From: Planosporangium mesophilum
GTDB taxonomy: Bacteria > Actinomycetota > Actinomycetes > Mycobacteriales > Micromonosporaceae
Assembly: GCF_016863255.1 (NCBI RefSeq)
Contig: NZ_BOON01000031.1
Coordinates: forward strand, 1 to 64,000
Reading direction: 5' to 3'
DNA: 64,000 bases
The position numbers and the translations under genes are program-made. The notes beneath the pieces were generated by a model. That model ran no database searches. It was not told the DNA's origin and was given only the letters and a program-made list of their open reading frames with translations. Of this stretch, positions 1-64,000 are shown one piece after another; within the stretch, counting starts at the first letter, position 1; the number at the start of each line of letters is the position of its first letter.

Positions 1-40
1 GGAGGGAATCCCCGCCCTTTAGGGCGGGGAGAACGTCAAA
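1..40 (+). mobile_element. Probable right end of an IS200/IS605-type (TnpB) element
   Basis: A perfect 10-bp hairpin lies at 9-18 and 21-30 (TCCCCGCCCT, 2-nt loop, AGGGCGGGGA), flanked by GGAGGGAA before and GAACGTCAA after. From memory, this arrangement (GGAAT, GC-rich hairpin, GGAG, then GTCAA) is the right end that follows tnpB in many actinobacterial IS605-like elements. The tnpB gene would lie before the window on the + strand, so it cannot be seen. A plain rho-independent terminator is the alternative. Confidence 0.42.
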
Positions 41-296
41 GATACGGACCCGTCGTATCCGCCTCGCCCATCGTCGTCACCCGTACGGACACGACGTTGG
101 CAAGGTTGAGGACCATGGCGCTCTCGCTCGCCCCGAGACCCTCCTTGGTATGGGACAGGACGAGGCTGCGGCGCTCGTCCACGGCCCGCGCGATCGCCTC
201 CAGGGCGTCTTCGGGCCGGGCGAAGTCGGTGCTCAGCAGGGAGACGTCGTCACCGCCGACCGGGTGGAACCGGATGACCAGTTCGTTGTCAGCCAT
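36..296 (-). CDS. Hypothetical protein, 86 aa
   Basis: Small acidic protein of unknown function. The start is the ATG at 294-296 (MADNELVIRF), preceded by GGAGGCCGGCC on the minus strand; an upstream in-frame ATG would add seven residues and fits less well. It has alternating beta and alpha character (ELVIRFHPVGG at the start, a helix around EDALEAIARAVDERR, then LVLSHTKEG and VSVRVTTMGEA), with no signal peptide or membrane segment. The stop codon (36-38) falls inside the apparent insertion-element end, so the native C-terminus may have been altered. It lies 70 bp downstream of the GH28 gene on the same strand, possibly co-transcribed. No family recognised. Confidence 0.6.
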   Translation of the reverse strand: MADNELVIRFHPVGGDDVSLLSTDFARPEDALEAIARAVDERRSLVLSHTKEGLGASESAMVLNLANVVSVRVTTMGEADTTGPYL

Positions 297-366
297 GGCC
301 GGCCTCCTTCCGTCCATCCCATCCTTCCGGTCATGCCCGGTCTACGGCTAGTGACACGGAATCCGC

Positions 367-1968
367 TCAGAGCTCCTTGTGGTCCACGTGATCGAGGCGG
401 GTGTCCGCGATCGGGCGGCTGGTGGTGACGATGAAACCGTCGACGTCGTCGAGCACGAAGGTCGGTACGCCCGGTACCTTGTCCGCCCGGTTGTGGTGGA
501 AATCGACATCGGCCACGTCCCGGAGCGCGCACGCCGGCCTGGTGTCCGTCTTGTCGAACCTGACCTCGACGTCGTCCAGGGTGATGCCCCTGGCGTGCCG
601 GATGAAGAATCCGAAGGCCGGCAGCGTGCCGAACATGCTGGGCTCGGGGTACGCGTCCTCCCGCTCGGGCGGGTTCGCCGGGGCGTCGTTCATCGACAGG
701 CCGCCGACCATGTGGTGGCGGACGTTGCTGATCCGGATGTCCTCGACCTGGTGGTCGGGGATGCCCGCGATCGTCGACGGGTAGCGGGGGTCGGCGTCGT
801 GGGCGATGACGTTGCTGATGCTGACCCGGCGCAGGGTACCGACGGGCAACCCGGCCGGGCCACGCATCCGGGCGCCCAGCCGCAGGAAGATCGGCATCTG
901 CACGTTGCGCATGGTGATATTGCTGATCGTGACGTCCTCGAGCGCCCCGCCGTCGACGGTCTCCAACGCGAGCCCCCGGCAGTACTCGAAGACCACGTTC
1001 GAGATGGCGATGTTCTTGAACCCGCCGTTGGACTCGGTACCGAACTTGATCCGCCCGGTGCGCCCATACGGTGCGGTCTTGAACGTACCGTCGACCAGGG
1101 TGCCGAGGTCGTAGCCGCTCACCAGGCAGTTGTCGATCGTCACGTTCTCGGTGTCGCGGACCTGGTTGAGCGCGTACGAACTCTTCAGCACGATGGCGTC
1201 GTCGTTGGGCGAGTTGACCGTGGTGTTGGAGATCCGCACGTTCTTGCAGCAGTCGAGGTTGATCCCGTCGCGGTTGGTGTCTATCACTACGCTGTCGATC
1301 CGGAAGTTGTCGACTCCGGTGGGCAGGATGCAGAAGTGGCCGCCGTTGACCATCGTGACGTCGCGGATGGTGACGTTGCGGCACCACTTCAGCGCGATCG
1401 CCTTGTTGCCCTGCAACGGTGCCGACTCCTGGCTCCCGCCGCTGACCAGCCCCTTCCCGTCGATCGTGCCCGGGCCGTAGATGGTGATGTTCGTCAGGCC
1501 CTCGCCCCAGATCAGGCTGTTGTGCCAGTGGCTGTGCCCGAAGTCCTGGTACGGGTTGCCCGCGCCCGGTTCGGCCGGGTCGTAGCCCTTCCCGTTGGCC
1601 GGGGCGGCGGCCAGGACGGTGGCGTTCTGCGCGAGGTAGAGCGCGACGTTGCTCTTGAGATGGATCGAGTAACTCGCGTACGTGCCGGCCGGGAAGTAGA
1701 CGGTGCCGCCCGGCTTCCCTCCCGGTCCGGGCGCGGCGGCAGCCTCGATGGCCCGGTTGATGGCGTCGGTGTCGATGGTGACCCCGTCACCCTTCGCCCC
1801 GAAGCGCCTCACGTCGAAGACGCGCCCGAGCCCGTCCGGCGGTGTGCCGAATTCCGTCTCGACCGCAGCCGCCAGGGCCGGACCACCCCCGGCGAGCGGC
1901 AACGCGGCCCCGGCCACTCCGGCCGCTCCCAGCGTGACAACGCGACGACGACTCAACGACTCACTCAT
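367..1968 (-). CDS. Secreted GH28 polygalacturonase-like parallel beta-helix enzyme
   Basis: Glycoside hydrolase family 28-like protein, 533 aa, expected to hydrolyse galacturonide linkages of pectin or rhamnogalacturonan outside the cell. The N-terminus carries a twin-arginine type signal (SRRRVVTLG, hydrophobic run, likely AxA cleavage near residue 33). The mature protein opens with the pectate-lyase-superfamily stretch VRRFGAKGDG (about residue 53) and continues with beta-helix turns. GH28 motifs are NRDGINLDCC, NDDAIVLKSS with the paired Asp, and GRIKFGTESNGG. The classic NTD is NRD and the GHG motif is not evident, as I recall for some bacterial GH28 subgroups, so exact specificity is open. 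SD GGGAG lies 6 nt before the ATG at 1968. The sugar importer just upstream on the same strand may take up its products. Confidence 0.85.
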   Translation of the reverse strand: MSESLSRRRVVTLGAAGVAGAALPLAGGGPALAAAVETEFGTPPDGLGRVFDVRRFGAKGDGVTIDTDAINRAIEAAAAPGPGGKPGGTVYFPAGTYASYSIHLKSNVALYLAQNATVLAAAPANGKGYDPAEPGAGNPYQDFGHSHWHNSLIWGEGLTNITIYGPGTIDGKGLVSGGSQESAPLQGNKAIALKWCRNVTIRDVTMVNGGHFCILPTGVDNFRIDSVVIDTNRDGINLDCCKNVRISNTTVNSPNDDAIVLKSSYALNQVRDTENVTIDNCLVSGYDLGTLVDGTFKTAPYGRTGRIKFGTESNGGFKNIAISNVVFEYCRGLALETVDGGALEDVTISNITMRNVQMPIFLRLGARMRGPAGLPVGTLRRVSISNVIAHDADPRYPSTIAGIPDHQVEDIRISNVRHHMVGGLSMNDAPANPPEREDAYPEPSMFGTLPAFGFFIRHARGITLDDVEVRFDKTDTRPACALRDVADVDFHHNRADKVPGVPTFVLDDVDGFIVTTSRPIADTRLDHVDHKEL

Positions 1969-2016
1969 CGCGGCTCCCTTCGCCTCCCCTGCCGTCGACT
2001 ATCAGCTTGCATCCAT

Positions 2017-2026
2017 ATTCATGAAT
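2017..2026. promoter_or_regulatory. Palindrome upstream of the GH28 gene
   Basis: Perfect 10-bp palindrome ATTCATGAAT inside an AT-rich patch, 49 bp upstream of the GH28 start codon. Its position and base composition, unlike the surrounding GC-rich DNA, suit an operator, but no cognate regulator is encoded nearby. Confidence 0.3.
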
Positions 2027-2127
2027 GTCCACGGCACTTTCTCGCCGGGCGGAAGGATCAGTGACCATGAACGGATCGCACGCACGACAGGCCAACGGAC
2101 ACCGGCGTCCGTACATACGATCTCCGC

Positions 2128-2244
2128 ATGGCGACCTTCCACGGCTCCGACGGCACGCGGCTCACCTACCACCAGACCGGCGAGGGTGACGCGCTGATCT
2201 GCCTTCCCGGCGGCCCGATGCTGGCCTCGGCGTACCTCGGTGAC
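2128..2244 (+). pseudogene. 5' remnant of an alpha/beta-hydrolase gene
   Basis: An ATG-initiated reading frame gives about 39 residues that look like the start of a proline-iminopeptidase-like alpha/beta hydrolase: DGTRLTYHQTGEGDALICLPGGPMLASAYLGD, where LPGGPM.SAYLGDL is the oxyanion-loop region near residue 30. After codon 39 the similarity stops: the reading frame stays open but becomes Arg/Gly-rich and runs antisense through the sugar permease gene. No nucleophile elbow (GxSxG) follows. The gene therefore seems to have lost everything beyond its first ~115 bp, by deletion or by rearrangement that brought in the ABC operon. Confidence 0.6.
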
Positions 2245-2328
2245 CAGGTCGAGCCGGTCGGGGATCTGGGCCGACAGGCAGAACGGGGGGGCCGGCCGTG
2301 CCGTCGGGCTGGAGTCGGCTGTCGCGGT

Positions 2329-3336
2329 TCAGCCACTCCTGGCGGCCGCCCGGGTGTTCCACTGGTCGAACGCGACCGCGACGATGATCAGTACGCCGAT
2401 CGCGATCTGGAGATAGAAGGCGTTGATCGCGAGCAGGTTCCCGCCGTTGTTGAGTACGCCCATGATCAGTGCCCCGGTGGCGGCGCCGAGCGCGCTGCCC
2501 TTGGCGCCGAACAGGCTCGCGCCTCCGATGACGCAGGCGGCGATGGCGTTGAGCTCGAAGCCGGTACCGGCGGTCGGGATGCCCGCACCGAGCCGGGAGG
2601 TGAGCAGCACCCCGCCGAGCCCGGCGAGCAGCCCGGAGATCGCGTACACGGAGACGGTCACCGTCCGCACCGGTACGCCGGCCAGCCGGGCCGACTCGGG
2701 GTTGGAGCCGACGGCGTAGACATAGCGGCCGAACACGGTACGGGTGAGCACGAACCACGCCGCCGCGGTGACCCCTGCCGCGATGATGAGCAGGTTCGGT
2801 ACCCCCAGGACGGTGCCGTTCGCGATGGTCTGGAACCCCTGCGGCAGTCCGCTCCCCTGCACCGTCTTCGCGTCGGTGATGACCAGGACGATCCCCCGCG
2901 CGATGCCGAGCATCCCGAGCGTGGCGATGAACGGCGGCAACTTGAGCCGGGTCACCAGCATCCCGTTGACCAACCCGAGGACGACCCCGACCGCGATCCC
3001 GACGCCGATCGCCAGCGGTACGGGTACGCCGGCCACGAGCAGTTGCGCGGTGACCGCGCCGCTCAGTGCGAGGACCGACCCGACCGACAGGTCGATGCCG
3101 GCGGTGAGGATGACCAGCAGTTCCCCGACCGCGATGATGCCGAAGATGGCCACCTGCCGGGCCAGGTTGGACAGGTTTCCACCGGTCAGGAACTCGTTGC
3201 TGACCAGCGCGAGGATACCGACGGCGACGAGCAGGACGACCAGGCCGCCGCTCTCGCGACCGGCGACGGCCCCGAGAGTGACGACGCGAGGGCCGGTAGC
3301 GGTCCCGACAGGCTCGCGCCAGAGCAGCTTAGGCAT
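2329..3336 (-). CDS. Sugar ABC transporter permease (RbsC-type)
   Basis: Inner-membrane permease of the ribose/xylose-type ABC family (BPD_transp_2), 335 aa, with about eight to ten hydrophobic segments. Family markers are EFLTGGNLSNLARQ, AGIDLSVGSVLALSG, LGMLGIARGI and the loop with VGSNPESARLAGVPV. The ATG at 3336 begins MPKLLWREPV; it overlaps the upstream ATPase gene by 8 bp, which points to translational coupling. It is the last gene of a binding-protein/ATPase/permease operon. Substrate unknown; the neighbouring GH28 enzyme makes a uronic acid, rhamnose or related plant sugar plausible. Confidence 0.9.
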   Translation of the reverse strand: MPKLLWREPVGTATGPRVVTLGAVAGRESGGLVVLLVAVGILALVSNEFLTGGNLSNLARQVAIFGIIAVGELLVILTAGIDLSVGSVLALSGAVTAQLLVAGVPVPLAIGVGIAVGVVLGLVNGMLVTRLKLPPFIATLGMLGIARGIVLVITDAKTVQGSGLPQGFQTIANGTVLGVPNLLIIAAGVTAAAWFVLTRTVFGRYVYAVGSNPESARLAGVPVRTVTVSVYAISGLLAGLGGVLLTSRLGAGIPTAGTGFELNAIAACVIGGASLFGAKGSALGAATGALIMGVLNNGGNLLAINAFYLQIAIGVLIIVAVAFDQWNTRAAARSG

Positions 3337-4897
3337 GGGTGGCCCCCTCCTCGTCGGTACCGGCCGGATCGGTGGATGCACTGCTCGCGAGGCGGAGAAC
3401 GTCCTCTTCGGACGCACCGCTGCCGAGCTCCCCCGCGATCGCCCCGTCCCGCAGGACCAGCACCCGGTCGGCCAGCCCGAGCAGCTCCGGCAGGTACGAC
3501 GACACCACCACGATCCCCAGGCCCTGCCTGGCCAGGTCACCGATGACGGTGTACAGCTCGCCCTTCGCCCCGACGTCGATGCCCTTCGTCGGCTCGTCGA
3601 AGAGCAGCACCTTCGGTCTGGTCAACAGCCATCGGGCGAGCAGCACCTTCTGCTGGTTGCCGCCGGACAGCGTCGACACCGGCTGGTCGTACGAGCCGGC
3701 GCGCAGCCGCAGGCTGTCGAGCAGCCGGTCGGCCTCCTCTGCCAGGTCGCGGCCCGGCAGCAGCCCGCGACGGGAACCGGCACGCAGACTCGCGATCGTC
3801 ACGTTCTCCCGGATCGACAGCTCGGGCAGCAGGCCGAGCTCCTTCCGGTCCTCCGTGAGCAGGCCGACGCCGGCCTCCATCATGCTGCGCGGCCCGGACG
3901 GCTTGACCATGCGACCGTCGATCTGGATCTCGCCGGTGCTGATCGGGTCGGCGCCGAAGATGGACAGCAGGAGTTCGCTACGTCCCGAGCCGAGCAGGCC
4001 GCCGAGGCCGACGATCTCGCCGGCCCGGACGTCCAGGTCGACGCTCGGCGCGTCGGCGGTGCGGCGCAGCCCGCGTACCCGCAGCACCGGAACGCCGGCG
4101 TCACCCTGCGTCTGCGCCGACGGCGACTCCGGGTACAGCGAGGTCACCTCCCGGCCGACCATCGCGGTGATGAGCCGGTCCTCGTCGTAGTCGCTCATCG
4201 GCCCGGACTCGGACAGCCCACCGTCGCGCAGGACCGTCACCCGGTCCCCGATCTCGAACATCTCCTCGAGGCGGTGGGTCACGTACAGCACGGCCACCCC
4301 ACCGTCGCGCAGCCGGCGGATGTGGTCGAGCAGCCGCGCCGACTCCTCCTCGGTCAGCGCCGTCGTCGGCTCGTCGAACACGATCACCTTGACCGATTCG
4401 GCGGTCAGCACCTTGGCGATCTCCACGAGCTGGCGGGTGGCGGCGGGCAGCCGCTCCACGACGGTGTCCGGGTCGACCGCCGCCAGGCCCACCCCGTCGA
4501 GCGCCTCGCGGGCCCGGGTCCGCAGCCCGCGCCGGTCCAGCAGCCCCCGGCGGGCCGGTAGCCGCCCCATGAAGAGGTTCTCCGCCACCGACAGGTGGGG
4601 CAGGAGGCTCAGCTCCTGGTACACGGCCTGCACCCCGGCCGCCCGCATCGACGCCGGGGTGGGTGCGACGACCGGCTCCCCCGCGATCTCGTAGTCGCCG
4701 CCGTCCCGGCGCAGCGCACCGGTCAGCACCCTGATCAGGGTCGACTTGCCCGCGCCGTTCTCGCCGGCCAGGCAGTGCACCTCCCCCGACAGCAGCCGCA
4801 ACGAGACGTCGGTGAGCGCCCGGACCGGCCCGAACGACTTCGACACGCCCTTCAGGTCCAGGACGGGAGCCGAGCTCGTCAACGGCGCCGCGCTCAC
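3329..4897 (-). CDS. Sugar ABC transporter ATP-binding protein (RbsA-type)
   Basis: Double-NBD ATPase, 522 aa, that powers the sugar importer. NBD1 has Walker A GENGAGKST (about residue 46) and Walker B VIVFDEPT, with a degenerate signature LPAATRQLVEIA. NBD2 has the usual altered Walker A GLLGSGRSE, signature LSGGNQQKVLLARWL and Walker B VLLFDEPT. This pairing of one canonical and one degenerate site is typical of RbsA/XylG/MglA. Its ATG shares a 4-bp ATGA overlap with the binding-protein stop, and its 3' end overlaps the permease by 8 bp, so all three are one operon. Confidence 0.92.
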   Translation of the reverse strand: MSAAPLTSSAPVLDLKGVSKSFGPVRALTDVSLRLLSGEVHCLAGENGAGKSTLIRVLTGALRRDGGDYEIAGEPVVAPTPASMRAAGVQAVYQELSLLPHLSVAENLFMGRLPARRGLLDRRGLRTRAREALDGVGLAAVDPDTVVERLPAATRQLVEIAKVLTAESVKVIVFDEPTTALTEEESARLLDHIRRLRDGGVAVLYVTHRLEEMFEIGDRVTVLRDGGLSESGPMSDYDEDRLITAMVGREVTSLYPESPSAQTQGDAGVPVLRVRGLRRTADAPSVDLDVRAGEIVGLGGLLGSGRSELLLSIFGADPISTGEIQIDGRMVKPSGPRSMMEAGVGLLTEDRKELGLLPELSIRENVTIASLRAGSRRGLLPGRDLAEEADRLLDSLRLRAGSYDQPVSTLSGGNQQKVLLARWLLTRPKVLLFDEPTKGIDVGAKGELYTVIGDLARQGLGIVVVSSYLPELLGLADRVLVLRDGAIAGELGSGASEEDVLRLASSASTDPAGTDEEGATHA

Positions 4898-5931
4898 TTC
4901 CCCGCCTTCGCGGTCGGCGGTTCGAGCAGGGACTTGATCTCCGGCTGGTTCATGTTCGCCTTGTCTGCCACGACGGCGCCCGGGTCCATGTCGCGGGGCG
5001 GTACCCGGCCGACGCTCGCCATCGCCGCCGCGACCACGCCCTGATAGCCGAAGAAGTACGGGTTCTGCACCACCAGCGCGTCGATCGCGCCCTCGGCCAA
5101 GGCGGCGTTCTCCTGCGGGTCCGAGTCGAACGCCACGACCGGGACGGTCTCGATGGCGTTGTTGTCCTTGATCGCCCGCGCCGCACCGACCCCGGAGGTG
5201 TTGTTGTCGGCGAACACGCCCAGCAGTTCACGGTTGGCCGTCAACGCGTCGTTCACCTGAGCCGTCGCCGTGTTGATGTCGTTGTTGTTGAAGCGCTGGA
5301 GCGAGGCGTCGACGCCCGGACATCCCTCGGCCACCCCCTGCCGGAATCCGCGGTCCCGGTCGACCAGCGACTGGATGCCCGCCACCGAGGACTCGACCAG
5401 CACCGCACCGCTGGTCCGGCCCTTCGCCTTGAGCAGGTCGCACATCCGCCGGCCGGCCTGGGCGCCGGCCTTGACGTTGTCGGTACCGATGAACCCCTCC
5501 GACTCGGCGGTGACCCGGCTGTCCACAGTGACCACTTTGATGCGGTCCCCACGGGCCCGGCCGATGACCGAGTTCAGCGCGGTGGAGGAGTTCGACGCGA
5601 TGACGATGCCCTGCACGCCACGGGAGATCGAGTTCTCGACCAACTGCACCTGCTCGTCGATGTTCGTCTCCGACGTCGGGCCGAACATGTGCACCTCGAC
5701 CCCGAAGTCGGCGCCGGCCTGCTGCGCGCCGGCCAGCATCGCCTGCCAGAACGACGAATCGCTGGCCTTGATGATGACGTCGACCTTCTTGCCCGTCGCC
5801 GCACCACCCGGGCCGCCACCCGACGCGCTCGTCGTACCGGTCGCCCGTCCGGTGACCACCCCGACCACGAGCGCCACCAGCGCGACGACCGCCACCAGGG
5901 AACCAGCGAAGACAGTTCGGGTCCGGGCCAT
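4894..5931 (-). CDS. Sugar ABC transporter substrate-binding protein
   Basis: Periplasmic-binding-protein type 1 (Peripla_BP_4, RbsB-like), 345 aa, first gene of the sugar-import operon. A hydrophobic N-terminal segment (about residues 8-30) is followed by a Gly/Ser/Thr-rich linker, then the ligand-binding core from KKVDVIIKASDSSFW, with GVQGIVIASNSSTALNSVI and VPVVAFDSD as typical lobe-1/hinge stretches. There is no lipobox cysteine, unusual for a Gram-positive binding protein, so it is either anchored by the uncleaved N-terminal helix or released. Start ATG at 5931 follows AGGGAGGTCGAC. Ligand unknown. Confidence 0.9.
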   Translation of the reverse strand: MARTRTVFAGSLVAVVALVALVVGVVTGRATGTTSASGGGPGGAATGKKVDVIIKASDSSFWQAMLAGAQQAGADFGVEVHMFGPTSETNIDEQVQLVENSISRGVQGIVIASNSSTALNSVIGRARGDRIKVVTVDSRVTAESEGFIGTDNVKAGAQAGRRMCDLLKAKGRTSGAVLVESSVAGIQSLVDRDRGFRQGVAEGCPGVDASLQRFNNNDINTATAQVNDALTANRELLGVFADNNTSGVGAARAIKDNNAIETVPVVAFDSDPQENAALAEGAIDALVVQNPYFFGYQGVVAAAMASVGRVPPRDMDPGAVVADKANMNQPEIKSLLEPPTAKAGK

Positions 5932-6151
5932 GTCGACCTCCCTACGTCAGCCGCGCGGCCACGCCCGGCGACACGATCTGCCAGGCGTGATCCGGGACGC
6001 GGCAGGGCGTCCGGTCGGCCGCTGGACGCTTCACGCTACGCCTCAAGGCCCCGCCCCGGAAGACGGTCGTCGATGGCTCGCCGCCCCGTGACGGCGGTTT
6101 ATCGCTGGCAGCGGTGGGAAGAACGCGCTGCGGTGCGGAGGGAGGTGGGGT

Positions 6152-7336
6152 ATGCGTGCTGGCGGCCGCGTCCGGGTGGCCATGGTCCACGGTCCGGGCC
6201 GGCCTGACCACGACGGGGTCAGCGACTACGTCCAGCACCTCATCACCGCCCTCGCCGACGTGGACGTACAGGTGGAGCCGGTGCCGGTACGACCGACGGA
6301 GCAGGAGTCGGGGCAGTGGCTACCGGCCACGCGCCGGGCCGCCGACACGGTACGGCGCCTGCACCCGGACCTCGTCCACGTGCAGTACGCGCCGTCGGCA
6401 TACCGGTTCTCCGCGGTACCGGGGCTGTTGCCGGTGCTGCTTCCGGGGTGCATCCCGCTGATCACGACCGTGCACGAGTACGGTCCGTGGGCGGCGCCGA
6501 GATGGGTACCGGAGTCGTGCTGGCGGCCACTGGAGTGGGTCCGGCTGTGGGATCGCGGGACCGGCCGGCTGGTACCCGCCAGCGCGACCGTCCTGGTCTC
6601 CAACCCGGAGCACGCGGCGCAGGTGTGGGTGCGCACCGGCAGGCGTACGACCGAGGTGCCCATAGCGTCCAACGTGGAGGAGCACCCGGCCGCGCCGGAC
6701 GCCCGGCCGGCGGTCCGCCGGCGCCTCGGTCTGGCCCCGGACGCGCGACTGCTCGCATTCTTCGGCTTCGTCCACCCGGTCAAGGGGCTGCGCTACGTGA
6801 TCGAGGCGCTGCCCGCCCTGCGGGCGGCCTGTCCCGACCTGCACCTGCTGGTCGTCGGCGGGTTCACCTCGCAGGCGCTGCCGGAGCCGCAGGCCCGAGC
6901 GTACCGGCGCGACCTCGACAGTCTGGTACGCCAGCACCACGTCACCAAGGTGGTGACGTTCACCGGCCACCTGCCCGCCCCCGAGGTCTCGGAGGCGCTG
7001 CACGCCGCCGACGCGGCAGTCCTGCCGTTCACGTCCGGCGTGACGACCAGGAGCGGCGCCGTGCTGGCCGCCCTCGCCCACGGGGTGCCCACCGCCGTGA
7101 CCGCCGCGGACGACCCCGACCCGCGCCTGCGCGACGGGGACACCGTCGCGGTGATCCCCGAACGTCGCGACGCGTCGGCGGTCGCCCGTACCGTCGAACG
7201 GCTCCTCGCCGATCCGGACCTGCGGCTGCGGCTCGCCGCCGGTGGACGCCGGCTGGCCGCCCGGTACACCTGGCAGCGGGTGGCCACCGCCCACAGGAGC
7301 GTGTACGACGGTGTGTTGAGGGCCGACCATGGCTGA
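6152..7336 (+). CDS. Glycosyltransferase family 4-like, lacking EX7E
   Basis: GT-B fold glycosyltransferase, 394 aa, first gene of a four-gene coupled set. The N-terminal domain has HGPGRPDHDGVSDYVQHL and LHPDLVHVQYAP; the C-terminal nucleotide-sugar domain begins around FFGFVHPVKGLRYVIEAL. Where canonical GT4 enzymes carry E-x7-E, this protein has TSGVTTRSGAVLAALAHGVP with neither glutamate, a variant I recall in a sub-group of GT4-like proteins. SD GGAGG lies upstream of the ATG at 6152. It overlaps the next gene by 8 bp. Acceptor and donor sugars cannot be told. Confidence 0.85.
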   Translation: MRAGGRVRVAMVHGPGRPDHDGVSDYVQHLITALADVDVQVEPVPVRPTEQESGQWLPATRRAADTVRRLHPDLVHVQYAPSAYRFSAVPGLLPVLLPGCIPLITTVHEYGPWAAPRWVPESCWRPLEWVRLWDRGTGRLVPASATVLVSNPEHAAQVWVRTGRRTTEVPIASNVEEHPAAPDARPAVRRRLGLAPDARLLAFFGFVHPVKGLRYVIEALPALRAACPDLHLLVVGGFTSQALPEPQARAYRRDLDSLVRQHHVTKVVTFTGHLPAPEVSEALHAADAAVLPFTSGVTTRSGAVLAALAHGVPTAVTAADDPDPRLRDGDTVAVIPERRDASAVARTVERLLADPDLRLRLAAGGRRLAARYTWQRVATAHRSVYDGVLRADHG

Positions 7337-8387
7337 CCGGTACCGCGACATCCTCGTGGTCGAGCTGCTGGGCGGGATCGGTGACCTGCTGATGGTGCTC
7401 CCCGCCGTACACGCGCTGGCCCGCCGCAACCCCGGCGCGGCGCTGCGGTTGCTCACCGACGACCCCGGTGCCGATCTCGTGCGGGGCGACCCGGCGGTCA
7501 CCGAGGTCCTCACGCCGCGACGCGGCCGAACCGGGTGCGAGCGGGCAGCGGTGGTGGCGGCCCTCGCCGTGCGACGCCCCGACCTCGCCATCACGACCGC
7601 CCGGTACGACGGCATCCCCGACCTGCTGGCCGCCTCCGGCGCCCGCTGCGTCACCGACCTGTGGCGCCGGCCGCCGCCGGACGAGCGCATCGGCGACCGG
7701 TACCTGCGGATCCTGTACGCCGAGGGCCTGGTCAGCGCGGAGGATCTCAGCGTGGCGCCGTGGGTACGGCTACGCCCGGACGAGCTGGCCCACGGCGAGC
7801 GGACCATCGCCGACCTGGTACCTCCGACCGCGGCACGGCCGCCGGTCGTGTTCGTCACCGACTCGGGAATGGCGGTGAAGCTGTGGCCGCGACCGCGCTG
7901 GCGCCGGCTCGCCGTGGCCCTGGTGCGGCGCGGTCACCCGGTCCTGAGCGTGACGCCGGTGGACGCCGCTCCTGTCGACGCCGCGGTCGTCGCCCTGCCC
8001 GGGATGACCCTCCGGCAGCTCGCGGCCTGCTTCCGGGCCGTCGCCCGGCGCGGCGGCATCGTCGTCGGGGGCGACACCGGACCGGTCCGGCTGGCCGCCG
8101 CCGCTGGGGCCCGTACCGTCGGGCTGTTCGGCCCCACCCTGGCGGTCAGGTACGGCGTCGGCGGCGGCGCCGACCTGCAGGGGCTGCCGGCGTGCCGGCA
8201 CCGGCTCCCGACCCGGGTGACCGAGCAGGTGTGTTGGTGGGACGCCCGGTGCCCGCTGTCGGCCGCCGGGCCGGCCTGCATGGCCGACATCCCGGTGTAC
8301 CGGGTCGTCTCGGCCGTCACCCGCCTGGCCGAGTCCGGTTCGACCGCGCCCGGCCGGCCCGGGAGGATGCGTTGGCCGGCCGGCTGA
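7329..8387 (+). CDS. Glycosyltransferase family 9 (heptosyltransferase-like)
   Basis: GT9 protein, 352 aa, related to the ADP-heptose:LPS heptosyltransferases (WaaC/WaaF/WaaQ). The N-terminus ILVVELLGGIGDLLMVLPAV matches the family opening, and the C-terminal hallmark IVVGGDTGPVRLAAAAGARTVGLFGPT is intact. Actinobacteria have no LPS, so it probably adds a heptose or related sugar to another glycan or glycolipid. It overlaps the upstream GT4 by 8 bp and the downstream GT4 start by 16 bp. Confidence 0.88.
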   Translation: MADRYRDILVVELLGGIGDLLMVLPAVHALARRNPGAALRLLTDDPGADLVRGDPAVTEVLTPRRGRTGCERAAVVAALAVRRPDLAITTARYDGIPDLLAASGARCVTDLWRRPPPDERIGDRYLRILYAEGLVSAEDLSVAPWVRLRPDELAHGERTIADLVPPTAARPPVVFVTDSGMAVKLWPRPRWRRLAVALVRRGHPVLSVTPVDAAPVDAAVVALPGMTLRQLAACFRAVARRGGIVVGGDTGPVRLAAAAGARTVGLFGPTLAVRYGVGGGADLQGLPACRHRLPTRVTEQVCWWDARCPLSAAGPACMADIPVYRVVSAVTRLAESGSTAPGRPGRMRWPAG

Positions 8388-9409
8388 GGCTGGCGATGGT
8401 GGTCGACAGCGACGCCTTCGGCGGCGCGGAGGCCTACGCCCGGCACCTGCTGCACCGCGCGCCGGAATGGGTCGACCCCACGCTGCTGGTCGCCGCGCCG
8501 CTCGCGCCGTACTTCGGCCCGACGGCGACGCTCCTGCCCCTGGGCCTCAACGCCGACGAGGCGCCGGCTCTCGTGGACGCCCTGGCCGGGGTGCGGCCGG
8601 ACGTGGTGCACGTCAACCTCGTCAACCCGGCCAGCAACCGGGCGGCGCTGCGCGCGGCCCAGGCGTGCGCGCCGACCGTGGCGACCCTGCACGATGTCGG
8701 CACCGGCCTGGCCGGGCTGCGCCGGCTGTACGCGAACCTGGCCGCCGTCGTGGCGCCCTCGGCGGCGATCGCGCAACGGCTGCACGACGACCTGGGGGTA
8801 CCGGCCAGAGCCGTCCACCGGATCCGCAACGGCGTCGACCTGCCGGCACGGGTCGCGCGCCCGCACGGCCGGTACCCCCTGGCCGTCGGCGCGGTCGGGC
8901 GGCTCTCCCACGAGAAGGGCATCGACCTGTTCATCCAGGCGGTGTCCACGCTGGGCCGGAACGACGCGCGGCTGCGGGTGGTGATCGCCGGCCAGGGGCC
9001 GCAGCGGGAACGGCTGGAGCGGCAGGCCGGCGGCCTGCCCATCACCCTCCTCGGGCAGTGCCGCGACGTGCCGGCACTGCTGCGCGGGCTCGACCTGTTC
9101 TGCCTGCCGTCGCGGCGGGAGGGGTTGCCGCTGGCGCTGCTGGAGGCGATGGCGCACGGGCTGCCGTGCGTCGCCACCGCCGTGGGTGACGTCCCGGACG
9201 CGGTCGGGCCGGACGCGGTGGTGGTACCCCCGAACTCCGTCGACGCGCTCGCCACCGCCCTCGACCGGCTGCTCGACGACCCCGAGCTGCGCCGCGACCT
9301 GGGCCGGCGGGCGCGGCTGCGGGCCCTGCGTGACTTCGACGCCGAGCGGATGGTCACGCAGACGGTACGGGTACTGGCGGGAGCGGCCGGCCGGGTCCCC
9401 GGGGCATGA
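8372..9409 (+). CDS. Glycosyltransferase family 4
   Basis: GT4 retaining glycosyltransferase, 345 aa, GT-B fold. N-terminal domain: LRLAMVVDSDAFGGAEAYARHLL; donor domain from VGAVGRLSHEKGIDLFIQAV; the canonical E-x7-E motif is present in SRREGLPLALLEAMAHGLP. The start taken is the TTG at 8372 (LAGRLRLAMVVD), with GGGAGGA 4 nt upstream; the only nearby in-frame ATG (8396) would delete the first beta strand. It overlaps the GT9 gene by 16 bp and the methyltransferase by the ATGA at 9406-9409. Confidence 0.87.
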   Translation: MAGRLRLAMVVDSDAFGGAEAYARHLLHRAPEWVDPTLLVAAPLAPYFGPTATLLPLGLNADEAPALVDALAGVRPDVVHVNLVNPASNRAALRAAQACAPTVATLHDVGTGLAGLRRLYANLAAVVAPSAAIAQRLHDDLGVPARAVHRIRNGVDLPARVARPHGRYPLAVGAVGRLSHEKGIDLFIQAVSTLGRNDARLRVVIAGQGPQRERLERQAGGLPITLLGQCRDVPALLRGLDLFCLPSRREGLPLALLEAMAHGLPCVATAVGDVPDAVGPDAVVVPPNSVDALATALDRLLDDPELRRDLGRRARLRALRDFDAERMVTQTVRVLAGAAGRVPGA

Positions 9410-10167
9410 GCTGGCACTGGGAGGACCCCGACAGCTTCTGCCGGACGGCGGCGCGGGTCCACGCCGACCATGGCCGCCGGGCCCGGCTGGATCCGGTCGC
9501 CGCGGCGACGCCCGTGTTCACCCGGGCGGACCTGGTCGACCTGCCGGTGACCGGGGTCGAGTTCGGCACGCTCACCACCGAGCACCCGACCGGGCTCGCG
9601 GCCGACCTGGTCCGCCTGCACGCCGACGGCGTCTCCACCGAACCGGGCACGCTGTACCGGGTCGACGACGCCCGGTACTTCACCGCGCTGGACGTGACGG
9701 CACCGCTGCCGTTCGAGACCGGCTGCGTGGACTGGGTGTACGCGGAGCACCTCATCGAGCATGTGCAGCCGACCGCGGCGATCGCGTGGCTGGGTGAGGT
9801 CAGGCGGATCCTCTCCCCCGGCGGCCTGCTCCGGCTGAGCACGCCGGACCTCCGCCGGTACGCGGAGTGCTACCTGCGCGGCGGCGGGTTCTTCGCCGAG
9901 CACCGCCGCCGCATGGACAGCGTCATCGACGCGGAGGCCCCCATGCCGGCCCGGCCGGCGTACATGGTCAACCAGATCTTCTACCTGTACGGCCACCGGT
10001 GGATCTACGACGCGGACGAGCTACGCCACGCGCTGCGGGCGGGCGGGTTCGGCGACGGCACGATCACCCTCCGGGCGTACCGGGAGGGTGCGTCGCCGCA
10101 GGTCGCGCGCCTGGACCGGCCGCTGCGCAACGACGAGTCGGTGTACGTGGAAGCGATCAATCAGTAG
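9406..10167 (+). CDS. SAM-dependent methyltransferase of the glycan cluster
   Basis: Class I-like SAM methyltransferase, 253 aa. The visible core is LDVTAPLPFETGCVDWVYAEHLIEHV (about residue 103), then LGEVRRILSPGGLLRLSTPDLRRY. The glycine-rich motif I is poorly preserved, as in the family of short predicted methyltransferases that neighbour glycosyltransferases. It begins with an ATGA overlap on the GT4 gene and converges by 7 bp with the membrane protein on the other strand. Likely role: O-methylation of a sugar made by the cluster. Confidence 0.78.
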   Translation: MSWHWEDPDSFCRTAARVHADHGRRARLDPVAAATPVFTRADLVDLPVTGVEFGTLTTEHPTGLAADLVRLHADGVSTEPGTLYRVDDARYFTALDVTAPLPFETGCVDWVYAEHLIEHVQPTAAIAWLGEVRRILSPGGLLRLSTPDLRRYAECYLRGGGFFAEHRRRMDSVIDAEAPMPARPAYMVNQIFYLYGHRWIYDADELRHALRAGGFGDGTITLRAYREGASPQVARLDRPLRNDESVYVEAINQ

Positions 10168-11711
10168 GAGAGCCTGAGCAGCCGCGCACGACCGGGGCCG
10201 TCGACCACGGTGTCGGCGTACCGGTCCGCCCAGCGCCAGCCGCCGTGCAGGGCCAGCACCCAGCGGACCCGGTAGTGCCGCAGCAGGCCGAGCCGGTCGC
10301 TCAGCGCCCTCGCCGGCACCGGCCCTCCCCAGCCGGCCATCACCCGGCGGTCCGCCCACCGCCGTTCCTGGTCGACCAGGAACGGGTCCGGCCGCGGCGG
10401 GGCGACCAGCCGAAGACCGTACGCGAGCAGCGTCAGGTCGGCCTCCGGGACGTCGGCCACCACGGTGTCGCCCGGCGCGGTGTGCCGCGCGACCCAGGCC
10501 AGGTCGCGGATCGGCGCCGGCTGCGGCGCGGATCCCGGCAGGGCGACGACGACGTTCGGATACTGCCGGACGGCACCGCGTACGCACAGCCAGAGCGTCG
10601 CCGTCCACCAGAGCCGGGCCCGGGCGAACCCGAGGCGCGAGAGTTCCAGCGCGAGCGCGACCTGCGCCGCGAGCAGGGCGACCGGCCACAGCCGGGCCAG
10701 CGGCGTGTACCCGCGCCGCCAGCCGACCGCCAGCGGTACCGCGCTGAGGACGAAGAGCAGCACCAGCGGGTCGCGCCGGTCCCGGCGCAGGCGGATCAGC
10801 AGGGCCGGCAGCCCGATCGCGGCGTAGCCGTACCGCCGGGCGATCCGGTCGTACAGCGGCCGCTGGGTGTCGTGCAGGGTCCGCGCCGCCGACGCCAGCG
10901 TGGCGACGGAGAAGTACGGCCAGCTCAGCACCGTGCCGACGGCCGCCGCGGCCGCCAGAGCCGGGCCGTGCCGGTCGGTACGCCGCAATCCGCGCCCGAG
11001 CAGCGCGAGTACGCCCGGTGCCGCGCACAGCGCGGTGAACGGGTGGATCAACGTAATCGCGCCGCCGAGCACCCCGACCGCGATCCAGCGGGCCGGTGCG
11101 GGGTTGTCCAGGGCCGCGCGGAGCGAGGTCCAGCAGAGCAGCATGAGGCCGGTGGCGAGGGTGCTCGGGTACGGGGTGATCAGGGGCAGGCTCCGCAGGT
11201 TGAGGAAACCGCTCCAACACGGTGCGTCGGCGCCCCACAGCAGCGTCAGGAACGCGAGCGCGAGCACCGGCGCCCACGGGTCGTCGCTGAACAGCTCGGT
11301 GAACCGCCGCACCCCGACGAGCAGCACGGCGAGGCAGGCCGGCGCCGCGTACGTGAGGATCGTCAGCCCGCTGCACCCGGTCACCCGGGCCAGCAGTCCG
11401 AGACCCACCGTGTACGGAGTGTAGTCGTTGTACGGGCTCGGGGTGGCCGCGTCCACGATCGGGTTGCCCGGGCGGCGGAGGTTGGCGCGGATCCGTTCGA
11501 TGCCGGCCGCGTGGACGCCGAAGTCGCTGTCCCACGGCCGGCGCAGCGCGATCGCGGTGAGGGCGGCGGTCAGGGCGCTCGCCACCACCCGGTACGGCGT
11601 GACCCGCACCCGCCGCGTCCGTACCATCCGCACAGCCCGGCCGAGCGCGCCCAGGATCGGCGTGACCGATCTCCGCACCGCTCTGATCAGGGCTGCTCCG
11701 GGTAGGGGCAT
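10161..11711 (-). CDS. Polytopic membrane protein, probable GT-C type glycosyltransferase
   Basis: Integral membrane protein, 516 aa, with roughly nine to eleven hydrophobic segments between residues 40 and 400 and a C-terminal soluble part of about 120 residues. The acidic loop RPWDSDFGVHAAGIERI after the first membrane segment resembles the catalytic first loop of GT-C enzymes that use polyprenyl-phosphate sugars, and PYNDYTPYTVGLGLL follows. Start ATG at 11711, SD GAGAGGA. It is on the opposite strand to the glycosyltransferases on both sides, but the context favours a role in the same glycan. Confidence 0.7.
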   Translation of the reverse strand: MPLPGAALIRAVRRSVTPILGALGRAVRMVRTRRVRVTPYRVVASALTAALTAIALRRPWDSDFGVHAAGIERIRANLRRPGNPIVDAATPSPYNDYTPYTVGLGLLARVTGCSGLTILTYAAPACLAVLLVGVRRFTELFSDDPWAPVLALAFLTLLWGADAPCWSGFLNLRSLPLITPYPSTLATGLMLLCWTSLRAALDNPAPARWIAVGVLGGAITLIHPFTALCAAPGVLALLGRGLRRTDRHGPALAAAAAVGTVLSWPYFSVATLASAARTLHDTQRPLYDRIARRYGYAAIGLPALLIRLRRDRRDPLVLLFVLSAVPLAVGWRRGYTPLARLWPVALLAAQVALALELSRLGFARARLWWTATLWLCVRGAVRQYPNVVVALPGSAPQPAPIRDLAWVARHTAPGDTVVADVPEADLTLLAYGLRLVAPPRPDPFLVDQERRWADRRVMAGWGGPVPARALSDRLGLLRHYRVRWVLALHGGWRWADRYADTVVDGPGRARLLRLSY

Positions 11712-11877
11712 GGCGCTCTGGTCCTCTCAGCCGGCTCCCACCGCCGATGGTGCCCGCCGTGACCGGGCCCGGCAACGCGACGGCCGCCCGGCGCGACAGC
11801 GCGGCGCCGCGACCGTAGTCGCACACGCCTGCCGGAGGTACCGTCGGCCTCGGGGGACCCTGAGGGGGACGCTGACC

Positions 11878-12870
11878 ATGCCGCGCATCTCGGCCGTTCT
11901 GAACGTGCGCAACGAGGCGGCGCACGTGGCGGCCTGCCTGGCCTCCTGCGAGGGCGTCGAGGACGTCGTGGTCGCGGACATGGAGTCGACCGACGGGACG
12001 GTCGCGATCGCTGCCGCGGCGGGCGCCCGGATTCTGCGGCTGCCCGACGCCGGGTACTGCGAGCCCGGCCGGCAGCCGGCCATCGACGCCGCCGCCGAGG
12101 AGTGGGTACTTCTCATCGACGCGGACGAGCGGCTGTCCCCGGGTGGCGTGGAGCGGTTGCGGGCGCTGGCTGCCGCGGCAGGACCCGACGTCTCGGCGTA
12201 CCTCCTGCCCTGCCCCACCTACCTCGGGTCGCGGTTGATCCGCGGTACCGGCTGGGGTCTCGACGTCGAACGCCACCCACGCTTCTTTCGCAAGGCCGAT
12301 GTCACCTGGCCCAGCACGATCCACGTGCCGCCGTGCTTCACCGCCGCCGCGGTCGACCTGCCCCCGGACGTCGACGTCGCGCTCAAGCACCTGAAGTTCG
12401 ACTCGTACGAGCACGCGATCGCCAAGTTCAACCGCTACACCTCGGTCGAGGCCGACGAGCGCCGGGCCGCGTCGCGGGGGTCCACGCCGGCCGAGGCCAT
12501 CACGGACGCCGTCGCCGAGTTCGGCCGGCGCTACTCACCGGACGAGGACGGGTCGCTCTCGCTCGCCCTGAGCATGGGCTTCTTCGTGTACCGCTTCCTC
12601 ACCCACATGAAGACGATCGAGCGCTCCGACTGGCCTTCCGACGGTGTACCGGCGGAAGCGTCGATGCGCACGGCGTGGGGCGCGTTCCTCGACACGCTCG
12701 GCGCGGCCGAGCACGAACAGGCGCGGGCCGCCGCCCGTTACGAGTACGCGCGGGGCCGGCTCGATGCCGCGGCGGCGCGCCTGCGCCAGGCCGTCGCCTG
12801 CTGGGGTTCCGACGCCGCGACCCTGTCCGACCTCGCGGCAATCGAGATGGCGCGGGGCCGCGGACACTGA
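11878..12870 (+). CDS. Glycosyltransferase family 2
   Basis: GT-A fold glycosyltransferase, 330 aa, close to the WaaE/KdtX type. It opens with ISAVLNVRNEAAHVAACLASC and VVVADMESTDGTVAIA; the metal-binding D-x-D region is VLLIDADERLS. The middle contains the FRKADVTWPSTIHVPP stretch typical of this sub-group, and the C-terminal half has aromatic and Arg-rich helices. The start ATG at 11878 follows GAGGGGGACGCTGACC. It is divergent from the GT-C-like gene and converges, 5 bp apart, with the fucosidase gene. Confidence 0.85.
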   Translation: MPRISAVLNVRNEAAHVAACLASCEGVEDVVVADMESTDGTVAIAAAAGARILRLPDAGYCEPGRQPAIDAAAEEWVLLIDADERLSPGGVERLRALAAAAGPDVSAYLLPCPTYLGSRLIRGTGWGLDVERHPRFFRKADVTWPSTIHVPPCFTAAAVDLPPDVDVALKHLKFDSYEHAIAKFNRYTSVEADERRAASRGSTPAEAITDAVAEFGRRYSPDEDGSLSLALSMGFFVYRFLTHMKTIERSDWPSDGVPAEASMRTAWGAFLDTLGAAEHEQARAAARYEYARGRLDAAAARLRQAVACWGSDAATLSDLAAIEMARGRGH

Positions 12871-12875
12871 CGGCG

Positions 12876-14771
12876 TCACGCCCGGCTCGGGTACGCCCCA
12901 CCGACCCACAGCTCGTCGATGCGCAGCTTCTTGTCGTACTCCGGAAGGGTCGCCGCCGCCCACGTGCTGGTGACGGTCAGCCGCACGTACCGGGCGCCGG
13001 CCACGTCGAGGTCGATGAACTGCACCGCGCGGGCGCTACGCATCGTGTCGGACCTGGCGGGCGTCCACGTGACGCCGTCGGTACTGACCTCCACCGTGTA
13101 GTCCTTGATGCGGGCGGAGTCCTCGGGATGGCCGAACGAGGTGCGCGGCTGGGTGGGCGACCACTCGCGCTGGTTGACCGCGACGTAGGCGACCTTGCGT
13201 ACCCGGCCGAGGTCGAGGGTGATACTCGCAGGCACGGTGGCGGCGTTGTCCCAGTACTTCGTGTGGTCGCCGTCGACGAGCGCCGACGCGTCGTGGCCGG
13301 GCGCCGACACCGACGCGGTCGCGGTGACACCACGGTAGATGCCGGTACGGCCGTGGGTCTGCACTCTGAACACGGTGTCGTACGGGTCCCAGGCGGTGAT
13401 GCCCTTGATGGTCAGGAACCCGTCGCGCTGGCTGAAGTCGAACTTCTTGCCGCTACGCACGTCGTGCACCGTCGTCACCACGTACCCGTTGTCGCGGACC
13501 TTCAGATCCGTCCCGGTTGCCGGCTTGTCGATGACGTGGATGTAGTGCCGGTCCCGGTCGTACCGGCCGATCGTGGTGTAGCCGTAGGCGCCGTCGTTGA
13601 ACGCGCCCGGCTGCAGGCCGCCGTACAGATACCCGCCGCCCTCGACGCCGTGGACCGATTCCCAGATCGGTGTCAGGTACGTGCTCATGAAGGCGTTGAA
13701 CTCGGCCTGGTTCGGCGGGAAGCTGCCGTCCAGTGTGGACGTCTCGGCTTCGAGTGCCTTACTGGAGGCGCCGACGTTGGAGATGAACCGGCCGACGTTG
13801 AGCTTCTTGTCGACCTCGGCGCCGCCGGCCCGGTTGGGCCCCTCGCCGTCGTACCACCAGGCTCCCCTGGCCGGAAGCTTGTAGCAGGACTCGGTCAGCC
13901 GCGGCATCGACGTCCACAGCGCCGAGTTGTAGTCGTACGGCGGGGTCATGCCCGTCTTCTGCTCGTTGCTGACGGTGTCCATCTCCGGCGTGTCCTCGTT
14001 GTTGTTGGACAGCAGCATGCGCGGCCGGAGCTGGTGGACCTGCCGGTAGAGGTCGTGGTCCTCCCAGTACTTGTTGTCGTTGTCGATCCAGAAGCCGGCC
14101 AGGTCCGGGTAGTTCCGCATGACCTCGAAGAAGTTGTCGTAGCTGAACTCGCCGAAGCCGTCCCGGGTGGTCAGGTTGACGGGCCTGCCCTTGTACGCCG
14201 AGTAGGCGTGCGAGTCGAACCAGTTCGGCCTGTCGACGTCGCCGGGGTCGGGATTCTTGGGATCCACCGGCCGCTCCCGCAGGCCCTCCCAGTACCACTG
14301 GGGATCGTCGGTCATGTACAGGATGACCTTCAGCCCCTTGGCCCTGGCCGCGGCGATCGTCTCGCCGAGGAAGTCCCGCCTGGTCGAGCAGCTACCGGGG
14401 ATCTGCGACGGCCAGGCCCGGGCGTACCCGAGCCGGCTGTGGAAGCTCGCGAGCACGAGGTACTGGGCGTGCAGTTGCCGGGCGGCGGTCACCCACTTCC
14501 CGGCGCTCCAGCCGCTGCCGGTGACCTCGGCCTCCCACGCCGCGCAGTCGGCGTCGGTGAACGGCGGGGCTGCCGGGTCGCTCCTGGTGGTCCGCAGCCC
14601 CCAGTGCAGGAACAGGCCGGCGGTGGCGTCGCGCATCCAGAGCTGGCGCGGGTGGAACACTTCGGCGCGGGCGGGCGGGGCGCCGAGCGCGGCGAGCAGC
14701 ATGCCCAGGATCGTCGTGAACACGCCGAGCCGAGTGATCCGACGTCTGCCGGATCGCAGGTTCCTGGCCAT
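12876..14771 (-). CDS. Secreted GH29 alpha-L-fucosidase-like enzyme with C-terminal F5/8 domain
   Basis: 631 aa. The N-terminal Sec signal runs from the ATG at 14771 (GGGGGAGGTGCACCG just upstream) to about AEVFHPRQ. The catalytic (beta/alpha)8 domain has GLFLHWGLRTT near the start, HAQYLVLASFHSRLGYA, and LAGFWIDNDNKYW as the probable nucleophile strand (Asp; GH29 usually reads WFDG). After an all-beta linker, the last ~140 residues form an F5/8 type C (discoidin, CBM32-like) domain: ASALVDGDHTKYWDNAATVPASITLDLG. Role: release of L-fucose or a related sugar outside the cell. An exact GH29 subfamily cannot be given. Its upstream region carries the TGACATCG repeats. Confidence 0.82.
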   Translation of the reverse strand: MARNLRSGRRRITRLGVFTTILGMLLAALGAPPARAEVFHPRQLWMRDATAGLFLHWGLRTTRSDPAAPPFTDADCAAWEAEVTGSGWSAGKWVTAARQLHAQYLVLASFHSRLGYARAWPSQIPGSCSTRRDFLGETIAAARAKGLKVILYMTDDPQWYWEGLRERPVDPKNPDPGDVDRPNWFDSHAYSAYKGRPVNLTTRDGFGEFSYDNFFEVMRNYPDLAGFWIDNDNKYWEDHDLYRQVHQLRPRMLLSNNNEDTPEMDTVSNEQKTGMTPPYDYNSALWTSMPRLTESCYKLPARGAWWYDGEGPNRAGGAEVDKKLNVGRFISNVGASSKALEAETSTLDGSFPPNQAEFNAFMSTYLTPIWESVHGVEGGGYLYGGLQPGAFNDGAYGYTTIGRYDRDRHYIHVIDKPATGTDLKVRDNGYVVTTVHDVRSGKKFDFSQRDGFLTIKGITAWDPYDTVFRVQTHGRTGIYRGVTATASVSAPGHDASALVDGDHTKYWDNAATVPASITLDLGRVRKVAYVAVNQREWSPTQPRTSFGHPEDSARIKDYTVEVSTDGVTWTPARSDTMRSARAVQFIDLDVAGARYVRLTVTSTWAAATLPEYDKKLRIDELWVGGAYPSRA

Positions 14772-14807
14772 CGGTGCACCTCCCCCGCCGCGTGGCGAGT
14801 TCGTCCT

Positions 14808-14973
14808 TGACATCGCGCAGGTCGCTGGTGGTACGACCAGTGACATCGTCGCTGACGTTCCATGGAGACGACACAAAGATAGGATGTCTTTCGCCGCCGA
14901 GTCAACGCATCGACCATCCACGATGTCAGCCTGCGCGCGATGTCAGCCCGCCCTGCCGCGCGGGCTGACATCG
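14808..14973. repeat. Five copies of the octamer TGACATCG upstream of the fucosidase gene
   Basis: TGACATCG occurs at 14808-14815, 14841-14848 and 14966-14973, and its complement CGATGTCA at 14921-14928 and 14938-14945. Three copies extend to GGCTGACATCG. A given octamer would be expected about 0.005 times on both strands of 166 bp. All copies lie between the fucosidase start (14771) and the protease stop (14994), so they look like an array of regulator-binding sites for the fucosidase gene. Confidence 0.6.
14938..14973 (-). terminator. 14-bp hairpin downstream of the protease gene
   Basis: Perfect 14-bp stem (14938-14951 with 14960-14973) and an 8-nt loop, 20 nt past the protease stop codon. 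No U-tract follows in the direction of transcription, which is common for actinobacterial terminators. Both arms contain a copy of the TGACATCG octamer, so it could be a paired operator instead. Confidence 0.5.
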
Positions 14974-14993
14974 TCACAGCAGAGATCGGACGG

Positions 14994-15878
14994 TCAGCTG
15001 CCCGGCTTGGTCAGCATGCAGCCCGGCACGTTCAGGTCGATCGTGTTGGAGGCGGTCAGGCAGGTGGTGAACCAGTACGTCTGCTGGCCGTAGCTCTGCC
15101 CCTTGGTGGCGGTGGTGCTGCCGTTCGGGGCGACCTCGCACGGGTTGTTCAGCGTGCACATCTCACCGTTGTCGTTACCGGTGTTGTTGATGCCGATGAC
15201 CTGGCCGGTGGCGGTACTGATGATCGGGGAACCGGACGTCCCGTGGGTCGTGGTGCAGCCGGTGTTGTACCGGATCGAGTCGCGCCAGGTCCAACTGGAC
15301 TCCCGCAGGGTGGGCACGAACCCGTTGATCGAGCACTGCCAGACCTGCTTCCAGTACCCGGACGGGACGAACATGGCGGTGCCGTTGGACGGGTGGCTGG
15401 CGGAGATGGTCTTCGCGGAGATGCCGGTGGCCGACCTGATCGACGCGAAGGTCCGAGTCAGCCGGTACAGCGCCACGTCGGTGCCGGTCATGGTGGCGTA
15501 GAGCAGCCGGTCCGCCCCGACGGTGGCGACGGCGGTGCCGGAGGCGTTCAGCAGCGAGCCGCTGCGGCTGCTGGCCCGATTCGTCAGCACGACGCCGGCG
15601 CCGGGCATGCCACCCTCGTAGCAGTGGCCGTTGGTCAGCATCATGGCCCGGTCGGTGTCGGCGGACCCGGGGAAGCGCACCAGCGAGGCGGAGCAGTTGT
15701 TCAGCTGGATGGTGGCGGTGAGGTCGGCCGCCACGGCGACGTTGGTTCGAGCCGGTGCGGCCGGGCTGGCAGCGGCGGGCGCGGCGGTGGCCAACCCGAC
15801 GCCCATGGTCGATCCGAGGGCCATGGTCACGCCGAGCAGGACCAGCGTGCCGCGGCGGAGGGTGGTTCGAAGATGCAT
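14994..15878 (-). CDS. Secreted trypsin-like serine protease
   Basis: 294 aa. The start ATG at 15878 (MHLRTTLRRGTLVLLG) has GGAG 7 nt upstream; a Sec signal ends near the AAPAAASPAAPA stretch. Chymotrypsin-fold catalytic triad candidates are His in MLTNGHC, Asp in TGTDVALYRL and Ser in THGTSGSPI. Six cysteines in the mature part (NNCSASL, GHC, WQCSI, NTGC, EMC, NPC, and the late pair TTC/PGC) suggest disulfides. Exported proteolysis; substrate unknown. A promoter-like pair lies at 16028-16057 and a hairpin follows the stop. Confidence 0.85.
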   Translation of the reverse strand: MHLRTTLRRGTLVLLGVTMALGSTMGVGLATAAPAAASPAAPARTNVAVAADLTATIQLNNCSASLVRFPGSADTDRAMMLTNGHCYEGGMPGAGVVLTNRASSRSGSLLNASGTAVATVGADRLLYATMTGTDVALYRLTRTFASIRSATGISAKTISASHPSNGTAMFVPSGYWKQVWQCSINGFVPTLRESSWTWRDSIRYNTGCTTTHGTSGSPIISTATGQVIGINNTGNDNGEMCTLNNPCEVAPNGSTTATKGQSYGQQTYWFTTCLTASNTIDLNVPGCMLTKPGS

Positions 15879-16262
15879 CAACGGCTCCAGACATGTCGCA
15901 CGGACGGCTAGCGACCGACCAGGGGCGATGGCCACCGGTACCCGAGTGGGGCGGGGATGGCCGCGACCGTGGCACCATCTGCGGCGGCCCGGGTCACGGA
16001 CCGGCAGGTCGCGATGTGGTGGTCCGAATTATCAGTAGATCTCGATATGTACGGCAATGTTTGAGCGGGTCGACGGCGGTGCGGCGAGGGTCCGGAGTGG
16101 GGTGGTGGCCGCATCGGCCGCCGTCACGCTCCGACCGTCCAACTGGTGACCGTCGCTTGCCCGGCCGGGCACACATCGCCGTGCTTGACCTGGTGCGCGC
16201 TCCAGATGCCAGCCTGCTGTGAGAGCGGCCGGTGCATGGCCGGGCGCGAAGGGAGTGTGGAC
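15879..16262. other. 384-bp divergent intergenic region
   Basis: Separates the protease (-) from the aldo/keto reductase (+). It is GC-rich except for one AT-rich patch at about 16020-16062 that contains the promoter-like elements for the protease. No protein-like reading frame or RNA gene is seen; the + side shows only GAAGGGAGTG as the reductase ribosome-binding site. Confidence 0.5.
16028..16057 (-). promoter_or_regulatory. Candidate promoter of the protease gene
   Basis: Minus-strand TTGCCG (16052-16057) and GATAAT (16028-16033) are separated by 18 nt, a good match to a housekeeping sigma promoter, in the only AT-rich patch of this region. It lies about 150 bp upstream of the protease start. 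Confidence 0.45.
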
Positions 16263-17204
16263 ATGGATCGGGCAAACCTCGTACTGGGTGCCATGTTCTT
16301 CGGCACCCGGCAGGACGAGCGAACCTCGTTTGCCCTGCTGGACAGGTTCGTCGACGCTGGCGGCACGATGATCGATACCGCGAACTGCTACTGCTTCTGG
16401 GAGGGTCCGAGCGGATGGGGCGGCGCGAGCGAGCGGGTCATCGGCTCCTGGCTTGCGGCTCGGCCCGGAATGCGGGACCGGGTGTTGCTCAGCACCAAGG
16501 TCGGCGCGGAGCCGACCGTGGCCGGGCAGTGGCCCCGACACCGGGAAGGCCTGTCGGCGGCGGTCGTCAAGGCGCAGTCGCGTGCCAGCCTGGAGCGGCT
16601 GAATACCGACCGCATCGACCTGTACTGGTCGCATATGGAAGATCGGTCCGTCCCGCTGGAGGAGACCGTCGGCGCGCTGGCCGAACTGGTCGAGGAGGGC
16701 GTGGTTGCCCGACTGGGCGCATCGAACCACCCGGTGTGGCGGGTGGAGCAGGCGCGGCAGATCGCCCGGGCCAACGGCTGGACCGCGTACACGGCGCTGC
16801 AGCTGCACCACACGTACGTGTCGGCCAGGCCAGGCATCCGTAGGGATCCCAATCACCGCTTCGGTGTGGCAACCGACGAGACCCTCGACTACGTCGAGGT
16901 GGAGCAGCTGTCGCTGTGGGCATACGGAACGCTGCTCAACGGCGGGTACACGCGGGCCGATCGGCCCCTGCCGGATACCTACGAGCATCCCGGCACGGCA
17001 CGCCGGCTCGCGGTGCTCGCGGAGGTCGCGGATGAGATCGGCGTCAGCCGCAACCAGGTGGTGCTCGCCTGGCTGACAGGTGGCGTACCGGCGGTGACGC
17101 CGATCGTCGGTGTCAGCACGCCACAGCAGCTGGACGAGGCGCTCGCCGGGGTATCGCTGCGGCTGAGCGACGAGCAGCGCGCCAGGCTGGACAACACCCG
17201 GTAG
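16263..17204 (+). CDS. Aldo/keto reductase
   Basis: NADPH-dependent aldo/keto reductase family protein, 313 aa, (beta/alpha)8 barrel. The start ATG at 16263 (MDRANLVLGAMFFGTR) follows GGGAG. Catalytic-tetrad regions: MIDTANCYCFWEG (Asp and Tyr), a Lys in VLLSTKVG, and SHMEDR in place of the usual H. The cofactor part is at TPIVGVSTPQQLDEAL near the C-terminus. Cytoplasmic. Substrate unknown; it stands alone, divergent from the protease. Confidence 0.87.
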   Translation: MDRANLVLGAMFFGTRQDERTSFALLDRFVDAGGTMIDTANCYCFWEGPSGWGGASERVIGSWLAARPGMRDRVLLSTKVGAEPTVAGQWPRHREGLSAAVVKAQSRASLERLNTDRIDLYWSHMEDRSVPLEETVGALAELVEEGVVARLGASNHPVWRVEQARQIARANGWTAYTALQLHHTYVSARPGIRRDPNHRFGVATDETLDYVEVEQLSLWAYGTLLNGGYTRADRPLPDTYEHPGTARRLAVLAEVADEIGVSRNQVVLAWLTGGVPAVTPIVGVSTPQQLDEALAGVSLRLSDEQRARLDNTR

Positions 17205-17369
17205 AGGTCCGTCCGGGGTGAGGACCGGAGTCTGGTAGCCCTGTTCCGGGCCGCCGATCCTGATCCGGATGGCTTGAGGACACCAGGCTCCGGCCCACCA
17301 CCCGAACCAGAGGGGGCTGGACCTGACCGTTCATACCGTCGAGCGGTCGCGGTCGCGCACTATGGACAG

Positions 17370-17615
17370 GTGAGCAACGGCTCGAAGCATGATGAACCGT
17401 CCCCTGCCGGAAGTACGGGCCGGCCGGAGACACCAGTCGAGATCGTGCGTCGGTGGCAGGAATCCGGTGCCATGTGGAGAGTGGTGGGGCAGGCCCCGTC
17501 AGGAATTTCGATCGCTTTGATGACGTGCGACGGCGGGGAGGAGGTTCACCGGTTGACGTCGAACGATCCGGAACTGCTCGCCTTCATCGGCACCCGGTCC
17601 AGTAGTGAGCTGTAG
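17370..17615 (+). CDS. Conserved small protein, 81 aa
   Basis: Start taken at the GTG at 17370 (VSNGSKHDEP), preceded by ACTATGGACAG. The polar N-terminus is followed by a compact domain: VEIVRRWQESGAMWRVVG, then ISIALMTCDGGEEVHRLTSNDPELLAFIG. From memory, small proteins with WRVV and CDGGEEVDRLTSDDPALLAF are widespread in Micromonosporaceae and have no assigned function. No membrane segment or signal. It converges with the amidohydrolase gene. Confidence 0.65.
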   Translation: MSNGSKHDEPSPAGSTGRPETPVEIVRRWQESGAMWRVVGQAPSGISIALMTCDGGEEVHRLTSNDPELLAFIGTRSSSEL

Positions 17616-17672
17616 CAGAAATATTCTCGCCGTACCCGTCAGAGACTCAACGTTTGGACCGCAAGCGCCGCA

Positions 17673-18785
17673 CTACGACTGCTTGGCCAGGCGGGCCGGG
17701 GTGTGCTCGATGCCATCGCACCAGACGCGGCTGATCGACCGCACGGCGCGGATGTCGTGCAGCGGGTCGCCGTCGACGAGCACCAGGTCGGCCCGCCGGC
17801 CGGGCGCGACGACGCCGCGGTCGGTGAGGCCGAAGTGTTCGGCGGGCAGCACCGTCGCGGCGCGCAGTGCGTCGATGGTGCTGAGGCCGGCGTCGACGAG
17901 CAGTTCCAACTCGTGGTGCAGGCTGTCGCCGAAGGTGAAGGTCCCCGCCGCCTCAGCGTCCGTGTTGGTGTCGGTGCCGGCCAGGACCGGCACACCGGCG
18001 CGGTACGCCGCGGCGACGCTCGCCCGCGCGCTGTCGTAGCTTGCGCCGGGCATCGCCCACTCCGCCAGCATCTCCGGGGGCGTCGACGGCGCCGTCAACG
18101 CCTCCATCATGACCAGCGTGGGGATCAGTATCCGGCCCGCGGCCGCCATCCGGTCCGCCGCGGTGCGGTCCAGCTGCCGGTCCAGCGGCGTGTGGGTGAG
18201 CGCGTCGACCCCGGCCGCTTGCGCCACCTCGGCGGCCTCGTACGAGAGGGCGTGCGCCACGACGAGCCGCCCGAGCCCGTGCGCGGTGGCGACGAGCGCA
18301 TCGATGGTGGCCCGGTCGGGGCTGGGCCCGGGCAGATCGATCAGGATCTTCAGGAAGTCGGAGCCCTCGGCGAACCGTTCGGTCACGAACCGCTCCGCTT
18401 CGCCGGCGGTACGGATCAGGCCGCGCTCGCCGATCTCCGGGATGTGCGAGTGGACGCTACCCGGGGCGAGCGCAGCCGTGCCGGCGCTGCGGATGTCGGG
18501 TAGGCCCCGGACCCCGCGCATCGAGTCGACGAACTCCGGCGGGGCGTTGGCCATGTCCAGGGCGGTGGTCACCCCGTAGCGCACCAGACGTTCGAGCGCG
18601 GACCGCCCGTCGAGGTGCAGGTGGGCGTCGGTCAGCCCGGGCAGGAGCACCGCCCCCGCGCCGTCGACGACCATCGTGGCGCCCGAGGTGTCGGATCCGA
18701 TGCGGTCGCCGTCGAGCACCACCGTGCCGGGTGAGAGGAGTTGCCTGCCGTCGAACACGCGGACGTTGCGCAGTGCAGTCTTCAT
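17673..18785 (-). CDS. Amidohydrolase (imidazolonepropionase-like)
   Basis: Metal-dependent hydrolase of the amidohydrolase superfamily, 370 aa. A small beta-sandwich (TALRNVRVFDG) precedes the TIM barrel. Metal ligands are visible as HLHLDG after LLPGLTDA, a Lys in SDFLKILID (candidate carbamylated lysine), His in VVAHALS and ALTHTPLD, and Asp in VLAGTDTNTDA. The C-terminus returns to the sandwich (GVVAPGRRADLVLVDGDP). Start ATG at 18785 follows a weak SD. Cytoplasmic; substrate cannot be told, with cyclic amides, dipeptides and imidazolones all possible. Confidence 0.85.
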   Translation of the reverse strand: MKTALRNVRVFDGRQLLSPGTVVLDGDRIGSDTSGATMVVDGAGAVLLPGLTDAHLHLDGRSALERLVRYGVTTALDMANAPPEFVDSMRGVRGLPDIRSAGTAALAPGSVHSHIPEIGERGLIRTAGEAERFVTERFAEGSDFLKILIDLPGPSPDRATIDALVATAHGLGRLVVAHALSYEAAEVAQAAGVDALTHTPLDRQLDRTAADRMAAAGRILIPTLVMMEALTAPSTPPEMLAEWAMPGASYDSARASVAAAYRAGVPVLAGTDTNTDAEAAGTFTFGDSLHHELELLVDAGLSTIDALRAATVLPAEHFGLTDRGVVAPGRRADLVLVDGDPLHDIRAVRSISRVWCDGIEHTPARLAKQS

Positions 18786-18814
18786 GGGTCCGCAGATGCC
18801 CACTTTCCGCGCCG

Positions 18815-18940
18815 ATGAACAGCCGTCGGGAGGACGCGACATACCTTCGCCCGAGCCTGAGCGTGGACCGGATCCTGGCGGCCGACGAGGCGGCCCACTG
18901 GCTGAGCATGGTCAAACCCTCGCAGCGCGAGCCGGGTTAA
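18815..18940 (+). pseudogene. Possible gene remnant or 41-aa protein
   Basis: A short ATG-started frame with strongly G/C third positions encodes a 41-aa peptide whose second half (SVDRILAADEAAHWLSMVKPSQ) looks helical and protein-like. There is no clear ribosome-binding site. It resembles the tail of a larger protein rather than a complete one; no family recognised. Confidence 0.25.
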
Positions 18941-18982
18941 TGCCATTGCCGTCGGTGACGGCAATCCCTACTCTTCGCCCGC

Positions 18983-19771
18983 ATGACCGGCCTGTTCGAC
19001 GCCGCGGCCATGTACGACGACGACTACCTCCACTTCTTCGCCGCGCCCCGGGGCGCGAGCGAGTTCGCGGCGCACGGGCCCGTCCTCCCCGGCGCTGACT
19101 CCCCTGGCGAGGCCGTCGCGGAGTTGACCTGGCGGTTGCTGGACCTGCGAGCCGGCATGAGGGTGCTGGACCTGGCCTGCGGGCACGGGGACCTGGCCAA
19201 CCGGCTGGCCGCCCGCGGCTGCCGGGTCACCGGCCTCGACTCGTCGACGGTCTTCCTGGACCGGGCCCGCGCCGACGCGGCCGCCGCCGGAGTCAGCGTC
19301 GAGTACGTGGCCGGCGACATGCGCCGGATACCGTGGACGGATCGCTTCGACCGGGTGGTCAACTGGTCCACGGCGTTCGGGTACTTCGACGACGCCACCA
19401 ACCGGGCCGTCCTGGACGGGATCGTGCGCGCCCTGCGACCGGGGGGCCGGCTGGCCATGGACCTGGACAACCTGACGGCGTTTCTCGCCTCGTACTGTCC
19501 CTCACGGGTGGTGGCTGCCCGCGACGACGGCGACATGCTCGTCGACCGGTACCACCTCGACGCGCTGACTGGCCGGTTCGAGGCGGAGCGGACGGTCGTC
19601 CGCGACGGCCGGACCCGGACGCTGACCTTCGTCAAGCGGCTGTTCGGCTTCCCCGAGCTACGGGACTGGCTGCTCGCCGCCGGCTTCGCCACGGTGAGCG
19701 GGTACGGCGAGGACGGGCGGCCGCTGACCGCCGACCACAAGCGGATGATCGTCGTCGCCGACCTGCGATAG
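18983..19771 (+). CDS. Class I SAM-dependent methyltransferase
   Basis: 262 aa with a complete Rossmann methyltransferase core: motif I VLDLACGHGDLANRLA (about residue 62), acidic loop VTGLDSS, motif II region VEYVAGDMRRIPW, and LRPGGRLAMDLDN. The N-terminus YDDDYLHFFAAP is typical of small-molecule methyltransferases. Start ATG at 18983. Substrate unknown; it is not obviously linked to either neighbour and converges with iolG. Confidence 0.82.
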   Translation: MTGLFDAAAMYDDDYLHFFAAPRGASEFAAHGPVLPGADSPGEAVAELTWRLLDLRAGMRVLDLACGHGDLANRLAARGCRVTGLDSSTVFLDRARADAAAAGVSVEYVAGDMRRIPWTDRFDRVVNWSTAFGYFDDATNRAVLDGIVRALRPGGRLAMDLDNLTAFLASYCPSRVVAARDDGDMLVDRYHLDALTGRFEAERTVVRDGRTRTLTFVKRLFGFPELRDWLLAAGFATVSGYGEDGRPLTADHKRMIVVADLR

Positions 19772-19779
19772 CGCCTTCG

Positions 19780-20790
19780 TCAGGCGTACAGGGTGGGCCG
19801 GTCGACCAGCCCGACGGCGGTACGGGCGCCACTGGACAGCGACGCCACGCAGGCCTGGGCGACGGCGGTAGCGGCGTACCCGTCCCAGGCGGAGGACCCT
19901 CCCCCGCCGCCGTTGCCCGAGGCGACCCCGTCCACCCACTGCTGGAGTTCGTCGAGGTAGGCGGGCGCGAACCGGACCCGCCAGTCCTCGGGTACGGCCT
20001 GCTCACGCCGGCCGCTCCTGGTCAGCGCACCGGTCGTCGGGGTGTCCAGGCTGACCGTGCCGTTCGCGCCGACGACCTCGCAGCGCACGTCGTACCCGTA
20101 CTGGCAGTGCAGGAACACCTCGACGTCGACCACGGCACCGCCGGCGGTCTCGAGCAGGACCAGTTGCGGGTCACGCATGCCGTTCGTGGCGAGCGGGCTG
20201 GGCCGGACCGCCACCACGGTGGCCGCGACGATCTCGTCGCCGAGCAGCCACCGGGCGGCGTCGATCTCGTGGATGACCGAGTCGGTCAGCGACATGTCGC
20301 TGGTGAAGCCGGCCGGTACCGACGCGTTGCGGTGCACGCAGTGCATCAGCAGCGGCTCCCCCACCGACCCGTCGTCGACGGCGACCTTGACCGCCCGGTA
20401 CCCGGGGTCGTGGCGGCGCATGAAGCCCACCCGGGTCAGCCGGCGCCCGTGCGCGACCTCGGCCTCCAGTACCTTCAGCGCGGACTCGACCGTGGTGGCG
20501 AGGGGCTTCTCGCACAGCACCGGCTTGTCCGCCGCCACGCAGGCCAGGACCAGGTCGGCGTGGGTGTCGCCGGGCGAGGCGATCACGACCGCGTCGACCT
20601 GGATGTCCTCGATGACGTCGGCCGCCTGGCTGTGGACGCGGGCACCGACGCGGTCCGCGACCGCGCCGGCCCGCTCACCGTCCACATCGAACAGAGCAGC
20701 GACGCGGGCGCCGGACACCTGGGTGGCCAGCCGCCGGACGTGGTCACTGCCGATGTTGCCGGTACCGATGACCCCCACGTTCAGTACCAC
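19780..20790 (-). CDS. iolG: Inositol 2-dehydrogenase, Gfo/Idh/MocA family
   Basis: Oxidises myo-inositol (or scyllo-inositol) to the inosose with NAD+. 336 aa: N-terminal Rossmann domain VGVIGTGNIGSDHV, the family motif CEKPLATT, and DSVIHEIDAARWLLG with the catalytic Asp/His pair. The start is the GTG at 20790 (VVLNVGVIG) after AGGAGGGGGG. It is the last gene of the iol operon, 15 bp after the transporter ATPase. The cluster makes the inositol assignment firm although the family as a whole is broad. Confidence 0.85.
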   Translation of the reverse strand: MVLNVGVIGTGNIGSDHVRRLATQVSGARVAALFDVDGERAGAVADRVGARVHSQAADVIEDIQVDAVVIASPGDTHADLVLACVAADKPVLCEKPLATTVESALKVLEAEVAHGRRLTRVGFMRRHDPGYRAVKVAVDDGSVGEPLLMHCVHRNASVPAGFTSDMSLTDSVIHEIDAARWLLGDEIVAATVVAVRPSPLATNGMRDPQLVLLETAGGAVVDVEVFLHCQYGYDVRCEVVGANGTVSLDTPTTGALTRSGRREQAVPEDWRVRFAPAYLDELQQWVDGVASGNGGGGGSSAWDGYAATAVAQACVASLSSGARTAVGLVDRPTLYA

Positions 20791-20805
20791 TGCCGATCCC
20801 CCCTC

Positions 20806-21618
20806 CTACACCTGCGCGCGGCGAAGCTCGGAGGTGAGCGCCTCAAGCTCGTCGCCGCCGGCCATCTGCTGGGTCAGCTCGTCGAGAGTGATCTCGTCGC
20901 GCTTGCCGTCCAGGCTCATCTGCCCCCGCTTGAGCACCACGAAGTGGTCACCGACCAGGTACGCGTGGTGCGGGTTGTGGGTGATGAGGACGACGCCGAG
21001 GCCGGCGTCGCGGGCCCGGGCGATGTACCTGAGCACCACCCCGGACTGCTTGACGCCGAGGGCCGCGGTCGGCTCGTCGAGGATGAGCACCCGCGCGCCG
21101 AAGTAGACGGCGCGGGCGATCGCGACGCACTGGCGCTGGCCGCCCGAGAGCGTGCCGATCGGCTGGTTGACGTCGTCGAGCTCGATGCCCATCTTGGACA
21201 GCTCGGCCCGGGCGGTCCGACGCATGCCCTCGGCGTCGAGCGGGTTGAACGGCCAGAGCCGCTTGCGTACCTCGGAGCCGAGGAAGAAGTTGCGCCACAC
21301 CTCCATCAGCGGGACGACGGCCAGGTCCTGGTACACGGTGGCGATCCCCCGGTCGAGCGCCTCCCGGGGCGAGCCGAACCGGACCTCCTCGCCGTCGACC
21401 CGCAGCGCCCCCTCGCTCTGCTGGTGCAGCCCTGACATGATCTTGATGAGGGTGCTCTTGCCGGCGCCGTTGTCCCCCAGCACGCAGGTGACCTCGCCGG
21501 CGTTGACCCGCAGCGAGACGCCCCGCAGCGCCTGGATGACGCCGTACGACTTGCCGACGTCGACCATCTCGACCAGCGGCACGCCCGCGTCGACCGCCAT
21601 ATCGACCATCGCCGCCAT
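20806..21618 (-). CDS. Inositol/sugar ABC transporter ATP-binding protein (single NBD)
   Basis: 270-aa ATPase with one nucleotide-binding domain: Walker [10 protein letters not shown], signature [14 protein letters not shown], Walker [13 protein letters not shown]-loop ITHN. Single-NBD ATPases pair with CUT2-type permeases in some actinobacteria in place of the double RbsA form. The ATG at 21618 overlaps the permease stop (TGATG), so the two are translationally coupled. Likely energises myo-inositol uptake. Confidence 0.85.
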
Positions 21619-22670
21619 CACCCTCTCCGGGTCGCGAGCCGCCGCACCCACAGGTTCGTCACCGTGGCCAGCAGCAGCATGATGCCGAGGAAGAACTTGA
21701 ACCAGTCGGGGTCCCAGCCGGCGTAGACGATGCCCTGCGTCGTCATGCCGAAGATGAACGCCCCGATCGCCGAGCCGATGGTCGACCCGTACCCGCCGGT
21801 CAGCAGGGCACCGCCGATGACGGCCGCGATGATGTACCGGAACTCGTTGCCGACCCCCTCACCCGACTGGACGGTGTTGAACGAGTACAGCAGGTGCATG
21901 CCGGTGAACCAGGCCAGGAAGCCGACGGTCACGAACAGCCCGACTTTGACCTTGTTGACCGGTACGCCGACGGCGCGGGCACTGTCCGCATTGCCGCCGA
22001 CGGCGAGGATCCAGTTCCCGATCCTGGTCCTGAGCAGCACGTAGCTCGACACGGCGACGAACAGCAGCCACCACAGTACCGTGACCCGGATCGCGACGCC
22101 CCCGATCGTGAACTGGGAGGCGAAGACGGCCCGCAGCGAGTCGTAGCCGTCCATGTCGGAGATGTTCCTGGTGGCGACCGTGCCGGTGATCATCTTGGTC
22201 ACGGCGAGGTTGAGCCCCTGGAGCATCAGGAACGTGCCCAGCGTGACCAGGAAGCTCGGGATCCCCGTGCGGACCACCAGGTAGCCGTTGACCCACCCGA
22301 TCGCCAGAGCGACCACGAGCGCGACGAGCGTACCGACCCAGAGGTTGAGCGACAGCTCGTAGCTGAGCATCGACGCGGTGAGGGCCGCGGTGACGACGGA
22401 GACGCCGGCCGAGAGGTCGAACTCGCCGCCGATCATCAACAGCGCCACAGCGATGGCCATGATCCCGATGGTGGAGCTGGCGTAGAGCACCGTCGCCGCC
22501 GACGTGAGCTGCCGGAACGGCGGGGCGACGGCGGCGAAGAAGATCAGGATGGCGATCGCGCCGACGAGCGAACCGGTCTCCGGCCGGACGAACGCGCGGT
22601 ACAGCAGCGACGGCCGCGCGGGCCGCTTCGGTACGGCGGCCTCGGGCGGGCGTTCGAGAGTCTGGCTCAT
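21618..22670 (-). CDS. Inositol/sugar ABC transporter permease
   Basis: CUT2-type permease, 350 aa, about ten hydrophobic segments after a 35-residue cytoplasmic N-terminus. Family markers: [30 protein letters not shown] and [15 protein letters not shown]. The ATG at 22670 lies 2 bp after the binding-protein gene; its stop is shared with the ATPase start. Belongs to the inositol operon. Confidence 0.88.
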
Positions 22671-22672
22671 GT

Positions 22673-23674
22673 CTACCGCGTACCGTTGTTCGCATACGTG
22701 GCGATCGCGTCGACGTTCTTTTTGTCCACGAAGGCCGGGCCGGTCAGCACGGTCTGCCCGCCACCGATGGTGTTGCCGTTGTTCAGGTACAGCCAGAGCG
22801 CGTCGACGGCCAGGTACCCCTGCAGGTACGGCTGCTGGTCGATGGCCCACTGCACGTCGCCGGACCTGATGGCGTTGACCAGGTCCCGGTTGGTGTCGAA
22901 GGTGGCCACCTTGGCGGTGCTGCCGGTGTCCTTGGCCGCCTGCACGGCGGTCAGCGCGAACGGGGCGCCCAGCCCGATGACCCGGTCGATGCCGCGGTCC
23001 TGCTGGAGCTTGGCCGTCAGCGTCTGCTTCACCGAGGGCATGTCCGTGCCGGTCACCGTGACGTTCTCGACCGTACCGGCGCCGGCCAGGCCCTTGGCCA
23101 CGCCCGCGCACCGGGCTTCGAGCGCCACGCTGCCCTGCTCGTGGATGACGCAGAGGACCTTCTTGGCACCCTCGGTGGCCAGCCGCCGGCCGGCGGCCTC
23201 GCCGGCGACGCTCTCGTCCTGGCCGAAGAACTCCATGGCGCCGACGTCCTTCCACTGTTGCTGCCCCGCGTTCAGGGCGACCACCGGGATCCCGGCGGCG
23301 ACGGCGTTCTGGACCGCCCCCTTGAGCGCGTCCGGTTTGGACAGTGTCACCGCGATGCCGGCGACCTTCTGGTCGACCGCGTTCTGCACCAGCGTGGACT
23401 GCTGTGCCGCCTGCGGGTCGTTGGTGTAGACGAGCTGGACGTTGTCCTTGGCTGCGGCCGCCTCGGCGCCCTTGCGCACCAGGCTCCAGAACGTGTCGCC
23501 GGGCGCCTCGTGGGTCACCATCGCGATCTTGACCCGGGGGGTGTTGGCCTTGCCGGCGTTCGCCGCCGCGCCGCCGTTCTCCTCCTGCTTGCCGCCCGTG
23601 CTGCTGCAGGCCGCCGCCGCCAGGGCGAGCGCGGAGGCGAGCACGAGGGCGGCCGTCCGCCGATGACCGGACAT
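22673..23674 (-). CDS. Inositol/sugar ABC substrate-binding lipoprotein
   Basis: Peripla_BP_4-type binding protein, 333 aa, with lipoprotein signal ALALAAAACSS (lipobox Cys about residue 23) and a short Gly/Ala linker. The core starts at VKIAMVTHEAPGDTFW; GIAVTLSKPDALKGAV and VVALNAG follow. SD GGAACC precedes the ATG at 23674. It sits between iolE and the permease inside the iol operon, so myo-inositol or an inositol derivative is the expected ligand. Confidence 0.87.
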   Translation of the reverse strand: MSGHRRTAALVLASALALAAAACSSTGGKQEENGGAAANAGKANTPRVKIAMVTHEAPGDTFWSLVRKGAEAAAAKDNVQLVYTNDPQAAQQSTLVQNAVDQKVAGIAVTLSKPDALKGAVQNAVAAGIPVVALNAGQQQWKDVGAMEFFGQDESVAGEAAGRRLATEGAKKVLCVIHEQGSVALEARCAGVAKGLAGAGTVENVTVTGTDMPSVKQTLTAKLQQDRGIDRVIGLGAPFALTAVQAAKDTGSTAKVATFDTNRDLVNAIRSGDVQWAIDQQPYLQGYLAVDALWLYLNNGNTIGGGQTVLTGPAFVDKKNVDAIATYANNGTR

Positions 23675-23693
23675 GTGGGGGTTCCTTTCGTCG

Positions 23694-24611
23694 TCAGGAC
23701 TGCTGCCGGGGGTCGGGGCGCAGCCCGCACTGGTTGAAGTACTGCCGGGTACGCATGGCGATCGGCAGCGGTGCGTCGGGCGCGCACGGGTACAGGTCCT
23801 GCTCGACGATCGCGAACAGGTCCCGGTCGAGCGCGGCGAGCGCCGCGAGGACGGGCGGCATCTCCGGGATTCCGGCGGGTGGTTCGACCATCCCGCCGCG
23901 CCGCACCGCCTCGGCGAACGACAACCCTTCGGCCTCTACCTGCGCCACGATCGCGGGGGCGGCCTGCTTGAGGTGGACGTACCCGATCCGTTCGGGGTAC
24001 TTCCGGATCAGCGCGAGGTTGTCGCCGCCGCAGTACGCGATGTGCCCGACGTCGAGGCAGACCGAGACGGTCTCCGGGTCGGTGTCGTCGAGGAACCGCT
24101 CGACCCGCTCCTGGGTGTCGACGTGGGTGTCGGCGTGCGGGTGGAACACGAGCGCCACCCCGTACTCGTCGGCGAGCACACGCCCGAGCCGGCTCGCTCC
24201 GGTGACCAGGTTCTTCCAGGCTTCGGTCGACAGCTCGTACGGCTCCAGCCGCTGGCCGCTGATGTCATCGCGGTACAGCGCGGGCAGGTACACGACGTGC
24301 CGGGCGCCGGCGGCCGTGACCAGCTCGGCGACGCGGCGGAAGCGCGCGAGGGCGTCGTCGTACGCGTCGGGCCGGTGCAGGGCGGCGAACTCGGCCTGGC
24401 CTGACGCGCGGAGCCCGCGGGTGTCGAGCTCGTCGCGCAGCTGCCCGGCGTCGGTGGGCAGGTAGCCGTACGGGCCCAGCTCGATCCAGGTGTACCCGGC
24501 GACGGCGACCTCGTCGAGGAACCGGCGCCAGGGCAGCTGTACCGGGTCGCAGGCGTGCCAGACCCCCCACGAGTCCGGTGCGGTGCCGAGCGTGAGCTGC
24601 GACAGCGTCAT
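23694..24611 (-). CDS. iolE: Inosose dehydratase-like sugar phosphate isomerase/epimerase
   Basis: TIM-barrel protein (AP-endonuclease-2 family), 305 aa. The N-terminal GTAPDSWGVW is characteristic of inosose dehydratase (IolE), which removes water from 2-keto-myo-inositol. Metal-ligand candidates are Glu in TWIELGPYGYLP, His/Asp in VFHPHADTH, Asp in CLDVGHIAYCGGDN and His in YVHLKQ. SD GGGAGGG precedes the ATG at 24611. An IolI-type isomerase is the alternative call. Confidence 0.85.
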   Translation of the reverse strand: MTLSQLTLGTAPDSWGVWHACDPVQLPWRRFLDEVAVAGYTWIELGPYGYLPTDAGQLRDELDTRGLRASGQAEFAALHRPDAYDDALARFRRVAELVTAAGARHVVYLPALYRDDISGQRLEPYELSTEAWKNLVTGASRLGRVLADEYGVALVFHPHADTHVDTQERVERFLDDTDPETVSVCLDVGHIAYCGGDNLALIRKYPERIGYVHLKQAAPAIVAQVEAEGLSFAEAVRRGGMVEPPAGIPEMPPVLAALAALDRDLFAIVEQDLYPCAPDAPLPIAMRTRQYFNQCGLRPDPRQQS

Positions 24612-24639
24612 GACGTCCCTCCCCTACACGACCGTTGGG

Positions 24640-26151
24640 CTATGAGGCTGTTGGAAAGTGGTAGCTGGCCCCCGCTGCGTGGTCGACGTGCGGCCACCGG
24701 GCGGTGACCACCTTCCCCCGGGTGTAGAAGGCGACACCGTCGGCACCGTGGACGTGCCTGTCGCCGAAGAGCGAGTCCTTCCAGCCGCCGAAGGAGTAGT
24801 AGGCCATCGGTACCGGGATCGGGACGTTGATCCCGATCATGCCGACGTCGACCCCGCGCTGGAACCGTCGCGCCGCCTCGCCGCTGCCCGTGAAGATGGC
24901 CGTCCCGTTGCCGTACGGGTTCGCGTTGACCAGGCTGATCGCGTCGTCGACGGTGTCCGCGCGCAGCACCGACAGCACCGGCCCGAAGATCTCCTCGCGG
25001 TAGACGTCCATGTGCGGGGTGACCCGGTCGAGAACGGTGGGGCCGACGAAGAAGCCGCCGGAGTGGCCGGGTACGACGAGCCCCCGCCCGTCGACGGCGG
25101 GCCGGGCCCCCTGCCGGACACCCGCGTCGATGAGGCCGACGATCCGGTCCCGGGCCTGCGCGGTCACGATCGGGCCCATCTCGCTGTCCGGGTTCCGGCC
25201 GGGCCCCACCCGTACCCTCGACGCCTTGTCGGTGAGCACGGCCATCAGGTCGTCCGCGGCCGCGCCGACCGCGACGGTGGCCGAGACCGCCATGCACCGC
25301 TCGCCGGCCGAGCCGAACGCGGCCGCGACGAGGTGGTCGGCGGCGAAGTCCAGGTCGGCGTCGGGCAGCACGATCGCGTGGTTCTTCGCCCCACCCAGGG
25401 CCTGCACCCGCTTGCCGGTCGCGGAGGCGCGCTGGTGGATGTACCGGGCGATCGGGGTGGAGCCGACGAACGACACCGCCGCCACGCCCGGATGGTCGAG
25501 CAGCGCGTCCACCGCCACCTTGTCGCCGTGCACCACGTTGAACACGCCGTCGGGCAGCCCCGCCCTCGCCCACAGCTCGGCCACCAGCATCGACGCGGAC
25601 GGGTCGCGCTCGCTGGGCTTGAGCACGAACGCGTTGCCGCAGGCGATCGCCACCGGGTGCATCCACATCGGCACCATCGCCGGGAAGTTGAACGGGGTGA
25701 TGCCGGCGACCACGCCCAGCGGCTGCCGGAACGAGTACATGTCGACCCCGCCGGAGACCTGGTCGGAGTAGTCGCCCTTGAGCAGGTGCGGGATGCCGCA
25801 GGCGAACTCCACCACCTCCAGGCCGCGCTGCACCTCGCCGCGGGCGTCGGAGACGACCTTGCCGTGCTCGTCGGAGATGATCCCGGCGAGCTCGTCGGCG
25901 TGGGCGTTGACCAGTTCGCGGAACGCGAAGAGAACCTTGGTCCGCGCCGACAGCGAGGACTGCGACCAGTCGGCGAACGCCACCGTGGCCGCGCGTACCG
26001 CCTCCTCGACGTCCTCGGGGCCGGCGAGGGCGACCTCGGCCTGCTGGGCGCCGGTCGCCGGGTTCCACACCGGGCCGTACCGCTCCGTCCGGCCGGCCGT
26101 CGCTGTGCCGCCGACCGCCTTGCCGCCGATCCAGTGGTTGATGGTGCGCAC
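24640..26151 (-). CDS. iolA: CoA-acylating methylmalonate-semialdehyde dehydrogenase
   Basis: Converts malonate semialdehyde (last iol step) or methylmalonate semialdehyde to acetyl- or propionyl-CoA with NAD+ and CoA (MmsA/IolA). 503 aa: NAD-binding region GITPFNFPAMVPMWM and FVGSTPIARYI, family-specific GGAKNHAIVLPDAD, catalytic Cys in GSAGERCMAVS, and the C-terminal YSFGGWKDSLFGD. The start is the GTG at 26151 (VRTINHWIGGK), 11 bp after the iolD stop, with GGGGG upstream. Cytoplasmic. Confidence 0.9.
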   Translation of the reverse strand: MRTINHWIGGKAVGGTATAGRTERYGPVWNPATGAQQAEVALAGPEDVEEAVRAATVAFADWSQSSLSARTKVLFAFRELVNAHADELAGIISDEHGKVVSDARGEVQRGLEVVEFACGIPHLLKGDYSDQVSGGVDMYSFRQPLGVVAGITPFNFPAMVPMWMHPVAIACGNAFVLKPSERDPSASMLVAELWARAGLPDGVFNVVHGDKVAVDALLDHPGVAAVSFVGSTPIARYIHQRASATGKRVQALGGAKNHAIVLPDADLDFAADHLVAAAFGSAGERCMAVSATVAVGAAADDLMAVLTDKASRVRVGPGRNPDSEMGPIVTAQARDRIVGLIDAGVRQGARPAVDGRGLVVPGHSGGFFVGPTVLDRVTPHMDVYREEIFGPVLSVLRADTVDDAISLVNANPYGNGTAIFTGSGEAARRFQRGVDVGMIGINVPIPVPMAYYSFGGWKDSLFGDRHVHGADGVAFYTRGKVVTARWPHVDHAAGASYHFPTAS

Positions 26152-26162
26152 CGAACTGCCCC

Positions 26163-28034
26163 CTACAGGTGAAGCCGCTGGTTGGCCTTTTTGGTCTGGT
26201 ACAGCTTGCGGGCCTGGGCGGTCGATTCCAGCCGCGACACCTCCGCGACCGGCACATCCCACCAGGACTCGCTGCCCGGCGCGGGTACCAGCGGGTCGGT
26301 CTCCACGTGGACGAGCACCGGACCGCCGTCGTGCCGCTTGGCCGCTTCGAGGGCGGCGCGCAGGTCGTCGACGGTGCCGGCGCGCAGGACCCGTACCCCC
26401 AGGCTCTCGGCGTTGGCGGCGAGGTCGACCGGCAGCACGTCGCCGTCGAGCCGGCCGGATCCGGGGTCGCGGAAGCGGTACCGGGTGCCGAAGCGCTGCG
26501 AGCCGAGGCTGTCGGAGAGTTCGCCGATCGAGGCGAAGCCGTGGTTCTGCACCAGCACCACGATCAGCTTCACCCGCTCCTGGACGGCGGTGACCAGTTC
26601 CTGGGCCATCATCAGATACGAGCCGTCGCCGACGAGGACGTACACGTCCCGATCCGGGCACGCCAGCTTCGCGCCGAGGCCGCCGGCGATCTCGTACCCC
26701 ATGCACGAGTAGCCGTACTCGACGTGGTAGCCCTTGGGGTCGCGGGTACGCCACAGCTTGTGCAGGTCGCCGGGCATCGAGCCGGCCGCGCAGAGCACGA
26801 CGTCCCGCGGCCCGGACGCCTCGTTGACCGCCCCGATCACCTCCGACTGGGCCGGCAGCGGCCGGTGGCCGAGCCGGTAGGCCCGCTCGACCGTGTCGTC
26901 CCACTCGGCGGCCAGCCGTCCGGCCTCCGCCCGCAGGCCCGGGTCGGCCTCCCAGCCGCGCAGCGCCGTCGTGAGGGCGGTCAACGCCTCCCGGGCGTCC
27001 GCGACGAGGGCGATGCCGGCCTGCTTGGCCGCGTCTCCGGCGGCCACGTTCACGTTCACGAACCGCACCCCGGGGTGGGCGAACGCGCTGCGCGACGCGG
27101 TGGTGAAGTCGCTGTACCGGGTGCCGATGCCGATCACCAGGTCGGCGTCGCGGGCGATCCGGTTGGCGGCGGAGGTACCGGTGGCGCCGACCGCGCCGAG
27201 GCTCAGCGGGTGGTCGTAGCGCAGCGACCCCTTGCCGGCCTGGGTCTCGGCGACCGGGATGCCGGTGGCGTCCACGAAGGAGCGCAGCGCGTCGGTGGCC
27301 TCCGAGTAGCCGACGCCGCCGCCGGCGACGATCAGCGGCCGGCGGGCCGACCGGATGGCGTCGACCGCTCGGGCCAGCGCGGCCGGCTCGGGTACCGGTC
27401 GCGGCACGTGCCAGACGCGCCTGTCGAACAGTGCCTCCGGCCAGTCGTACGCCTCCGCCTGGACGTCCTGCGGCAGCGCCAGGGTGACCGCGCCGGTCTC
27501 GACCGGGTCGGTCAGCACGCGCATCGCGGCCAACAGCGCGCTCGGCAGCTGCTCGGGCCGCCAGACCCGGTCGAAGTAGCGCGACACCGGCCGGAGCACG
27601 TCGTTGACCGACACGTCCTGGCTTCTCGGGTCCTCCAGTTGCTGGAGGACGGGGTCGGCGACCCGGGTGGCGAACACGTCGCCGGGCAGCAGCAGGACCG
27701 GCAGCCGGTTGATCGTTGCGAGGGCGGCGCCGGTGACCATGTTGGTCGCGCCCGGCCCGATCGAGGTGGTACACGCCAGCGTGGACAGCCGGTTGCGCAT
27801 CCGGGCGTACGCCGCCGCGGCGTGCACCATGCCCTGCTCGTTGCGGGCCTGGCGGTACGGCATCGACCCCGGCTCGTACAGCTCGGCCTCCAGCAGCGCC
27901 TGCCCGATGCCGGCGACGTTGCCGTGGCCGAAGATGCCGAAGCAGCCCTCGACCAGCCGGTGTCGGACCCCGTCGCGTTCGCTGTACTGCGCGGCCAGGA
28001 ACCTCACCAGGGCCTGCGCCACCGTCAGTCTCAT
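26163..28034 (-). CDS. iolD: 3D-(3,5/4)-trihydroxycyclohexane-1,2-dione hydrolase
   Basis: ThDP-dependent ring-opening enzyme of inositol catabolism, 623 aa, near the usual IolD length. The catalytic Glu is in RNEQGMVHAAAAYA; the ThDP/Mg motif is VLVGDGSYLMMAQEL ending at NHGFASIG; CTTSIGPGATNMVTGAA is the typical N-domain loop. SD AGGAGG lies 5 nt before the ATG at 28034, the strongest in the operon. It shares an ATGA overlap with iolB. Confidence 0.93.
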   Translation of the reverse strand: MRLTVAQALVRFLAAQYSERDGVRHRLVEGCFGIFGHGNVAGIGQALLEAELYEPGSMPYRQARNEQGMVHAAAAYARMRNRLSTLACTTSIGPGATNMVTGAALATINRLPVLLLPGDVFATRVADPVLQQLEDPRSQDVSVNDVLRPVSRYFDRVWRPEQLPSALLAAMRVLTDPVETGAVTLALPQDVQAEAYDWPEALFDRRVWHVPRPVPEPAALARAVDAIRSARRPLIVAGGGVGYSEATDALRSFVDATGIPVAETQAGKGSLRYDHPLSLGAVGATGTSAANRIARDADLVIGIGTRYSDFTTASRSAFAHPGVRFVNVNVAAGDAAKQAGIALVADAREALTALTTALRGWEADPGLRAEAGRLAAEWDDTVERAYRLGHRPLPAQSEVIGAVNEASGPRDVVLCAAGSMPGDLHKLWRTRDPKGYHVEYGYSCMGYEIAGGLGAKLACPDRDVYVLVGDGSYLMMAQELVTAVQERVKLIVVLVQNHGFASIGELSDSLGSQRFGTRYRFRDPGSGRLDGDVLPVDLAANAESLGVRVLRAGTVDDLRAALEAAKRHDGGPVLVHVETDPLVPAPGSESWWDVPVAEVSRLESTAQARKLYQTKKANQRLHL

Positions 28035-28909
28035 GCTTGCCTCCTCCCGGTCGGCAGGCGCGGGTCGACCGGCCGGCCTTCCCAGGTCTTGCGGATCCAG
28101 GCGTGCACCGGGTCGTCGCAGATCAGCCAGGCCCGCTCCGCGCCCGGTCCGGCCATCACGTTCAGGTAGTACAGGTCGTAGCCGGGGACCGCCATGGACG
28201 GCCCGTGCCAGCCGTGCGGGATCAGCACCGCGTCGCCGTCGCGCACCTCCGCGAGGACGTCGGTGGTCCCGTACACCCGCTGGTAGGCGATCCCGTTGTC
28301 GCCGGCGATCTCGTAGTAGTAGATCTCCTCCAGGACCGACTCGCCGGGGCGGTCGGTGTCGTGCTTGTGCGGCGGGTACGACGACCAGTTGCCCGCCGGG
28401 GTGACCACCTCGCAGGCGATCAGCCGGTCGGCGTCGAGCGCCTCGGGCGTACCGAAGTTGCGCACCTCGCGCGAGCACACACCGGCGCCGCGCAGCTCGA
28501 CCGGGATCTCGCCGGCCGGCACGTACCGGGGTTCGAGCCGCCGCCGGGCCCGCGCGGCAGGGAACGCGAACCGGCCGCCCTTGTCGCTGCTCACCGTGAC
28601 GGTCGCGTCCCGCGGCGCGTACACGAGATCGGTCGGGCCGTCGAACACGCTCCCTCTGCCGGCCAGCTCGAACCGTTGCCCCTCGAACCGTTGCCCCTCG
28701 AACCGTTGCCCCTCGCAGGTGACGACGCACGAGCCGGCCAGCGGCAGCACGATCACCTCGTCCTCGCCGGTACGCAGCTCCTGCGAGCCGCCCGGGGGCA
28801 GGCCCAGCACGCGCAGCCCGGAGTAGTTCCAGCCGGCCGACTCGGGCGTGATCACCAGCGGGTACGGGCCCTCCGCGGTGCTGCCCGCCGTCAGGTGGAG
28901 CTTGGTCAT
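28031..28909 (-). CDS. iolB: 5-deoxy-glucuronate isomerase
   Basis: Bicupin isomerase of inositol catabolism, 292 aa. Metal-binding motif HKHDTD with a Glu in LEEIYYYEI, and HGWHGPS in the second half of the same cupin. Residues 66-80 are EGQRF repeated three times, encoded by a 15-bp tandem repeat; this adds about ten residues to a first-cupin loop compared with what I expect for the family. The frame is kept, so the enzyme may tolerate it. Overlaps iolD by ATGA and follows the aldolase gene by 15 bp. Confidence 0.92.
   Translation of the reverse strand: MTKLHLTAGSTAEGPYPLVITPESAGWNYSGLRVLGLPPGGSQELRTGEDEVIVLPLAGSCVVTCEGQRFEGQRFEGQRFELAGRGSVFDGPTDLVYAPRDATVTVSSDKGGRFAFPAARARRRLEPRYVPAGEIPVELRGAGVCSREVRNFGTPEALDADRLIACEVVTPAGNWSSYPPHKHDTDRPGESVLEEIYYYEIAGDNGIAYQRVYGTTDVLAEVRDGDAVLIPHGWHGPSMAVPGYDLYYLNVMAGPGAERAWLICDDPVHAWIRKTWEGRPVDPRLPTGRRQA
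28667..28715 (-). repeat. 15-bp tandem repeat, 3.3 copies, inside iolB
   Basis: Units of CTCGAACCGTTGCCC at 28667-28681, 28682-28696 and 28697-28711, identical at every base, followed by CTCG. The unit is a multiple of three, so each copy adds EGQRF without a frameshift. Perfect identity points to recent slippage expansion, or to an assembly artefact. Confidence 0.9.
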
Positions 28910-28924
28910 CCGGCATCCCTCCCG

Positions 28925-29803
28925 TTACAGCAGACCGACCGCGGTGTCGACGGCGCTCGCGACGTCGTCGTCGGGCGGGTACAGCAGGGAGCGCCCCACC
29001 ACCAGGCCCTTGACGGTGGGCAGTTGGAGCGCCTTGCGCCAGGACTCGAAGGCGGCCTCCGGGTCGGCCGGCACCTCGCCGCCGAGCAGCAGGGCGGGCA
29101 GCGTCGCGGCGGCCATCACCCGCTCCATGTCCGCGACGACGGGGACCTTGAGCCAGGTGTACGCGGAGGTGGTACCGAGGCCGGACGAGACCGTGATCGC
29201 GCGGATCATCGCCTCCGGGGCGAGATCGTTGTGGACCCTCCCGTCGACCCGGTACGAGATGAACGGCTCGACCATCGCCACCAGCCGGCGCTCGGCGAGT
29301 GCGCTGACCGCGCGGCCGCAGGACTCCAGAGTGGACGCGGTGGCCGGGTCGGCGGGGTCGACCCGCAGCAGCATCTTGCCGCCGTCGAAGCGCATCGCGG
29401 CGATGGCGGCCGCGTCGAGGCCGGTGAACCGGTCGTCGATCTCGAAGACCGTACCGGCGAGGCCGCCCCGGTTCATCGAGCCGATCGCCAGCCGGCCCTC
29501 CAGCCTGCCGAGCAGCAGCAGGTCCTCCAGGATGTCGGCGGTGCCGAGCACCCCGTCGACGCCGGGGCGCGACAGCGCCACGCACAGCCGTTCGAGCAGG
29601 TCGGCGCGGTCGGCCATGGCCAGCGGCCGGTCGCCGGCGCGCAGCGCGCCGCGGGCCGGATGGTCGGCGGCCACCAGCAGCAGTCGCCCGCGCGTGCCGG
29701 GGACCGCCGGTCGACGTACCCGCCGGGCCGCCGCCTCCGCGATGGCGTGCGGCCGGTGTACCCGGGTCTCGACCAGGTCGGCGAGCCGGTCGGCGAAGCT
29801 CAC
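28925..29803 (-). CDS. Class I aldolase-like TIM-barrel protein of the iol operon
   Basis: 292 aa. The start is the GTG at 29803, forming a GTGA overlap with iolC and preceded by GGAGGAG. Barrel features: LLVAADHPARGAL, FDGGKMLLRVD, LVAMVEPFISYR and GLVVGRSLLYP near the C-terminal phosphate-binding end. Its place between iolC and iolB suggests the 2-deoxy-5-keto-gluconate-6-phosphate aldolase step (IolJ role). I recall similar proteins in actinobacterial iol clusters, often annotated as deoxyribose-phosphate aldolase or Cgl0158-type barrels. The family is fairly sure; the reaction is inferred from context. Confidence 0.75.
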   Translation of the reverse strand: MSFADRLADLVETRVHRPHAIAEAAARRVRRPAVPGTRGRLLLVAADHPARGALRAGDRPLAMADRADLLERLCVALSRPGVDGVLGTADILEDLLLLGRLEGRLAIGSMNRGGLAGTVFEIDDRFTGLDAAAIAAMRFDGGKMLLRVDPADPATASTLESCGRAVSALAERRLVAMVEPFISYRVDGRVHNDLAPEAMIRAITVSSGLGTTSAYTWLKVPVVADMERVMAAATLPALLLGGEVPADPEAAFESWRKALQLPTVKGLVVGRSLLYPPDDDVASAVDTAVGLL

Positions 29804-30735
29804 AGCAACTCCTCCACCTCGGCGGTGGTCGGCATCGCGTCCGAGCAGGCCAGCCGGGAGGCGACGATCGCGCCCGCGGCGTTGGCGAAGCGCATGACGC
29901 GCGCCGGGGGCCAGCCGGCCAGCAGGCCGTGGCAGAGCGCGCCGCCGAAGGCGTCGCCGGCTCCGAGCCCGTTGACCACGTCGACCGGTACCGGCGGTAC
30001 CTCGACGGCGCCGGTACCGTCGACGGCCAGGACCCCGCGCGGCCCCTGCTTGACGACGGCGAGGTCGACCCCCAGGTCGCGCAGCGCCTTGGCGGCAGCA
30101 GACGGGTCGCGCTCGGCGACCGCCGTCTCGCACTCGTCGAGGTTGCCGACCGCGACGGTCACGTGGGCGAGGGCCTCGCGTACCCAGCGCCGCGCCTCCT
30201 CCCGTGAGGGCCAGAACATCGGCCGGTAGTCCAGGTCGAGCACGGTCGGCCCGCGCCGGCCGCGGGCGTGCAACGCCGCGAGCGTCGCCGAGCGGCTGGG
30301 CTCGGCGGACAGGCCGGTCCCGGTCACCCAGAACACGCCGGCCGACCGGATGGCGTCGAGGTCCAGTTCGTCCGGGCCGATCTCGAGGTCGGGCGCCTTG
30401 GGGAAGCGGTAGAAGTACAGCGGGAAGTCGTCGGGCGGGAAGATCTCGCAGAAGGTGACCGGCGTGGGCAGGCCGGCGACCGGGGTGACGAAGCGGTCGT
30501 CGACGCCGTACCCGAGCAGCGCCCGGTGCACGAAGCGACCGAACGGGTCGTCCCCGGTACGCGTGATGACGGCGGCCCGGCGGCCGTGCCGCGCCGCCGC
30601 GACCGCGACGTTGGTGGCGCTCCCGCCGAGGTACTTGCCGAACGTCTCGACGTCGCAGAGGCCGACGCCGACCTGGAGCGGGTAGATGTCGACGCCGACC
30701 CGCCCCATCGTCAGAACCTCGAACGACACCGTCAT
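29800..30735 (-). CDS. iolC: 5-dehydro-2-deoxygluconokinase
   Basis: PfkB-family kinase, 311 aa, that phosphorylates 2-deoxy-5-keto-gluconate. The N-terminus TMGRVGVDIYPLQ and GGSATNVAVAAARHG are the IolC-type sugar-binding start; the catalytic and anion-hole motif is NGLGAGDAFGGALCHGLL near residue 260. SD AGAGGAG precedes the ATG at 30735. First gene of the ten-gene minus-strand iol operon, divergent from the GntR regulator. Confidence 0.92.
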   Translation of the reverse strand: MTVSFEVLTMGRVGVDIYPLQVGVGLCDVETFGKYLGGSATNVAVAAARHGRRAAVITRTGDDPFGRFVHRALLGYGVDDRFVTPVAGLPTPVTFCEIFPPDDFPLYFYRFPKAPDLEIGPDELDLDAIRSAGVFWVTGTGLSAEPSRSATLAALHARGRRGPTVLDLDYRPMFWPSREEARRWVREALAHVTVAVGNLDECETAVAERDPSAAAKALRDLGVDLAVVKQGPRGVLAVDGTGAVEVPPVPVDVVNGLGAGDAFGGALCHGLLAGWPPARVMRFANAAGAIVASRLACSDAMPTTAEVEELL

Positions 30736-31023
30736 CGCTCCTCTCCAGCCGCTGCGTGGTGGGGCTCTTCCCGGACGTGCTCCGGTTACGCCGGCGGCGG
30801 ATGCCCGCGGGCGTGAGAGGTGGGTCGTGGCTGCGTCACGTCGACACGGCGTATAGAGGGATGTAACCGTCCGGTGACCGGGGTGTCAATGGTTTGTCCT
30901 GACGTAATGACGAAGCTGCTCAATGCTGTTACCGTCGCCGCATCGGCACGACCGGCCGGGACGGCGGTGGTCCACTGTGGAAGACCCGACGATCGGCATC
31001 CGCCTGCTGAGCGAGGAGGTGTC
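30736..31023. promoter_or_regulatory. Divergent iolC/GntR regulatory region
   Basis: 288 bp between the two start codons. Near-identical direct repeats TGTAACCGTC (30862-30871) and TGTTACCGTC (30927-30936) lie 65 bp apart, and a short palindrome CCGGTGACCGG lies at about 30871-30881. The stretch 30885-30930 is AT-richer than its surroundings. This is the expected operator region for the GntR/UTRA repressor, but which element is bound cannot be decided by eye. Confidence 0.4.
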
Positions 31024-31767
31024 GTGGACCGCGTGACCCCGTCGATCCCGATCGACCGGTCCAGCCCGGTGCCGCTGTACTTCCAGGTGGCGCAGCGGCT
31101 GGAGGAGTTGATCGAGTCCGGCGAGCTGCCGCCGGGTGCCCGGCTGGCGAACGAGATCGCGCTCGCCGACCGGCTCGGGCTGTCCCGCCCGACGATGCGC
31201 CAGGCGATCCAGCACCTGGTCGACAAGGGCCTGCTGGTACGCAAGCGGGGTGTGGGCACCCAGGTCGTACACGCCCGGCTGCGCCGCCGGGTCGAGCTGA
31301 GCAGCCTGTACGACGACCTCGTCCGGGCCCGCCGCCAGCCCCGTACCGAACTGCTGTCCTTCGGCCGGGTCGCCCCGCCCGACGACGTCGCGGTGGCGCT
31401 GCGGCTGCCGCCGGGTACCGAGGTCGTCGCGCTCGAACGACTCCGGTACGCCGGCGACGAGCCGCTCGCCCTGATGCGCAACTACCTGCCGGTCGGCGTC
31501 GCCGACCTGACCGCCGACAAGCTCGCCGAGCGGGGCCTGTACCGGCTGCTCCGCGAGTCGGGCGTGCAGTTGCGGGTGGCCGACCAGACGATCAGCGCCC
31601 GCAAGGCCACGGCGGGCGAGGCGCGGCTGCTGCACGAGGCGCGCGGCGCACCGCTGCTGACGATGCTGCGCACCGCGTACGACCACGCCAACCGGGCGGT
31701 CGAGCACGGCAACCACCTGTACCGGGCGTCGCGGTACTCGTTCGAGCTGACCCTGGTCGCTCGCTGA
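31024..31767 (+). CDS. GntR-family regulator (HutC/UTRA), probable iol repressor
   Basis: 247 aa. The winged helix-turn-helix is at about residues 12-75 (PVPLYFQVAQRLEELIESGELPPG, LADRLGLSRPTMRQAIQHL, GVGTQVV), followed by a UTRA ligand-binding domain (FGRVAPPDDVAVALRLPPGTEVVALERLR to the C-terminus). The start is the GTG at 31024 with AGGAGGT upstream. Divergent from iolC, so it most likely represses the iol operon until an inositol-derived ligand binds. Confidence 0.87.
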   Translation: MDRVTPSIPIDRSSPVPLYFQVAQRLEELIESGELPPGARLANEIALADRLGLSRPTMRQAIQHLVDKGLLVRKRGVGTQVVHARLRRRVELSSLYDDLVRARRQPRTELLSFGRVAPPDDVAVALRLPPGTEVVALERLRYAGDEPLALMRNYLPVGVADLTADKLAERGLYRLLRESGVQLRVADQTISARKATAGEARLLHEARGAPLLTMLRTAYDHANRAVEHGNHLYRASRYSFELTLVAR

Positions 31768-31774
31768 CTCAGCG

Positions 31775-32263
31775 TCAGGCGTCGGCGAGCACGCCGTCGA
31801 TCTGGCCCATCGCCAGGCGCAGGCCCTCCTCCATGCCCATCGCCAGCACCCGCTCCATCTGCTCGGTGTCGGCGAACGTGGTCACGGTCGTCATGCGCGT
31901 CCCGCCGCCGGTGGCCTCGAGCGTGACAACCATGCGCATGGGCTCCATGGTCGTGAGGGGTTCGCCGTCCTCGCCGGAGAAGCCGTCGTCGAACTCCAGC
32001 CGGCGCGGCGCCTCGATCGCGGTGATGGTCCACCAGCCACGCGCCTTCTCACCCTCGGGGCCGGTCATGTGGTAGCGGGACCCGCCGCCGACCACGAAGT
32101 CGTGCCGGTCGAAGGTGGCCGGCCACGTGGGCGGCCCCCACCACCGCTCGAGCTGGCGCGGGTCCTCCCACACCTGCCACACGCGTTCGACGCCGGCGTC
32201 GAACTCGGCGACGAGGGTGAACGTCAACGCCTGTACGTCCTTCTGCGAGCTGACCACGGTCAT
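31775..32263 (-). CDS. SRPBCC/AHSA1-domain protein
   Basis: Activator-of-Hsp90-homology-1-like START-fold protein, 162 aa: LVAEFDAGVERVWQVWEDPRQLERWWGPP and FDRHDFVVGGGSRYHMTGPEG are the standard opening, and TFADTEQMERVLAMGMEEGL the C-terminal helix. Function of the family is not settled; it binds small hydrophobic ligands. It starts 3 bp after the ArsR gene, an arrangement very common for this pair, so the two are one operon. Confidence 0.9.
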   Translation of the reverse strand: MTVVSSQKDVQALTFTLVAEFDAGVERVWQVWEDPRQLERWWGPPTWPATFDRHDFVVGGGSRYHMTGPEGEKARGWWTITAIEAPRRLEFDDGFSGEDGEPLTTMEPMRMVVTLEATGGGTRMTTVTTFADTEQMERVLAMGMEEGLRLAMGQIDGVLADA

Positions 32264-32266
32264 GGC

Positions 32267-32647
32267 TCATTCCCCTTCTCGGTCCGGTTCTCGGTCTGAC
32301 TCTCGGCCCTCGGCCAGGATCTGCTCGATGCTCCGGGCACGGTGCCGCCACAGTTGCTCGTACGCGTCGAGCAGGCGGGCCGCCCGGCTGAGCACGGTCA
32401 CGTCGATGTGCACGACCTGCTCCCTCCCCCGCCTCTCCTTGGTGACGAGCGCGGCCCGCTCCAGCACCGAAACGTGCTTCTGCACCGCGGTGAGGCTCAT
32501 CGGGTAGTGCCGTGCGAGGGCGGACACGGACTGCTCCTCGCGGATCACCCGGGTCAGGATGTCGCGGCGGGTGGCGTCCGCGAGCGCGTGGAAGACGCGG
32601 TCGGCGTCCGCCCCACCCAGCAAACCTACAACCATGTGGTTGTACAT
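32267..32647 (-). CDS. ArsR-family transcriptional regulator
   Basis: Winged-helix repressor, 126 aa from the ATG at 32647, or 122 aa from the ATG at 32635 (MVVGLLGG), which may be the true start. ADRVFHALADATRRDILTRV and SVSALARHYPMSLTAVQKHVSVLERAALV form the HTH. No metal-binding ELCVCDL motif is present, as expected for the AHSA1-linked subgroup. An 18-bp palindrome overlaps the start region, so it probably represses its own operon. Confidence 0.88.
   Translation of the reverse strand: MYNHMVVGLLGGADADRVFHALADATRRDILTRVIREEQSVSALARHYPMSLTAVQKHVSVLERAALVTKERRGREQVVHIDVTVLSRAARLLDAYEQLWRHRARSIEQILAEGRESDREPDREGE
32627..32644. promoter_or_regulatory. Operator palindrome over the ArsR start codons
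   Basis: Perfect inverted repeat TACAACCA-TG-TGGTTGTA covering the ATG at 32635 and reaching to 3 bp from the ATG at 32647. This element is much AT-richer than its surroundings. From memory, the ACAACCA/TGGTTGT palindrome is found at the promoter or start of ArsR/AHSA1 operons. It implies a very short leader or leaderless transcript. Confidence 0.7.
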
Positions 32648-32722
32648 TAGTGCCGGCGATCCCCGATCGCAAGACGTGCGGATAATCAGACATCTGTTCG
32701 AAGATCCGCTATCCTGGCCCGC

Positions 32723-33349
32723 ATGACGGTCGAACTACAGGGCTCCCTGTTCGACACGGTCGAGACGGTCGGCCTCGGGCCGCTCACCGCGATCGGGCGC
32801 ACGACGCTGCGCCGCGGCGCGTGGATCGACGTCCTCCCCGGCTGGCTGACCGGCGCCGACACACTGTTCGAGCGGCTCGACGCCGACGTGCCGTGGCACG
32901 CCGAGCGACGGCAGATGTACGACCGCGAGGTCGACGTGCCCCGGCTGCTGAGCTTCTACGGCGAGGGCGAGCGGCTGCCCCATCCGGTCCTGGACGAGGC
33001 ACGGGCGGCGCTGACCGCCCACTACGCCGCCGAGCTCGGCGAGCCGTTCCGCACCGCCGGCCTGTGCTACTACCGCGACGGCCGGGACAGCGTGGCCTGG
33101 CACGGCGACACGATCGGCCGCGGCAGTACCGAGGACACCATGGTCGCCATCGTGTCGGTCGGCGCGGCCCGTCCGCTGCTGCTGCGCCCCCGGGGCGGCG
33201 GCGAGACCCTGCGGTACGCGCTGGGCCACGGTGACCTGATCGTCATGGGCGGCTCGTGCCAGCGCACCTGGGAGCACGCGATCCCCAAGACTGCGCGAAC
33301 GGTCGGCCCACGGATCAGCATCCAGTTCCGTCCGCGCGGGGTGCGGTAG
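32723..33349 (+). CDS. AlkB-like 2-oxoglutarate/Fe(II) dioxygenase
   Basis: 208 aa. Double-stranded beta-helix dioxygenase of the AlkB family, likely repairing alkylated bases in DNA or RNA. Iron ligands are His and Asp in AWHGDTIG and His in TWEHAIPK; the 2-oxoglutarate-binding Arg lies in GPRISIQFRPRG. YDREVDVPRLLSFYGEG is the typical nucleotide-recognition lid. Start ATG at 32723. Transcribed away from the ArsR gene; the FAD monooxygenase follows 10 bp later and may be co-transcribed. Confidence 0.88.
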   Translation: MTVELQGSLFDTVETVGLGPLTAIGRTTLRRGAWIDVLPGWLTGADTLFERLDADVPWHAERRQMYDREVDVPRLLSFYGEGERLPHPVLDEARAALTAHYAAELGEPFRTAGLCYYRDGRDSVAWHGDTIGRGSTEDTMVAIVSVGAARPLLLRPRGGGETLRYALGHGDLIVMGGSCQRTWEHAIPKTARTVGPRISIQFRPRGVR

Positions 33350-33359
33350 CGTCCGGTTG

Positions 33360-34499
33360 ATGCGGGCTCTGATCATCGGTGGCGGCATCGCCGGGGCGGC
33401 GACGGCGATCGCGCTCCGCAAGGCCGGCCTCGACGCGGCCGTCTACGAGGCGTACCCGACCGGGGCGGACGACGTCGGTGCGTTCCTGACCATCATGGAC
33501 AACGGCATGGACGCGCTGCGCGCCATCGACGCGGACGAACTCGTCCGCGCCGGCTCGTACGCCGCCACCGGCGTCGAACTCTTCAACGACAGTGGCAGTC
33601 ACCTGGGACACCAGGACGTCGACGGGCGCACCCTGAGGCGCGCCACCCTGTACCGGCTGCTGCACGACGAGGTCACCGCGCGGGGCGGTCGCCTCGAACA
33701 TGGCAAGAAACTGGTCGGCGCGCGGCCGGCGCCCGGTGGCGGCGTCGTCGCCTCCTTCGCCGACGGCAGCCATGCCGAGGGCGACCTGCTCATCGGCGCC
33801 GACGGCCTGCACTCGGCGATCAGGTCCGTCATCGACCCCGGCGCGCCCCGGCCGCGTTACACCGGGGTACACATCGTGTACGGGTACAGCCCCTGCGATG
33901 GTCCGGCCAGAACGGAGCCCGGCGCGTACCACATGATCTTCGGCAAGCAGGCGTTCTTCGGGTACACCACCGTCCCCGATGGACAGACATGGTGGTTTGC
34001 CCGCCTCCCGGGTGCCGAGCTGACCGATACCGAACGCACGCCGGATCAGTGGAAGCAGCAGGCGATCGAGTGCCTTGCCGACGACGACACGCCGGCCGCG
34101 GAGATCGTCCGGACCGCCGGCGACGACGTGGTCGGCGGCAACGGCTACGACATCCCGGCCACGCCACGATGGCACCGCGCGTCGATGGTGCTGGTGGGCG
34201 ACGCCGCGCACGCCGCGTCACCCGCCGCCGGCCAGGGAGCGTCCATGGCCCTGGAGGACAGCGTCGTGCTCGCCAAGTGCCTGCGCGACCTGCCCGAGGT
34301 GGAGTCGGCGTTCCGGGCGTACGAGCGGCTGCGGCGCGAACGCACCGAACGGCTCGTGGCGGCCAGCGCGCGGCAGACCGACGACGCGACGCCGTCCGGA
34401 AGGGACCGACGCCGCCGCGAACCCGCCGCCGGCCCGGCCGAGTACCGCATCGACTGGGACACCCCGGTCAGGCCGGCGGAGACGCTCCACGGTCGGTGA
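33360..34499 (+). CDS. FAD-dependent monooxygenase
   Basis: Group A flavin monooxygenase (PHBH/UbiH-like), 379 aa. FAD-binding motifs in order: LIIGGGIAGAATAIALRKAG at the N-terminus, the DG motif LLIGADGLHSAIRS, and LVGDAAHAASPAAGQGASMALED in the C-terminal third. The start is taken at the ATG at 33360 (MRALIIGG); a TTG three bases earlier is possible. Probably NAD(P)H-dependent hydroxylation of a small aromatic or polyketide; the substrate is unknown. It converges with the response regulator gene. Confidence 0.87.
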   Translation: MRALIIGGGIAGAATAIALRKAGLDAAVYEAYPTGADDVGAFLTIMDNGMDALRAIDADELVRAGSYAATGVELFNDSGSHLGHQDVDGRTLRRATLYRLLHDEVTARGGRLEHGKKLVGARPAPGGGVVASFADGSHAEGDLLIGADGLHSAIRSVIDPGAPRPRYTGVHIVYGYSPCDGPARTEPGAYHMIFGKQAFFGYTTVPDGQTWWFARLPGAELTDTERTPDQWKQQAIECLADDDTPAAEIVRTAGDDVVGGNGYDIPATPRWHRASMVLVGDAAHAASPAAGQGASMALEDSVVLAKCLRDLPEVESAFRAYERLRRERTERLVAASARQTDDATPSGRDRRRREPAAGPAEYRIDWDTPVRPAETLHGR

Positions 34500-34569
34500 T
34501 GACCGATCCATAGCAAGCGTTTCACTAGTTGCCGAGCGGCGCCGCCTTCCTCACCTATGCCCGCGCCGC

Positions 34570-35241
34570 CTAGGACGGCTGGACCAGGCCGGTCTCGTAC
34601 GCATAGACGACGGCCTGCACCCGGTCCCGCAGGCCGAGCTTGTTGAGGACCCTGCCGACGTGCGTCTTGACGGTGGCCTCGGACAGCACCAGACGCTCGG
34701 CGATCTCGGCGTTGGACAGCCCGGCGGCGACCTCCCGCAGGATCTCGCGTTCCCGGGTGGTCAGCCGTTCCAACTCCGGGGGCGACTTCCTCGGTTCGCC
34801 GCCCGTGGTGGGCAGATGGGGCATGACGGTGTCGAGCAGGCGGCGGGTCACGCTCGGGGCGACCACCGCGTCGCCGCTGGCCACCGCCCGGATCGCCGAC
34901 AGCAGGTCGGACGGCGGCACGTTCTTGAGCAGGAACCCGCTGGCCCCCGCGCGCAGCCCTTCGTAGGCGTACTCGTCGAGATCGAACGTGGTCAGGATGA
35001 GGACGCGGGAGGCGCCGGCCGCGACCACGCGGCGGGTGGCTTCGATCCCGTCCATGCCCGGCATGCGCACGTCCATGAGTACGACGTCGGGGGCCAGTTG
35101 GGCGGTCAGCCGGACGGCTTCGGCGCCGTCGCCGGCCTCCCCGACGACGGTCATGTCGGGCTGGGCGTCGAGCACGAGATGAAAGCCCATCCGCAGCAGC
35201 GGCTGGTCGTCGACGAGCAGGATCGTCGTTGCGGTGGTCAT
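34570..35241 (-). CDS. LuxR/NarL-family response regulator
   Basis: 223 aa. The receiver domain (residues 1-120) has VDDQP, the phospho-acceptor Asp57 in DVVLMDVRMPG, and a Lys in FLLKNVPP. The NarL-type HTH near the C-terminus is LTTREREILREVAAGLSNAEIAERL then SEATVKTHVGRVLNKLGLRD. It overlaps the sensor kinase by ATGA, so they form one unit. The ABC exporter upstream is the likely target. Confidence 0.93.
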   Translation of the reverse strand: MTTATTILLVDDQPLLRMGFHLVLDAQPDMTVVGEAGDGAEAVRLTAQLAPDVVLMDVRMPGMDGIEATRRVVAAGASRVLILTTFDLDEYAYEGLRAGASGFLLKNVPPSDLLSAIRAVASGDAVVAPSVTRRLLDTVMPHLPTTGGEPRKSPPELERLTTREREILREVAAGLSNAEIAERLVLSEATVKTHVGRVLNKLGLRDRVQAVVYAYETGLVQPS

Positions 35242-36431
35242 CGGAGAACGTCGGCTCCTTGCAGGTGCAGGCGGGTGCTCACGCGCCAGCCGCCGCCGGC
35301 CCGTGTACCCGCGTCGACGGTACCGCCGAACACGGCGGCCCGCTCACGCATCCCGGCGAGTCCGTGCCCACCCGGTGCCGGTGTGCCCGAGGCGCCTCGG
35401 CCGTTGTCGGTGACCTCGACCTGCAGCACGTGCCCCGGACAGTAGTTGAGGCACACCTCGGCACCGGTGGCGTCGGCGTGTTTGAGGACGTTCGTCAGCG
35501 CCTCCTGTACGAGTCGGTAGACGACCAGTTGGGCGCTGGACGGCAGGCTGAACGGCTCCCCGGTGACGGTGAGCCGGGTGGGCAGGCCGGTGGCTCGGAC
35601 CGTGTCGAGCAGCTCGTCGAGGTCGCCCACGGCCGGCTGCGGCGCGAGCGCGGGCTGGGGGCTGTTGTCGCGCAGGACCCCGAGGAGGCGCCGCATCTCG
35701 TCCAGGGCCTGGCGGCCGGTGTCGGACACCCGGCCCATGACCTCCTCGGCCTTGTCAGGATCGGTACGGGTGGTGAAGCCCGCGCCGTCCGCGAGGGCGA
35801 TCATGACGGAGATCCGATGGGCGACGATGTCGTGCATCTCGCGGGCGATGCGGGCCCGTTCACCGGCCACGGCGAGCTGGGCTTGCTGGTCGCGGTCGCG
35901 TTCGAGTCGCGCGGCGCGGTCCTCCAGCGCGGCGAGGTAGGCCCTGCGGGTACGCATGTTGGTGCCGATGACGCCAGCGGCGGTGATCATGCCGGAGATG
36001 AGGATCCAGGCCCACGCCTTCGTGCCCTCCGGCGCGAAGCGTGCGGCGGCGAGCACCGCCCCGAGCTCCAGAACGCCGGCGGCGAGGAGCACCCGCCGGG
36101 CGGTGGCGTAGGTGGCCACCGTGTAGAACGAGATGAGCAGGGCGACGTCGGCCGCGAGCAGTCGATCCGTCAGCCACTGGGCTCCGGCCACCGCCGCGAT
36201 CGTCAGGAAGACCGCCGTCGGGGCCTTACGCCGCCACACCAGCGGCAGGACCAGGGCCGCCTGGAGCGCCCAGGACAACGCCAGCGGCGGAGGGCTTATC
36301 AGTACCCGCGGAGCGGTGACCAGGAAGACCAGCGCGGCGAAAGCGGCGTCGGCGGCGACCGGGTGCGCACGCAGCGCCGCGGGTGCCGCGTCCAGTCGCA
36401 CGGCCGCGACGGCTTTTCGTACCCGGTTCAT
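35238..36431 (-). CDS. Two-component sensor histidine kinase (HisKA_3)
   Basis: 397 aa. Several N-terminal hydrophobic segments (about residues 25-165) form the membrane sensor; a coiled-coil stretch DRAARLERDRDQQAQLAVAGERARIAREMHD leads to the phospho-acceptor His in REMHDIVAHRISVMI. HATPase_c motifs are VQEALTNVLKHA (N box), VTDNGRG and GGHGLAGMRERA. Typical DesK/LiaS-like membrane kinase. First gene of the two-component operon, separated from the ABC genes by a strong terminator-like hairpin. Confidence 0.92.
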   Translation of the reverse strand: MNRVRKAVAAVRLDAAPAALRAHPVAADAAFAALVFLVTAPRVLISPPPLALSWALQAALVLPLVWRRKAPTAVFLTIAAVAGAQWLTDRLLAADVALLISFYTVATYATARRVLLAAGVLELGAVLAAARFAPEGTKAWAWILISGMITAAGVIGTNMRTRRAYLAALEDRAARLERDRDQQAQLAVAGERARIAREMHDIVAHRISVMIALADGAGFTTRTDPDKAEEVMGRVSDTGRQALDEMRRLLGVLRDNSPQPALAPQPAVGDLDELLDTVRATGLPTRLTVTGEPFSLPSSAQLVVYRLVQEALTNVLKHADATGAEVCLNYCPGHVLQVEVTDNGRGASGTPAPGGHGLAGMRERAAVFGGTVDAGTRAGGGWRVSTRLHLQGADVLR

Positions 36432-36457
36432 GTCACCTCCGTCCCGGGATGCGCCGG

Positions 36458-36488
36458 CCCGCCGGCACTCGCGAGGAGTGCCGGCGGG
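36458..36488 (-). terminator. Terminator after the ABC-2 exporter genes
   Basis: Perfect 13-bp stem (36458-36470 with 36476-36488) and a 5-nt loop, 20 nt past the permease stop. It separates the exporter operon from the downstream kinase/regulator operon. Confidence 0.7.
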
Positions 36489-36508
36489 AGCCGTACGCGC
36501 TGGTCAGG

Positions 36509-37345
36509 TTACGCGTCGCGGCGCTTGAGCAGGATCGCACCGGCGATGATCGCCGCCACGGCGTAGCCGCAGAAGACCGCGAACCCGGTCCACGGAGCCA
36601 GGTCGCCGGGTGCCTGGTGGACGGACATGACCGCCTGCCCGGCGTTGGACGGCAGGTACGGGACGATGTGCGTGGCCCAGTCCGACGGCAGGACCGCGCC
36701 GAGGATCGGCAGCACCAGCAGCACTCCGAACAGGGTCGCGATCGCGCCGGCCGTGTTGCGGATGATGAAACCGAGCCCGACCCCGAGCAGCCCCACGACG
36801 GTCAGGTACAGCCCGGCGCCGACGACGGCCCTGGTGACGCCGGCCGCGCCGAGGGTGGTGCCGTGCGTACCCAGCAGGGCCTGGCCGCCGAGGAACGCCG
36901 CGAACGACGCCGCGACCATCAGGACGGCCGCGACGACAGTGAACAGGCCCGCTTTGGCCCACAGCACCGGCAGCCGTTTGGGTACCGCGGCGAGGGTGGC
37001 CCGGATCATGCCGGTCGAGTACTCGCCGGTGATCAGCAGGACGCCGAGCACGCCGATGGCGAGCTGGGCCAGGAACACCCCGCGCAGGCTGACGCCCGTC
37101 GGATCGAAGTGCGCGAGCTCCCGCGGGTCGAGCCGCGACCAGCGGTTGGCCATCACGCCGGAGAACAGCATCCCCAGCCCGACGGTTATCACGATCGCCG
37201 CCAGCAGCGTGTACACGGTCGACCGCAGCGACCGCAGCTTGATCCATTCGGAGACCAGGACCCGGCCCTGAGTGACCTTGTGGTGCTCCGCGGCCCTGCC
37301 CTGCCCCGCCGAGTGCCGGGGCGCGGTGACGGTAGTGGTGCTCAC
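36509..37345 (-). CDS. ABC-2 type transporter permease
   Basis: 278 aa with six hydrophobic segments: one near residue 45 (LRSTVYTLLAAIVITVGLGM), then after EYSTGMIRATLAAVPKR (a hallmark of this permease group) a run from residue 130 to the end. It ends with a short KRRDA tail. ATGA overlap with the ATPase gene. With the ATPase it forms an exporter, often for peptides or antibiotics (bacitracin/lantibiotic resistance type), consistent with the neighbouring two-component system. Confidence 0.88.
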   Translation of the reverse strand: MSTTTVTAPRHSAGQGRAAEHHKVTQGRVLVSEWIKLRSLRSTVYTLLAAIVITVGLGMLFSGVMANRWSRLDPRELAHFDPTGVSLRGVFLAQLAIGVLGVLLITGEYSTGMIRATLAAVPKRLPVLWAKAGLFTVVAAVLMVAASFAAFLGGQALLGTHGTTLGAAGVTRAVVGAGLYLTVVGLLGVGLGFIIRNTAGAIATLFGVLLVLPILGAVLPSDWATHIVPYLPSNAGQAVMSVHQAPGDLAPWTGFAVFCGYAVAAIIAGAILLKRRDA

Positions 37346-38283
37346 GCCGCACTCCTTTCCGCGCCGACCAGCTCTCCGGCCGTGACGCCGTGGTACTCGA
37401 CCGAGTCGCGGGTCAGCTCCATGAACGCCTCCTCCAGCGACGCGTGTACCGGGGTCAGCTCGTGCAGCGTCATGGCGTGCTGGGCCGCGATCTCGCCGAT
37501 GGCCGCGCTGTCGAGGCCGTGCACCTCGAGGACGCCGGCTTCGCTGCTCGCGACCGTCACGTCCGGTCCGGCCAGCAGGTCACGCAGCTGGGCTGCCTGC
37601 GGAGACCGTACCCGCGTGGTCTGGCGGGAGGAGCTGCGGATGAAGTCCGCCACCGACACGTCGGCGATCAGCCGCCCGCGTCCAATGATGATCAGCTTTT
37701 CGGCGGTCAGCGCCATCTCGCTCATCAGGTGCGATGAGACGAAGACGGTACGCCCCTCGGCCGCCAGATCCTTGAGGAGGTTACGGATCCAGAGGATGCC
37801 CTCGGGGTCCAGTCCGTTGACCGGCTCGTCGAGGATGAGCGTGGCCGGATCGCCCAGCAGCGCCGACGCGATGCCCAGCCGCTGGCCCATGCCGAGCGAG
37901 AACCCGCCGGCCCGCTTGCGCGCCACCTCGCGCAGCCCGACGAGGTCGATCACCTCGTCGACCCGCCGGCGGGAGATGCCGGTGGTGGCGGCCAGGGCGC
38001 GCAGGTGGTTGTACGCCGACCGGCCGGTGTGGATGGCCTTCGCCTCCAACAGCGCGCCCACCTCGTGCAGCGGCGCGGCGTGCCGGGCGTAGTGGCGGCC
38101 GTTGACGGTGACGTCTCCGGCGGTCGGAGCGTCCAGTCCGAGGATCATGCGCATGGTGGTTGACTTGCCCGCCCCGTTGGGGCCGAGGAAGCCGGTCACG
38201 ATCCCCGGTTTGATGGTGAAGCTCAGGTTATCGACGGCGACCTTGTCGCCGTAGCGCTTGGTCAACCCGCGCGCTTCGATCAT
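37342..38283 (-). CDS. ABC transporter ATP-binding protein (export/resistance type)
   Basis: 313 aa. Walker A GPNGAGKST, signature SLGMGQRLGIASALL, Walker B TLILDEPVNGLDPEG, H-loop SSHLMSEM. The C-terminal ~90 residues after the NBD match the DrrA/BcrA-type exporters. The start ATG at 38283 (MIEARGLTKRYGDK) has GGGGGGTTTCACC upstream. First gene of the exporter pair. Confidence 0.9.
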   Translation of the reverse strand: MIEARGLTKRYGDKVAVDNLSFTIKPGIVTGFLGPNGAGKSTTMRMILGLDAPTAGDVTVNGRHYARHAAPLHEVGALLEAKAIHTGRSAYNHLRALAATTGISRRRVDEVIDLVGLREVARKRAGGFSLGMGQRLGIASALLGDPATLILDEPVNGLDPEGILWIRNLLKDLAAEGRTVFVSSHLMSEMALTAEKLIIIGRGRLIADVSVADFIRSSSRQTTRVRSPQAAQLRDLLAGPDVTVASSEAGVLEVHGLDSAAIGEIAAQHAMTLHELTPVHASLEEAFMELTRDSVEYHGVTAGELVGAERSAA

Positions 38284-38457
38284 GGTGAAACCCCCCGGTT
38301 GGTGGTGTATCCCCAAGCTACGGGCGGGCCGCCGCTGCCCTCGACCGCCGCGAGGGCGAATTCTCCCCGCCACGGTCTGCGACCACCGAGGTACGGAGTA
38401 CGCCGCAGGTCGTACGCGGCGGGTGCTCACGGTCCCCGCGCGGAGGGCGCAGTCGCT

Positions 38458-39453
38458 CTAGCGAATTCCCGCGTCAACTGCGGCGGGATTCCGGCTCCAG
38501 GCCAGTTGGCGGCGTAGGCCCTCCGCTAGGCGGATGTGGGGTTGGTAGCCCAGCAGTCGGTACGCGGCGGACACGTCGTAGCTGGCTGTGGCCGGATCGC
38601 GCGGTGGTGGGGGTCCTGCGGTCGTGACGTCGATGCCGAGGTTGTCGCGCATGGTGTCGAGCAGTTGGGTCAGGTTCGCGGTGTCGGGGCCGCTGATGTT
38701 GACGACCGCCGAGGTGACGGGCGCGGTGGCGGCGGCGAGGGCGGCGCGGACGGCGTCGGTGACGTAGACGTAGCGGCGTGGGCCGGTGGGGGTGTTGTAC
38801 AGCTCGAGCGGCGCGCCGGTGTGCGCGGCGGCCACGAGGCGGGCGATGAGGTGGTGCGGGGGTTGGCGGGGGCCGTAGATGCCGGCGTAGCGCAGCGCCA
38901 CGACCGACAGTGGGCTGTGCGGGTCGCGGCCGTAGGAGCCCGCCAGTTGTTCGGCCATGGCGGTGGCCAGCGCGTCGACGGTGGCGGGCCGGGCGGGGTG
39001 GGTGTGGTCGGCGTAGCCGGTGGTGGGGCCGTAGAGGTCGGTGGTGGAGGCGTAGACCAGCCGGCGGACGTGGGCGAGGTCGCAGGTGACCAGCAGGTTG
39101 GCGGTGGCCGTGACGTGGGTGGTGACCGTGGCTTCGGGTATCGGATGGTCGGGGCCGGCGAGGTGGTAGACGGTGTGGCAGCGGGTGACCGCCGGGCTGA
39201 GGTCGTGGCCGTCGAGGTCGGCGTGGACGAACGTGAACCGGGGATGCTGGCGGGCGCGTGCGAGGTGGGCCGCGGCGGTGGGGTCGTGGTCGGGGTGGCG
39301 GCGGTCGAGTCCGCGGACGGTGTGGCCGAGGACGAGCAGGGCGTCGACGAGGTTCGAGCCGAGGAACCCGGCGGCGCCGGTGACCAGTACCGGCGTGTCG
39401 CGGTCGGGTGCGGTGGTGAGGGCGGGGCCGTAGAACTGGCTGTCTGCGCTCAC
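38458..39453 (-). CDS. NAD-dependent epimerase/dehydratase
   Basis: Extended SDR, 331 aa. The glycine-rich NAD motif is VTGAAGFLGSNLVDAL. The usual SDR active-site YxxxK is not seen at the expected point; VYASTTDLYGPTTGYADHTHP is the catalytic-region stretch, and ALRYAGIYGPRQPPH the substrate part. The start is taken at the GTG at 39453, which makes a GTGA overlap with the HTH gene and has AAGGA 7 nt upstream; an ATG at 39459 (MLVSAD) would add two residues. Last gene of the roadblock operon. Substrate, perhaps a nucleotide sugar, unknown. Confidence 0.82.
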   Translation of the reverse strand: MSADSQFYGPALTTAPDRDTPVLVTGAAGFLGSNLVDALLVLGHTVRGLDRRHPDHDPTAAAHLARARQHPRFTFVHADLDGHDLSPAVTRCHTVYHLAGPDHPIPEATVTTHVTATANLLVTCDLAHVRRLVYASTTDLYGPTTGYADHTHPARPATVDALATAMAEQLAGSYGRDPHSPLSVVALRYAGIYGPRQPPHHLIARLVAAAHTGAPLELYNTPTGPRRYVYVTDAVRAALAAATAPVTSAVVNISGPDTANLTQLLDTMRDNLGIDVTTAGPPPPRDPATASYDVSAAYRLLGYQPHIRLAEGLRRQLAWSRNPAAVDAGIR

Positions 39454-39821
39454 GAGCATGTCCTTGTGGTTGTCTGGTTGAACGGGCACGTGGCGCACAG
39501 GGGGCTGGGTTTGTCGGGCCGGGGGTGCGCCTTCGTGGGGTCCTGGTGCGCGCAGTGGAAGCCGAGTTCGGCGTCGGTGGTGGCGCCGAGGGCGGCGCGG
39601 TAGTGGTCTTGTGGCCAGTGGCGCAGGCCGCGTTCGAGTCGTTTGATGTAGTCGGCGTCGCGGCAGACCACGATTCCGCTGGTGTGGTACAGCCACGCGT
39701 TGGCCGCGTCGGCCAGTTCCTGCCGTGACAGTGGCCGGCCCGATCCGGACGGGGACAGCAGGGCGCGTCTGGCCTGCCGGAGCAGGTGGTTGGGTTGCCC
39801 ACGGTGAGCCGCTTGGGTCAT
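39450..39821 (-). CDS. Helix-turn-helix protein related to Scr1-type regulators
   Basis: 123 aa. LSRQELADAANAWLYHTSG, DADYIKRLERGLRHWPQDHYRAALGATTDAELGF matches the N-terminal HTH of actinobacterial XRE regulators with a 'start-WP-YR.AL' pattern, but the large C-terminal TPR-like domain they usually have is absent. It ends instead with a Cys-containing tail (GFHCAHQD, PLCATCPFNQTTTRTCS), a possible small metal site. ATGA overlap with the acetyltransferase and GTGA with the epimerase. Confidence 0.75.
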   Translation of the reverse strand: MTQAAHRGQPNHLLRQARRALLSPSGSGRPLSRQELADAANAWLYHTSGIVVCRDADYIKRLERGLRHWPQDHYRAALGATTDAELGFHCAHQDPTKAHPRPDKPSPLCATCPFNQTTTRTCS

Positions 39822-40447
39822 CGGTCCTCGCGTTCTGGCTTGCTCGCAGTCCAGTGGGGTGGGCGCCGCATCGGCAACAGCGGTTCGCCGTCGTGGGGCA
39901 GCTCCAGGGCGGGGCCGCAGTCGACGTAGCCGTGGCGGGCATACAGCTGTCGGCTGCGGCCGGAGCCGGCCAGCAGAAAGGCCGGACGGTCGGCGTGGTC
40001 GAGCACGGCGTGGCGGTTGGCCAGCAGCGCGCTGGCCAGGCCCTCGTGTTGGCGTTTCGGCAGTACGGCCAGCAGCGCCAGACACTCGTGGTCTGCACGG
40101 TCGGTCGAGTACGCCTGGCGCATCGCCGTGTCCAGGGCCTGGAAGCGTGGTGTTGAGGGTCCGTAGACGGCGGCGAGTGCCGCGTCGCGGCCAGGGATGT
40201 CGGCCGCGTGCGAGGGCAGCCAGACCGCGACGGCGCTTCGGTCGGTGACGGTTTCGACCGTGCCGTAGGCGATGGCGTGGTCGACGATGATGCGCAGGTA
40301 CCCGACCAGCATGCTGGCGCGGTCGTCGGGTTCGGGGATCAGCCACCGGCATACGTCCAGGTCACCGATGGCGGTGGCGATGACGTGGGTGACGGTGGTG
40401 GCGTCGGCGCGGATGGCGCGGCGGATGGTCTCGGTCGGCGGTCTCAC
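39818..40447 (-). CDS. GNAT-family N-acetyltransferase
   Basis: 209 aa. The acetyl-CoA-binding core is ECLALLAVLPKRQHEGLASALLANR (motif A, where Q/R-x-x-G-x-G/A usually stands), followed by AFLLAGSGRSRQLYARHGYVDC, the normal GNAT C-terminal strand-helix. Start ATG at 40447. The protein lies 30 bp after the roadblock gene and overlaps the HTH gene by ATGA. Acceptor substrate unknown. Confidence 0.85.
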   Translation of the reverse strand: MRPPTETIRRAIRADATTVTHVIATAIGDLDVCRWLIPEPDDRASMLVGYLRIIVDHAIAYGTVETVTDRSAVAVWLPSHAADIPGRDAALAAVYGPSTPRFQALDTAMRQAYSTDRADHECLALLAVLPKRQHEGLASALLANRHAVLDHADRPAFLLAGSGRSRQLYARHGYVDCGPALELPHDGEPLLPMRRPPHWTASKPEREDR

Positions 40448-40477
40448 AGCGTCCTCCGTTGGGTGGCGGGGTGCTCG

Positions 40478-40900
40478 CTACGGCTTGTCGGCGGCTATCG
40501 GTTGCCGGGCCGGCGTGGTCAGGTACGGGCGGGCGCTCTTGACCAACTGCGACATCTCGTAGCCGAGCACGCCGGCGTCGACGCCGCGGGCGGCCAGCAC
40601 CGCCAGCACCGCCCCGCAGCCGGCCGTCGACACGAACAGCAGGGTGTCGTCGAGTTCGGCCACCACCTGCCGGACCATTTCGCTGGCACCGAAGCAGCCG
40701 GCGGCGCTGCGGGCCAGTGAGAACAGTCCGCAGGCGATCGCGGCCAACTGGTCGGCACCGTCGTCGTCCAGGCCGTGGGCGGCCTTCGCCAGCCCGTCCG
40801 ACGACAGCAACACCGCGCTTCGGGTGTGGGGCACGCGCTGCACCAGACCGGCCAGCAGCCAATCCAGATTCGTCGCCTGGCCCGCGGCTTCGCTGAGCAT
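40478..40900 (-). CDS. Roadblock/LC7 domain protein
   Basis: 140 aa. LDWLLAGLVQRVPHTRSAVLLSSDGLAKAAHGL and FVSTAGCGAVLAVLAARGVDAGVLGYEMSQLVKSARPYL show the alpha-beta-alpha roadblock fold, as in the second protein of actinobacterial conservons and in MglB. Normally this partners a small Ras-like GTPase and a sensor, but neither is present here. First gene of a four-gene operon with a GNAT, a HTH protein and an epimerase. Confidence 0.87.
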   Translation of the reverse strand: MLSEAAGQATNLDWLLAGLVQRVPHTRSAVLLSSDGLAKAAHGLDDDGADQLAAIACGLFSLARSAAGCFGASEMVRQVVAELDDTLLFVSTAGCGAVLAVLAARGVDAGVLGYEMSQLVKSARPYLTTPARQPIAADKP

Positions 40901-40978
40901 GAGTTGACCCCCCGGCGAATGGATTCGCTATCTGTACGTGATCGACCATGACGGTTCGTCTCATGCCGGTCGATACCA

Positions 40979-41009
40979 TCGATGCGGACAGCTGACCTGT
41001 CCGCATCGA
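40979..41009. repeat. 13-bp hairpin in the roadblock/HAD divergent region
   Basis: Perfect stem TCGATGCGGACAG (40979-40991) with its complement (40997-41009) and loop CTGAC. Short elements ATCGACC at 40941-40947 and its complement at 40968-40974 flank it. It lies 78 bp from the roadblock start and 114 bp from the HAD start, so it is either a regulatory site or a terminator with no obvious gene behind it. Confidence 0.6.
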
Positions 41010-41122
41010 CCGTGCCGCGACGGATGCTGGACAGCACAGCCGGACCGGAAACAGGCTGGTGGCAGGTCCGGCCGAGGCGATGGTGTCGACGGTCGCCGTA
41101 GACCGGGCAGGAGAAGGGACGA

Positions 41123-41785
41123 ATGGTCCGACCGGTAATGATCAGATCTGCGGTGTTCGACGTCGGTGAGACGCTGCTCGACGACACGCGCGAGTTCGCC
41201 GCGTGGGCAGACTGGATCGGCGTACCCCGCCACACGTTCTCGGCGGTGCTCGGTGCCGTGACCGCGCAGGGCCGGAACAACGCCGAGACGTTCCAGTACT
41301 TCCGGCCTGGCTTCGACCTGATCCAGGAGCGAGAGCGCCGGGAGGCGGCGGGACTGGGCGAACAGATCGACGCGGCCGACCTCTACCCGGACGTGATACC
41401 AGCGCTGACACGGCTGCGGGCCGGCGGGCTGTGGGTCGGCGTAGCGGGCAACCAGACCGCGCGCGCCGCTGCCCTGCTGCGCGCGCTGAACCTGCCGGTC
41501 GACGCTGTCGCCACCTCTGGTGAGTGGGGAGTCGTCAAGCCCGATGCAGCGTTCTTCGACCGGGTCGCCGAATACGCGCCGGGCAAGCGTGGCGAAATCC
41601 TCTACGTCGGGGATCACCGTGACAATGATCTGATCCCGGCGCACGCCGCGGGCTTCCGGACGGCGTTGATCCGCCGGGGCCCCTGGGGATATCTGTGGGC
41701 CGACGAGCCGCGGGTGCAGCAGACCGCGGACTGGGTGGTGGACTCGTTGACTGAACTCGCCGACGTGCTGGCGCCTACGACCTGA
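41123..41785 (+). CDS. HAD-family hydrolase
   Basis: 220 aa haloacid-dehalogenase-like hydrolase. Motif I is VFDVGETLLDDT, where the second Asp of DxD is Gly, a common variant; motif II is GVAGNQ with Asn in place of Ser/Thr; Lys in VVKPDAAFF; motif IV LYVGDHRDNDLIPA. SD AAGGGACGA precedes the ATG at 41123. It converges with the XRE regulator gene, overlapping it by 11 bp. Likely a phosphatase with unknown substrate. Confidence 0.87.
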   Translation: MVRPVMIRSAVFDVGETLLDDTREFAAWADWIGVPRHTFSAVLGAVTAQGRNNAETFQYFRPGFDLIQERERREAAGLGEQIDAADLYPDVIPALTRLRAGGLWVGVAGNQTARAAALLRALNLPVDAVATSGEWGVVKPDAAFFDRVAEYAPGKRGEILYVGDHRDNDLIPAHAAGFRTALIRRGPWGYLWADEPRVQQTADWVVDSLTELADVLAPTT

Positions 41786-42956
41786 ATTCAGCCACGACGC
41801 CGGTCCACCGTGTCAGTTCGCTCAACGCGAGCGGCGGCGAGCGAAACCGATGACTGAGGGACAGCAGCGTCGACTTGACCTGTGGGTGATAGCGGACGTG
41901 CTGCGGCGCGACTTTCCGCGCGACCTGGAGCGTCGTGACGGCATCCTCGTCCCGGCCGCAGCGGGCCTGAGCGTCGGCAAGGTCAACGAAGAAGTGAGAG
42001 CGTCGCTCGGCGGGCACCGCCAGCGGGGGTACCCAGCCGGAGGCTATGCGCAGTGCGTCAGCCGGATCACCGGCGTCCACCGCAAGCGAGACGTGATGAA
42101 TACGCACCGAGGCCGGGCCGAACGCTGTGCCGGTGTAGATGTTCTCGTGTACATGCGTGGCAGCCGCTGCGGCCTCATCGATATGATCGCGTGCCCGGTC
42201 TGGGCGCCCGGCGCGCGCTGCCAACACGGCCGCCCGCATGTGCAGGGCTCCGTATGCGGCTGCGACAGGGCCGCCGCCATCCAGCGTCATCGCGGCCGCG
42301 GCTCGCTCCAACATGCGGCGACCGGTGTCACAGTCGCCGCTGGCGAAAAATAGCTCCGCTCGGACGTAGGCCGCGGCGGCGACAGTTGGTCCGTCGCCGG
42401 ACTCCTCGGCCAGGAGGTTCAGGATGCCGATGATGCGCGCGGAGAGGTCGTAGAACCCAAACTTATCCGCGATCGCATCCGCAGCCCGGAATGTCTGGGC
42501 AAGCAGGCGAGCCAGGTCTGCCCGCCGCCGGCCATCGGCTGCGTGGTAGGCGCGCAGATACACCGGTAGCGCGGACGGCAACTCCTCGGCAAGCCCGACG
42601 TACTGCGGGGCCAGCCGCATCTCGACGAACCGCTCGACACCGAACCGCACCTCGGCGAGCGGAGGCAACGGCCCATCGTCGGGGAGATCGTAAGCGTCAA
42701 GTACTCGCCGCAACGCTGGCAAGTGCGCCACCACTATCTCCCGCTCGAAGGCACCGGGTGCGGCGCGGACACATCGGTCTTCAGCCTCGGCAGCGCACCA
42801 CAGTTCGATGAGGTCGCCATCGCAGGCAAGCGTCTGATCGCAGCGACCGACGAGATCGTGATTCGCGCGGCGCTCACCCTTCTCCACCTTGCCGATGAGA
42901 TCCCCGCTGACATGCACCAGCAGTCCGAGCGCCTGCTGGGACAGTCCGCGCTCCAT
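41775..42956 (-). CDS. XRE-family regulator with TPR-like domain, 5' end interrupted
   Basis: 393 aa from the ATG at 42956. The HTH is MERGLSQQALGLLVHVSGDLIGKVEKGERR; the rest is a helical, Ala/Arg-rich TPR-like domain typical of large actinobacterial XRE regulators. The first helix of the HTH is missing. Reading upstream in frame gives MHLFGARLR, then a TAG at 42963-42965, then RR-MERG. Starting at an ATG at 43034 would give the normal N-terminus if the TAG were sense. The ATG at 42956 has no SD. Either the gene is a recent pseudogene or it starts downstream with a damaged HTH. Confidence 0.75.
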   Translation of the reverse strand: MERGLSQQALGLLVHVSGDLIGKVEKGERRANHDLVGRCDQTLACDGDLIELWCAAEAEDRCVRAAPGAFEREIVVAHLPALRRVLDAYDLPDDGPLPPLAEVRFGVERFVEMRLAPQYVGLAEELPSALPVYLRAYHAADGRRRADLARLLAQTFRAADAIADKFGFYDLSARIIGILNLLAEESGDGPTVAAAAYVRAELFFASGDCDTGRRMLERAAAAMTLDGGGPVAAAYGALHMRAAVLAARAGRPDRARDHIDEAAAAATHVHENIYTGTAFGPASVRIHHVSLAVDAGDPADALRIASGWVPPLAVPAERRSHFFVDLADAQARCGRDEDAVTTLQVARKVAPQHVRYHPQVKSTLLSLSHRFRSPPLALSELTRWTGVVAEFRS

Positions 42957-42962
42957 CCGACG

Positions 42963-42965
42963 CTA
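42963..42965 (-). other. In-frame amber codon in the XRE regulator N-terminus
   Basis: TAG on the minus strand between codons for LR and RRMERG. The frame upstream is open to an ATG at 43034 and reads as a normal HTH helix 1 (MHLFGARLR), so the stop replaces a single sense codon of a frame that otherwise runs 419 residues. Confidence 0.8.
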
Positions 42966-43219
42966 GCGCAGCCGGGCGCCGAAGAGATGCATCGCCGACA
43001 GCGACGGCTGTAGCGACCGTGGCCTCTGTCCCATGGCTCCTCGCCTCGAGCCTCAGCTACGGCAGGTTCCGTGGACCTGTCCTGCCATCCCTAGAACACT
43101 GGTACCGATGGATGTTATGGCAGTTCAACACTGCATGGCTGCCCACATCGGACACGGTTGTGTCCGGCGGGTCCTGCTTAACTTAAAGGCGTGCATGGCG
43201 CTCATCGGACCTGTCGACG

Positions 43220-44095
43220 GTGAGCCGCCGCGCCTGGCTGCAACTGCTCACCCTCGCCGCGCTATGGGGCGCGGTCTACCCGCTCATCGCGGTCGCCCTA
43301 CAGGGGTTTTCCCCAGTCGCGGTCGTCTTCGGCCGCGTCGCACTCGCCGCCTTGTTGCTCACTCCCCTTGCGGTCCACCGAAACGCGCTCCGGCCGTTAT
43401 GGAAGCACCCCCGCGCGATTATCGAGACTGTGCTCGTCCAGTCCACCGCGCCACTGCTGCTGCTTGCGTTCGGCCAGCAACACGTCGGCTCGGGCCTGGC
43501 CGGGATCCTCATCGGCGCCCAGCCCCTGTTCGTCGCGCTGCTGGCCAGCCGCTACGCTCCCGAAGAACGGCCGCAGGGCTGGAAAGGCAGGGCCGGCCTC
43601 ACCCTCGGGCTGCTCGGGCTGATCCTGATTTTCGGCGTCGACCTACGCGGTGGTCAGCTCGCTCTAGCTGGTGGATCCCTGGTATTGCTGGCGGCGGTCT
43701 GTTACGCGGGCGGCGCCATCATGATCCATCGCCGGCATGCAGATGCCCCACCCCTCGGCGTCGCCACGTCGGCCATGCTCGTCTCCACCGCTGCGCTGGC
43801 GATACCCACCGCGTTCAGCCTGCCCGCGCACATCCCGGGCGGCCGCGTGCTGGCCGCCCTGGCCGTCGTCGGCGTCGTATGCACTGGCGCGACTCTGGCC
43901 CTGTTCTATGCCCTCATCGTCCGCATCGGCCCGGCCCGCGCAGCCCTCGCCTTTTACCTGTCGCCCGGCTTCGCCGTCACATTTGGCGCCGTGTTCCTCT
44001 CCGAAACAATCACTCCGAGCGCGATCGCCGGCTTGTGCGCCATCGTTGTCGGGTCCCTCCTGGCCGCCCAACGGACCGAGCCCACGCCCCCGTAA
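43220..44095 (+). CDS. EamA/DMT-family permease
   Basis: 291 aa, ten hydrophobic segments in two EamA repeats (about residues 8-135 and 145-285). The first repeat has LWGAVYPLIAVALQGFSPVAVVFGRV; the second ends with FYLSPGFAVTFGAVFLSETITPSAIAGL, the family's SPxxxxxxxxxxLgE pattern. The start is the GTG at 43220, with only a weak SD. Likely exports amino acids or other small metabolites. Confidence 0.87.
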   Translation: MSRRAWLQLLTLAALWGAVYPLIAVALQGFSPVAVVFGRVALAALLLTPLAVHRNALRPLWKHPRAIIETVLVQSTAPLLLLAFGQQHVGSGLAGILIGAQPLFVALLASRYAPEERPQGWKGRAGLTLGLLGLILIFGVDLRGGQLALAGGSLVLLAAVCYAGGAIMIHRRHADAPPLGVATSAMLVSTAALAIPTAFSLPAHIPGGRVLAALAVVGVVCTGATLALFYALIVRIGPARAALAFYLSPGFAVTFGAVFLSETITPSAIAGLCAIVVGSLLAAQRTEPTPP

Positions 44096-44298
44096 GCCAG
44101 CCCGACCGGGCGGTTGCGTCGACCACCCCCAGCCGTCCTGACGACGGAACTCCTCGGGGCACTTGCTCTGCCGAGTGCACTCGATTCCTGCTCGGCAGGA
44201 TGCCAAGTCAGCAGTTGCCTGGCCCCAGGGGGTCACTTCAGTTGAGCCGACCGTAGCAGCCCGTACGAGGGAGTCATACGTCTGCTGCTTGCCGCGTA

Positions 44299-44430
44299 GG
44301 CCTGCCCAACGCTGAGATCGCTCGGCGGATCGGGATGACCCGGCAGACGGTGATCTCGTGGCGGGCCCGCTATGAGGCCGGAGGTACTGACGCCCTGACC
44401 GATCTTGCCCGCTCGGGTCGTCCGCCGGTG
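44299..44430 (+). pseudogene. IS630-family transposase remnant
   Basis: A 44-codon stretch reads GLPNAEIARRIGMTRQTVISWRARYEAGG and then DLARSGRPP, the N-terminal helix-turn-helix of IS630-type transposases. Just upstream, RLLLAA appears in another frame, so a frameshift precedes it. The DDE catalytic domain is absent and no terminal repeats are seen. The remnant lies antisense to the 3' end of the aminopeptidase gene. Confidence 0.7.
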
Positions 44431-45206
44431 GCGCCGTCCGTGGGGCGGCTGGTCAGGACCTGGGGGCCGGAAGCCGTGATGGCGACTGTGTGTTCGGAGT
44501 GGGCGGTGCGGGAGCCGTCGGCGGAGCGGATCGTCCAGCCGTCGTTATCGAACGTGATTTTGTCGGTGGAGCGGCAGAACCAGGGCTCGATGGCGATAGT
44601 GAGGCCGGGGTCGAGCTTCATGCCGCGGCGGGCGCGGCCGTTATTGGGGACGTGCGGGGCCTCGTGCATGGTGCGGCCGATGCCGTGGCCGCCGAACTCG
44701 GCGTTGACGCTGTAGCCGTAGGAGTGAGCGACCTCGCCGATCGCGGCGGAGATGTCGCCGAGGCGGCCGCCGGGCTGGGCGGCGGTGATGCCGGCCTGCA
44801 GTGCGACCTCGGTGGCCTCGATCAGCTTCAGGTCGGCCGGGTCGGGGGTGCCGACGATGACGGAGAGCGCGGAGTCGGCGACCCAGCCGTCGATGCCGAC
44901 CGCCATGTCGATGCTGAGCAGGTCACCGTCCCGCAAACCATAGTCGTGCGGCAGGCCGTGCAGCACCGCGTCGTTGACCGACAGGCACAGCACGTTGCGG
45001 AACGGTCCGCGGCCGAACGAAGGGGCGTAGTCCCAGTAGCAGGATTCGGCGCCGCGTTCGGAGATCCGGCGGCGGGCGTGGTGTTCGAGGTCCATCAGGT
45101 TGACGCCGACTGCGGCGACACCGCTCAGCTCGGCGAGCAGCTCACCGACGAACTGGCCGGTCACCGCCATCCGGCCGATCTCCTCGGCGGACTTGAGCTC
45201 GATCAC
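44370..45206 (-). CDS. map: Type I methionine aminopeptidase
   Basis: Removes the initiator Met from new proteins. 278 aa, cytoplasmic. Metal ligands: the Asp pair in SIDMAVGIDGWVADSALS, His in GGHGIGRTMHEAPHV, Glu in TIAIEPWF and Glu in AHSEHTVAI. The start is the GTG at 45206 (VIELKSAEEI). The C-terminal ~25 residues after QVLTSRP are Arg/Ser/Ala-rich and are encoded antisense to the IS630 remnant, so the original end of the gene was replaced. A second map gene elsewhere is likely. Confidence 0.9.
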   Translation of the reverse strand: MIELKSAEEIGRMAVTGQFVGELLAELSGVAAVGVNLMDLEHHARRRISERGAESCYWDYAPSFGRGPFRNVLCLSVNDAVLHGLPHDYGLRDGDLLSIDMAVGIDGWVADSALSVIVGTPDPADLKLIEATEVALQAGITAAQPGGRLGDISAAIGEVAHSYGYSVNAEFGGHGIGRTMHEAPHVPNNGRARRGMKLDPGLTIAIEPWFCRSTDKITFDNDGWTIRSADGSRTAHSEHTVAITASGPQVLTSRPTDGATGGRPERARSVRASVPPAS

Positions 45207-45228
45207 GACAGCCTCCCGCTCCGAATGC

Positions 45229-45242
45229 GGTATTTTTATACC
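45229..45242. promoter_or_regulatory. AT-rich palindrome between map and the small HTH gene
   Basis: GGTAT-TTTT-ATACC, a perfect inverted repeat in a 76-bp divergent spacer. It contains -10-like hexamers on both strands (TATTTT, TATAAA), so a protein bound here could control both genes. The neighbouring HTH protein is the obvious candidate. Confidence 0.55.
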
Positions 45243-45282
45243 ACGCCCGGTCGGGAATGCTCCGGAGGGATATCCTGCTGGC

Positions 45283-45549
45283 ATGGTTCGCCACCCACTC
45301 ACCGCCGAACAGATCGCAGCGGGCCAGCGCCTCGGAACCGCCCTCCGGGCCGCGCGGACCGGCCGCAGCCTCGTCGAGGTGGCCCTGGCAGCCGGCATCT
45401 CCCCCGAGACGCTGCGCAAGATCGAGGCGGGCCGCCTTCCCGCACCGGCGTTCGGCACCGTGGTCTGCCTCAGCCAGGCCCTCGACGTCCCCCTCAGCGA
45501 CCTGGCCGACGTCTGGCTGGCCGACATGCCCATCCGCCAGGCGTCCTAG
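45283..45549 (+). CDS. Small XRE-family helix-turn-helix regulator
   Basis: 88 aa. A single HTH domain: QIAAGQRLGTALRAARTGRSLVEVALAAGISPETLRKIEAGRLPAPAFGTVVCLSQALDVPLSDLADVW, nearly the entire protein. Start ATG at 45283; GGAGGG lies 14 nt upstream. Divergent from map, sharing the palindrome at 45229-45242. From memory, a small HTH gene next to a map paralogue is common in actinobacteria. Confidence 0.85.
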   Translation: MVRHPLTAEQIAAGQRLGTALRAARTGRSLVEVALAAGISPETLRKIEAGRLPAPAFGTVVCLSQALDVPLSDLADVWLADMPIRQAS

Positions 45550-45634
45550 AGACCAACCGCCGTGCCCGATACCCGGGAACGGACCGGCGGGCCGTTGCGT
45601 GAAGCTCCGACCCGCCGGACCTTGCAGGGGGTTC

Positions 45635-47521
45635 TTACGGGGCGGGGTACTCCGCGACGTACACGGGCTGGCCGATCTTCGTGGTGTCGGCCGGGCCACC
45701 CACGCCGTTGACGACGTGGTCGATCGTGCCGGCGCTGAGGTTGACCGTCATGATGTGGTGCAGCTTGACGCCCGGCGTCTGCGGTACCTCGAAACCGTTC
45801 TCCGTGTGGATCGACGGGTTGTTCTGGTTGAAGACGTACACGCCCGCGCCGTACAGATTGTGGTTCTTCACCAGGTCGCCGACCTTGTATCCGGCGTAGC
45901 CCTCGACGTCGCCGTTCATCCAGTCGGCCTGCGTCGGCGGGTCGTACGGCAGCTCGTTCTGGTACAGGATGGTCGTGCCCTTGTCGCCGTTCCAGACGGT
46001 GTTGTACCGCTGGAAATGCTCGACGAACAGGCCGGTTGCGGTCACGTTGTCGCCGTTGATGACGGCGCCGTAGCGGCCGGTGTTGGTGTTCCAGCGTTGC
46101 GTGTCGGTGAAGCCCTCGACGCCGTGGTCGCCGCGCCACACCCAGGTGTGGTCGATGAGCACGTTGTCGCTGTTGACCTCGAGCGCGATGTTCGCCTTGC
46201 CGACGTGCGGGCCGCCGACCCGGAAGTACACGTCGGACAGGGTGGTCGGGTTGCTGGCCTGGCTCAGCCCGTGGCCGTGCTGCTTGCCGACCCGCAGCAG
46301 GACCGGCGACTCCTTGAGCCCCGCGTCGATCGTGACACCGGCGACGATGACGCCGGGGACGCCGGCGACGTCGAGCGGGATCGAGCCGTCGACCGCGGTG
46401 AGGGTGGCGTGCCCGAGGCCGAGGACCACGGTGTTGGGGCGTCGCACCTCGATGCTCCGCGCGATGTCGTACACCCCGGGGGTGAGCAGCAGGTTCTTGC
46501 CCAGCGCGAGCTGGACGTTGATCGTCTTCACCGAGTCCGACGGCTTCGCGATGTAGAAGTCGGAGAGCGGAATGGTACGGCCCGGCGTCATGCCGTTGGC
46601 CCACGAGACGCCGCTGGTGTTCTTCTGGGCGGACGGCACGCGGACGTTGGCCGTGCCCTTCGCGTCGACGAAGAGGTACGGCTTCTCACGGCTCAGGGGG
46701 GTGGTGGCAAGCGTCGTGTACGGCGGGTTCGGGAAGGCGGCGTCGTTCGGAGCTCCGACGACGCCCGAGAAGACCTGGTTCCACACGCCGTTGGACCAGC
46801 CGGCAACCTCGCTGTTGCGGGTCAGCCATTGCTGCTGCGACCCGTTGTTGACGGACGGCAGCTTGGAGTCCGCGATGAAGCCGCCGCTGGCGTACTGCGG
46901 GCCGGCCGTGCAGTAGTCCATCAGCGACAGGTTGGCGCCGGTGATGTTGAGCCGGCGCAGCGACACCGCCTGGGAGACGGCCCAGAAGTTCGCCGTGGAC
47001 CGGCAGCCGTCCTGTCCGGCCGAGTTTACGTTGATCGACACGTTGGACAGGGTGCGCCAGAAGTTGACGAGCGCCAGGCAGTTGCTCGTACCGCCGTCGG
47101 CTAGGCAGCGGTTGTAGACCTCGACCTTGCCGTTGATGACGACATCGGTCGGCGAGGCGCCCAAGCCGGCGATCTCGGTGTAGTACCCGACCTTGATCTG
47201 CAGCGGTCGCTCGGCGGTGCCGTAGGTGCCGGGCTTGAACAGGAAGGCGTACCGGTTGGTGCCCATCTCGTTGTTGACCTGTGCCGCGTGCGTCGCGTCG
47301 AGCGCCGCCTGGATCTGGCTGACCGGCATGCTCGGGTCGAAGACCGTGACGTTCGGCCCGAAGTCCCGGGTACCGGAGTGCGGCGGGGAGGCCGCGGCGG
47401 CCGTCACCGTCGTGGCGGTCACGGTCGTCAGTACGAGGCCGAGCACCATGGCCAGGCCGATGAGCCGGCGGCTGGGGTGCGGCCTCGCGGGGTACCGGCT
47501 GCCATGCATCTGGGTCGTCAT
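45635..47521 (-). CDS. Secreted parallel beta-helix protein, GH55-like
   Basis: 628 aa. An N-terminal Sec signal (MTTQMHGSRYPARPHPSRR then a hydrophobic core ending AAAASPP) precedes FGPNVTVFDPSMPVSQIQAALDA and a long right-handed beta-helix with FLFKPGTYG, VVLGLGHATL and NQNNPSIHTENGFEV. I recall close relatives in Streptomyces under the misleading names 'adenylyl cyclase' or 'coagulation factor 5/8 type'; the fold suggests a polysaccharide hydrolase, and GH55 beta-1,3-glucanase is the nearest family I can name. No catalytic residue is assigned. A palindrome at 47683 may control it. Confidence 0.75.
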   Translation of the reverse strand: MTTQMHGSRYPARPHPSRRLIGLAMVLGLVLTTVTATTVTAAAASPPHSGTRDFGPNVTVFDPSMPVSQIQAALDATHAAQVNNEMGTNRYAFLFKPGTYGTAERPLQIKVGYYTEIAGLGASPTDVVINGKVEVYNRCLADGGTSNCLALVNFWRTLSNVSINVNSAGQDGCRSTANFWAVSQAVSLRRLNITGANLSLMDYCTAGPQYASGGFIADSKLPSVNNGSQQQWLTRNSEVAGWSNGVWNQVFSGVVGAPNDAAFPNPPYTTLATTPLSREKPYLFVDAKGTANVRVPSAQKNTSGVSWANGMTPGRTIPLSDFYIAKPSDSVKTINVQLALGKNLLLTPGVYDIARSIEVRRPNTVVLGLGHATLTAVDGSIPLDVAGVPGVIVAGVTIDAGLKESPVLLRVGKQHGHGLSQASNPTTLSDVYFRVGGPHVGKANIALEVNSDNVLIDHTWVWRGDHGVEGFTDTQRWNTNTGRYGAVINGDNVTATGLFVEHFQRYNTVWNGDKGTTILYQNELPYDPPTQADWMNGDVEGYAGYKVGDLVKNHNLYGAGVYVFNQNNPSIHTENGFEVPQTPGVKLHHIMTVNLSAGTIDHVVNGVGGPADTTKIGQPVYVAEYPAP

Positions 47522-47968
47522 GTGGTTCGTCCTCTCCGCCGGGCGAGCAGCGTCGGCTGGACAAGAAGCGTGGGGGTGGGACGGAGCAAGGGGGTTCGAC
47601 GAGCGCTATCGCGGGCCGAGATGGTTCACGGTTGACATCGACCTGTCTCTCCGGGGACTCGGCTGACAAGTCGGGCAGTCGTGAGAGCGCTCTCCCTACG
47701 ATGCCGACTCGGTTCAAGCCGTTGAAGATGTTGGATGGGATGTTTCTACCGTGTGAATCGGCTCCGCGCCATGCCCCCGGAGCTCTTGATTTCGGTACGG
47801 GCCGTGACTGCACGATATCGACCGGTTCACGCCAAGGACGGGTTCGGCGGTCCGGATCAGGCCGGGACGAAGTAGCGCAGCCACAGGTAGGGCGTGGCGG
47901 GCATTCGAGGACGCAGGCCATCCCCAGCCGGGACATCCGGCGGGGTCGTGTGCGGTTCCACGAGCCCT
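47522..47968. other. 447-bp gap between the beta-helix gene and the FDH stop
   Basis: No intact gene. It holds the beta-helix gene's upstream region with a LacI-type palindrome (47683-47694). Next to the FDH stop a 34-codon minus-strand frame (GTG at 47961 to TGA at 47857) begins 7 nt after the FDH stop with AGAGGG upstream and ends TPYLWLRYFVPA; it may be a scar of lost downstream FDH genes or chance. No beta or gamma FDH subunit is present. Confidence 0.5.
47683..47694. promoter_or_regulatory. LacI-type palindrome upstream of the beta-helix gene
   Basis: GAGAGCGCTCTC, a perfect 12-bp palindrome in GTGAGAGCGCTCTCCC, 161 bp upstream of the beta-helix start. It resembles the GGGAGCGCTCCC-type operators of actinobacterial LacI regulators such as CebR, which control secreted glycosidases. 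No LacI-family gene lies in the window. Confidence 0.5.
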
Positions 47969-50900
47969 CTACGGGCCCCCCGCGATACCGGCCCGGCGCC
48001 GGTAGTCGGCCACGTACTCCAGCAGCGCCTTGCCGGTGGGCCGGCGCCCGGGCCGGATGTCGCAGGTGCCGACCTTGCTCTCCTGGATCAGCACGTTCGG
48101 ATCGAGGGTGATGCCGAACAGGTCGTTGGCGGAGTCGCCGGTGGTCAGGCCCTCGCTGCCCCAGTGGTAGGGCAGCCAGATCTGGTGGATCACCCGGCCG
48201 TCCACCCGCAGCGGGGTGAGGCGGTCGGTGACGAGCACCCGCGCCTCGATGGCCGCCCGCGCCGTGACGACGTGCGCCCAGCCCAGGTGCTCCAGCCCCC
48301 GCTCGGCCGCCAGTTCCGGCGACACCTCCACGAACATCGCCGGTTGCAGCTCGGCCAGGTGCCCCACGGTGCGGCTCATGCCACCGGCGGTGTGGTGCTC
48401 GGTGAGCCGGCTGACGGCGAACACGTACGGGAACACCTCGGCGCGCCGGTCCGGCGCGCTCGGGTTGACCGGGTTGTCCTCCCGGTCGTACACCTTGCGG
48501 GTCGGATTGGCCTGCTGCTTGTACAGCGGATTGGACACCGGCGACTCGACCGGCTCGTAGTGCGTCGGCATCGGGCCGTCGATCAGCCCGGCCGGCACGA
48601 ACAGCCAGCCCTTCCCGTCGCCCTGCATGATGAACGCGTCGTCACCGGCGATGCCTTCGACCCCGGGAGTGCCCGGTTCCGGCCGGTACGACGGCGGCTT
48701 CGTCTTCTCGAAGTCGGGCACGTCGTGGCCGACCCACTCGCCCTTCTCGGCGTCCCACCAGACGTACGCCTTGCGCTCGCTCCACGGCCGCCCGTCCGGG
48801 TCGGCGGAGGCGCGGTTGTACAGCATGCGCCGGTTCGCCGGCCAGGCCCAACCCCACTCGCCGGCCACATAGTCCTGCTCCGTGCCGGGCTTGCGCCGGG
48901 CCGCCTGGTTGACGCCGTCCTTGTAGACCCCGGTGTAGATCCAGCAGCCGCCGACGGTGGAGCCGTCGTCTTTGAGCTCCATGAACGTCGACAGTGGACG
49001 GCCGGTGCCGACCTCGTACCCGTTGATCTCGCGCAGCACCGCCTCGGCGCTCGGCTCGTCGTGCTCCCCGTGCGTCGGGTAGTCCCAGGCCAGGTCGAGG
49101 ATCGGACGGTCCCGCCGCTCCGTCGAAGCGGCCAGCTTCTGCCGGATGATGCGGCCCAGGTGGTAGAAGAACCACAGCTCGGACCGGGCGTCGCCCGGCG
49201 GCTCGACGGCCTTCTCCCGCCACTGCAGCAGCCGCTGGGTCTGGGTGAAGGTGCCTTCCTTCTCCACATGGGACGCCGCCGGCATGAAGAACACCTCGGT
49301 GCGGCACTCCTCCGGTACGATCTCGCCGGTCTCGATCTCCGGGCTGTTCTTCCAGAACGTGGCACTCTCGATCATGAACAGGTCGCGTACGACCAGCCAG
49401 TCGAGGTTGGCCATGCCCAGCCGCTGCGCCTTGCCGTGCGCGGAGCCGACGGCCGGGTTCTGCCCCAGCAGGAAGTACCCCTTGATCTTGCCGTCGATCA
49501 TGCTGAGGACCTGCTGGTACGTGCCGTGGTCGCCGGTCAGGCGCGGCATGTACCCGTAGCAGAAGTCGTTCTCCGGCGTCGCCTTGTCGCCCCAGTACGC
49601 CTTGAGCAGGCTCGAGCAGAACGCTCCCGCGTTGTGCCAGAACCCCTTCTGCTCCGGGTGGCGGATGCTTTCGACCCAGTCGGAGTACGTGGCGTGCTGC
49701 TCGTGGTGCGGCATCGGCAGGTAGCCGGGCAGCAGGTTGAACAGCGTCGGGATGTCGGTCGAGCCCTGGATGCTGGCGTGCCCGCGCAGCGCCATGACAC
49801 CGCCACCCGGCCGCCCGGTGTTGCCCAGCAGCAGCTGGATGATCGCCCCGGCGCGGATGTACTGCACGCCCACGCTGTGCTGGGTCCAGCCCACCGAGTA
49901 CACCAGCGCGGTCGTGCGCTCCCGGCCGGAGTTCTCCGCCCAGGCCCGCGCGATGTCGAGGAACTTCTCCCGCGGGATACCGCAGACCTGCTCGACCACC
50001 TCGGGCGTGTAGCGCGCGTAGTGCCGCTTGAGGATCTGGTACACGCAGCGTGGGTGCTGCAGCGTCTCGTCGCGGTCGGGGTCGCTGGGCACCCCCGGAC
50101 CGTGCGACTCGTGCTGCAGCGCGCTGGCGGTCTCCCGCTGTGTCTGCGTGTCCTGCTGGTCGCCCTCGCCCTCGTGACCGTCGTAGTGCCAGCTCGACGG
50201 GTCGTAGGTCCGCGTCTCCGGATCGAAGCCGGAGAACAGGCCGTCGAGGTCCTCGGTGTCGCGGAAGTCCTCGCTGACGATCGACGCCGCGTTGGTGTAC
50301 GCGAGCACGTACTCCCGGAAGTCCAGGTCGTTGCTCAGGATGTAGTTGATCACGCCACCGAGGAACGCGATGTCCGAACCCGCGCGGATCGGCAGGAAGG
50401 TGTCCGCGACCGCGCTGGTACGCGTGAAGCGCGGATCGACGTGGATCACCCGGGCGCCGCGCCGCTTGGCCTCCATGACCCACTGGAAGCCCACCGGGTG
50501 GGCCTCGGCCATGTTGGAGCCCTGGATGATGATGCAGTCAGCGTTGGCGAGGTCCTGCAGGAAGTTCGTGGCGCCGCCGCGACCGAAGCTGGTCCCCAGA
50601 CCGGGGACGGTGGCGGAGTGTCAAATCCGGGCCTGGTTCTCGATCTGGATAGCCCCCACCGCCGTGAAGAGCTTCTTGATGAGGTAGTTCTCCTCGTTGT
50701 CCAGCGTCGCGCCACCGAGGCTGGAGATCCCGAGGGTACGGTTGAGCGGCCGACCCTCGTCGTCGACGTCCTCCCAGGTCGCGGCGCGGGCCGCGATGAC
50801 CCGGTCGGCGATCATGTCCATCGCCGTGTCGAGGTCGAGATCCTCCCACTCCGTCGAGTAGGGCCGGCGGTACTTGATCGTGGTCTGCCGCAGTGGGCTG

Positions 50901-51190
50901 GTCACCAGGCTCTTGCTCGCCGAGCCCTTGGGGCACAGGCGCCCCCGCGAGATCGGCGAATCCGGGTCGCCCTCGATCTGGGTGACCTGGCCGTCTTTGA
51001 CGAAGACCCGCTGGCCACAGCCCACCGCGCAGTACGGGCACACCGACCGGGCCATCGAGTCGGCCTTCCCGGTCCTGGCCGAAAGCTGCTCGGACCGCGG
51101 CGACCTGGCGGCCGTGCCCCGGCCGAGCGGGTCGGTGCCGGTCAGTTGACGATAGACCGGCCAGCCTTCGATCCAGGTACGCACACCCAT
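47969..51190 (-). CDS. fdh: Selenocysteine-containing formate dehydrogenase alpha subunit
   Basis: Oxidises formate to CO2 at a molybdenum or tungsten bis-pterin site. 1073 aa with UGA at codon 190 read as selenocysteine. The N-terminus has the [4Fe-4S] motif Cys51-x2-Cys54-x3-Cys58-x27-Cys86 (CPYCAVGC, RLCPKG); NQARI-U-HSATVPGLG is the active site with the conserved His after Sec; the frame continues with GGATNFLQDLANADCIIIQGSNMAEAHP. The start ATG at 51190 (MGVRTWIEGW) matches relatives as I remember them. There is no twin-arginine signal or membrane segment, so it is probably cytoplasmic. No FdhB, FdhC, selA/B/C/D or chaperone gene lies in the window. A frame stop at 50621 splits it for standard gene finders. 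Confidence 0.93.
50592..50623 (-). other. UGA selenocysteine codon and bacterial SECIS hairpin
   Basis: The UGA (50621-50623) is followed after 18 nt by GGUCU, the loop of a 6-bp hairpin GUCCCC-GGUCU-GGGGAC (50592-50608). Both the spacing and the GGUCU loop equal those of the E. coli fdhF SECIS as I recall it. The element lies inside the coding frame, as bacterial SECIS elements do, and would recruit SelB. Confidence 0.9.
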
Positions 51191-51220
51191 GGATCATGAA
51201 TACCACACAAGACTCGATGC

Positions 51221-51316
51221 GCCGAGCGGGTACGCGCCCTGGTCGGCATCGACTTGATCACCGACCCGGACGTACTGCTGGCCGGCGCGCTGCGGGACGC
51301 ATGCTTCCAGGAGTAG
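51221..51316 (+). pseudogene. 3' fragment of an unidentified gene
   Basis: A stretch with strongly G/C third positions reads ERVRALVGIDLITDPDVLLAGALRDACFQE and ends at TAG (51314-51316), 11 bp before the IclR start. No start codon or ribosome-binding site fits it, and the sequence before it is the FDH start region of the other strand. It looks like the tail of a gene whose front was lost. Family not recognised. Confidence 0.35.
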
Positions 51317-51327
51317 AACGGACACCG

Positions 51328-52071
51328 ATGAAGAGCGCGGACGAGACCCGGAGCGTGCTGGGCCGCGCGCTGGCGATCCTCGAGACGTTCAGCAACGAGC
51401 GGCCGGAGCAGACGCTAGGGATGATCACTCGGTCGACCGGCCTTCCCGCGGCGACGGTCCATCGACTGCTGGCCGAACTGGTGGGCTGGGGCGCGGTGGA
51501 GCGGGTGGGCCGGGGCCGCTACCAGGTCGGCATGCGGCTGTGGCAACTCGGCTCGCTCGCGCCGGGCGGCAGGGGCCTGCGCGATGCGGCGCTGCCGTTC
51601 CTCGAGGACCTGTTCGAGGCGACCCATCAGGTGGTGCACCTGGGCGTCCTCGACGGCCGGAGCGTGCTGTACGTGGAGAAGCTGATGGCGCGGCCCGAGG
51701 TGGAGGTCGTGTCCCGGGTGGGCCGGCGGCTGCCGCTGCACTCGACCGGCCCGGGCAAGGTGCTGCTCGCGTACGCCCCGCCCGTACTGTTCCACGAGGT
51801 CGTCGCCGCCGGCCTGCCCAGGCTGGCAACCAACACGATCACCGACCCGGACGTACTGCGGCAGACGTTGGCGGAGATCCGGAGGACCGGGTTCTGCGTG
51901 TCCCGCGACGAGATGACCCAGGGGGCGTCGTCGGTGGCGGCGCCCGTCTTCGGCCCCGGCCGCGACGTCGTCGCCAGTATCTCCGTCGTCGTACCGAGCA
52001 GCACGACGAACCTGCACTCGCTGGTGCCCGCGGTCCGGATGGCGGCCTCAGGCATCTCCCGCGCCCTGTAG
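51328..52071 (+). CDS. IclR-family transcriptional regulator
   Basis: 247 aa. Winged-helix HTH SVLGRALAILETFSNERPEQTLGMITRSTGLPAATVHRLLAELV, then the IclR effector-binding domain with RRLPLHSTGPGKVLLAY (the conserved TA/TGxGKA-like stretch), FCVSRDEMTQGASSVAAPVF and the C-terminal SISVVVPSS. Start ATG at 51328 with GGAGTAGAACGG upstream. It precedes the MFS and decarboxylase genes on the same strand and probably controls them, and possibly the divergent FDH gene. Confidence 0.9.
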   Translation: MKSADETRSVLGRALAILETFSNERPEQTLGMITRSTGLPAATVHRLLAELVGWGAVERVGRGRYQVGMRLWQLGSLAPGGRGLRDAALPFLEDLFEATHQVVHLGVLDGRSVLYVEKLMARPEVEVVSRVGRRLPLHSTGPGKVLLAYAPPVLFHEVVAAGLPRLATNTITDPDVLRQTLAEIRRTGFCVSRDEMTQGASSVAAPVFGPGRDVVASISVVVPSSTTNLHSLVPAVRMAASGISRAL

Positions 52072-52220
52072 TCAGTGCCGGGAGGTAACCCGCCCAGGGG
52101 CCACGGCCCATCTTCTTTTCCGTTGGGTGGGAGATCGGGTCGCGTGGATCCATGGTGCCCCGCACGCTCAGCCCAACACTCGTTCGGGGCGTGCCCCCCA
52201 CTCAGATTTCGGGAGCGTCG

Positions 52221-53717
52221 ATGCGGGACAACATGCGGACGGCCGACGCCACCGGCGAGCAACCCACGACCGGCTGGAAACCCTGGTACACGCTCTGGGG
52301 TTTCCTGTTCCTGGGGTGGACCTTCAGCGCCGCGGACCGGGCGCTCACCGGCCCGGTCGTCACCTACATGATCCAGCACAAGGTCGACTTCCTCGCCACG
52401 GCGCCCAACCCGCACGGACTGGGCGGGCTGATCGGCGGCCTGTTCTTCGCCGGGTACATGCTCACCCAGCTACCGGGCGGGTACCTGGGCGACCGGTTCG
52501 GCCACCGCAGCGTCATCGTGGTCAGCCTGGTCTGGGCCGGGATCGCGACCCTGCTGACCGGGCTGATCAGCGGCCTGATCCTGTTCATCGTGATCCGGGT
52601 GCTCACCGGCCTGGGCGAGGGCGCGTACTACTCCAACGACCGCTCGGTCATCAGCTCGTCCACCCCGGTACGACAACGCAGCATCGGCATGGGCGTGGCG
52701 ATCACCGGCCTGGCCGTCGGCATCACGATCGCGACGGTCGGCACGCCGTGGCTGATCCAGTGGGGCCGGCCGCTGGTGTCGGCCGGCCAGGAGTGGCGCT
52801 CGCCGTTCCTGATCCTCGGCGTGGTCACCCTCGTCGTCGGGCTGGGCATCTACGTGTACTTCCGCGCCGGCGGCCACCGGATGCAGCTGGGCAAGGCGAC
52901 GGTACGCCTGCTCGGCACCTCCGCGATCGCGCTCGCCGCCGTCATGGCGGTGTACTTCGCCGGCCGCGCCCTGCACTTCGGTGACATCGCGATCGCGGTC
53001 GTCGAGGTCGGGCTCGCCGTCGCGCTGATGGCGTACTTCCTGTTCGGTCGGGGCGCGGACCGCCACTCGCAGGCCACCCGCAGCCGGGACCTCTGGCTGG
53101 TGTACCTGTCGATGTTCGCCGTCCTGTGGAACCTGTGGTTCTTCGGCTTCTGGTCGGTGGCGATCATCGCCGATACGGCGAAGGAGCTCGGGTTCGCCCA
53201 GGCCGCCCTCGTCGCCGGGTTCAACGCCGGGGCCGGCATCCTCGGCTTCCCGACCGGCGGCTGGCTGTCGGACTACGCGGTGCGCCGTGGCTGGGGCCGC
53301 AAGCCGATGCTGCTCACGTTCACCCTGATCCAGGGCGTACTGACGGCCGTGTTCGGCTACACCGCCACCACCGGCAAGCCCAACGTCGTCCTGCTCGCCG
53401 TGCTGCTCTTCACCGCCAGCCTGTTCTTCAACGCCCTCCAGCCGATCTCGCACGCCCTGCTCGCCGACCTCGCCAGACCGGAGGTCCGGGGCACGGCCTT
53501 CGGCATGTCGAACCTCGTCGGCGAGACCGGTGCCGTGCTGTCCCCCGCGATCAGCGGGGTGCTGCGGGACGTGACCGGGAGCTGGGCAGCCGCGATCTAC
53601 CTGGACGCGGCCATTATCCTGACCAGCTTCGTCCTGATCACGTTCGTACGCGAGCGGCAGTTCGCGCACCGTGAGGACGAACTGCCGGCAACGGACGCGG
53701 CGGTCGAGCCGGTGTAA
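52221..53717 (+). CDS. MFS transporter (anion:cation-symporter-like)
   Basis: 498 aa, about twelve membrane segments. The MFS signature after TM2 is GGYLGDRFGHRSVIV; RVLTGLGEGAYYSNDRSVISSSTP is the TM4-5 region typical of ACS-type carriers of organic anions. A long loop after residue 200 (AGQEWRSPFLIL, then GHRMQLGKATVRLL) separates the halves. The start ATG at 52221 (MRDNMRT) has GGGAG upstream. Lying just ahead of a benzoylformate-decarboxylase-like gene, it may import mandelate, benzoylformate or a similar acid. Confidence 0.87.
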   Translation: MRDNMRTADATGEQPTTGWKPWYTLWGFLFLGWTFSAADRALTGPVVTYMIQHKVDFLATAPNPHGLGGLIGGLFFAGYMLTQLPGGYLGDRFGHRSVIVVSLVWAGIATLLTGLISGLILFIVIRVLTGLGEGAYYSNDRSVISSSTPVRQRSIGMGVAITGLAVGITIATVGTPWLIQWGRPLVSAGQEWRSPFLILGVVTLVVGLGIYVYFRAGGHRMQLGKATVRLLGTSAIALAAVMAVYFAGRALHFGDIAIAVVEVGLAVALMAYFLFGRGADRHSQATRSRDLWLVYLSMFAVLWNLWFFGFWSVAIIADTAKELGFAQAALVAGFNAGAGILGFPTGGWLSDYAVRRGWGRKPMLLTFTLIQGVLTAVFGYTATTGKPNVVLLAVLLFTASLFFNALQPISHALLADLARPEVRGTAFGMSNLVGETGAVLSPAISGVLRDVTGSWAAAIYLDAAIILTSFVLITFVRERQFAHREDELPATDAAVEPV

Positions 53718-53781
53718 CGGCGCCGGCCACCGACAACACCGGCGCCCCGGAAACCGATGGACAGCACGACGTAAGGAAGAT

Positions 53782-55395
53782 ATGGCCACCGTCCGAGACG
53801 TGACGTTCGATCTGCTCCGCCGCCACGGCCTGACCACGATGTTCGCCAACCCCGGCTCCACCGAGATTCCCCTGCTCACCGACCTGCCCGACGACCTGAA
53901 CTTCATCCTCGCGCTGCACGAGGGCTCGGTCATCGGCATGGCGACCGGGTGGGCGATCGCCAACGAGCAGCCGGCGCTCGCGATCCTGCACACCACCGCG
54001 GGGCTCGGCAACGCCGTCGGCGCGATCGCCACGGCCCGCCTCAACCGGGCCCCGATGGTCATCCTGGTCGGCCAGCAGGACCGCCGCCACCTCGCGTTCG
54101 AACCGTTCCTCACCGGGCACCGGCTCGACGACCTCGCCAGACCGTACCCGGTCTGGACCGGCGAGCCGGCCCGCGCGCAGGACGTACCCGGAGCGGTGGC
54201 CCGGGCCTGGCACGCCGCCCGCGACCTCCGCGGCCCGGCCGTGGTGATCGTCCCGATGGACGACTGGCAGGCGCCCGCCGACGACCTGGAGATCCCCGCC
54301 CCGGCCCGACTGCGGCGCGCCGACGCGGTCGCCGCCGAGACGGTCAGCGAACTGGTCGACCTGCTGACCGGTGCGCGCTCCCCCGCGCTGGTCGTCGGCG
54401 CCGGGGCGGACGGCGAGCGGGCGTGGGCCGCGCTGACCGCCCTGGCGGAGCGGCTGGGCTGCCCGGTGTGGCAGGAGGCGTTCAGCGCCCGAGCCGGTTT
54501 CCCGCAGGACCATCCGCTCTTCGCCGGCTTCCTGTCGCCGAGCCGGGCCGAGCTGCGCAAGCAGCTGGCCGGCCACGATGTCGTGGTGTCCGTCGGGGCA
54601 CCGGTGTTCCGGCAGTACCAGTACGAGCCCGGCCCGCTGGTCGAGCCCGGTACCCGCCTCGCGATCGTCACCGACGACCCGGACGAGGCCCACCGCAGCC
54701 CGGTCGAGCTGGCCGTCCTCGCCTCCCCGGCCGCCGTGTGCGAGCTGCTCGCCGAGCAGGTCCCGGCCCGGTCGGGCGACCCGGACGCGGTCGGCCGGCA
54801 GATCCACCTTCCCGCGCCGCCGGAGCCCGGCGTACCGCTGCGCGGGCGGGACGTGCTGGCTGCGCTCGCCGCCCGGCTGCCGCGCGAGACGGTCCTCGTC
54901 GAGGAGACCCCGTCGAGCCGGCCGGACCTGCACGCCCTGGTACCCGCGCGGACGCCGCTCGGGTTCCTCAGCGCGGCGATGGGCGGGCTCGGGTTCGCCC
55001 TGCCGGCGGCGGTCGGGGTGCGCATGGCCCGCCCGGACCGCCCGGTGGTGGCGGTCGTCGGCGACGGCGCCTCGCTGTACGGGATCCAGGCCCTGTGGAG
55101 CGCCGCGCACTACCGCGTCGGCGTCCTGATCGTCGTGCTCGCCAACGGCCGGTACGCCGTCATGGACCAGCTCGCCCGGGGCCACAGCGCTGGCGGGTCG
55201 CCGGCCTGGCCCGGGTTCGAGGAGGTCAGCGTGCGGGGCCTGGCCCACGCCCTCGGCTGCCCAGCGGTCCGGATCAACAACTACGACCAGCTCGTGCGTA
55301 TCCTCGACGACACGCTGCCCACGCTCGCCGACCGCGACGAGCCGCTCGTCCTCGACGTCGCGGTGGAAGCCGCACCGGGCACCTACAGTGGGTAG
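53782..55395 (+). CDS. mdlC: Benzoylformate decarboxylase-like ThDP enzyme
   Basis: 537 aa, the usual length. Catalytic positions of the Pseudomonas putida enzyme, as I remember them, line up by number: Ser26 (NPGSTE), Glu47 (LALHEGS) and His70 (ILHTTAG). His281 of that enzyme (VFRYHQY) is replaced here: VFRQYQY puts Tyr279 there. The ThDP/Mg motif is VVGDGASLYGIQALW ending at LANGRYAVMD. Decarboxylates an aryl 2-oxo acid to the aldehyde. SD AAGGAAGAT precedes the ATG at 53782. MFS and IclR genes lie upstream, two LysR genes downstream. Confidence 0.85.
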   Translation: MATVRDVTFDLLRRHGLTTMFANPGSTEIPLLTDLPDDLNFILALHEGSVIGMATGWAIANEQPALAILHTTAGLGNAVGAIATARLNRAPMVILVGQQDRRHLAFEPFLTGHRLDDLARPYPVWTGEPARAQDVPGAVARAWHAARDLRGPAVVIVPMDDWQAPADDLEIPAPARLRRADAVAAETVSELVDLLTGARSPALVVGAGADGERAWAALTALAERLGCPVWQEAFSARAGFPQDHPLFAGFLSPSRAELRKQLAGHDVVVSVGAPVFRQYQYEPGPLVEPGTRLAIVTDDPDEAHRSPVELAVLASPAAVCELLAEQVPARSGDPDAVGRQIHLPAPPEPGVPLRGRDVLAALAARLPRETVLVEETPSSRPDLHALVPARTPLGFLSAAMGGLGFALPAAVGVRMARPDRPVVAVVGDGASLYGIQALWSAAHYRVGVLIVVLANGRYAVMDQLARGHSAGGSPAWPGFEEVSVRGLAHALGCPAVRINNYDQLVRILDDTLPTLADRDEPLVLDVAVEAAPGTYSG

Positions 55396-55440
55396 CATCA
55401 ATATCGACTAGCGACGGTACCGACCGAGACAGTGGAGTCA

Positions 55441-56322
55441 TTGGACGTACGGCAGGTCTCCTACTTCCTCGCCGTGGTCGAGCACGGCGGCTTCGGTCGC
55501 GCGGCCTCCGCTCTTGAGGTCGCGCAGCCGACCCTGTCGCAGTCGGTACGCGCGCTCGAACGGGAACTCGGCGCCGACCTGTTCCACCGGGTCTCGCACG
55601 GCGTGGTGCTCTCCTCGGCCGGCCGGGCCTTCATCGGCCCGGCCCGGCAGGTTCTGCGCGGCATCGCGGCCGCCCGCCAGTCGGTGGACTCGGGCGGGCG
55701 GTCCGGCCTCTCCCTCGACCTGGTCACCGTCCCGGTGCTGGCCGTCCACCCGGGAGCGGCGCTGGTCGGCTCGTTCCTGCGGGCGAACCCGACGATGTTT
55801 GTCCGCATCGACGAGCCGGACACCGACGACCAACTTCACCTGCTGGTACGCGACGGGCAGAGCGAGCTCGGGCTGAGCCACCTGCCGCTGCCCCACCTCG
55901 GGCTCGACGTCATCGAGCTCGGCGTACAGGAGCTGTGGCTGGCGTTCCCGCCCGGTACCGACGTCGGCACCGACAAGGCGGTGCCCTTGACCCGGCTCGA
56001 CGGCCGCGACGTCATCGGGGTGCCGCGCAGCAGCTGGCAGCGCGGGTTCGTCGAGCGGGCCCTGCGCGACCAGGGCGTACGCACCCGGCTGGCGGTCGAG
56101 GCGGCCCCCCGGGAGGCCGTCGTGCCGCTGGTCCTCGGCGGCGTCGGCGCGGCCTTCGTGCTGCGGGAGAGCGCCGAGACCGCCGCCGGCCTCGGCGCCG
56201 TCGTACGGCCGACCGACCCGCCGCTGCGCCAGGCGTACGGGCTGGTGCACCGGCCGGGTCCGCTGTCCACGGCCACCCGCGCGTTCGTCGCGCACGCGCG
56301 CGCCTTCTGCGGGTCCGGGTAG
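55441..56322 (+). CDS. LysR-family regulator, first of a tandem pair
   Basis: 293 aa. Winged HTH LDVRQVSYFLAVVEHGGFGRAASALEVAQPTLSQSVRALERELGADLFHR, then an effector domain (LDLVTVPVLAVHPGAALVGSFL, ALREAVVPLVLGGVGAAFVL). The start is taken at the TTG at 55441 to give the normal family N-terminus (LDVRQV); a GTG at 55432 is the alternative. Similar throughout to the next gene, 7 bp downstream, so it probably arose by duplication. Likely regulates the decarboxylase and/or the liv operon. Confidence 0.87.
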   Translation: MDVRQVSYFLAVVEHGGFGRAASALEVAQPTLSQSVRALERELGADLFHRVSHGVVLSSAGRAFIGPARQVLRGIAAARQSVDSGGRSGLSLDLVTVPVLAVHPGAALVGSFLRANPTMFVRIDEPDTDDQLHLLVRDGQSELGLSHLPLPHLGLDVIELGVQELWLAFPPGTDVGTDKAVPLTRLDGRDVIGVPRSSWQRGFVERALRDQGVRTRLAVEAAPREAVVPLVLGGVGAAFVLRESAETAAGLGAVVRPTDPPLRQAYGLVHRPGPLSTATRAFVAHARAFCGSG

Positions 56323-56329
56323 GCGGCCC

Positions 56330-57205
56330 GTGGATCTGCGTCAGGTCGAGTACTTCCTCGCCGTCGTCGACCACGGCGGGGTGACCCGGGCCGCCGCGGC
56401 CATCTGCATCGCGCAGCCGTCACTGTCACAGGCGGTCCGGGCCCTCGAGCGTGAGCTGGGCTCCGAACTGTTCCACCGCACCGGGCGGGGGCTGGTCCTC
56501 ACCGCCGCCGGGAAGGCGCTGACCGGACCGGCCCGGCAGATCCTGCAGGACGCCAACGAGGCCCGGTCGGCCGTCGCCGACGTCGCGGACCTGCGCGCCG
56601 GCCGGCTCGAGGTGGCCGCGCACGCCGCGCTCGCGGTGGACCCGCTCACATCGGCCCTCGCCGCCCTGCGGCGCCGCTTCCCCGGCGTGTCGGTACGCCT
56701 GCTGGAGCCGCGCGACGACGAGGAGATGGCCCGCCTGGTCCGCGACGGCAGTTGCGAGCTGGCCCTGACCTACCTGCCCATCCCCGACCTCGGGCTGCCG
56801 GTACGGGAGCTGGGCTCGCAGGAGGTGTGGGGGGTGCTGCCGCCCGGCACGTCGGTCCCGGACGGCCCCCTGCCGGTGCGCCTCCTGCACGACACCCCGG
56901 TGATCGGGATCCAGGGGCACAGCGCGCTGCGCGCCACTGTGCTGGCCGCGCTCGACCGGGCCGGGGTACGCATGCGTCGCGCGACCGTCACCCGGCACCG
57001 CGAGGCCGTCGTACCGATGGTGCTCGCCGGCGCCGGCGCGGCGTTCCTGACCCGGTGGTACGCCGACCAGGCGGCCCGCGGTGGCGCGGTGGTACGGACG
57101 CTCGCCCCGCCGATGGTCTGCAGGTATGGGCTGGTCCACCGGACGGGGCCGCTGTCGCCGGCCGCCGCCGCGCTGCTCGACCTGCTGCTCCCGGCGAGCG
57201 GCTGA
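56330..57205 (+). CDS. LysR-family regulator, second of a tandem pair
   Basis: 291 aa from the GTG at 56330 (VDLRQVEYFLAVVDHGG). HTH as in the preceding gene (ICIAQPSLSQAVRALERELGSELFHR); effector domain with LEVAAHAALAVDPLTSALAAL and HREAVVPMVLAGAGAAFL, matching the first copy in order and spacing. Followed by a long terminator-like hairpin. It may recognise a different effector than its twin. Confidence 0.88.
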   Translation: MDLRQVEYFLAVVDHGGVTRAAAAICIAQPSLSQAVRALERELGSELFHRTGRGLVLTAAGKALTGPARQILQDANEARSAVADVADLRAGRLEVAAHAALAVDPLTSALAALRRRFPGVSVRLLEPRDDEEMARLVRDGSCELALTYLPIPDLGLPVRELGSQEVWGVLPPGTSVPDGPLPVRLLHDTPVIGIQGHSALRATVLAALDRAGVRMRRATVTRHREAVVPMVLAGAGAAFLTRWYADQAARGGAVVRTLAPPMVCRYGLVHRTGPLSPAAAALLDLLLPASG

Positions 57206-57295
57206 GGCGGCTAGGCGGCTGAGGCGGCGATGCCGCGGTCACCCGGGCGGAGTGCCCGGCCGACTGCGCCGACGCGCTCGGGCCGCGCCTGTCCA

Positions 57296-57344
57296 GAGAC
57301 GTCACCCACCCCATAGGCGCCGCTTATGGGGTGGGTGACGTCTC
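57296..57344 (+). terminator. 20-bp perfect hairpin between LysR2 and livF
   Basis: Left arm 57296-57315 and right arm 57325-57344 pair perfectly over 20 bp around a 9-nt loop, followed by a weak T-rich stretch (GTCTTTGATTT). It ends the regulator transcript, but it lies only 60 bp before livF, so it could instead act as an attenuator or operator of the liv operon. Confidence 0.75.
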
Positions 57345-57404
57345 GTCTTTGATTTCCCCGGGCCGCCGGTCTTCGATCAGGTGACCATCGACGCGGGGAG
57401 TCAC

Positions 57405-58195
<791 letters not shown>

Positions 58196-58199
<4 letters not shown>

Positions 58200-59026
58200 G
58201 CGCGCTGCGGGTGGACGGGGTGACGGTACGGTTCGGCGCGCTCGTCGCCCTCGACGCGGTGTCGTTCACCGTCGAGCCCGGCACCGTCCACGCCGTCATC
58301 GGGCCCAACGGCGCGGGCAAGTCGACCTGCCTGAACGTGCTGTCCGGGGTGTACCGGCCGCACGCCGGCAGCGTGTACCTCGGAGACCGCGAACTGACCC
58401 GGTTGCGGCCGCACCACATCGCCCGCCTGGGGATCGCCCGTACCTTCCAGAACATCGAGCTGTCGGGTACCCAGACGGTCGAGGACAACCTGCTGCTGGG
58501 CCGCCACCATCTGATGCGCGCCGGGCTGGTCGCCACCGCCCTGGGGCTGCCGTCGGTGTCCCGGGAGGAGCGCCGGCACCGGGCCAGGGTCCGGGAGATC
58601 ACCGACTTCCTGGGCCTGTCGGCGGCGATCGACCGGCCGGCGGCGCTGCTGCCGTACGGGCTGCGCAAGCGTCTGGAGGTGGCCCGGGCGCTCGCGCTCG
58701 AACCGCGGGTACTGCTGCTGGACGAGCCGGTCGCCGGCATGGACACCGCCGAGACCGCGGAGATGGCCGCCGCCATCCTCGCCGTCCGCGCCGAACTGGA
58801 CGTCACCGTGCTCCTCGTCGAGCACGACATGGGCCTGGTCACCCGGATCGCGGACCGGGTCACGGTGCTCGACTTCGGGCGGCGGATCTTCGACGGGTCG
58901 CCGGAGGCGATGACGTCCGACCCGGACGTGGTGGCGGCCTATCTCGGCGGGGCGCCGCCGTCGGATTCTCCACGCGCGGTTTCGCCCAGTGCCCTCTTGG
59001 GCGGAGCACCGGAAGGTGAGAAATGA
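58196..59026 (+). CDS. livG: Branched-chain amino-acid-type ABC transporter ATPase LivG
   Basis: 276 aa from the GTG at 58196 in the GTGA overlap (a GTG at 58187 would add three residues). Walker A GPNGAGKST, ARTFQNIELSGTQTVEDNLLLG (LivG hallmark), signature LLPYGLRKRLEVARAL (divergent), Walker B VLLLDEPVAGMD. The C-terminal 25 residues are a Ser/Pro-rich tail. ATGA overlap with livH. Confidence 0.9.
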
Positions 59027-59913
59027 GCAACCTCGTGGAGCTGTTGATCAGCGGCCTCTCGCTGGGCTCGATCTACGCGCTGATCGCCATGGGGTTCGTG
59101 GTCGTCTTCAAGGCGACCGAGGTGGTCAACTTCGCCCACGGGTCGATCCTGATGCTGGGCGCGTACGTCATCGCGGCCACGTACAGCCGGATCGGCTTCC
59201 CGGCCGCGGTCGTCGCCGGCCTCGCCGCCGCCGCGACCGCCGGGCTGCTGATCGACCGGCTGCTGGTACGACGGCTGCGACGGCGTACCCACACCGCGCT
59301 GGCCATCGTCACGATCGGCGTCGACATCGTGCTCGCCGCCGAACTTGCCCGCCGGGTCGGCACCGACGTGCTGAACATGGGCGACCCGTGGGGCGACGAC
59401 ACCTGGCGGGTGGCCGGGTTCACGTTCCCAGTGGCGCGGTTGGCGGCGATCGCGGTGGCCCTGGTCCTGATCGCGGCGTTCGGCGCGCTGGTCCGGTACA
59501 CCGACTGGGGCGTGGCGATGCGGGCCGCCGCCGAGGACGCCGAGACCGCCTCCCTCATGGGCATCAGGCTGAGCCGGGTCTCGCTGGTGGCCTGGATGAC
59601 CGCCGGGGTCCTCGCGGCCGTCGCCGGGCTGTTCCTGGCGACGTTCCCCAGTCCCGGGCTGTCCGCGACGGCCAACACGACCGCCCTCCGGGCGTTCCCG
59701 GCCGTCGTCGTCGGCGGCATGGACTCGCTGGGCGGCGCGGTCGTCGGCGGCCTCGTCATCGGGCTCGCCGAGGCGCTGACCGCCGGGTACTCCGATCACC
59801 TGCTGTTCCTGGGCCACGGACTGGGCGACGTTGCCCCGTACGCGGTCATGATCGCGGTCCTGCTGTGGCGGCCGACCGGGCTGTTCGGCACGAAGGAGCT
59901 GAGTCGTGTCTGA
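59023..59913 (+). CDS. livH: Branched-chain amino-acid-type ABC permease LivH
   Basis: 296 aa, about eight hydrophobic segments. The N-terminus LLISGLSLGSIYALIAMGFVVVFKATEVVNFAHGSILMLGAY and the inner motif SLMGIRLSRVSLVAW (ATPase coupling loop) are LivH standards. ATGA overlap with livG and an 8-bp overlap with livM. Confidence 0.92.
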   Translation: MSNLVELLISGLSLGSIYALIAMGFVVVFKATEVVNFAHGSILMLGAYVIAATYSRIGFPAAVVAGLAAAATAGLLIDRLLVRRLRRRTHTALAIVTIGVDIVLAAELARRVGTDVLNMGDPWGDDTWRVAGFTFPVARLAAIAVALVLIAAFGALVRYTDWGVAMRAAAEDAETASLMGIRLSRVSLVAWMTAGVLAAVAGLFLATFPSPGLSATANTTALRAFPAVVVGGMDSLGGAVVGGLVIGLAEALTAGYSDHLLFLGHGLGDVAPYAVMIAVLLWRPTGLFGTKELSRV

Positions 59914-61036
59914 CCGCCTGCGTCGTGTCCCCGTCGTCGCCGGCTGGGTGGCGGCCGTCGCGCTGCTGGCCGTCGCGCCGCTGTACGTCGATGCGTTCTG
60001 GCTGCAGGCCGGGCTGGTCACGATCGCGGCGGCGGTCGGCGCGGTCGGGCTGACGCTGCTGGTGGGCGCGGCCGGCCAACTGTCGTTCGCGCACGCGTTC
60101 TTCCTCGCCGTCGGTGCGTACGGGTACGCGTACCTCAGTGGACGGTCGAGCAGCGGCACGACCGTCGGGCTCGGCGTACCGCCGGTGCTCGGCGCCGTCG
60201 GCGCGGTCGCCGTGGCCGGCGCGCTCGGCCTGGCCTTCAGCCCGGTCGCGAGCCGCCTGCGCGGCATCTACCTCGGCGTGGCCAGCCTGTCACTGGTATT
60301 CGTGGGGCAGCACCTGTTGCAGAACCTCACCTCGGTCACCGGCGGCTTCAACGGGCGCCCCACCCCGGCGTTCACCGTGGCCGGGTTCGACTTCACCGGT
60401 ACCGAGCCGGAGTTGACCATCGCCGGCGTGCCGTTCGGGGCCGTCGAGCGGCTGTGGTACCTGAGCCTGCTCGCGCTCGCCGGTGCCTGCCTGCTCGCCC
60501 GCAACCTGCTGCGCGGGCGGGCCGGACGCGCCTGGCGGATGATCCGCGACAGCGAGGTCGCGGCCGCCGTCATGGGCGTGGACGTGCGCCGGGGCAAGGC
60601 GAGCGCGTTCGTCCTGTCGTCGATGTTCGCCGGGGCCGCGGGGGTCCTCAGCGCGCTCGCCCTGGACCGGGTCGTCCCGGACTACTTCGGGCTGCTGCTG
60701 TCCATCGAGTTCCTCGCCATGATCGTCATCGGCGGCCTCGGTTCGGTCGCCGGTGCGGTGACGGGCGCCGTGTTCGTCACCGCGCTGCCGCTCGTGCTGG
60801 CCCGCTACAGCGGCGTCCTGCCCCTGGTCGCAGACGCCGGCAGCGGTGGCGTCGACGCCTCCGTACTCGCGCGGTTCTGCTACGGAGCCGCGGTCGTTCT
60901 CGTGATCCTCGTCCAGCCCGACGGACTGGCCGGGCTGGGCCGCCGCATCCGGTCGCGGTTGCGCCGCACCACCCCACCGCCCCCACAGTCCGGGCCCGAC
61001 GCGTGCCCGGCCGGCGTTCTCCAGGAGACCCCATGA
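59906..61036 (+). CDS. livM: Branched-chain amino-acid-type ABC permease LivM
   Basis: 376 aa from the GTG at 59906. About ten hydrophobic segments; LLVGAAGQLSFAHAFFLAVGAYGYAYL and VMGVDVRRGKASAFVLSSMFAG are the LivM motifs. The C-terminal ~30 residues are Pro/Arg-rich and cytoplasmic. ATGA overlap with livK. Confidence 0.92.
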   Translation: MSDRLRRVPVVAGWVAAVALLAVAPLYVDAFWLQAGLVTIAAAVGAVGLTLLVGAAGQLSFAHAFFLAVGAYGYAYLSGRSSSGTTVGLGVPPVLGAVGAVAVAGALGLAFSPVASRLRGIYLGVASLSLVFVGQHLLQNLTSVTGGFNGRPTPAFTVAGFDFTGTEPELTIAGVPFGAVERLWYLSLLALAGACLLARNLLRGRAGRAWRMIRDSEVAAAVMGVDVRRGKASAFVLSSMFAGAAGVLSALALDRVVPDYFGLLLSIEFLAMIVIGGLGSVAGAVTGAVFVTALPLVLARYSGVLPLVADAGSGGVDASVLARFCYGAAVVLVILVQPDGLAGLGRRIRSRLRRTTPPPPQSGPDACPAGVLQETP

Positions 61037-62316
61037 AACACCGTGCCGTGAAAAACCGCGCTTTACGTCTCACCCTCGTTGCCGCCGCGGTGACGGTCCT
61101 CGTCACGGCGGGCTGCTCCACCAAGGCAGCCAAGACGGGCGGTACGAGCGGCGCCGACGGCGTCAAGACCGGTGTCGGCGTCACCGCCGACACCATCACC
61201 CTCGGCGTCCTCACTGACATGTCCGGCCCGTTCGCCCCGATCGGCAAGCAGTTGGTCCAGATCGGTGAGCTGGTACGCACGGACATCAACAACTCCGGCG
61301 GCATCTGCGGCCGCAAGCTGGAGTTCCAGGTGCAGGACCACGGCTACAACGTGCAGAAGGCCGTCACCCTGTACAAGTCGATGGAGCCCAACTCGCTGGC
61401 GTTCCTGCAGATCCTCGGCGCCCCGGTCAACGCGGCGCTGGAGGAGGAGGTCAAGCGCGCGAAGGTACTGACGCTGCCCGCCACCTTCGCCCAGGCGCTG
61501 CTGGCCAACCCGTACGTGGTGCTCCCCGGCGCCACCTACGACCTGGAGCTGGTCAACGGGGTCTCGTACCTCGCCGAGCAGGGCAAGATCGCCAAGGGCG
61601 ACGCGATCGGGCACATCTACCAGGAGGGCGAGTACGGTGCCAGCGCGCTCGCCGGCAGCAAGTACGCCGCCGAGAAGCTGGGGCTGCGGCTGGTGCAGCG
61701 GCAGGTGAAGGCCACCGAGGAGGACATGGCCGGCTACGTCTCCTCGCTGAAGGCCGAGGGGGTCAAGGCGGTCCTGCTGACCTCGTCGCCCAAGCAGACC
61801 GCGTCGGTGGCCGCGGTCGCCAAGTCGATCGGCCTGGAGGTGCCGCTGGTCGGCAACAACCCGGCGTTCACCCAGAGCCTGCTCGACACGCCCGCCGGGC
61901 CGGCGCTGCGCGCGAACTTCCTGTGGTCGAGCACGGTGGCGCCGCTGTCGGCCGACCGGCCGGGGCCCAAGGCCGCGCTCGCCCTGTACGCCAAGGGGTA
62001 CCCGAACGAGAAGCCCAGCTCCTCCGTCGCGTCCGGGTACGGCGGCGCCATGGTCTTCATCGAGATCCTGCGCAAGGCCTGCCAGAACAAGGACCTGACC
62101 CGCGAGGGCATGGAGACCGCGTTCCGCCAGCTCGGCCAGGTCGACACCGGCGGGGTGTACCCGCCGCTGGACTTCAGCAAGCCGGGCAAGCCGTCGAGCC
62201 GCTCCAGCGGTATCGGCCAGCCGGACCCCGCACAGACCGGCGGCCTGAAGGAGCTGCGCGCCCCGTTCGTCTCCGACCTCGCCAAGGACTACCCGGCCGG
62301 GGCGGACGCCAAGTAG
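61033..62316 (+). CDS. livK: Branched-chain amino-acid-type ABC substrate-binding lipoprotein
   Basis: 427 aa. Lipobox VTAGCSTK (Cys about residue 28), short linker, then a Peripla_BP_6 core: TITLGVLTDMSGPFAPIGKQ, and AEQGKIAKGDAIGHIYQEGEYGASAL, with VKAVLLTSSPKQTASVAAVAK in the second lobe. ATGA start at 61033. Last gene of the liv operon; the terminator at 62349 follows. The ligand is not identifiable; an aromatic or short-chain acid is as likely as an amino acid. Confidence 0.9.
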   Translation: MKHRAVKNRALRLTLVAAAVTVLVTAGCSTKAAKTGGTSGADGVKTGVGVTADTITLGVLTDMSGPFAPIGKQLVQIGELVRTDINNSGGICGRKLEFQVQDHGYNVQKAVTLYKSMEPNSLAFLQILGAPVNAALEEEVKRAKVLTLPATFAQALLANPYVVLPGATYDLELVNGVSYLAEQGKIAKGDAIGHIYQEGEYGASALAGSKYAAEKLGLRLVQRQVKATEEDMAGYVSSLKAEGVKAVLLTSSPKQTASVAAVAKSIGLEVPLVGNNPAFTQSLLDTPAGPALRANFLWSSTVAPLSADRPGPKAALALYAKGYPNEKPSSSVASGYGGAMVFIEILRKACQNKDLTREGMETAFRQLGQVDTGGVYPPLDFSKPGKPSSRSSGIGQPDPAQTGGLKELRAPFVSDLAKDYPAGADAK

Positions 62317-62623
62317 GACAGTCAACACCCCGTCATCCCCTCCCCCCGGCCCCGCGCCCGGACGGACTCCGTCCGGGCGCGGGGCGCTCCCGTCGGTTGG
62401 CCTCCTCGATCTGCGGCGTCCTCGTCGGTGGCGTCCTGGCGGCCCGTGCCCCGTGGAGAACGCCGGATACGTCACACTCGGAAAGTAATGATCGTCACTT
62501 AGCGCGAAGTTACGGCCGAGTATGGTTTACGACAATCGGCGGTCCCGGGCGTGCACCCGCGGGCCGCCGGCCTGATCCGCGCAGTGGTTACCGAGGCCGG
62601 ACCGGGGCGCGCAGGAACAGAGA
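62317..62623. other. 307-bp gap between livK and the MBL gene
   Basis: Holds the liv terminator (62349-62385) and then the upstream region of the MBL-fold gene. An imperfect 18-bp palindrome AAGTAATGA/TCGTCACTT (62483-62500) lies in an AT-rich patch, a possible operator. No reading frame or RNA gene is seen. Confidence 0.5.
62349..62385 (+). terminator. Terminator of the liv operon
   Basis: Perfect 17-bp GC-rich stem (62349-62365 with 62369-62385) and a 3-nt loop, 33 nt after the livK stop. No U-tract follows. Confidence 0.75.
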
Positions 62624-63685
62624 GTGACGGGGGACGACGCGGTGCTGGTGACCGGTGAGGCGCAACGCGAGGCCTGGCGGGCCAAGACCCTGCCCCCGGT
62701 CGAAGCGGTCCGCCCCGGCCTGTGGTCGGTACCGGTACCGATCCCGCTGAGCCCGCTCCGGTACACCCTGTGCTACCTGTTCGCCACCGACGCCGGCGTG
62801 GTGGTCGTCGACCCCGGCTGGGACACCGACGACGGGCGGGCCGCCCTCTCCGCCGGCCTCGCGGCGGCGGGCGCCGGGCTCAGCGACGTCACCGGCGTCG
62901 TCGCCACCCATGTCCACCCCGACCACCACGGGCTCAGCGGCTGGCTCCGCGAGACCAGTGGTGCCTGGGTCGCGATGCACCCGGCCGAGCGCGACACCCT
63001 GCCGGGCCGGATCTGGCGCGCCACCTCGGCCGGGCCCGGCGACCGCGAATGGCTGCGGGCCCAGGGCGTACCCGACGACGAGGCCGACGCCGTCGCCCTG
63101 GACCCCGAGGTGATGGAGCCGCTGTTCGACATGGCCGAACCGGACCGGCTCCTGCACGACGGCGAGCGGGTACCCGTACCGGGCCGCGACGTCCGGGCGG
63201 TCTGGACCCCCGGCCACACGCCCGGCCACCTGTGCCTGCACGACGCCGACGCCGGGGTGCTGCTCACCGGCGACCACCTGCTGCCCCGCATCAGCCCCAA
63301 CATCGGGGTGAACCGGGCACAGGACGGCGACCCGCTGACCGCGTACCTGGAGTCACTGGAGCTCGTCGCCGGGTACGCCGGCAGCGAGGCGCTGCCGGCC
63401 CACGAGTACCGGTTCCGCCGGCTCGACGTCCGGGCCCGCAGCCTGGTCGACCACCACCGGCAGCGCTGCGAGGAGATCGTCAAGGCGGTGGATGACCTGG
63501 GCGAGGCCACCGCCTGGCAGGTCGCCGCCCGGCTGACCTGGTCCCGGGGCTGGCCCGCGCTGCAGGGGATGCTGCGCCGGATGGCCCTCGGGGAGACCGT
63601 CGCGCACCTCAACCACCTCCGGACCACCGGCATCCTGCGGTCCGACGAGGGCCGTCCGGATCTGTGGCGCCGGGCCGACGGCTGA
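62624..63685 (+). CDS. MBL-fold metallo-hydrolase with C-terminal winged helix
   Basis: 353 aa from the GTG at 62624 (AGGAAC upstream). Metal motifs: ATHVHPDHHGLSGW (HxHxDH), VWTPGHTPGHLCL, LLTGDHLLPRISPN and ALPAHEYRF. The last ~80 residues (DDLGEATAWQVAARL, LQGMLRRMALGETVAHLNHLRTTGIL) form a winged-helix-like domain as in LACTB2-type and related hydrolases. Glyoxalase-II-like thioesterase or ester/phosphodiester hydrolase activity is possible. It stands alone, converging with the GntR gene. Confidence 0.85.
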   Translation: MTGDDAVLVTGEAQREAWRAKTLPPVEAVRPGLWSVPVPIPLSPLRYTLCYLFATDAGVVVVDPGWDTDDGRAALSAGLAAAGAGLSDVTGVVATHVHPDHHGLSGWLRETSGAWVAMHPAERDTLPGRIWRATSAGPGDREWLRAQGVPDDEADAVALDPEVMEPLFDMAEPDRLLHDGERVPVPGRDVRAVWTPGHTPGHLCLHDADAGVLLTGDHLLPRISPNIGVNRAQDGDPLTAYLESLELVAGYAGSEALPAHEYRFRRLDVRARSLVDHHRQRCEEIVKAVDDLGEATAWQVAARLTWSRGWPALQGMLRRMALGETVAHLNHLRTTGILRSDEGRPDLWRRADG

Positions 63686-63712
63686 GCTGCCGGGCCGCTG
63701 GCTGAGGAGCCG

Positions 63713-64000
63713 TTACGGCTCCTCCTGCGGCAGCTTCAGGTACTGCTGCTGATGGTCACCCAGCAGCCGGGCGCACTCCTCGCTGTCCCCGCGCCCGAAC
63801 GCCTCCACGATCGGTACGTGTGACTCGGCGGCGGCGTGCAGGTCGACGTGGCCCCGCACCACGGTCGCAATGGTGCGCACCTCGAGGAGCAGGCTGTCCC
63901 AGATCTCGAGCAGCAGCCGATTGCCCGTCGCCACGATGACCGCACGGTGGAAGGCGACACTGCCCCGGGCGAATTCCCGCACGTCACCGGCGTCGGCGGC
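63713..64000 (-). CDS. GntR/FadR-family regulator, C-terminal part (cut by window end)
   Basis: The last 95 residues of an FCD-domain regulator; the rest lies beyond the window. Helices DVREFARGSVAFHRAVIVATGNRLLLEIWDSLLLEVRTI and VRGHVDLHAAAESHVPIVEAFGRGDSEECARLLGDH show the FCD pattern with metal-ligand His residues (FHRAV, SHVPIVEA). The DNA-binding domain cannot be seen. It converges with the MBL gene. Confidence 0.85.
   Translation of the reverse strand, partial: AADAGDVREFARGSVAFHRAVIVATGNRLLLEIWDSLLLEVRTIATVVRGHVDLHAAAESHVPIVEAFGRGDSEECARLLGDHQQQYLKLPQEEP

Follow-up and report, generated by a model that had tools for sequence, protein, structure and literature searches.

The question raised by this locus is whether a formate dehydrogenase gene that carries an in-frame UGA, and has none of the usual partner genes beside it, is a real gene, and if so with which partners its product would act. 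The window (the whole stretch of 64,000 nucleotides that was analysed) belongs to a Planosporangium mesophilum genome of 6.62 Mb in 103 contigs, which is 98.55% complete. The gene, fdhA, lies on the minus strand at 47969-51190 and encodes an alpha subunit of 1073 aa with a predicted selenocysteine (Sec) at residue 190. The analysis showed that this actinobacterial gene for a selenocysteine-containing formate dehydrogenase is real and that it is present as a stand-alone second copy, which is referred to here as the solo copy.

The frame from 51190 to 47969 is interrupted only by the UGA at 50623-50621 (U190), which sits in the context ENQARIUHSATVPGLG at the position of the metal ligand. The initial annotation had described a frame open on both sides of a UGA at 50621-50623, with the active-site context NQARI before it and HSATVPGLG after it, and this was borne out by translation. 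It had also expected standard gene finders to call two genes, and a simple gene finder did split fdhA into ORFs at 47969-50512 and 50621-51055. The start at 51190 is backed by homologues that align from residue 1, and 10 of the 11 homologous starts inspected read MGVR, MGLR or MGVK; the remaining one (L031) is cut at a contig end. The protein matched the NCBIfam model NF041513 (formate_DH_Act) with 1983.2 bits against a cut-off of 1400, covering positions 2-1067 of the 1067 in the profile, and TIGR01553 (formate dehydrogenase-N alpha) with 968 bits against a cut-off of 814. Its Pfam domains are Molybdop_Fe4S4, Molybdopterin and Molydop_binding (4Fe-4S, molybdopterin and dinucleotide-binding), and the top-scoring solved structures by sequence were the alpha subunits of PDB 1h0h (E 4.4e-214) and 1kqf (E 1.1e-210). 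FdnG (PDB 1kqf) is exported by a Tat signal, whereas on visual inspection only no such signal was apparent in the solo FdhA, and going by that the protein is probably cytoplasmic.

A UGA could also be a base-call error in a cysteine codon (TGC or TGT misread as TGA), a possibility that the initial annotation had itself raised. Sequences of fdhA were obtained from 177 loci, of which 138 were distinct by protein; these are nearest matches and not a random sample. The codon at the Sec position was UGA in 133 and UAG in the other 5 of the 138, and a cysteine codon in none. This contradicts a misreading, as does the full Sec machinery encoded in the genome; no point in support of an error was found, and its probability is close to nil. 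The five UAG-type loci (L164, L167, L170, L171 and L172) hold fdhA genes of Geodermatophilus and Modestobacter with the same GGUCU hairpin downstream, and ARAGORN found no tRNA in any of them. UAG-coded Sec in this family was reportedly published in 2016. A third fdhA of Planosporangium thailandense (L076; G003:C24, ~92142-95408), which has its own fdhB and fdhC, uses UGA with the loop AGUCU, and its partner in the tree described below was the sole UAG-using Modestobacter gene included (100, starred). In this closely related pair the Sec codon has thus switched between UAG and UGA. In Micromonospora andamanensis (L119) an extra UAG was found 8 codons before the Sec UGA of an operon fdhA that is otherwise open, which is either a nonsense change or a sequencing error.

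Just downstream of the UGA lies the putative apical hairpin of a bacterial SECIS element, GUCCCC-GGUCU-GGGGAC (50592-50608, minus strand). The 6-bp stem begins after 12 nt from the UGA and the GGUCU loop after 18 nt, exactly the position given for it by the initial annotation. In the SECIS of Escherichia coli fdhF the GGUCU loop likewise lies 18 nt after the UGA, so that loop and spacing are the same, but the stem sequence is unlike that in the window. Taken alone the hairpin is unimpressive. The minimum-energy fold of a 58-nt segment favoured other pairs, with a stability not above that of shuffles (z -0.62), and the Rfam model SECIS_3 gave 19.3 bits, under its gathering score of 63.

Compared across homologues the hairpin is strong. 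All six stem pairs, with G-U allowed, form in 133/133 UGA homologues. Pair 14-28 is U-G in 55 of these, while pair 15-27, which joins two third codon positions, shows compensatory changes (C-G 110, U-A 14, U-G 5, G-U 3, G-C 1); it is paired in 133/133, whereas 20,000 shuffles, made without regard to relatedness, averaged 113.7 and never exceeded 121. GGUCU makes up the loop in 132 homologues and AGUCU in one. The loop codon is GGU (AGU once), and GGU accounts for 14.5% of the Gly codons in the rest of these genes; the stem codons CCC and CUG, each present in 133/133, account there for 20.4% of the Pro codons and 58.7% of the Leu codons, respectively. At its third codon positions the hairpin varies far less than would be expected from codon usage. 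Because of this comparative evidence over 133 homologues the hairpin was judged to be more than chance.

Absence of the whole Sec machinery had been named beforehand as grounds for rejecting a selenoprotein, and selA, selB, selC and selD were all found. They lie on contig C24, with selA at 115782 (410 bits), selB at 117071 (277 bits), selD at 64372 (388 bits) and selC, the tRNA-Sec with anticodon UCA (TCA in DNA), at 68835 (75 bits); fdhD is at 10703 of contig C17 (149 bits), and all five scores are over the family cut-offs. The call of a selenoprotein formate dehydrogenase in an actinobacterium is borne out. The same contig carries a second, paralogous fdhA (C24:57097-60387), which also contains a UGA, is 80% identical to the solo copy and matches NF041513 with 1903 bits. 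It is followed by fdhB (4Fe-4S; 60377-61495), a gene for an NrfD-family membrane protein (61761-62729), an MFS transporter and then, on the other strand, selD. In FdnGHI-type enzymes the alpha subunit is encoded with beta and gamma subunits, which is so at the C24 paralogue but not at the window locus, and the gamma subunit is a cytochrome b, whereas the membrane subunit of the paralogue is NrfD-type (PF03916) and not a cytochrome b of FdnI type. Set against the NF041513 family, which it matches over its full length, the solo FdhA showed no difference in the protein itself, and only the adjacent fdhB and fdhC are missing at its locus.

The claim that no beta or gamma gene follows the solo copy held up, in that the FdhB and FdhC sequences of this genome, used as tblastn queries, gave no match in the 20 kb around it (L013). 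A search of the genome for FdhB at E <= 1e-10 gave a single match, directly after the paralogue. Two alternatives had been offered, that the partner genes are elsewhere or that they were lost, along with the advice to search for them; since one fdhB and one NrfD-type gene follow the paralogous fdhA on another contig, the partner genes are elsewhere and not lost.

The gene that follows the solo copy on the minus strand (45635-47521) begins 447 bp away from fdhA and encodes a protein of 628 aa, for which no Pfam or NCBIfam match was found at E <= 0.001; the gap is as first described, but the label of glycosidase given to this gene found no backing. On the other side the divergent neighbour (51328-52071, plus strand) encodes an IclR-family regulator by its Pfam domains IclR_C and HTH_IclR, with no NCBIfam model reaching its cut-off, and any functional tie to fdhA is only putative. 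An exact 23-nt direct repeat occurs at 51256-51278, between fdhA and the IclR gene, and at 51837-51859, inside the latter. Signs of mobile elements around the gene amounted to 8 short two-copy repeat families and 4 short inverted pairs, none of which frames it. A link between the solo gene and its neighbours in the window was considered and rejected; the MFS transporter there has no match (E <= 1e-60) in the three further genomes of the genus.

Four Planosporangium genomes came out of the search, that with the window included; G003 among them is Planosporangium thailandense (Micromonosporaceae). Each of the four carries both a solo and an operon copy with UGA, with identities to the window protein of 85-92% for the other three solo copies and 78-81% for the operon copies. 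In the solo copy of each genome the frame is open apart from the UGA and the hairpin is intact, the copy of G002 (L075) being without its 5' end at the border of a short contig, C195. The G002 genome is 86% complete with 6% contamination. The first ~140 residues of its solo copy are 73% identical to the window protein and the rest 87%, and a 90% identical N-terminal fdhA piece lies at the border of another of its contigs, C611 (L226), so the gene seems to be split or chimeric at contig borders and the assembly there doubtful. In none of the four genomes does an fdhB lie just downstream of the solo copy.

The solo loci of the genus have little else in common. In blastn of the window against the other solo loci DNA similarity ended at the gene or no more than 18 bp from it, and comparison of the predicted proteins (57 from the window, 14 each from L073 and L074, 7 from L075 and 11 from L226) found only fdhA in common besides weak matches of <=62 bits. 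A tblastx comparison of the same loci, with 37,863 pieces outside the gene, of which the 40 inspected all stayed below 50 bits, was set aside in favour of these two. Since similarity stops at the gene and only fdhA is shared, the gene has moved, or its surroundings were replaced, within the genus. Within the stretches compared no neighbouring gene is common to the solo loci, and hence no regulatory link of the solo fdhA is conserved in the genus.

A lone alpha gene in changing surroundings may simply be a silent or decaying duplicate without a function of its own. The missing partner genes are as this would predict, as is the lack of a common neighbourhood among the congeners. Further afield, fdhB lay just downstream of fdhA in 132 of the 138 distinct loci, again nearest matches, and was absent in 5, with one locus too short. 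Two fdhA copies each were fetched from 24 genomes of the family, and in 23 both copies are followed by fdhB and fdhC; the remaining one, G140, has one operon and one solo fdhA. At a CO-dehydrogenase/XdhC-like locus G224, also of this family, has a full fdhABC operon (L081) and G140 an inverted solo fdhA (L084). Because it is inverted beside genes that adjoin a complete operon in G224, the G140 copy probably has an origin of its own, in a rearrangement with loss of fdhBC, and what is left there is what breakage of an operon would leave.

Against decay stand the open frames and intact hairpins in four genomes, and the pattern of substitution. In a quick tree of 51 chosen sequences, with SH-aLRT support, the four solo copies formed one clade (98, starred) and the four operon copies an adjoining one (100, starred), the fork uniting the two having 92, not starred. 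The stem branch was 0.19 for the operon clade and 0.047 for the solo clade, and at 38 sites fixed differently between them the family consensus was kept at 25 by the solo and at 8 by the operon copies; from the shorter stem and the greater number of consensus sites, the solo copy is the less changed of the two. Values of dN/dS (NG86) were 0.18-0.27 among the four solo orthologues and 0.17-0.26 among the four operon orthologues, and the solo copy is thus under purifying selection. Of 484 columns with a conservation of >=98% across 121 other FdhA, the solo copies were changed at 14 in any of the four and at 1 in all four, compared with 23 and 6 for the operon copies of the genus, and the window protein deviates at a single column (position 912). 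These columns argue for a working enzyme, with contacts that may be as in the operon enzymes. Decay is accordingly considered very unlikely.

Another explanation is that the solo alpha subunit uses a different electron partner, such as a ferredoxin-like protein, a flavoprotein or an unrelated small subunit, as a separate and perhaps soluble formate oxidase for disposal of folate one-carbon units. The genus-wide lack of an adjacent fdhB fits this, and so does the arrangement in the congener G001, where the solo fdhA begins 45 bp after purU, itself preceded by a sarcosine/dimethylglycine-dehydrogenase-like gene. The PurU of G001 scored over its cut-off, and the enzyme releases formate from 10-formyl-THF; for the dehydrogenase-like protein no NCBIfam model was over its cut-off. 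The arrangement is no more than a hint that in G001 formate from folate one-carbon units is disposed of. Relatives of the two proteins (E <= 1e-10) were absent from the predicted proteins around the solo fdhA of the other three genomes, as far as the stretches reach, and the best homologues of the dehydrogenase in those genomes are 36-48% identical and at other loci. Noncanonical partners are known, and ForCE of Bacillus subtilis is like the solo FdhA in being a catalytic subunit without the usual beta and gamma subunits, but unlike it in having its own partner subunit, ForE (PMC8808070). The near-complete retention by the solo proteins of the positions conserved in the operon family (1/484 columns changed in all four) speaks against a new partner. 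DUF1641, the family of ForE, had no match in the window's genome. A different partner is on balance unlikely, although the 45-bp purU spacing in one congener could mean a separate task and so count against sharing of a partner pair. Equally doubtful is the idea that the whole genus keeps the stand-alone isoform as an enzyme of its own for disposing of formate in folate one-carbon catabolism, with a purU link in one species; it would then borrow FdhB/FdhC from the paralogous operon or use an undescribed acceptor.

Given the family, the UGA, the conserved hairpin, the Sec machinery, the one FdhB and a conserved duplicate under purifying selection, all read from sequence, the best explanation of the whole, at a probability of about 65%, is that the only FdhB/FdhC pair found also serves the solo alpha subunit, which forms a second isoform of formate dehydrogenase. 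The gene product would be the catalytic (alpha) subunit in a bis-MGD formate dehydrogenase containing molybdenum or tungsten. SelB and tRNA-Sec(UCA) would read the UGA as Sec190 on meeting the hairpin just downstream, Sec190 would ligate the metal, formate would be oxidised to CO2, and the electrons would exit via the 4Fe-4S site of the solo FdhA itself. With one FdhB found in the genome and FdhC beside it, the subunit would most likely dock on the FdhB-FdhC pair of the paralogue operon; the docked complex would presumably feed menaquinone, and the second isoform may be under separate control.

Selenoprotein formate dehydrogenases of actinobacteria are already known, as the NF041513 model attests. 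According to a published study (PMC7176365), Actinomycetospora chiangmaiensis DSM 45062 has three formate dehydrogenase systems with Sec-containing alpha subunits, termed multicomponent, its removal of formate is selenite-dependent, and SelA, SelB, SelD and formate dehydrogenase proteins were present at low abundance in its proteome. In FDH1 the Sec-containing FdhA1 occurs with fdhB1, fdhC1, selA and selB, whereas in Table 1 of that study FdhA2 (cluster FDH2, also Sec-containing, abundance 0.002 +/- 0.003%) has no row for a beta or gamma subunit. FDH2 may thus resemble the window locus in having a Sec alpha subunit tabulated without partners, in the family Pseudonocardiaceae and not Micromonosporaceae, but a solo FdhA2 would be a reading of Table 1, since the text terms all three systems multicomponent (PMC7176365). 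Among the open-licence papers listed by a literature search, none was seen to deal with a solo FdhA in Planosporangium.

The solo fdhA is therefore a minor variation on a known enzyme, its modest twist being the conserved solo state, and it leaves knowledge of selenocysteine or of formate dehydrogenase unchanged. It illustrates clearly how a selenoprotein gene is cut into two by an ordinary ORF caller, and with a conserved alpha subunit that lacks adjacent partners one can test whether two catalytic isoforms depend on one FdhB/FdhC pair.
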